Positions 1 to 22,933 of a stretch of 22,933 bases of DNA are shown one piece after another. The stretch comes from Candidatus Symbiothrix sp. Lineage in GTDB: Bacteria; Bacteroidota; Bacteroidia; Bacteroidales; Azobacteroidaceae. The notes below the pieces were generated by a model. The model was not told the origin of the DNA and ran no database searches. It was given only the letters and a program-made list of their open reading frames with translations. Every line of letters begins with the position of its first letter. Positions within the stretch are counted from its first letter, which is position 1. The stretch spans positions 1-22,933 of the forward strand of contig JAISXN010000131.1 of assembly GCA_031270525.1 (NCBI GenBank), in the 5' to 3' direction. A program made the position numbers and the translations under genes.

Positions 1-2
1 TT

Positions 3-938
3 GGTATATGGATATTGCACTGTATAGGGCGGCGTTATTTCGGGCTGTATTTAGACCCCGTTCTTGCATGTAATCTCCGTTGCCGGATGTGTTATTTCAG
101 CGATGAAAACAAGCGTAAAAATCTGAAAGGAGCACTCAAAGAAACGGATTTGCCGTTGCTTGCCCGTGCATTTTTCCATCGCGCCTTGAAACTGCAAATC
201 GGGTGCGGCGCTGAGCCGTCGCTTTTCCGGCATAACCGGAAGTTGATTGAACTGGCAAAATCCCTCAGAGTACCCTATATTTCAATGACTACCAACGGCA
301 ATCTGTTTTCCGGTAATGATATGCGCGAACTGGTTGCTGCCGGTTTGGACGAAATTACTCTTTCGCTGCACGGCGTAACACGAAAAACGTACGAATATTT
401 CATGCAGGGTGCATCGTTCGACAAGTTCCTGTCAACGATGGAATGTCTGACTGAAATAAAATCAAGTTTTCCTTCATTCAAAGTACGCCTGAATTATACC
501 GTCAATCAAGATAATCTGATGGAATTGCAGGATTTATTCTCAACCTTGGGGCAGTATAAATTCGATATCTTGCAAATTCGTCCCATTCAGAAAATTGGCG
601 ATACGGACTACTGCAATTTTTCGTGGGACGCGATATACGATGCTTATGACCGTGTTTTGGAACGCTTGAAAATCGACTGCCGCCGGCGGGGAATTACGCT
701 GCTGATGCCCGAAAAAAAGGATTTTCTGAAAACGGAAAACAAGGATGCAAGGATTGCCGGCGCCACCTATTTTTACGTGCGTCCGGGCTATTCCTGGAAA
801 GACGATTTCGATTTAACCACAGAGACATACGAAACTTATTCCCACCGTAAACACCTTGGCTGGAGTTTATTGAAGTCGGCCTTTTCCAAACCGGCAAAAA
901 CCGACGAAAAACGACATTTGAATTATGAAGTTAATTAG
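3..938 (+). CDS. Radical SAM protein, 5' end missing or frameshifted
   Basis: This is a radical S-adenosylmethionine enzyme of unknown substrate. The cluster motif CNLRCRMC (Cx3Cx2C) begins about 18 residues after the TTG at position 15 and follows the segment YFGLYLDPVLA, which I recall from Bacteroidota radical SAM proteins. Downstream segments such as SMTTNGNL and DEITLSLHG fit the SAM-binding barrel. I see no convincing C-terminal SPASM cysteine set. The reading frame is open to the left edge, so the true start is probably outside the window. However, the next frame reads WYMDIALYRAA just before the junction, which looks more like family sequence than the in-frame residues and suggests a one-base frameshift near position 33. 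The gene ends with TAG at 936-938 and converges on the acyltransferase gene. The family call is firm; the product and the 5' end are not. Confidence 0.8.
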   Translation, partial: GIWILHCIGRRYFGLYLDPVLACNLRCRMCYFSDENKRKNLKGALKETDLPLLARAFFHRALKLQIGCGAEPSLFRHNRKLIELAKSLRVPYISMTTNGNLFSGNDMRELVAAGLDEITLSLHGVTRKTYEYFMQGASFDKFLSTMECLTEIKSSFPSFKVRLNYTVNQDNLMELQDLFSTLGQYKFDILQIRPIQKIGDTDYCNFSWDAIYDAYDRVLERLKIDCRRRGITLLMPEKKDFLKTENKDARIAGATYFYVRPGYSWKDDFDLTTETYETYSHRKHLGWSLLKSAFSKPAKTDEKRHLNYEVN

Positions 939-1020
939 CCCAAAATGTCCATTAGAACATACCTGATTGATGATAAGCATAAGTTATTTACAGATTTCTA
1001 ATTGAAATGGAAATTTTGGG
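939..1020. repeat. 15-bp imperfect inverted repeat between convergent genes
   Basis: Arms at 939-953 and 1006-1020 match as reverse complements at 14 of 15 positions and enclose 52 nt of AT-rich sequence. The left arm begins directly after the radical SAM stop codon and the right arm ends one base before the acyltransferase stop codon. The arms could form a bidirectional terminator stem with a long loop, or be the ends of a small decayed element. There is no clean U-tract, so I do not call it a terminator. Confidence 0.5.
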
Positions 1021-1021
1021 A

Positions 1022-2056
1022 TTAATTGATGAAACGAAAATCTTTATTTTTTGCGCTCTTTTCCCTACCGATAATAAACGGCAAATACTTGTTGACAAAG
1101 TAGATTGGCGCTAACATTGCAAACATTACAATAACGCTAATCAAAAACTTTGAGAGATACGGAAATTCGGTAATAAACGTATTGATAATGCTAATATTAT
1201 GAAACACGAACATTAACAGCGTTATTCCATAAGTATGGAAAGCAAGCACTATCACAGTATTTGCGCCTGTATACCTTATTACTTTGGGAAGCTCCTTTTC
1301 GCTCACCAATTTTATCAGGATAAAAAACGGGACAATCACAGCGAAACTACCGGCAAGCCGAAGCGCCGATTTAACCGTTTCATTTTCCACACAGGAATAT
1401 ATAAAATAGCAAGCAATGTGCAATAATAGCATAACCAAGCCGATAGAAAATCGCCGTTTGTTTTCCATAAACCGGAAAATTTCTTTTCTATATAGGGATG
1501 CAAAGCCATAAAAAGGAATATATAGACATACATTTTCAAGCATCCATGGCAGATGGGACATATCGGTCAATGAGGGCAATAATGAAATGGCGACTAAAAT
1601 AATCAATGTTACTGAACGGTTTTTGAACTTTCGGAACAGGTAAAATGAAGACTGCATAGCAAAAAGACATGCAAGAAACCAAAGAGGCAAACACACGAGT
1701 TTGGGGCGACCGTAGAGGTATTCAAGCAGCGGGCTATAGAAAGGCGTCGCCTGTTCTTCGGGCGAAGACATGCTTTTCCCGATTATCAGCCAATAGACGT
1801 AAAAAATGATAAAAAAGCAGAAATACGGTATCAACAATTGCTTGCCGCGATAGCGCAGAAATTCGAAAAACGACGGATGCCGTTCAAAATTGAACAATAA
1901 TCCCGAAACGAAGAAGAACGATGGAAGCCTTAATTCAGACAGCATGAGGCCAGAAAAACCTGTCAACACAGGCGGGGAGTGAAAGAATACTATCAGAAAA
2001 ATTGAAGCAAATTTGGCATTATCAATCCATTGATAGCGTATTTTGGTTGACTCCAT
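1022..2056 (-). CDS. Acyltransferase 3 family integral membrane protein
   Basis: This is a polytopic inner-membrane protein of about 344 residues from the acyltransferase-3 (O-acetyltransferase-like) family, whose members transfer acyl groups to surface glycans or lipids. The N-terminal start of the fold is visible as WIDNAKFASIFLIVFFH, with the expected histidine after the first membrane helix, then LRLPSFFFVSGLLF. About ten hydrophobic helices follow. I chose the ATG at 2054-2056, four bases after the bamA stop, because it starts exactly at the family N-terminus and has AGGAG about 9 nt upstream. The longer frame up to 2149 only adds residues antisense-free but overlapping the bamA 3' end. 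It is the last gene of the DUF6089-uppS-bamA run. The substrate cannot be told; lipid A, O-antigen or another envelope glycan are possible. Confidence 0.8.
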   Translation of the reverse strand: MESTKIRYQWIDNAKFASIFLIVFFHSPPVLTGFSGLMLSELRLPSFFFVSGLLFNFERHPSFFEFLRYRGKQLLIPYFCFFIIFYVYWLIIGKSMSSPEEQATPFYSPLLEYLYGRPKLVCLPLWFLACLFAMQSSFYLFRKFKNRSVTLIILVAISLLPSLTDMSHLPWMLENVCLYIPFYGFASLYRKEIFRFMENKRRFSIGLVMLLLHIACYFIYSCVENETVKSALRLAGSFAVIVPFFILIKLVSEKELPKVIRYTGANTVIVLAFHTYGITLLMFVFHNISIINTFITEFPYLSKFLISVIVMFAMLAPIYFVNKYLPFIIGREKSAKNKDFRFIN

Positions 2057-2060
2057 AGCA

Positions 2061-4664
2061 TCAAAACTCCTGTCCCAAAATAAAGTGCAACTGACTACCC
2101 GAAACTTGAGCGCCCTGATATGGACTGTCGAAACCATAACCCCAGTCAATACCCATTAATCCGATCATCGGCAAAAAGATACGTGCGCCGACACCTGCCG
2201 AGCGTTTCAAATCAAACGGATTGAAAGAACCGATTTGTGTCCAAGCATTTCCGGCTTCAACAAAAGCCAAGGCATAAATTGTGGAAGTCGGCTCAAGCAG
2301 AACGGGGTAGCGTAATTCCAATGCTAAACGGGAATAAGCGTAGCCAGGGCCGTTGGAGGAAATCAAACCGTTTCCATATCCGCGCAAACCGATGGTTTCG
2401 TAGGCATACATCCCTGAATATCCGGTCATTCCGTCGCCTCCCATATAAAATGTTTCAAACGGAGTCCGTTTCTTGTTGTTGTAAGCGCCGATGAAACCGT
2501 ATTCGATGCGACTCATCAATACCGGCGTACGTTTTACCGTTTCGGGATTTGCCAAAGGGATGAATATTTTGCTCTTGAATTTCCATTTGTGAAATTCAAT
2601 CCATTCGTTGGCTTTCGTTTCATCAATTTCCTTTTTCGAAAATAGCGAATAAGGCGGCGTTAAGTTGACGGAAGCCGTAAATTGGGAACCTTTGCGGGTA
2701 TAAAGCGGATTGTCGATAGAACTGCGCGATAAAGTCAATCCCAACGAAAGGCTGTTGGAGGTTCCATTCGAAATAACGAAATACCGCCAGTTTTTCAACA
2801 TATAACGTTGATAAGAAATTTCGGCCATAAAGTTGAAAAGATAATCGGGCCAGGAAAGCCTTTTCCCGTAACCGGCCGACAAGCCGAGTATTTTCATGGA
2901 TTGATTTTCGTCGTAGGCAACTCCGCCGTAATCGCTATAACCGCTATACGAACTGTAATAATACGGATTACTGTACATTTGCTGGTAATAACGGTCTTCC
3001 ACTCCGGTAGTAACCATATAATATGCGCTCAAAGAGAATGAGTTGGGTCTTTTTCCGCCGAACCAGGGATCCAAAAACGAAACACTGTACGATTGATAGT
3101 AACGACCGTTGGTTTGTCCGCTCAAAGTCAATGTCTGGCCTTCGCCTTGGGGAATAATTCCCTTGTAAGTGCTCGGGTGAATCAGGTTTTTGAAAGAGAA
3201 ATTCGAAAATTTGAGACTCATTCGTCCGATAACTCCCGTCGGGCCCCAACCGGCCGAAAATTCCACCTGGTCGTTGGCTTTCGGAGTCAAACCGTATTGA
3301 ATATCTACTGTTCCGGTTTCGGCGTTCGGCATGGGATTAATATCCATATTTTCAGGGTCGAAATGTCCCGATTGTGCAATTTCACGCGCCGACCGCATGA
3401 GCAAATCTTTGCTGAACAACTGTCCGGGCTTGGTCAATAGTTCGCGACGGATAACATCTTCGTAAATCCGGTCGTTCCCGCTGATTGTAACCCTGTTAAT
3501 GGTTGCTTGCCGGCCTTCTATCACCCTGACTTCGAGATCTACGGAATCATTTTCGACATACGTTTCCACCGGGCTCATTTGTGAGAAAATGTAACCGTTG
3601 TTGTAATAGATATTGGCAACGGCGTCTTCGTCGCTTTGTAATCTCTCGCCCAGTTTTTTCTGGTTGTAAACATCGCCGGAGTTCATATTCAATACCAATT
3701 CCAGGTAGTTGGAAGGATATTGGGTATTTCCTACCCATTTAATGTTCCGGATAAAATATTTATCACCTTCTTTTATATCAATATAGACGGAAACATGCTT
3801 GTCGTCAACCTTTACTACGCTATCGGAGGTGATTTCCGCATCGCGAAAGCCTTTTTCATTGTACTTGGCGATGATGTTCTGCAAATCATTTTGATATTCT
3901 TCCTGAACGAATTTTTTGGTAGAGAAAAGTTTCCGGATATTCAACCAGGGATCTTTCCGCAAACTGAAGCCGGAATTGGTTTTCTTCATGGCCATCCTCA
4001 GATCGAAATTGCTTATTTTTTCATTTCCGTTGATGATAATATTTCTGACTTTCGTTTTCTCGCTCTTATTGACGGTGATGTCTAAAATGGATTTTCCTTG
4101 ATTGGCAACGTCATCGTATTGACGGATAGTGATTTCGGCATTACTGAAGCCTTTTTCATCGAAATAATCCTTAATTCTTTTTCGTGCGCGGTTAATCAGG
4201 TTAGGCGTTAACTGCGAACCTTTTGCCATACCGATTTTGGCTTCCAGGTCTTCTTTTTCGCTTTTCTTTACGCCGTTGTAATTGATAGTTGAAATAACCG
4301 GATTGGGCTTTAATGCGATATTGAGCCAAACGCTGTCGGTTGTCCGTTGGGTCGCATAAACCGCCGCATCGGAAAATAAACCATGTTTCCAGAAAGCTTT
4401 AACAGCCGCGGTCAATTCATCTCCCGGTACGGAAACTTTTTGTCCGACGGATAATCCGGAAATACCGATGAGTATATAATCATCATAACCGGAACCTTCC
4501 ATGCCGGTAACTTTGATATCCGCTATTGCGTATTTTCTATTATTGTTCAACGAATAGGAAATATCGGGCAACTCAGAAGAAGAGGCGGACGAAATGCTAT
4601 CCTGTGCCGAAAGAGAACTAATTGCAAAGGCCCAAAGGCAAAAGAGTAAAAATTTTTTATACAT
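2061..4664 (-). CDS. bamA: Outer membrane protein assembly factor BamA
   Basis: BamA is the central pore of the BAM complex, which folds beta-barrel proteins into the outer membrane. The 867-residue product starts with a signal peptide (cleavage near SLSA|Q, residues 20-21). Five POTRA-like repeats follow, at roughly residues 45-120, 122-205, 207-305, 307-385 and 387-460, then a C-terminal barrel. The lid-loop motif of the Omp85 superfamily appears as GLRGYG late in the barrel, and the chain ends in phenylalanine (LGQEF), the usual beta-signal end. Its length is normal for Bacteroidota BamA. It lies 19 nt after uppS, an arrangement common in the phylum. In many relatives one or two ompH/skp chaperone genes follow; here an acyltransferase does. 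Confidence 0.95.
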   Translation of the reverse strand: MYKKFLLFCLWAFAISSLSAQDSISSASSSELPDISYSLNNNRKYAIADIKVTGMEGSGYDDYILIGISGLSVGQKVSVPGDELTAAVKAFWKHGLFSDAAVYATQRTTDSVWLNIALKPNPVISTINYNGVKKSEKEDLEAKIGMAKGSQLTPNLINRARKRIKDYFDEKGFSNAEITIRQYDDVANQGKSILDITVNKSEKTKVRNIIINGNEKISNFDLRMAMKKTNSGFSLRKDPWLNIRKLFSTKKFVQEEYQNDLQNIIAKYNEKGFRDAEITSDSVVKVDDKHVSVYIDIKEGDKYFIRNIKWVGNTQYPSNYLELVLNMNSGDVYNQKKLGERLQSDEDAVANIYYNNGYIFSQMSPVETYVENDSVDLEVRVIEGRQATINRVTISGNDRIYEDVIRRELLTKPGQLFSKDLLMRSAREIAQSGHFDPENMDINPMPNAETGTVDIQYGLTPKANDQVEFSAGWGPTGVIGRMSLKFSNFSFKNLIHPSTYKGIIPQGEGQTLTLSGQTNGRYYQSYSVSFLDPWFGGKRPNSFSLSAYYMVTTGVEDRYYQQMYSNPYYYSSYSGYSDYGGVAYDENQSMKILGLSAGYGKRLSWPDYLFNFMAEISYQRYMLKNWRYFVISNGTSNSLSLGLTLSRSSIDNPLYTRKGSQFTASVNLTPPYSLFSKKEIDETKANEWIEFHKWKFKSKIFIPLANPETVKRTPVLMSRIEYGFIGAYNNKKRTPFETFYMGGDGMTGYSGMYAYETIGLRGYGNGLISSNGPGYAYSRLALELRYPVLLEPTSTIYALAFVEAGNAWTQIGSFNPFDLKRSAGVGARIFLPMIGLMGIDWGYGFDSPYQGAQVSGSQLHFILGQEF

Positions 4665-4683
4665 ATTTTGAATGTGTATTCAA

Positions 4684-5433
4684 TTATTTATTAAATTGTA
4701 TTTGTTCTCCGGTTTTACCGAATCGTCTTTCCCGTTTCTGGTAATCCACGATGGCTGCATACAGGTTTTCTTCCCTGAAATCAGGCCAATAGGTATCCGT
4801 AAAATAAAGTTCGGCATAAGCCAGTTGCCAAAGCAGATAATTACTGATCCGGAATTCACCTCCTGTCCTGATTAACAAATCGGGATCAGGGATATCTTTG
4901 GTTATCAGATGATTGGATACTATTTGCTCGTCGATTTGCGCAAGGGACAAAGTTCCGTCTTTTATTTCTCCGGCGATTTTTTTTACGGCTTCCGTCAGTT
5001 CCCATCTGGAAGAATAGCTTAAAGCCAATATCAGGTTCAGACCTGTATTGTTTTTTGTTTCTTCGATGCAAGCGTCTAATTCTTTGCGAGTTAGCGGAGG
5101 CAAACGATCGACGTCGCCAATGGTGCGCAAACGCACGTTATTCGCCATCAAATCTTTTGTTTCTCTCCGGACTGCTGTAACCATTAAAGCCATCAGAGCG
5201 TCGACTTCTTCCTGCGGGCGATTCCAGTTTTCGGTAGAAAACGTATAAACCGTCAGGTATTTAATACCCAACGATCCGGCGGCTTCCACTATTTTCCGAA
5301 CGGAAACTACGCCTTCCTTATGACCCATAAAACGTTCCATGCCGTTTTTCTGCGCCCATCGCCCGTTCCCATCCATGATTACGGCAATGTGAACCGGAAG
5401 TTGCTTCAAATCAATTTCTTCTTTTAATGACAT
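4684..5433 (-). CDS. uppS: Isoprenyl transferase (undecaprenyl diphosphate synthase)
   Basis: This cis-prenyltransferase condenses farnesyl diphosphate with isopentenyl diphosphates to make the C55 carrier lipid for peptidoglycan and surface glycans. The signature [13 protein letters not shown] sits at residues 15-27, with catalytic Asp21. The C-terminal family motif follows as [11 protein letters not shown] then RISNYLLWQ, with the acidic-aromatic AYAELYFT segment. About 249 residues is typical. I chose the ATG at 5431-5433, one base after the DUF6089 stop (TAAAATG), because MSLKEEID resembles family N-termini that I recall. An in-frame ATG at 5460 would add nine residues and overlap the upstream gene by 26 nt. 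The gene is co-transcribed with DUF6089 and bamA. Confidence 0.95.
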
Positions 5434-5434
5434 T

Positions 5435-6142
5435 TTATTCGTTTGTACATTTTCTATCATTCGGACCGAAGTCCCATGTTACGGAAAACATCAAAGTATT
5501 ACACCAATCTTTATTTTTGATTGCACTGTTGTTTTTATAGGGATTATACAAGTTAAATCCTTCTTTATCGGGAGAATCAAAACTATCTCCAGATAATTTC
5601 CGGACGATATATTCCACTCCCAAATTAATTCTGTTCTTCATTTTATACTTCACGCCCAGTCCCAATGAGAAATACAGACCCAAAAAGGTCTGTTTTCCCG
5701 GAGCCATTGTGAGACCCAATCCCGACAATAAATAGGGAGAAATCCGGCTGGTGTTCAGGTACGCGAATTTATCGCTATACGGCAGAAAGTTAAATTCCAT
5801 CTGACCGCCCAATTCGTAAAAACTCCGGCTGAACTTGTATTCCGCATGATCGGGAAATACGTTTTCCGTATTTTTTGTATCTCCGGTTATTTTTCCCCAC
5901 ATCAAATCGGTTTTTAATGCCCAACGAAGATTGAAATTTCTCCTGAGAACCAAACCTCCTCCGGGGTTCAATCCGAGAAACAAATCCGTCTGGTTGGCGT
6001 CTCCCATATACATCGACGCTCCCGCCATTCCTCCGATTTCGTATTTGTACTCTTGTGCAACCGCTGCTGTACAAGTAAAAAGAACAAGTAATCCTACGAA
6101 TAACTTGTATATATTTTGATGTTTTTTCAAAGCGGACTTCAT
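5435..6142 (-). CDS. DUF6089-type outer membrane beta-barrel protein
   Basis: This is a small predicted outer-membrane beta-barrel of about 235 residues, of the DUF6089 type found before uppS-bamA in Bacteroidota. From the ATG at 6140-6142 it starts with a classical signal peptide (lysines, hydrophobic core, TAAVAQ cleavage). Alternating aromatic and glycine-rich strands follow, such as [19 protein letters not shown], ending in FSVTWDFGP. The longest frame begins at 6175, but that lies just downstream of a TAATTTTG promoter element, would leave almost no leader, and adds residues ahead of an otherwise normal signal peptide. Its function is unknown. The position suggests a role in envelope assembly, but this is inference from neighbours only. 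Confidence 0.8.
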
Positions 6143-6183
6143 CTGATAACAATATTTCTTTAATGAAAACGTCAAAATCGCTT

Positions 6184-6191
6184 CAAAATTA
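6184..6191 (-). promoter_or_regulatory. Bacteroidota -7 element for the DUF6089-uppS-bamA run
   Basis: The minus strand reads TAATTTTG here, a full match to TAnnTTTG. I see no good TTTG at -33. The predicted start falls near 6176-6180, giving a leader of about 35 nt to the ATG at 6142 and arguing against the longer frame at 6175. Confidence 0.5.
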
Positions 6192-6206
6192 TATCTTTAA
6201 TTTTTT

Positions 6207-7550
6207 TTATTCTTTAAATGTCTGCTTATTAAGGCATCCTTTCCAGATTTCCGGCAAAAATTCCCCGCTTTCGCTTCTTCCGCCGAGAATATAGAAATAA
6301 GCGCCTTCCGCATCAACTACTGCCGTAGCGCCGCTGCGTTTCGTATAATCTTCCGGAAACCAACATTTTTCCTGTCTTAACGTCCAAGTTGTTCCCCAGT
6401 CTTTGGAAGAATAAACTTCCGAATTGTAGGTATCATCGGTTTGCCGGCCGTTCAATATCCAGTACTCATCATTATAATAGATAGCATTTGCTCCCCGCAA
6501 AGGCGGAAAAACATAAGCGGTACTTGTCAGCTTCGCCCAATAGTAACCGTTTTTTGTTGACCAAACGTTGTTCAAAACTTCACCGCCTGAGGAAATTCCG
6601 CCGATAACGGTAAGGTATCCCAATTTCAAGCGTTCGCTGTTGAAACTTGCAAATTCCGATACGGGAAAACCGGCAGGCACCGTATCGCCGAACGTCCATT
6701 GGTTTTCGTCGGACAGGCAGGCAAAAACCGTTTGATTGTCTTTTCTTACGGTTAAACTCAATCCTTCCTTTAATTGTGCTTGGCCTTCGCCTAATTTCAG
6801 ATATCCCAAAATACTTACTACCGGATAATCAAGCGGAATTTTTGTCCAACTGTCTGCTTGCGCACTTTCGTAATAATCGCCGTCGGCAGTACAGGCAAAA
6901 AGTTTTTCTCCGTTGCTTTTGATACCTCTGACAATTGTATTGGCCGGAAGTTCCGCAAGCGGAATTTTTTCCCAGGCGACGGCGTCGGACGAACGGTAGA
7001 GTTCGATTCCATCGCCGGTTTTGACGAAAGTATAGAAATCGTTCTTGAACAAAATCGTTTGTATTTCTTCGGATTGCAGGAAATCCTGATTGGATGCGAT
7101 TTGTATGTATTGTACGGAATCGGGATCAATTTGATGAATATTTAGTTTGAACGTATAAGTCTTCGATTTTCCGCCTATGGCAAAAGATTCCAACGACAAA
7201 GGCTTGGAAACGTCGATAGAATCTCCCGATTTAACCCAAGTCGAATCGCTGTCTGTAATATTCCTTAAGTAATTTCCCGATGCGGTCGTATAATTAACAA
7301 TTACTTTGTATTTGATTTCCGTCTGATAAGCCATCGAATCGTGATTATAAATCAGGCTGTGATTCTGGTCAATTGAGAAAACTACATTTTTTAAGGTTGT
7401 GACGGAATCACTTGAAAGACTGAAAGATATGATTTCTGCATCTTCCGTAACCGGAATTTCGTCGTATTCATTATCTCCCAGACAAGAAGTCAATAAACTT
7501 ATAATCAGCAAGAGCGATGAAATAATTAATAATCCGTTTTTTGATGACAT
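6207..7550 (-). CDS. DUF6242/kelch-like surface lipoprotein
   Basis: This is a predicted lipoprotein of about 447 residues. From the ATG at 7548-7550 a hydrophobic stretch leads to a lipobox, SLLTSC, with Cys23 as the lipidated residue, followed by the acidic LGDNEYDE. The N-terminal part (about residues 35-160) looks like an Ig-like beta-sandwich. The rest carries repeated blade-like segments such as NNVWSTKNGYYWAKL, NSEVYSSKDWGTTWTL and FYILGGRSESGEFLPEIW, typical of kelch or sialidase-like propellers. This matches the DUF6242 family as I recall it. The longer frame from 7589 would place 13 residues before the signal peptide and start upstream of the predicted promoter. Substrate or partner is unknown; protein or glycan binding at the cell surface is a guess. 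Confidence 0.75.
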   Translation of the reverse strand: MSSKNGLLIISSLLLIISLLTSCLGDNEYDEIPVTEDAEIISFSLSSDSVTTLKNVVFSIDQNHSLIYNHDSMAYQTEIKYKVIVNYTTASGNYLRNITDSDSTWVKSGDSIDVSKPLSLESFAIGGKSKTYTFKLNIHQIDPDSVQYIQIASNQDFLQSEEIQTILFKNDFYTFVKTGDGIELYRSSDAVAWEKIPLAELPANTIVRGIKSNGEKLFACTADGDYYESAQADSWTKIPLDYPVVSILGYLKLGEGQAQLKEGLSLTVRKDNQTVFACLSDENQWTFGDTVPAGFPVSEFASFNSERLKLGYLTVIGGISSGGEVLNNVWSTKNGYYWAKLTSTAYVFPPLRGANAIYYNDEYWILNGRQTDDTYNSEVYSSKDWGTTWTLRQEKCWFPEDYTKRSGATAVVDAEGAYFYILGGRSESGEFLPEIWKGCLNKQTFKE

Positions 7551-7574
7551 ACGTGTAAAATTATATTTTGAGTG

Positions 7575-7582
7575 CAAAAGTA
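7575..7582 (-). promoter_or_regulatory. Bacteroidota -7 element for the DUF6242 lipoprotein
   Basis: The minus strand reads TACTTTTG, a full TAnnTTTG match, about 25 nt upstream of the ATG at 7550. No clear TTTG lies at the expected upstream distance. The element sits between the ribD stop and the lipoprotein start, so this gene may be transcribed separately from ribD. Confidence 0.5.
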
Positions 7583-7620
7583 GAAACATTTTTGAGTTAA
7601 ATTGCTAACTTGTTTAATAT

Positions 7621-8559
7621 TTATGTTTTTTTAGGCTTCTTATAAAGAAAAATCGTTGATTTTTCACATTTTTGAACATTTTGCAGGATTCCGTTTGAAA
7701 GAATCGGCGCTCGTACCCCTTCGTCCAGAAAAACATCTGCGATTTCTATTTGCGTTTCGTCCCATAAGTCTTCCTCCAAAAAAGAATGTAACAATTTGGA
7801 ACCGCCTTCTACAATTAGCGATTGTATGTTCTTTTCATACAACTCATTCAGTTGGTTTCGGAGGGTTTTCGAACTGTCGGCGATAATCCTTTCCGGGTCA
7901 TTTCCCCTCCAGAAACGAACGTTTAAAGCAGGTTTATCCAATAGTTTAGTTCTTTTTCCTATCATAATGGCGGCTTCCTCCGCCCGGAGTTTATGGACGA
8001 GCATTTGAGTGAAAGAATTGGAAAATTTAACCGGCTTTTGTCCGTCGTTCTCTTCACGGAATTTGTCCATGAAACCGTCGGCCGATTGCGCCCATTTAAG
8101 TATAATGTAAGGACGATGTTGTTCGGTGAACGTTAAATAGTTTCTATTTAATGTTTTACATTCTTCTTCCAGGATACCGCAAACGACTTCGGTTCCGGCT
8201 TCTTTGAGTTTTTTTACGCCTTTTCCCGAAACTTCAGGAAAAGGGTCAATTTGTCCGATTATAACTCTCGGAATTTGTTTGCGGATAATTAATTCCGAAC
8301 AAGGAGGGGTTTTTCCGTAATGAGAACATGGCTCAAGATTGACATAAAGGGTCGATTCTTTCAGGAGTTGCTCCTCTTTTACGGAAGCGATGGCATTTAC
8401 TTCGGCATGAGGTCCTCCGTACTTCCGGTGAAATCCTTCTCCGATTATTTTGTCATTGTGTACGATAACTGCGCCTACCATCGGATTCGGAGCGGTAAAT
8501 CCCCGTCCGTATGCGGCCAATTGCAGGCATCGGTACATATATTTTTCTTCAATATACAT
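7621..8559 (-). CDS. ribD: Bifunctional riboflavin deaminase/reductase RibD, short reductase domain
   Basis: RibD performs two steps of riboflavin synthesis: deamination of the pyrimidine and reduction of its ribose. From the ATG at 8557-8559 it has about 312 residues. The deaminase domain is complete, with NPMVGAV, zinc-site HAE at 51-53 and PCSHYGKTPPC at 77-87 (Cys78, Cys87). The reductase domain starts at about 150 (RPYIILKWAQSADGF) and keeps VEGGSKLL at 250-257. Between RIIADSS (about 224-230) and NIQSLIVEGG there are only some 14 residues. In the RibD proteins I remember from Bacteroides and E. coli this stretch is about 45-65. It may be reduced or inactive in the second step. The frame is intact. 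It diverges from prmC with only 21 nt between start codons. The in-frame ATG at 8586 would overlap prmC and is less likely. Confidence 0.9.
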   Translation of the reverse strand: MYIEEKYMYRCLQLAAYGRGFTAPNPMVGAVIVHNDKIIGEGFHRKYGGPHAEVNAIASVKEEQLLKESTLYVNLEPCSHYGKTPPCSELIIRKQIPRVIIGQIDPFPEVSGKGVKKLKEAGTEVVCGILEEECKTLNRNYLTFTEQHRPYIILKWAQSADGFMDKFREENDGQKPVKFSNSFTQMLVHKLRAEEAAIMIGKRTKLLDKPALNVRFWRGNDPERIIADSSKTLRNQLNELYEKNIQSLIVEGGSKLLHSFLEEDLWDETQIEIADVFLDEGVRAPILSNGILQNVQKCEKSTIFLYKKPKKT

Positions 8560-8567
8560 TTTTTTCG

Positions 8568-8575
8568 TAATTTTG
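8568..8575 (+). promoter_or_regulatory. -7 element five bases before the prmC start codon
   Basis: TAATTTTG is a full match to TAnnTTTG and ends at 8575, with the prmC ATG at 8581. If used, transcription would begin at or within a few bases of the ATG, giving a leaderless or nearly leaderless mRNA. No clear TTTG is seen upstream. Confidence 0.5.
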
Positions 8576-8580
8576 CCGTT

Positions 8581-9426
8581 ATGCAAGCTATATTTTCATT
8601 CATCAAAGAGCAATTGCAGGATTATTATACGGAATCCGAAATCAAATCGTTTTACTATTTGATGATGGAATCAGGTTGCCGTTTGGATAAACAATCCGTT
8701 TTGCTCGGCAAAGATACGCAAATATCTCCGGATGAAAAACGGTTGATTGAAAAGATGGTTGAAGATTTGAAAAAATTTCGTCCGGTACAATATATTTTAG
8801 GTGAAACGGAGTTTTACGGACTGAAATTTAAGGTCAACGAGCATGTTTTGATTCCCCGACCGGAAACGGAGGAATTGGTTGAGCAAATATTGAGTGAATT
8901 CACCGTTCACCGTTCACCGCTCACGATATTAGATATTGGGACAGGATCGGGTTGTATTGCTGTGGCTCTGGCTAAGTTTTTTCCTGATACAGAGGTGTAT
9001 GCCTTGGATATTTCGGAAAAGGCATTGGAAGTTGCGGCGGAAAATGCACGGAGTAACAGGGTGAATGTTCAATTTGTCCGGCATGATATTTTTGAAGATT
9101 TACCGGGAAATTTGCCGGAACAGTGGGATATTATTGTCAGTAACCCGCCTTATATAACACCGGCGGAAAAAAAAATGATGTCGAAAAATGTGTTGGATTA
9201 CGAGCCGCAGCAGGCGCTTTTTGTTCCTCAGGAAAAGCCTTTGCTTTTTTATGAACGGATTGCCGATATTGCCCGGAATTGCTTGAAGGAGAATGGAAAG
9301 CTTTATTTTGAGACGAGTGCGTTTCATGGGAAAGCTACGGCGGAGATGTTGAAAGAGAAAGGGTTTGGAGATGTTCAGCTTTTTCGGGATATTTCAGGAA
9401 AAGACAGGATTTTGGTTGCTTCTTAA
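8581..9426 (+). CDS. prmC: Peptide chain release factor N5-glutamine methyltransferase
   Basis: PrmC methylates the GGQ glutamine of the class I release factors, using S-adenosylmethionine. The 281-residue product has the N-terminal helical domain (1-75), a linker with EFYGLKFKVNEHVLIPRPETE, the SAM-binding motif DIGTGSGCIAVAL (118-130) and the catalytic NPPY at 188-191. Length is normal. The start is the ATG at 8581; a longer frame back to 8320 only covers the antisense of ribD and is rejected. Residues 107-115 (FTVHRSPLT) are encoded by a heptanucleotide tandem repeat just before the SAM motif, which is unusual for this gene. recX begins 10 nt downstream, so prmC, recX and the comF-like gene probably form one transcript. 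Confidence 0.93.
   Translation: MQAIFSFIKEQLQDYYTESEIKSFYYLMMESGCRLDKQSVLLGKDTQISPDEKRLIEKMVEDLKKFRPVQYILGETEFYGLKFKVNEHVLIPRPETEELVEQILSEFTVHRSPLTILDIGTGSGCIAVALAKFFPDTEVYALDISEKALEVAAENARSNRVNVQFVRHDIFEDLPGNLPEQWDIIVSNPPYITPAEKKMMSKNVLDYEPQQALFVPQEKPLLFYERIADIARNCLKENGKLYFETSAFHGKATAEMLKEKGFGDVQLFRDISGKDRILVAS
8899..8925 (+). repeat. TTCACCG heptanucleotide tandem repeat inside prmC
   Basis: Three perfect copies of TTCACCG occupy 8899-8919, followed by a partial copy CTCACG. The unit is not a multiple of three, so gain or loss of one copy would frameshift prmC ahead of its SAM-binding motif. The current copy number keeps the frame open. Confidence 0.9.
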
Positions 9427-9436
9427 GTTTTTATTT

Positions 9437-9898
9437 ATGATAAGTTTTGAACAAGCGTTAAACAGATTGGCCAATTATTGCAGTCGTGCGGAGAGGTGCG
9501 TTTCCGATGTTCGCCAAAAGTTGGAGGCCTGGGAAATAGCGAAAGGAGATCAGGATAAGATTATCCGTCGGCTTCAACAGGAGAAATTTTTGGATGAGAG
9601 CCGGTATTGCCGTGCTTTTGTCAACGATAAATCGAAGTACGCTCGTTGGGGAGCTTACAAAATCAAATATGCACTGAAGAAAAAACAAATTCCTGATGAG
9701 TTGATTCGGGAGTCCGTGGAGAATCTTGACCCGGCGGAAAACAGGGAACAACTTCGCCGGTTAATAGAACAAAAACGGGAATTGATAAAGGGTAAAAATG
9801 AATTGGAGGTCCGGCAGAAATTGATTCGGTTTGCGGTGGGACGGGGGTTTGTTTTGGAGGAGGTGGAGAGTGTGTTATTTAAGCATGAAAGTATATGA
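9437..9898 (+). CDS. recX: Regulatory protein RecX
   Basis: RecX binds RecA filaments and usually restrains RecA recombinase. The product of about 153 residues has the all-helical three-repeat layout: SFEQALNRLANYCSRAERC with VRQKLEAW at the N-terminus, then QEKFLDESRYCRAFVND and the WGAYKIKYALKKKQI segment, which match the family signature, then a C-terminal repeat. I chose the ATG at 9437-9439, 10 nt after the prmC stop, because it begins at the family N-terminus. The longest frame begins at 9365 inside prmC and adds unrelated residues. The stop overlaps the next start as ATGA (9895-9898), implying translational coupling. recA is not in the window. Confidence 0.88.
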   Translation: MISFEQALNRLANYCSRAERCVSDVRQKLEAWEIAKGDQDKIIRRLQQEKFLDESRYCRAFVNDKSKYARWGAYKIKYALKKKQIPDELIRESVENLDPAENREQLRRLIEQKRELIKGKNELEVRQKLIRFAVGRGFVLEEVESVLFKHESI

Positions 9899-10587
9899 AT
9901 CTAAAAAAAACAATACAAGCTTTCGTATCCCTGTTTTACCCCAAACTTTGCGTAATCTGTGGAAACCCTTTGGTTGCCGATGAAAACCATTTTTGTCTCG
10001 AATGTTTCCTGAAATTACCAAAGACCAATTATCATTTGAATCCCGATAATCAGGCGACCGACCGTTTTGCCGGAAAAATTCCTTTGGTGAAAGGCGCTTC
10101 GTATCTGTATTATAATAAAGGTGGAACAGGCCAAAAACTAATCGCCGAAATCAAATACAAAGATAACAGGCATCTGGGCGAATGGATGGGCGCTTTATTG
10201 GCAAAAGAATGGCTTTCAAGCGGTTTCTTTCGCGATATTGATTGTTTGATTCCTGTTCCGCTTCACCCTTCGAAGGAGCGTAAACGTGGATTTAACCAGG
10301 CGGAAATGATTGCTTTGGGGATTGCCCATGTCACAGGTATTCAGGTAAATACGAAAAATGTTTTCCGAAAAAAAGCCAATACAACCCAAACGAAAAAGGG
10401 TCTTTTCGAACGATGGAAAAATACAAAGGACCTGTTCGAGGTAAAAGACCTCGATTTTTTCAAAAACAAACACATTCTGATAGTAGATGACGTTTTGACA
10501 ACCGGTTCGACCCTGGAATCTGTCGCTCAAAGTATTTTAAAAGCGAAAGAAGTGAAAATAAGCCTCTTATGCCTTGCGATTGCATAA
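9895..10587 (+). CDS. comF: ComF family phosphoribosyltransferase-like protein
   Basis: This is a ComF/GntX-type protein of 230 residues, a family linked to DNA uptake in competent bacteria. The N-terminus carries a four-cysteine zinc finger (Cys19, Cys22, Cys34, Cys37). The C-terminal two-thirds is a type I phosphoribosyltransferase domain with the PRPP loop ILIVDDVLTTGSTLE at about 196-210. The family segment IPVPLHPSKERKRGFNQAE is also clear. It overlaps recX by four bases and shares its transcript. Whether it acts in competence here or in another role is unknown. No other competence gene is present in the window. Confidence 0.88.
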   Translation: MNLKKTIQAFVSLFYPKLCVICGNPLVADENHFCLECFLKLPKTNYHLNPDNQATDRFAGKIPLVKGASYLYYNKGGTGQKLIAEIKYKDNRHLGEWMGALLAKEWLSSGFFRDIDCLIPVPLHPSKERKRGFNQAEMIALGIAHVTGIQVNTKNVFRKKANTTQTKKGLFERWKNTKDLFEVKDLDFFKNKHILIVDDVLTTGSTLESVAQSILKAKEVKISLLCLAIA

Positions 10588-10609
10588 TTTTTTAAAATTA
10601 CACATTTAT

Positions 10610-10643
10610 TTTGCAGAATTTTCATTTCGATTGATTACTTTTG
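10610..10643 (+). promoter_or_regulatory. Promoter of the pyrE operon
   Basis: TTTG at 10610-10613 and TACTTTTG at 10636-10643 match the Bacteroidota -33 and -7 elements, with 22 nt between them, slightly longer than the usual 19-21. The predicted start is near 10648, leaving a leader of about 25 nt to the pyrE ATG. I see no pyrimidine-responsive attenuator in this short leader. Confidence 0.6.
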
Positions 10644-10673
10644 TAACGAAAACCAGTTATAACATAAATTTCA

Positions 10674-11309
10674 ATGAAAACGTTAGAACAAATTCTTGCT
10701 AATAAACTACTTAAAATTAAAGCAGTTAAACTTCAACCGGCTAATCCTTTCACGTGGGCTTCCGGTTGGAAATCACCGATTTATTGCGACAACAGGAAAA
10801 CCTTGTCTTATCCGTCGTTGCGTAATTTTATTAAATTGGAATTAGCTCGTACCATTATTGAGAAGTATGGAAATGTAAATACTGTTGCCGGAGTTGCCAC
10901 AGGCGCTATCGCTCAAGGTGCCATGGTTGCCGAAGAATTAAATCTGCCATTTGTTTATATCCGCGCTACGCCGAAAGATCATGGTTTGGAAAACCTGATT
11001 GAAGGAGATTTGAAACCGGGGTCTAAAGTGGTCGTTATTGAAGATTTGATTTCTACCGGCGGGAGCAGTCTGAAAGCGGTTGAAGCCGTCAGGAATGCAG
11101 GTTGCGACGTGATAGGCATGATCGCAATTTTTACTTATGGATTTCCTGTCGCCGACGAAAAGTTCAAGGAAGCGAAGGTAAAATATACCGCCTTGTGTAA
11201 TTACGATGCGATTTTGGATGAGGCTTTGAAAACGGATTATGTGGATGAATCCGAAATCAAAACGCTGCAGGAATGGAGAAAAAACCCGGTTAATTGGAAT
11301 CCTAAATAA
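10674..11309 (+). CDS. pyrE: Orotate phosphoribosyltransferase
   Basis: PyrE joins orotate to PRPP to make OMP in pyrimidine synthesis. The 211-residue product shows the expected features: NPFTWASGWKSPIYCDNR near the N-terminus, the flexible-loop lysine in TPKDHGLENLIEG, and the PRPP-binding loop VVVIEDLISTGGSSLKA at about 121-137. Length and sequence fit the Bacteroidota form. It is the first gene of a run with the SRPBCC protein and argH, which start 10 nt downstream and in overlap respectively. A promoter lies directly upstream. Confidence 0.95.
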   Translation: MKTLEQILANKLLKIKAVKLQPANPFTWASGWKSPIYCDNRKTLSYPSLRNFIKLELARTIIEKYGNVNTVAGVATGAIAQGAMVAEELNLPFVYIRATPKDHGLENLIEGDLKPGSKVVVIEDLISTGGSSLKAVEAVRNAGCDVIGMIAIFTYGFPVADEKFKEAKVKYTALCNYDAILDEALKTDYVDESEIKTLQEWRKNPVNWNPK

Positions 11310-11319
11310 ATTTTCCGGC

Positions 11320-11757
11320 ATGACTGAATATACAAGCGAAATCAAGCAGCTTCCTTATAGTGAGACGACTATTTTTGAAGTTCTTTCCGATTTGAATAAT
11401 CTTGAAAAAGTAAAAGATCAGATTCCGCAGGATAAAATACAGGATTTTTCGTTCGATCACGATTCCTGTACTTTCAATATAAGTCCCGTGGGCAAGGTGC
11501 GTTTTTCCATTGTGGAACGCGAACCGAACAAAACAATCAAGTTCATGGCCGACCAATCGCCGGTGGACGTTTACTTGTGGATACAACTCAAAGAAGTGAA
11601 TCCGCAGGATACGCGGATGAAATTGACCGTCAGAGCCAATTTGAATCCGTTTCTGAAGCCGATGTTATCCGGTCCGCTTCAAAAAGGTTTGGATAAAATC
11701 GCCGACGTTTTAGCCGCTGTGCCGTATGAAACTCTGGGAGAAAAACATAAAGATTGA
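11320..11757 (+). CDS. SRPBCC (START/polyketide-cyclase-like) family protein
   Basis: This is a 145-residue single-domain protein with the SRPBCC ligand-pocket fold. It opens with TEYTSEIKQLPYSETTIFEV, typical of the first strand and helix. A run of strands with SIVEREPNKTIKFMA and a C-terminal helix (LSGPLQKGLDKIADVLAAV) follow. The ATG at 11320, 10 nt after the pyrE stop, begins at the domain edge; the longer frame from 11239 is inside pyrE. Its 3' end overlaps argH by 32 nt. I recall the same gene beside pyrE and argH in other Bacteroidales, but its ligand and function are not known. Confidence 0.8.
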   Translation: MTEYTSEIKQLPYSETTIFEVLSDLNNLEKVKDQIPQDKIQDFSFDHDSCTFNISPVGKVRFSIVEREPNKTIKFMADQSPVDVYLWIQLKEVNPQDTRMKLTVRANLNPFLKPMLSGPLQKGLDKIADVLAAVPYETLGEKHKD

Positions 11758-13060
11758 CAAAGAAATAGAAAAATTTACGGTCGGAAAAGACCGTGAAATG
11801 GATTTGTATCTGGCCAAAGCCGACGTTTTAGGCTCTATGGCGCATATTGTCATGCTCGAAAGTATCGGATTATTGACCCCGGATGAACTCCGGGAACTTT
11901 TATCCGAACTCCGGAATATTTACGTAACCATTTTAGCCGGAAAATTTGTAATTGAAGAAGGCGTTGAAGATGTTCATTCGCAAGTCGAATTGTTGTTGAC
12001 GCGCAAGTTGGGCGATACCGGTAAAAAAATCCATAGCGGTCGTTCGCGCAACGACCAGGTCTTGTTGGATTTGAAACTTTTTACCCGCGACGCTATTCGG
12101 GATTTGGTCGGAAAAATTTCGGAATTAATAGATATCTTATTGGCTCAGAGTGAAAAATACAAAGATGTTTTTCTGCCGGGTTATACACATTTGCAAATCG
12201 CCATGCCTTCGTCGTTCGGACTTTGGTTCGGCGCTTATGCCGAAAGTTTGACCGATGATTTACAGTTGTTGTTGGCGGCTTACAAAATCTGTAACCGCAA
12301 TCCTTTGGGTTCGGCCGCCGGATATGGATCTTCGTTTCCCTTGAACCGTCAGATGACTACCGATTTATTGGGATTTGATACGATGAATTATAATGTCGTT
12401 TATGCCCAGATGGGGCGGGGAAAATTGGAACGCACGGTTGGTTTTGCTTTAGCGGGAATTGCGGCGAGTCTTTCGAAACTGGCTTTCGACGCTTGTCTAT
12501 ACAGCAGTCAGAATTTCGGTTTTATTCGTTTGCCTGATGAATTTACGACCGGTTCAAGCATCATGCCCCACAAAAAAAATCCTGATGTTTTTGAATTAAC
12601 GCGGGCAAAATGCAATTTGATTCAAAGCATCCCTCAACAAATTACTTTGATTATCAACAATCTACCTTCGGGTTACTTTCGTGATTTGCAGGTTACCAAA
12701 GAAATCTTCCTGCCGGCTTTCGGCGAATTGGCCGACTGTATCCGCATGACCGGTTTGATGATGCAATCGGTAAAAGTCAATGAAAACATTTCGGAAGATA
12801 AAAAATATGATTTGCTGTTCAGCGTTGAAAAAGTAAACGAATTGGTATTGAAAGGGACGCCTTTCAGGGACGCCTACAAACAGGTAGGATTGGAAATCGA
12901 ATCCGGTCGGTTTACGGCGGATAAAAATGTGCATCATACACACGAAGGAAGCATTGGCAATCTCTGTAATGACAAAATTGCAGCATTAAAAAACGAGATA
13001 GTCGGCGCATTTGATTTTGAAAAAATCAACAGGGCTGAGGAACAATTGGTGAAAATATGA
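11726..13060 (+). CDS. argH: Argininosuccinate lyase
   Basis: ArgH cleaves argininosuccinate to arginine and fumarate, the last step of arginine synthesis. The 444-residue product has the superfamily signatures HSGRSRND (103-110), the helix with PGYTHLQIAMPSS (about 151-163, His155) and the fumarase/lyase loop GSSIMPHKKNPD (276-287) that bears the catalytic serine. Start MKLWEKN at 11726 matches the family N-terminus even though it overlaps the SRPBCC gene by 32 nt. The stop overlaps the next start as ATGA at 13057-13060. Other arg genes are not nearby. Confidence 0.95.
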   Translation: MKLWEKNIKIDKEIEKFTVGKDREMDLYLAKADVLGSMAHIVMLESIGLLTPDELRELLSELRNIYVTILAGKFVIEEGVEDVHSQVELLLTRKLGDTGKKIHSGRSRNDQVLLDLKLFTRDAIRDLVGKISELIDILLAQSEKYKDVFLPGYTHLQIAMPSSFGLWFGAYAESLTDDLQLLLAAYKICNRNPLGSAAGYGSSFPLNRQMTTDLLGFDTMNYNVVYAQMGRGKLERTVGFALAGIAASLSKLAFDACLYSSQNFGFIRLPDEFTTGSSIMPHKKNPDVFELTRAKCNLIQSIPQQITLIINNLPSGYFRDLQVTKEIFLPAFGELADCIRMTGLMMQSVKVNENISEDKKYDLLFSVEKVNELVLKGTPFRDAYKQVGLEIESGRFTADKNVHHTHEGSIGNLCNDKIAALKNEIVGAFDFEKINRAEEQLVKI

Positions 13061-13566
13061 GAAGAATTATCATCGCCACAGTATTTATTTCCGTTGCTTT
13101 TTCCTGCAAAGAAGATATTTATTCGACGATTCCAAACTCTCCGGTCAGTTACACATTAAATTTGAATTTATATCCTGTCGATAATCAGTTAAATGCAGGA
13201 ATAGGGGCGTATTTGTGTATTACCCAAAGGCGATTTGAAACAGATCGGTTAGGGTTCGGTGGATTATTGATTGTCAGTGGAATAGGAGAAGACGTAGTCA
13301 ATATTTATGTTTATGATTTGGCTTGTCCCAATGAAGCCGGCAGGGACATTCTGGTAGTTCCCGATAATATAAGTAAAACAGGGATTCCTACCGCAATTAC
13401 GGCTAAGTGTCCGAAGTGCGGAGCTGTTTATAATATCGTTGACGGATACAAACACGGAAACGAATATTATGGATATGGAATACCACAGTCCGGCTCGAAG
13501 TACTATTTACGGGCTTACCGGGTGATGAAGACTGTGAATAGTGGGGAATTTGTGGTGATGAATTAA
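13057..13566 (+). CDS. Rieske-like lipoprotein with altered ligand residues
   Basis: This is a predicted lipoprotein of 169 residues. The signal peptide ends in the lipobox AFSC with Cys17. The mature part looks like a Rieske-type beta-sandwich: a first ligand loop YDLACPNEAG (Cys90), a second loop AKCPKCGAVYNI (Cys118, Cys121) and the closing segment KYYLRAYRV. Classical Rieske sites use CxH and CxxH. Here the first histidine is absent (CPN) and the second is a cysteine (CPKC), so a normal Rieske [2Fe-2S] cluster is unlikely; zinc, another cluster or no metal are alternatives. It overlaps argH by four bases (ATGA) and converges on the esterase gene. Family placement is by eye and moderately sure. 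Confidence 0.65.
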   Translation: MRRIIIATVFISVAFSCKEDIYSTIPNSPVSYTLNLNLYPVDNQLNAGIGAYLCITQRRFETDRLGFGGLLIVSGIGEDVVNIYVYDLACPNEAGRDILVVPDNISKTGIPTAITAKCPKCGAVYNIVDGYKHGNEYYGYGIPQSGSKYYLRAYRVMKTVNSGEFVVMN

Positions 13567-13587
13567 CATTCCCAATCTGCCACACCG

Positions 13588-14445
13588 TCAATTTCTCTCA
13601 ATCCATTCTAAAACAGCGGATTTCATCAATTCATGATAGGGAAAGGATGTCTTATATCCCCAGCCGTGTTCTCCGATCGGAAATATGTGGAGCGATGCAC
13701 GGACGTGGTTGCTTCGTAAAGCATTGTAAAATAATAAGGCATTATCAACCGGAACAGTTTTATCATCATCCGAATGTAACAGCAAGGTGGGAGGAGTGTC
13801 GCGTGTAACTTGTTCTTCATTAGAAAAATAAGTAATTAATGCTGGGGTTTGTTCTTTTCCAAGTAAGTTGTTTACGCTTCCTTGATGCGTATATCCGGGA
13901 TCGAAAGTGATGACCGGATAAAACAAAATGCCGAAATCGGGACGAGTAACCGAATCAAAATGCGTCAGCAGCGTTGAAGCCAAATGTCCGCCGGCCGAAA
14001 ATCCCATCACTCCGGTTTCATGCGGATTAATTCCCCAGCTTGCAGCGTTTTCCCGAATCATTCGCATGGCTTGTTTTGCATCTTCCAAGGGCAAAGTGTG
14101 ATGGTGGTTCGGCATCCGGTATTTGAGAACAACACCTGTTATTCCGTTTTTCGAAAGCCATTCGGCAAAATCGCTTCCTTCGTGTTTGATTGCAAGCCTG
14201 GCATAACCTCCTCCCGGACAAATCAATACGGATTTACCGGTATTTTTTTCCTTATCGGCCGGATATACTGTAATATCCGGAATGGATACATTAGAGATAC
14301 GGTCGTTTTCCGTTTTTTCCGGCTCGGTGATTCCATTTTCCTGTAATTTATCGTTCGGCCAAAGTTTCATTTTAAACTCATTGGTCTGTGCAGCAACGAA
14401 AGAACTCATAAACATCAAACTCATTACAACAGTAATTGTTTTCAT
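13588..14445 (-). CDS. Secreted alpha/beta-hydrolase, acetyl-xylan/feruloyl esterase-like
   Basis: This is a serine hydrolase of 285 residues with a signal peptide (cleavage near VAAQ, residue 20), so it acts in the periplasm or outside. The oxyanion segment is CPGGGYARL (76-84), the nucleophile elbow GFSAGGH puts the serine at 150, the acid is probably Asp228 in DDKTVP, and the histidine is His260 in EHGW. This layout matches the BD-FAE/acetyl-esterase type often encoded with xylan or pectin systems, where it removes acetyl or feruloyl groups. No other polysaccharide genes are adjacent. It starts 25 nt after proB on the same strand and is probably co-transcribed with it. Substrate is inferred only from family. 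Confidence 0.82.
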   Translation of the reverse strand: MKTITVVMSLMFMSSFVAAQTNEFKMKLWPNDKLQENGITEPEKTENDRISNVSIPDITVYPADKEKNTGKSVLICPGGGYARLAIKHEGSDFAEWLSKNGITGVVLKYRMPNHHHTLPLEDAKQAMRMIRENAASWGINPHETGVMGFSAGGHLASTLLTHFDSVTRPDFGILFYPVITFDPGYTHQGSVNNLLGKEQTPALITYFSNEEQVTRDTPPTLLLHSDDDKTVPVDNALLFYNALRSNHVRASLHIFPIGEHGWGYKTSFPYHELMKSAVLEWIERN

Positions 14446-14470
14446 CTTTTTTATTGTTTTTTAATTTCAA

Positions 14471-15541
14471 TTATTCCAAATAGAGATAATCATAATGTAT
14501 CACCGGTTTATTTCCTTTCCGTCCGATTAATTCCTTTGTTTTCTCACTACTATAACTTGCTTTCCCAACGCCGATTATCCGTTCTTTATCATCTATGATA
14601 CGAACAATGTCGTCTTTTTCAAAAGCGCCTTTTACCGAAATGATACCTACCGGCAGAAGAGAAACCGCTTTTTCGCCTGTCAATGCTTTTGCCGCATTGG
14701 TATTGATATGAATTTCTCCTTTCGCAAAACTGTCCGAGTGAGCAATCCATTTTTTAATTCCCGAAGAGGCTTTGACGGAAGGAATAAAGCGTGAATAAAC
14801 CACGTCAGGGTCTTTTCGCAAAATGCGGGAAAGAATATTTTCGGTTTTTCCGTTGGCAATAATCACTTCGACGCCTTCCCCGGCGACTTTGCGGGCAATC
14901 CTGTATTTAGTCGCCATACCGCCCCGGCCGAAAGTCGATTTGGAGGTCTGGATACAAGCTGTGAGGTCGCTTTCCTGGTCAATCTCACGAATGACTTCCG
15001 AATCCTGGTCTGTCGGCAAACCGGTATAAATTCCGTCGATGTTGCTCAGGATAATCAAGGCTTCGGCGTCCATCATAGCAGCTATCATTCCCGAAAGTTC
15101 GTCGTTGTCGGTAAACATCAATTCCGTTACGGAAATCGTATCATTCTCATTCATAATGGGAATGACTTTGTTTTCCAACATAACGCCTATACAGTTTTTC
15201 TGATTGAGATAGTGACTTCGGGTACCTAAACTTTCTTTCGTGGTAAGCACTTGACCGCAGGTAATCCCGTGTTCGCGAAAAAAATCGTAATAACGATTAA
15301 TCAGTTTGGCCTGTCCTACTGCCGAGTACAATTGCCGTGCGGAAACGTCGTCCAATTTACCTTTTACTTTGATTTCATTGCGTCCCGAGGCCACCGCGCC
15401 CGATGATATCAGGATAATTTCCAATCCTTCCCTGTGTAAGTCTGCTATCTGATCGACTAATGCCGACATTCGCGTTACATCCAGCGAGCCATCGTCCCGG
15501 CTTAACACATTGCTACCCACTTTTATAGCTATTCGTTTCAT
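14471..15541 (-). CDS. proB: Glutamate 5-kinase
   Basis: ProB phosphorylates glutamate to start proline synthesis. The 356-residue product has the amino-acid-kinase domain (KVGSNVLSRDDGSLD at 8-22, ILISSGAVASGRNEI, NENDTISVTELMFTDND) and a C-terminal PUA domain from about residue 270, as in full-length bacterial enzymes. proA, its usual partner, is not adjacent; an esterase gene follows instead. The start ATG at 15539-15541 lies about 35 nt below a TATCTTTG promoter element. The gene diverges from the 6S-like RNA. Confidence 0.93.
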   Translation of the reverse strand: MKRIAIKVGSNVLSRDDGSLDVTRMSALVDQIADLHREGLEIILISSGAVASGRNEIKVKGKLDDVSARQLYSAVGQAKLINRYYDFFREHGITCGQVLTTKESLGTRSHYLNQKNCIGVMLENKVIPIMNENDTISVTELMFTDNDELSGMIAAMMDAEALIILSNIDGIYTGLPTDQDSEVIREIDQESDLTACIQTSKSTFGRGGMATKYRIARKVAGEGVEVIIANGKTENILSRILRKDPDVVYSRFIPSVKASSGIKKWIAHSDSFAKGEIHINTNAAKALTGEKAVSLLPVGIISVKGAFEKDDIVRIIDDKERIIGVGKASYSSEKTKELIGRKGNKPVIHYDYLYLE

Positions 15542-15575
15542 TTTGTGTATTTATTTTTGCAACTGCCTCTGTCGG

Positions 15576-15583
15576 CAAAGATA
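15576..15583 (-). promoter_or_regulatory. -7 element for proB
   Basis: The minus strand reads TATCTTTG, a full TAnnTTTG match, about 35 nt upstream of the proB ATG. A TTTG lies further upstream, but the spacing is 14 nt, shorter than usual. It is back to back with the promoter of the 6S-like RNA. Confidence 0.5.
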
Positions 15584-15625
15584 GAATAAAAATTTGACAA
15601 ATAAAGTGAATTTTTATCAAAATTA

Positions 15626-15657
15626 TTTGTTTCATTCAACTATTATTTCTACATTTG
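15626..15657 (+). promoter_or_regulatory. Strong promoter of the 6S-like RNA
   Basis: TTTG at 15626-15629 and TACATTTG at 15650-15657, separated by 20 nt, match the Bacteroidota consensus and spacing exactly. Transcription should begin near 15661-15664, just before the closing stem of the RNA. It is one of the two best promoter matches in the window. Confidence 0.75.
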
Positions 15658-15663
15658 CATATA

Positions 15664-15850
15664 AATAAAGCCGCATATTGTCGATTGGAAAACTCATCAA
15701 ACAATTAAACAATTCCGAGACAATTTTTGCCGGGAATGGCGGGCCGCATCTTTCGAGACTGCTTTTGAGCACAGCGGATTACAAATACGGCAAAAAACTC
15801 AAATCATGTTATACGGAGTTTTGTTTACATCCACAGTGCGGCTTTTTTTG
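15664..15850 (+). ncRNA. ssrS: 6S-like RNA (SsrS candidate)
   Basis: This is a structured transcript of about 185 nt that I interpret as 6S RNA, which binds RNA polymerase holoenzyme. A 9-bp closing stem joins 15667-15675 to 15837-15845 and ends in a U-tract (15843-15849) that would serve as terminator. Further pairs stack inward: TTGT/ACA near 15679 and 15833, GGA/TCC (15687-15689 with 15830-15832) and 15699-15704 with 15821-15826. A 9-bp apical helix pairs 15724-15732 with 15788-15796, leaving a large unpaired centre. Size, rod shape and central bubble fit 6S RNA, as does a consensus promoter. Bacteroidales 6S RNAs are divergent; I recall the Rfam family Bacteroidales-1 being proposed as this RNA. 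tmRNA, SRP RNA and RNase P do not fit. A cis-acting leader of the downstream gene is the main alternative. Confidence 0.6.
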
Positions 15851-15877
15851 TTTCTAAACGATAAACATTTTTACTTC

Positions 15878-17062
15878 GTGAAACGGTTTCTTTTTTTCGG
15901 TCTATTCCTGTTTTTCTCCTTTCTTATACAATCGAAGACATACAATGACTTGCAGGTCAGTCTGTTGACGGTCATTCCCCGTTCAAAAGCCGTCTATACG
16001 ATTTACGGACACACGGCTTTGCGTTTCTATTCTCCTTCCCGTTCTATCGACGCCGTCCTGAATTGGGGGACTTTCGATTCGGACAAGCCGAATTTTATGT
16101 ATCATTTCCTTTTGGGCGAAACGGATTATTTCCTGAGCGCGGCGCCCGCCCAACATTTTATAGATACTTACGAAGCCGGTAATTCTACCGTTGTCGAACA
16201 GGTTATCAATATTCCCGACAGCCTGAAAACATCCTTGCTGCAAATGATGGAAACCTGTCTGCAGCCTGAAAATATCGAATACCGTTACAATATTTTTTTC
16301 GATAACTGTACGACGCGCCCCCGTGATATTATCGAAAAAGTTTGCGGAGGAACATTGATTTATCCGAATCAGGACGAACCGGTTACGATAAGAAAATTAG
16401 TGCATGGCTGCACGCAGCATTATCCCTGGATGGAATTTGGGATTGATTTGGCAATCGGGAATGGAGCCGATTCGTTGATTTCCCGGCGTACCGAGATGTT
16501 CTTGCCCGAAAGATTGATGAATCTTTTAGGCCGGTCGGTTGTCAAAACGCCCGACGGGACGGAATATCCGGTTGTCCTTTCCGAAAAAACCATTTTGCAG
16601 TCGGGCGACGGTAAGGCAAAAGATGGGTCTTTGTTCACAAAACCCATCTTTGTAAATATTTTTGTATTCTTTTTGATTGCTGCCGGCTTAAGCCGGCGGC
16701 AAAAGGGGAATTTTCGATGGCCTTTCGCTGCCTTGTTTTTGGTTGCAGGTCTTGGCGGATGCATTATTGCCGGCCTTGTCTTTTTGTCGGAACATCCCTG
16801 TACTTCGCCCAATTGGAATCTGGTTTGGTTACATCCGTTGCATCTGATTGGTTTTGCGGGATTCCTGTTTAAGAAATTTTATGCCTTGTTTCGTTGGTAT
16901 CATGCTGTAAATTTTGTACTTTTGTCAGGTTTTTTGTTAGGATGGTATTGGATTCCTCAAGTATTAAACACAGCTTTTATCCCGCTTATCGGTTGTTTGT
17001 GGCTTGTTTCGGGATATCAATACTTGTTTTTGAAAAGAAAAAATGCTGAAAATAAAAAATAA
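15878..17062 (+). CDS. lnb: DUF4105 protein, candidate lipoprotein N-acyltransferase Lnb
   Basis: This is a DUF4105 membrane protein of about 394 residues. I recall this family containing Lnb, the enzyme that adds the third acyl chain to lipoproteins in Bacteroides in place of Lnt. After a signal or anchor (1-19), the periplasmic domain carries GHTALRF (His45) and DNCTTRPRD (Cys144), a Cys-His pair like that of NlpC/P60 enzymes. Five hydrophobic helices fill about residues 255-390. I chose the GTG at 15878, which gives a clean signal segment (VKRFLFFGLFLFF). The longest frame starts at ATG 15806, but that lies inside the 6S-like RNA, upstream of its terminator. The 3' end overlaps the next gene by 20 nt. 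Gene order DUF4105, phosphatase-like, secA seems conserved in Bacteroidales from memory. Family call is firm; the enzyme name is inference. Confidence 0.75.
   Translation: MKRFLFFGLFLFFSFLIQSKTYNDLQVSLLTVIPRSKAVYTIYGHTALRFYSPSRSIDAVLNWGTFDSDKPNFMYHFLLGETDYFLSAAPAQHFIDTYEAGNSTVVEQVINIPDSLKTSLLQMMETCLQPENIEYRYNIFFDNCTTRPRDIIEKVCGGTLIYPNQDEPVTIRKLVHGCTQHYPWMEFGIDLAIGNGADSLISRRTEMFLPERLMNLLGRSVVKTPDGTEYPVVLSEKTILQSGDGKAKDGSLFTKPIFVNIFVFFLIAAGLSRRQKGNFRWPFAALFLVAGLGGCIIAGLVFLSEHPCTSPNWNLVWLHPLHLIGFAGFLFKKFYALFRWYHAVNFVLLSGFLLGWYWIPQVLNTAFIPLIGCLWLVSGYQYLFLKRKNAENKK
16619..16651 (+). other. Strong intragenic hairpin in the DUF4105 gene
   Basis: AAAGATGGGT (16619-16628) pairs perfectly with ACCCATCTTT (16642-16651). 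Inside, TTTG (16630-16633) pairs with CAAA (16638-16641) around a TTCA tetraloop, leaving one bulged base. That makes 14 bp, followed by a T-rich stretch (TTTGTAAATATTTTTG). It resembles an intrinsic terminator but sits in coding sequence between the periplasmic domain and the first membrane helix. Confidence 0.7.
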
Positions 17063-18629
17063 ATTACAATGGTTCACTTCCTTGCTCGCTGTTCTGACGG
17101 TGACAGGAGTTCGTGCGCAACAAACTACCGAAGTTCCCAAATTAGTAATCAGTATTGTAGTTGACCAATTACGAGGCGATTACCTGCAATATTTTAGTCC
17201 CACTTTCGGTGAAAAAGGTTTCAATCGTCTGGTAAACGAAGGATTGGTTTATCACCGGGTAAATTTTGGTTTTCCGAATATTGGGCAAGCATCTTCTATT
17301 GCAACCATTTACACCGGAACGTATCCTTATTTTCACGGAATTGTTGCCGACAAAAAAATGGATTTCGAATCTCTCCGTGAAGTTTCTATTCTTTTTGACG
17401 ATACTTATCTCGGCAATTATACTACCGACCGTTTTTCGCCTTTGGCTCTGCTGTGTTCCACGATAACGGACGAATTGAAAGTTGAAACGAACGGAATATC
17501 AGATGTTTATTCAATTGCGCCCGATGCCGGAGAAGCTATTTTATCGGCAGGCAGGTATGGCGATGCGGCTTTTTGGCTGGACGATTACAATGGGAATTGG
17601 GCGACAACGACTTATTACAAAAACATTCCCTGGTATGTGGATCGCTACAATACGATGTATGCGCCTGCCAATAACCCGGATCGAGTTTGGACGCCGGCTT
17701 TGGTTTCTTACGACGGTTTCCCTTATTCCAAAGATATCTTATCTTTCAGATACACAATTTCTAAGAACGATAACGATAAATTCTTGAAATTCAAGCAGAC
17801 CCCTTTTATTAACACGGAAATTACCAAATTAGCATCCGTTTTCTTCGACTATGCCGATTTCGGAAAACGGGGCTATCCCGATTTTCTGTCAATTACATAT
17901 TACGCAGGAGATTATAAATCAAATAATTCCGCAGAATTTGGTTGGGAAATTCAGGACACCTATTATCGTTTGGATAAGGAAATTGAAAACCTGTTGGATT
18001 TAGCGGATAAAAAAGTAGGACTTAAAAACGTCCTGGTCGTGCTGACTTCCACCGGTTATTACGATTATAAAGTTCAAGACTCGGAAAAATATAAATCCGC
18101 CGGAGAATTTTATCCGAATCGCTGCACAGCCTTGCTAAACATGTATCTGATGGCCGTTTACGGTTCGGGCGATTGGGTAAAAGGCTATTACAACGAACAA
18201 ATCTACCTGAACAAAAAGTTGGTAGAAGACCGGAATGTCGATTGGAACGAAATACTGCGGAAATCGGCTGATTTTATATCCCAATTTAGCGGAGTTCAAG
18301 ATGTTACAACTGCCGGACAATGGTTTGTCGACGATGCCGGAAGAGCAAGCGCTTTCCGCCGGGGTATGCACAAAAAAATCAGTGGCGATTTGTACCTCGA
18401 ATTACAGCCGGGTTGGGCGGTAATTCATGAAAAACAAACCGAAAAACCGGAATACAGGCAAAACAATTCTGTCCTTTCTCCGTTATTTATCTGGGGTGTA
18501 AATATCAAAAAACAAGATATTTACAGGGAAATTAAGGCGACGGAAATAGCGCCTACGCTGGCATTCATCATGCGGATTCGTCCGCCAAATGCTTGCAGGG
18601 AAGCGCCTTTGGAAGAATTTGTGCGGTAA
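17043..18629 (+). CDS. Alkaline-phosphatase-fold protein, probably catalytically inactive
   Basis: This is a periplasmic or surface protein of 528 residues with a signal peptide (cleavage near VRA|QQ, residues 25-26) and the overall layout of PafA-type alkaline phosphatases. The first metal aspartate is kept in VVDQLRGD (Asp41), and landmark segments remain: IYTGTYPYFHGI, AAFWLDD, DTYYRLD and ATEIAPTLAFIM. Compared with PafA as I remember it, the nucleophile region TAIGHTS is QASSIAT here, the STDYVGH metal motif is SITYYAGD (283-290), the ADHG motif is TSTG (335-338), and the late THS histidine is missing. Asn of HGIAGN is Asp103. I infer a pseudoenzyme. Its start overlaps the DUF4105 gene by 20 nt, implying coupled translation, and secA follows after 29 nt. 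It may act as a binding or accessory protein of the DUF4105 enzyme. Confidence 0.8.
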   Translation: MLKIKNKLQWFTSLLAVLTVTGVRAQQTTEVPKLVISIVVDQLRGDYLQYFSPTFGEKGFNRLVNEGLVYHRVNFGFPNIGQASSIATIYTGTYPYFHGIVADKKMDFESLREVSILFDDTYLGNYTTDRFSPLALLCSTITDELKVETNGISDVYSIAPDAGEAILSAGRYGDAAFWLDDYNGNWATTTYYKNIPWYVDRYNTMYAPANNPDRVWTPALVSYDGFPYSKDILSFRYTISKNDNDKFLKFKQTPFINTEITKLASVFFDYADFGKRGYPDFLSITYYAGDYKSNNSAEFGWEIQDTYYRLDKEIENLLDLADKKVGLKNVLVVLTSTGYYDYKVQDSEKYKSAGEFYPNRCTALLNMYLMAVYGSGDWVKGYYNEQIYLNKKLVEDRNVDWNEILRKSADFISQFSGVQDVTTAGQWFVDDAGRASAFRRGMHKKISGDLYLELQPGWAVIHEKQTEKPEYRQNNSVLSPLFIWGVNIKKQDIYREIKATEIAPTLAFIMRIRPPNACREAPLEEFVR

Positions 18630-18658
18630 ATTAAAATTCATTAATTAAAAATAACATT

Positions 18659-21600
18659 ATGAACTTCAACGATATTTTATCTATATTATTTGGGAATAAG
18701 GCTCAACGCGACTTAAAAGAAATCTCTCCATACGTGGAAAAGATTAAAGCCGTTTATCCCAGCATCGAAGCGCTGTCAAATGACGAATTACGCGCTCGGA
18801 CAGAATCAGTTAAACAAAAAATTGAAGACGTTGTAAAAACAGAAAAAAACAATATTGCCGAATTAAAAGCCAAAATTGAAACGCTCGAATTAGAAGAACG
18901 TGAGACCGTTTGGGCGGAAATTGATAAGATTGAAAAGGAGATTTTAGTTCTGCAGGAAAAAGTTTTAGACGAAGTGATGCCCGAAGTCTTTGCCATTGTC
19001 AAAGATACGGCACGACGTTTCAAAGAAAACGAGCAAACGGTTGTCGCTGCCAATGATTTTGACCGTCAATTGGCTGTTACTCATGATTTTGTGAGTATAG
19101 ACGGCGATAAAGCGATTTATTACAATCATTGGAAAGCCGGCGGAAACGAAATCGTTTGGGACATGGTGCATTACGACGTACAATTGTTTGGCGGCGTGGT
19201 TTTGCATAACTTCAGTTCCAAGAAATACGAAAAGGATACGGAAGACCCCAAACTCAGTAAAAGAGTGCGCGGATACATTGCGGAAATGGCCACCGGCGAA
19301 GGGAAAACGCTGGTAGCAACCTTGCCGATATTTCTGAATGCACTGACTCACAACGGCGTTCACCTCGTTACGGTCAATGATTATTTGTCGAAACGTGACT
19401 CGGAATGGATGGGTCCCCTGTATATGTTCCACGGTTTGTCGGTAGATTGTATCGACAAACACCAACCAAACTCCGACGCTCGCCGCAAAGCTTACGAAGC
19501 AGATATTACTTTCGGAACAAACAACGAATTTGGATTCGACTATCTGCGCGATAATATGGCGATTAGCCCCAAAGATTTGGTACAGCGGAAACACAATTAC
19601 GCGATTGTGGACGAGGTGGACTCGGTATTGATAGACGACGCACGTACGCCTTTGATTATTTCCGGTCCGGTTCCGAAAGGTGAAGACCAGTTATACGAAG
19701 AATATCGCAGTCGTGTAGAAAATTTGTTTTCCGTACAAAAAAGTATGACAAGCAAGCTGTTGGCCGATGCCAAACAAAAATTAAATTCTTCGAACCAAAA
19801 GGAAACTGAAGAAGGAAATGTATTGCTTTACCGCTCTTTTAAAGGAATGCCGAAGAACAAGGCTTTGATTAAATTCCTGAGTGAACCGGGAGTGAAAGCC
19901 GGAATGTTGAAAACCGAAGAGTTTTACATGCAGCAACAAAACCGGGAAATGCACATCATTACCGATCCGCTGTATTTTGTCATTGACGAAAAAAACAACA
20001 CCATCGAATTGACGGACAAAGGGATAGACCTCTTGACCGGAAATTCCGACGACCCGCAATTTTTCGTATTGCCCGATATTGGCGTTCAGATGGCGCAAAT
20101 CGAACAGGAAGGCGGTACGGACGAAGAGAAGCAAACAAAAAAGGATGAATTGTTGCAGAATTATGCCGTCAAATCGGAACGGGTACACACTATCAACCAG
20201 TTACTGAAAGCTTATTGCTTGTTTGAAAGGGACGACGAATATGTAGTTATTGACAATAAAGTGAAAATCGTTGACGAGCAGACTGGCCGCATCATGGAAG
20301 GCCGCCGTTATTCCGACGGTCTGCATCAGGCGATTGAAGCCAAGGAACGTGTTCAGGTAGAAGCTGCTACGCAAACTTTTGCGACAATTACTTTGCAGAA
20401 TTATTTCCGTATGTACCACAAACTCGCGGGTATGACCGGTACGGCCGAAACGGAAGCCGGCGAATTTTGGGATATTTACAAGCTGGACGTTGTGGTGATT
20501 CCAACCAATCGTTCGGTGATTCGCGACGACAAGAACGACCGGATTTACAAAACGGCACGGGAAAAATATGCCGCTGTTATAGAAGAAATTGTGAAAATGC
20601 GGGACGAAGGCCGTCCGGTGCTGGTCGGTACGACTTCGGTAGAAATCTCGGAATTGTTGAGCCGGATGCTCGCCATGCGGAAAATAGCCCACAACGTGCT
20701 GAATGCCAAACTGCATCAGAAAGAAGCAGAAATCGTTGCTCAAGCCGGTCAGACAGGGACCGTTACGATTGCTACCAACATGGCCGGTCGCGGTACGGAC
20801 ATTAAGCTTTCTGCGGCGGTGAAAGAAGCCGGAGGGTTGGCGATTGTCGGCACCGCGCGTCATGATTCCCGCCGTGTGGACAGGCAGTTGCGAGGCCGTT
20901 CCGGTCGTCAGGGCGATCCCGGTTCGTCGGTGTTCTTTATCTCGTTGGAAGACGATTTGATGCGCCTGTTTGCGACCGAACGCATTGCCGGAATGATGGA
21001 CAGGATGGGCTTCAAAGAAGGCGAAGTTTTGGAACACAACTGGTTAAACAAAACGGTAGAACGCGCCCAGAAAAAAGTCGAAGAAAACAACTTCGGTATT
21101 CGTAAACGTTTGCTGGAATACGATGATGTGATGAATTCGCAGCGCGAAGTCGTTTATACCCGCCGTCGCCACGCTTTGATGGGTGAACGCATCGGTCTTG
21201 ACGTTCTGAATGTGATTTACGACACTTCTGCTGCTATTTGCGAGCAATATCTTGAAGCCGGTGATTACGAAGGGCTTAAAATGGAATTGTTTAAAGTTTT
21301 GGCTATTGAAGTTCCATTTTCGGAAGAAGAATTTAAACGAATGAAACCGGAAACGATAGCTGATAAAGTGTTCGATATTGCACTCGAAAGTTTCAAACGG
21401 AAAACAGAGAGGATGACGCAAGTAGCTTATCCGGTTATCAAACAGGTTTACGAAGAACAGGGAAGTCGGTATGAAAATATTGTGGTTCCGGTGACGGACG
21501 GCAAACGGGTTTACAACATTCAGTGTAATCTCAAAGATGCTTACGAAACCGTCGGCAAGGACATTATCAAGTCGTTTGAAAAGTCCATTATGCTTCATTC

Positions 21601-22024
21601 TATCGACGAATCCTGGAAAGAACATCTGCGCGAAATGGACGATTTACGCCAATCGGTACAAAACGCCAGTTACGAAAATAAAGACCCCTTGTTGATATAC
21701 AAGCTGGAATCTTATGATTTGTTCCGGAGAATGGTCGACGAAATGAACCGCAAATCGGTTTCAGTCCTGATGCGCGGACAAATCCCTGTGCGCGAACCGG
21801 AACAGGTGCGCCAAGCGGCTCCCGAACGTAAAACGGATTACAGCAAATATCGCACTCAAAAGGACGATATCGAAGAAAGCCGCCGGCGACAGAGGGACGT
21901 TGCTTCCCGCGATACCCGCGAACAACAAATTACTGCGCCGATACGCACCGAAAAAACAGTGGGAAGGAATGATCCTTGTCCTTGCGGCAGCGGGAAGAAG
22001 TATAAGAACTGTTGCGGGAGGTGA
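18659..22024 (+). CDS. secA: Preprotein translocase ATPase SecA
   Basis: SecA is the cytosolic motor that drives unfolded precursors through SecYEG. The 1,121-residue protein has Walker A in MATGEGKT (210-217), the Walker B region [19 protein letters not shown], the PPXD, helical wing and scaffold domains, and the nucleotide-domain-2 segment [17 protein letters not shown]-terminal zinc-binding tail, [14 protein letters not shown], contacts SecB or ribosomes in known SecA. E. coli SecA has 901 residues and its Walker A near 105. The extra length here is partly an N-terminal insertion, including a likely coiled coil at about 55-105, and is usual for Bacteroidota. The ATG at 18659 follows the phosphatase-like gene by 29 nt without a visible promoter, so read-through from upstream is likely. 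The 3' end converges on the yhcH-type gene, seven bases away. Confidence 0.97.
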
Positions 22025-22031
22025 GAATTTT

Positions 22032-22568
22032 TCAAGCAATCCGCACCTTCACAATTGCTTTCTTCACCGAAGCATTATCCTTGACTTTCACGGCAGGACG
22101 GTGAGCGTCGTCAGGAAAGAAAATAAAAAACAGGGAGGTATCGGCCAAATAATACCGCATATCGCCCGGTTCCATGAAATAAACATCTTTTTCCTCACTG
22201 TAAGGCGTCGGATTTCGGGTGTCGGACAGAGGCGTTAAGCCCATAAGTTCTTCGCCTGAAATCATAAATTGGATATCTGCATATTTGATATGACCTTCGC
22301 ATGGGATGTCTTCTGCGTTTTTTGTAATGTATTCGTTGATATTCACAAACAGATTTTCGCCGTCTATTACGTGTTTTCCTGCGGCTAAATGAGGAAATTC
22401 CGGACTCGCTAAAAAGCGGAAAGCTTTCCGCCAAAGTTCGGGATTAGCTGCATATTGACGAATAAATTCTTCTTTATTAACAGTTTCGTCCGGTTGCGCC
22501 TGCAAACCTTCTTTCCAATCGCCTTTTGCGTACCACGCCAAATCGTAGTTATTTACTTTATTGCTCAT
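22032..22568 (-). CDS. YhcH/YjgK/YiaL (EbgC-like) family protein
   Basis: This is a 178-residue protein of the YhcH/YjgK/YiaL family (DUF386), small cupin-like metal-binding proteins associated with sugar use, including the beta subunit of Ebg beta-galactosidase and anomerase-type enzymes. Family marks are HIKYADIQFMISGEE, EKDVYFMEPGDM and the late FFPDDAHRPAVK with the conserved histidine. The N-terminus has about 25 residues ahead of the usual domain (DLAWYAKGDWKEGL). There is no signal peptide, so it is cytoplasmic. It diverges from a GH125 alpha-mannosidase gene with promoters back to back, which suggests, but does not prove, joint use of a mannose-containing glycan. Confidence 0.87.
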   Translation of the reverse strand: MSNKVNNYDLAWYAKGDWKEGLQAQPDETVNKEEFIRQYAANPELWRKAFRFLASPEFPHLAAGKHVIDGENLFVNINEYITKNAEDIPCEGHIKYADIQFMISGEELMGLTPLSDTRNPTPYSEEKDVYFMEPGDMRYYLADTSLFFIFFPDDAHRPAVKVKDNASVKKAIVKVRIA

Positions 22569-22599
22569 GATTTTATCTTTGATTTTGTTGGATAGAGTG

Positions 22600-22607
22600 C
22601 AAAGTTA
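22600..22607 (-). promoter_or_regulatory. -7 element for the YhcH-type gene
   Basis: The minus strand reads TAACTTTG, a full TAnnTTTG match, about 32 nt upstream of the ATG. The -33 position shows only a weak TTTC. It faces away from the GH125 promoter and the two overlap in footprint. Confidence 0.5.
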
Positions 22608-22619
22608 CTAAAATTTTGT

Positions 22620-22650
22620 TTTGCCGGAAAAGAAAAGAGTTGTATATTTG
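22620..22650 (+). promoter_or_regulatory. Promoter of the GH125 gene
   Basis: TTTG at 22620-22623 and TATATTTG at 22643-22650 are separated by 19 nt, matching Bacteroidota consensus elements and spacing. The predicted start is near 22655, about 50 nt before the GH125 ATG and 16 nt before a 12-codon upstream ORF. Confidence 0.65.
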
Positions 22651-22670
22651 CCGCATAATAAATTTATTTT

Positions 22671-22709
22671 ATGTCGAAACAACGTTTTCATGTAAATACG
22701 CGCTTATGA
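22671..22709 (+). CDS. Possible 12-residue leader ORF coupled to the GH125 gene
   Basis: An ATG at 22671 opens a 12-codon frame (MSKQRFHVNTRL) whose TGA at 22707-22709 overlaps the GH125 ATG at 22706-22708 as ATGA. It lies downstream of the predicted promoter. It may couple or modulate translation of the mannosidase, or simply be chance. There is no homology evidence for so short a frame. Confidence 0.3.
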   Translation: MSKQRFHVNTRL

Positions 22710-22933
22710 TAACTCGCAGGAACTTTTTAAAAGCAGGAAGTTTGGGATTGGCTTCCATAGCTTTAAGCAGTAAAGAACCGGTTTTTGCCGGAACGGCTTC
22801 CTTATCCAAACAACCCGGATATGTTTCCAAACGTCCCGAACTTTCCAAACGGAATTTTACCTCGAAAGCCGTCGAAGAAACAATCACTCAGGTAAAAAAA
22901 CAGCTCAAAGACCCGAAACTGGCATGGATGTTC
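22706..22933 (+). CDS. GH125 exo-alpha-1,6-mannosidase, 5' part only
   Basis: The first 76 codons of a gene run off the right edge. The N-terminus has a twin-arginine-like signal, TRRNFLKAGSLGLASIAL, so the protein may be exported folded by Tat. After the signal, YVSKRPELSKRNFTSKAVEE and then KKQLKDPKLAWMF match the start of glycoside hydrolase family 125 as I recall it; that family removes alpha-1,6-linked mannose without a metal ion. I chose the ATG at 22706 because it begins right at the Tat motif. The catalytic acids lie beyond the window. It diverges from the YhcH-type gene. Confidence 0.75.
   Translation, partial: MITRRNFLKAGSLGLASIALSSKEPVFAGTASLSKQPGYVSKRPELSKRNFTSKAVEETITQVKKQLKDPKLAWMF

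Follow-up and report, generated by a model that had tools for sequence, protein, structure and literature searches.

RNAs of the 6S class share a closing stem, an open central bubble and an apical arm. Within the Bacteroidales, a dRNA-seq study of Bacteroides thetaiotaomicron described a Bacteroides 6S RNA and two classes of product RNAs, and it gives the promoter consensus as TAnnTTTG / TTTG (PMC7366714). The name RF01693 does not occur in the main text of that study. The Bacteroidales-1 family itself (Rfam RF01693) entered the literature in 2010 (PMC2864571), is described by Rfam as '6S-Bacteroidales RNA suggested', and appears once per strain in a re-annotation of Porphyromonas gingivalis (PMC5771137).

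The locus studied here lies in a window of 22,933 nt, the whole stretch of DNA that was analysed. When the window was scanned against 4227 Rfam families, RF01693 gave the sole match above its gathering threshold (15669-15849, forward strand, 158.5 bits against a cut-off of 60, E 1.4e-27, cmscan), and this match spans the whole model (1-179 of 179). It is also the only RF01693 match in the source genome at E 0.001 (1.49 Mb, 53% complete). We conclude that 15626..15850 is very probably a gene that stands on its own and encodes the Bacteroidales 6S RNA (Rfam's Bacteroidales-1). An earlier note, which recognised the RNA class from the raw letters alone, had called this interval a 6S-like RNA and had named the Rfam models of 6S and Bacteroidales-1 as the ones that it might fit. 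The Bacteroidales-1 model fits, at 158.5 bits, but the canonical 6S model (RF00013) does not; the covariance-model match and the conserved, co-varying helices described below together support the 6S-like reading. The locus is thus one more copy of an already catalogued, well-conserved small RNA family, real but ordinary. What is added is this copy, a clean example of the suggested Bacteroidales 6S RNA from a little-studied lineage, and covariation in a closing stem that is absent from Rfam's model; the rest agrees with known biology. The features of the gene are as follows.

15626..15657, +: promoter of the type read by the Bacteroidota primary sigma factor, from sequence (TTTG at 15626-15629, a 20-nt spacer, TACATTTG at 15650-15657)
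15669..15849, +: RF01693 Bacteroidales-1 RNA, suggested 6S RNA of Bacteroidales (cmscan)
15668..15675, +: P1, 5' arm of the closing stem, pairs with 15837-15844 (30-row pair counts)
15683..15695, +: conserved strand GATTGGAAAACTC on the 5' side, forming P2 and P2' with 15816-15831; putative template of product RNAs
15696..15716, +: open centre, 5' strand; A/U-rich and partly variable, without pairs in the consensus fold
15717..15719, +: P3, GAG pairing with CUC at 15798-15800 (none of its 3 pairs varies in the 30 rows)
15725..15732, +: P4, 5' arm, pairs with 15788-15795 (the second helix of the earlier note minus its first pair; pair counts)
15736..15747, +: conserved internal-loop strand AUGGCGGGC and, at 15744-15747, the 5' half of the apical stem (pairs with 15774-15777)
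15774..15785, +: 3' half of the apical stem, with the conserved strand GAUUACAAA (conservation, pair counts)
15788..15795, +: P4, 3' arm (30-row pair counts)
15801..15815, +: open centre, 3' strand; mostly single-stranded in either consensus fold
15816..15831, +: strand GAGTTTT..., the 3' pairing partner of 15683-15695
15837..15844, +: P1, 3' arm of the closing stem (30-row pair counts)
15843..15849, +: tract of seven T at the RNA end (sequence; T-rich in relatives)

RF01693 matches were found in 32 of 58 near genomes, including 27 of the 34 genomes of the same genus with the source genome counted (best 37 or fewer candidates per genome), and in 79 of 295 genomes across the order, 56 of them over the cut-off (best 8 or fewer candidates per genome). 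The number of best candidates scored per genome was at most 8 for the order-wide RF01693 and RF00013 searches, 12 for 6S-Flavo and 37 for the near genomes, and with so few, absence in these large searches is weak evidence. Two alignments were built. The first (A2) holds 30 correctly oriented rows, 26 from the same genus (own row included) and four from elsewhere in the order; three of the 33 matches are absent from it, namely the second match of G016, and G027 and G037 (G037 is below the cut-off). The second (A3) holds 28 order-wide rows, made up of 27 new loci and L001, the only row in common with A2. Lower-scoring loci were left out of A3, so the 57 distinct rows lean towards good matches.

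A chance fold was rejected: 15662-15850 folds better than every one of 200 dinucleotide shuffles (z -3.21). Two helices had been named beforehand from the single sequence, a 9-bp closing stem (15667-15675/15837-15845) and a second 9-bp helix (15724-15732/15788-15796), and each is present here as nine Watson-Crick pairs. Their covariation is clear in the 30 rows, where 16 of the 18 pairs change on both sides (shuffle mean 9.2; none of 500 shuffles reaches 16) and 89.4% of cells are paired, own row included, against 33.5-47.7% when the helices are slid. Only 7-8 bp of the closing stem are conserved across the 30 rows, as its outermost pair (15667/15845) is standard in 7 rows and the next pair inward in 23.

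The consensus fold is a rod consisting of P1, P2 with P2', an open centre measuring roughly 21 by 15 nt, P3, P4, an asymmetric loop and the apical stem. P1 changes on both sides in six of its eight pairs (96.3% of cells paired in 30 rows), P4 in all eight (92.1%) and the apical stem in two of four (98.3%); the double-sided changes in P4 and the apical stem show the conserved paired core of RF01693 to be present. Between these two helices lies the conserved asymmetric loop AUGGCGGGC / GAUUACAAA, the first strand of which is at least 95% identical over the 57 rows. P2 and P2' are paired in 98.0% and 98.1% of cells (30 rows). P2' joins AAACUC, at least 95% identical at 15690-15695 over the 57 rows, with GAGUUU, and six of its seven pairs never vary, nor do any of the three pairs of P3; P3 and most of P2' therefore carry no covariation evidence. 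Over the whole fold of A2, double-sided changes occur in 19 of the 37 counted pairs, with 96.7% of cells paired, a result that none of 500 shuffles attained; the counted pairs are those of the predicted fold minus two at columns 160-161/168-169, and the counts lean towards the fold since it was predicted from the same alignment. A3 gives the same layout, with double-sided changes in at least one row for 20 of 43 predicted pairs. The large open centre with inner helices that had been proposed is seen in both consensus folds, as is the proposed 6S architecture of closing stem, open centre and apical arm.

Compared with RF01693 as catalogued, the locus has the same conserved blocks, and its full-length match scores 2.6 times the cut-off. 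In Rfam's structure line neither end is paired, whereas P1 co-varies here, and the model could be extended by this closing stem.

The proposed consensus promoter (TTTG, 20 nt, TACATTTG) was located by script with all of its elements in place. With the -7 box placed at -12 to -5 (PMC9723704), transcription would start at about 15662. TAnnTTTG alone is frequent in the window (15 on the forward and 11 on the reverse strand), and TTTG-N17-22-TAnnTTTG occurs in three places, each on the forward strand. Of the 57 rows, 52 carry TAnnTTTG no more than 60 nt ahead of the Rfam start (all except L015, L042, L043, L054 and L056), against 5.4% (615/11400) in shuffles that preserve base composition only, not dinucleotides. 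In counts made without a control, 52 of the 57 rows have TTG-N17-23-TAnnTTTG at most 100 nt upstream, and 39 have the stricter TTTG-N17-22-TAnnTTTG. In the 52 rows with the motif, TAnnTTTG is 16-56 nt away from the RNA, so in some relatives P1 may be preceded by up to about 40 nt of leader. In 12 of the 30 rows, all of the same genus (L003, L004, L005, L006, L007, L009, L010, L012, L014, L016, L019 and L030), 46-54 nt separate the start of the motif from the RNA. The extra leader of L003, L005 and L010 has a short inverted repeat of the TATC...GATA kind.

At the other end, the seven-T tract that had been claimed is in place in this sequence, but relatives do not always have seven: the mean is 4.9 T of 7, at least five in 37 of 57 rows, compared with 1.7 of 7 slightly downstream. 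A simple scan found no local terminator hairpin before the tract, so intrinsic termination, if any, would need the long-range closing stem.

The genes on either side are listed here.

14471..15541, -: proB (glutamate 5-kinase), divergent neighbour, with AA_kinase and PUA domains (named from these domains and the earlier note)
15878..17062, +: downstream gene with Lnb_N and 5TMH_Lnb (Pfam), the DUF4105 gene of the earlier note; GTG start presumed

We take Lnb_N to be the former DUF4105. The longest frame of the Lnb gene starts at 15806, inside the RNA, and GTG 15878, ahead of a hydrophobic leader, is its probable start. Judged by ProB, the nearest named relatives include Bacteroidia bacterium MS502-39 (91% identity), a Dysgonamonadaceae bacterium, Candidatus Symbiothrix and Candidatus Azobacteroides; several of these are names of termite-gut bacteria, and Azobacteroides is classified in the Bacteroidales.

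This arrangement could suggest that the RNA is a 5' leader or attenuator of the Lnb gene, which lies on the same strand, its presumed GTG separated from the T tract by 28 nt, and which recurs in the examined flanks of five of 30 loci (L001-L030). Against this, six of the ten loci whose examined flanks match proB (L006, L011, L014, L018, L019 and L020) have complete 1.5-kb flanks and carry the RNA with no Lnb match at E 1e-5, a search that a more distant or diverged Lnb would escape. In the other 20 of the 30 loci, the examined flanks, some of them cut short, gave no proB match. As the neighbours change among loci, the leader reading was rejected, and we regard it as highly improbable. Even less credible is a small protein gene. 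A 59-aa frame is open at 15678-15857, and 47 of the 57 rows have some forward frame that runs uninterrupted across the tested body; however, the distance from AAACTC to GAGTTT modulo 3 is 2, 0 and 1 in 24, 17 and 16 of the 57 rows, so that no frame is kept, and it is base pairing that is conserved, unlike any reading frame. The small protein was rejected on these grounds, in agreement with the earlier view that no protein reading explains the interval. With spacing not kept modulo 3 and neighbours that change, the reading that suits the locus best is an RNA gene standing on its own. A standalone gene with its own promoter, as in the 6S class, is what the sequences indicate, with TAnnTTTG in 52 of 57 rows and changing neighbours.

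The layout of the two consensus folds, with closing stem, open centre and apical arm, is that of the 6S class. We infer a 6S function from the Rfam description, kinship with 6S-Flavo and the B. thetaiotaomicron report; by the same analogy, the candidate RNA would bind RNA polymerase holoenzyme and its conserved 5' strand would template product RNAs. The B. thetaiotaomicron RNA likewise comes from the Bacteroidales, with a promoter consensus of TAnnTTTG / TTTG (PMC7366714); it is experimental, whereas the present locus is known from its sequence, and it may be an RF01693 RNA. With canonical 6S (RF00013) the locus shares the overall layout, the class features named at the outset, although RF00013 has no match in the source genome at E 0.001 (1.49 Mb, 53% complete). 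Two of the 295 genomes of the order match RF00013 at E 0.01, neither of them among the RF01693 matches (best 8 or fewer candidates per genome). The above-cut-off RF00013 matches are G085:C182:939-1115 and G156:C10:9900-10087 (69.9 and 52.1 bits), and they are either contamination or true canonical 6S.

The 6S-Flavo model (RF01685) matches the core of the RNA, 15692-15821, at 32.3 bits under a relaxed threshold, below its cut-off of 85, and this is its only match in the source genome at E up to 1. Across the order, 27 of 295 genomes match RF01685 at E 0.001 and none reaches the cut-off of 85 (best 12 or fewer candidates per genome). In all five genomes with both (G074, G112, G208, G215 and G228), the RF01693 and RF01685 matches share a strand and overlap; the remaining 22 of those 27 genomes are not among the RF01693 matches listed.

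Bacteroidales-1 could instead be a structured small RNA with another function in trans, its 6S label being a guess. Rfam says 'suggested' only, the part of the 2010 paper that treats the family marks it 'Y' as an RNA and '?' for cis-regulation and for a switch and gives no function (PMC2864571), and RF00013 finds nothing in the source genome. On the other hand, the size, closing stem, open centre, apical arm and primary-sigma promoter-like sequence fit 6S, the family coincides with 6S-Flavo in five of five genomes having both, and searches with RF00013 and RF01685 found no other 6S candidate in the source genome (53% complete). We consider such another function unlikely and retain the 6S reading.

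If the RNA works as others of the 6S class do, the rod would imitate an open promoter and hold RNA polymerase bound to the primary sigma factor, and the rod would be released when the polymerase transcribes the 5' strand of the centre into a short product RNA. The likely template would be the conserved GAUUGGAAAACUCAU strand. Once copied, this strand would no longer pair with GAGUUUU, which could leave CGG free to join the CCG of CCGAG.

Folding predictions bear on this rearrangement. Folded alone, the sequence of the locus differs in part from the consensus in the centre: the predicted AAACUC:GAGUUU pairing is 0.02 here and exceeds 0.5 in 20 of 57 rows. The CCG at 15715-15717, which crosses the edge of the open-centre 5' strand, is an alternative partner for 15814-15816. 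When the presumed template was blocked in silico, the mean predicted CCG:CGG pairing rose from 0.43 to 0.67 over the 57 rows, whereas a control block gave 0.19; the pairing rose by more than 0.1 in 31 rows, fell by more than 0.1 in three, and exceeded 0.5 in 40 under the block. The letters for CCG:CGG are absent in nine of the 57 rows, and in the own row the pairing is already 0.82 without any block. A different refolding, a hairpin of CUC (15798) with GAG (15816), was rejected, having risen by more than 0.1 in only four of 57 rows; CCG:CGG was picked after this failure, which makes its test exploratory. The predictions over the 57 rows thus lend weak to moderate support to CCG:CGG as an alternative pairing.

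Two genomes of reduced size bear on the fate of the RNA. G002 (1.2 Mb, 99% complete, same genus) has a strongly diverged RF01693 match on the reverse strand of L062 (1501-1682, 29.5 bits, below the cut-off, E 0.0023-0.0031) that retains AUGGCGGG and AUUACAAA and has lost much else. G021 (1.0 Mb, 99% complete) has chance-level RF01693 matches only (best E 1.24). Nine of 14 control genomes also match once E values up to 10 are allowed, which leaves the G002 match as the only one of note. Decay of the 6S RNA in reduced genomes is possible. It is doubtful, in our view, that the RNA is a two-way switch of its own design, its CGGAGUUU strand pairing with AAACUC in the polymerase-holding form or with CCGAG after copying, and also decays or disappears in genome-reduced relatives (1.0-1.2 Mb). 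Within the genus, G016 carries RF01693 matches of 162.5 and 158.3 bits, both full-length, on different contigs (C205 and C88); they represent either two copies or a mixed assembly.
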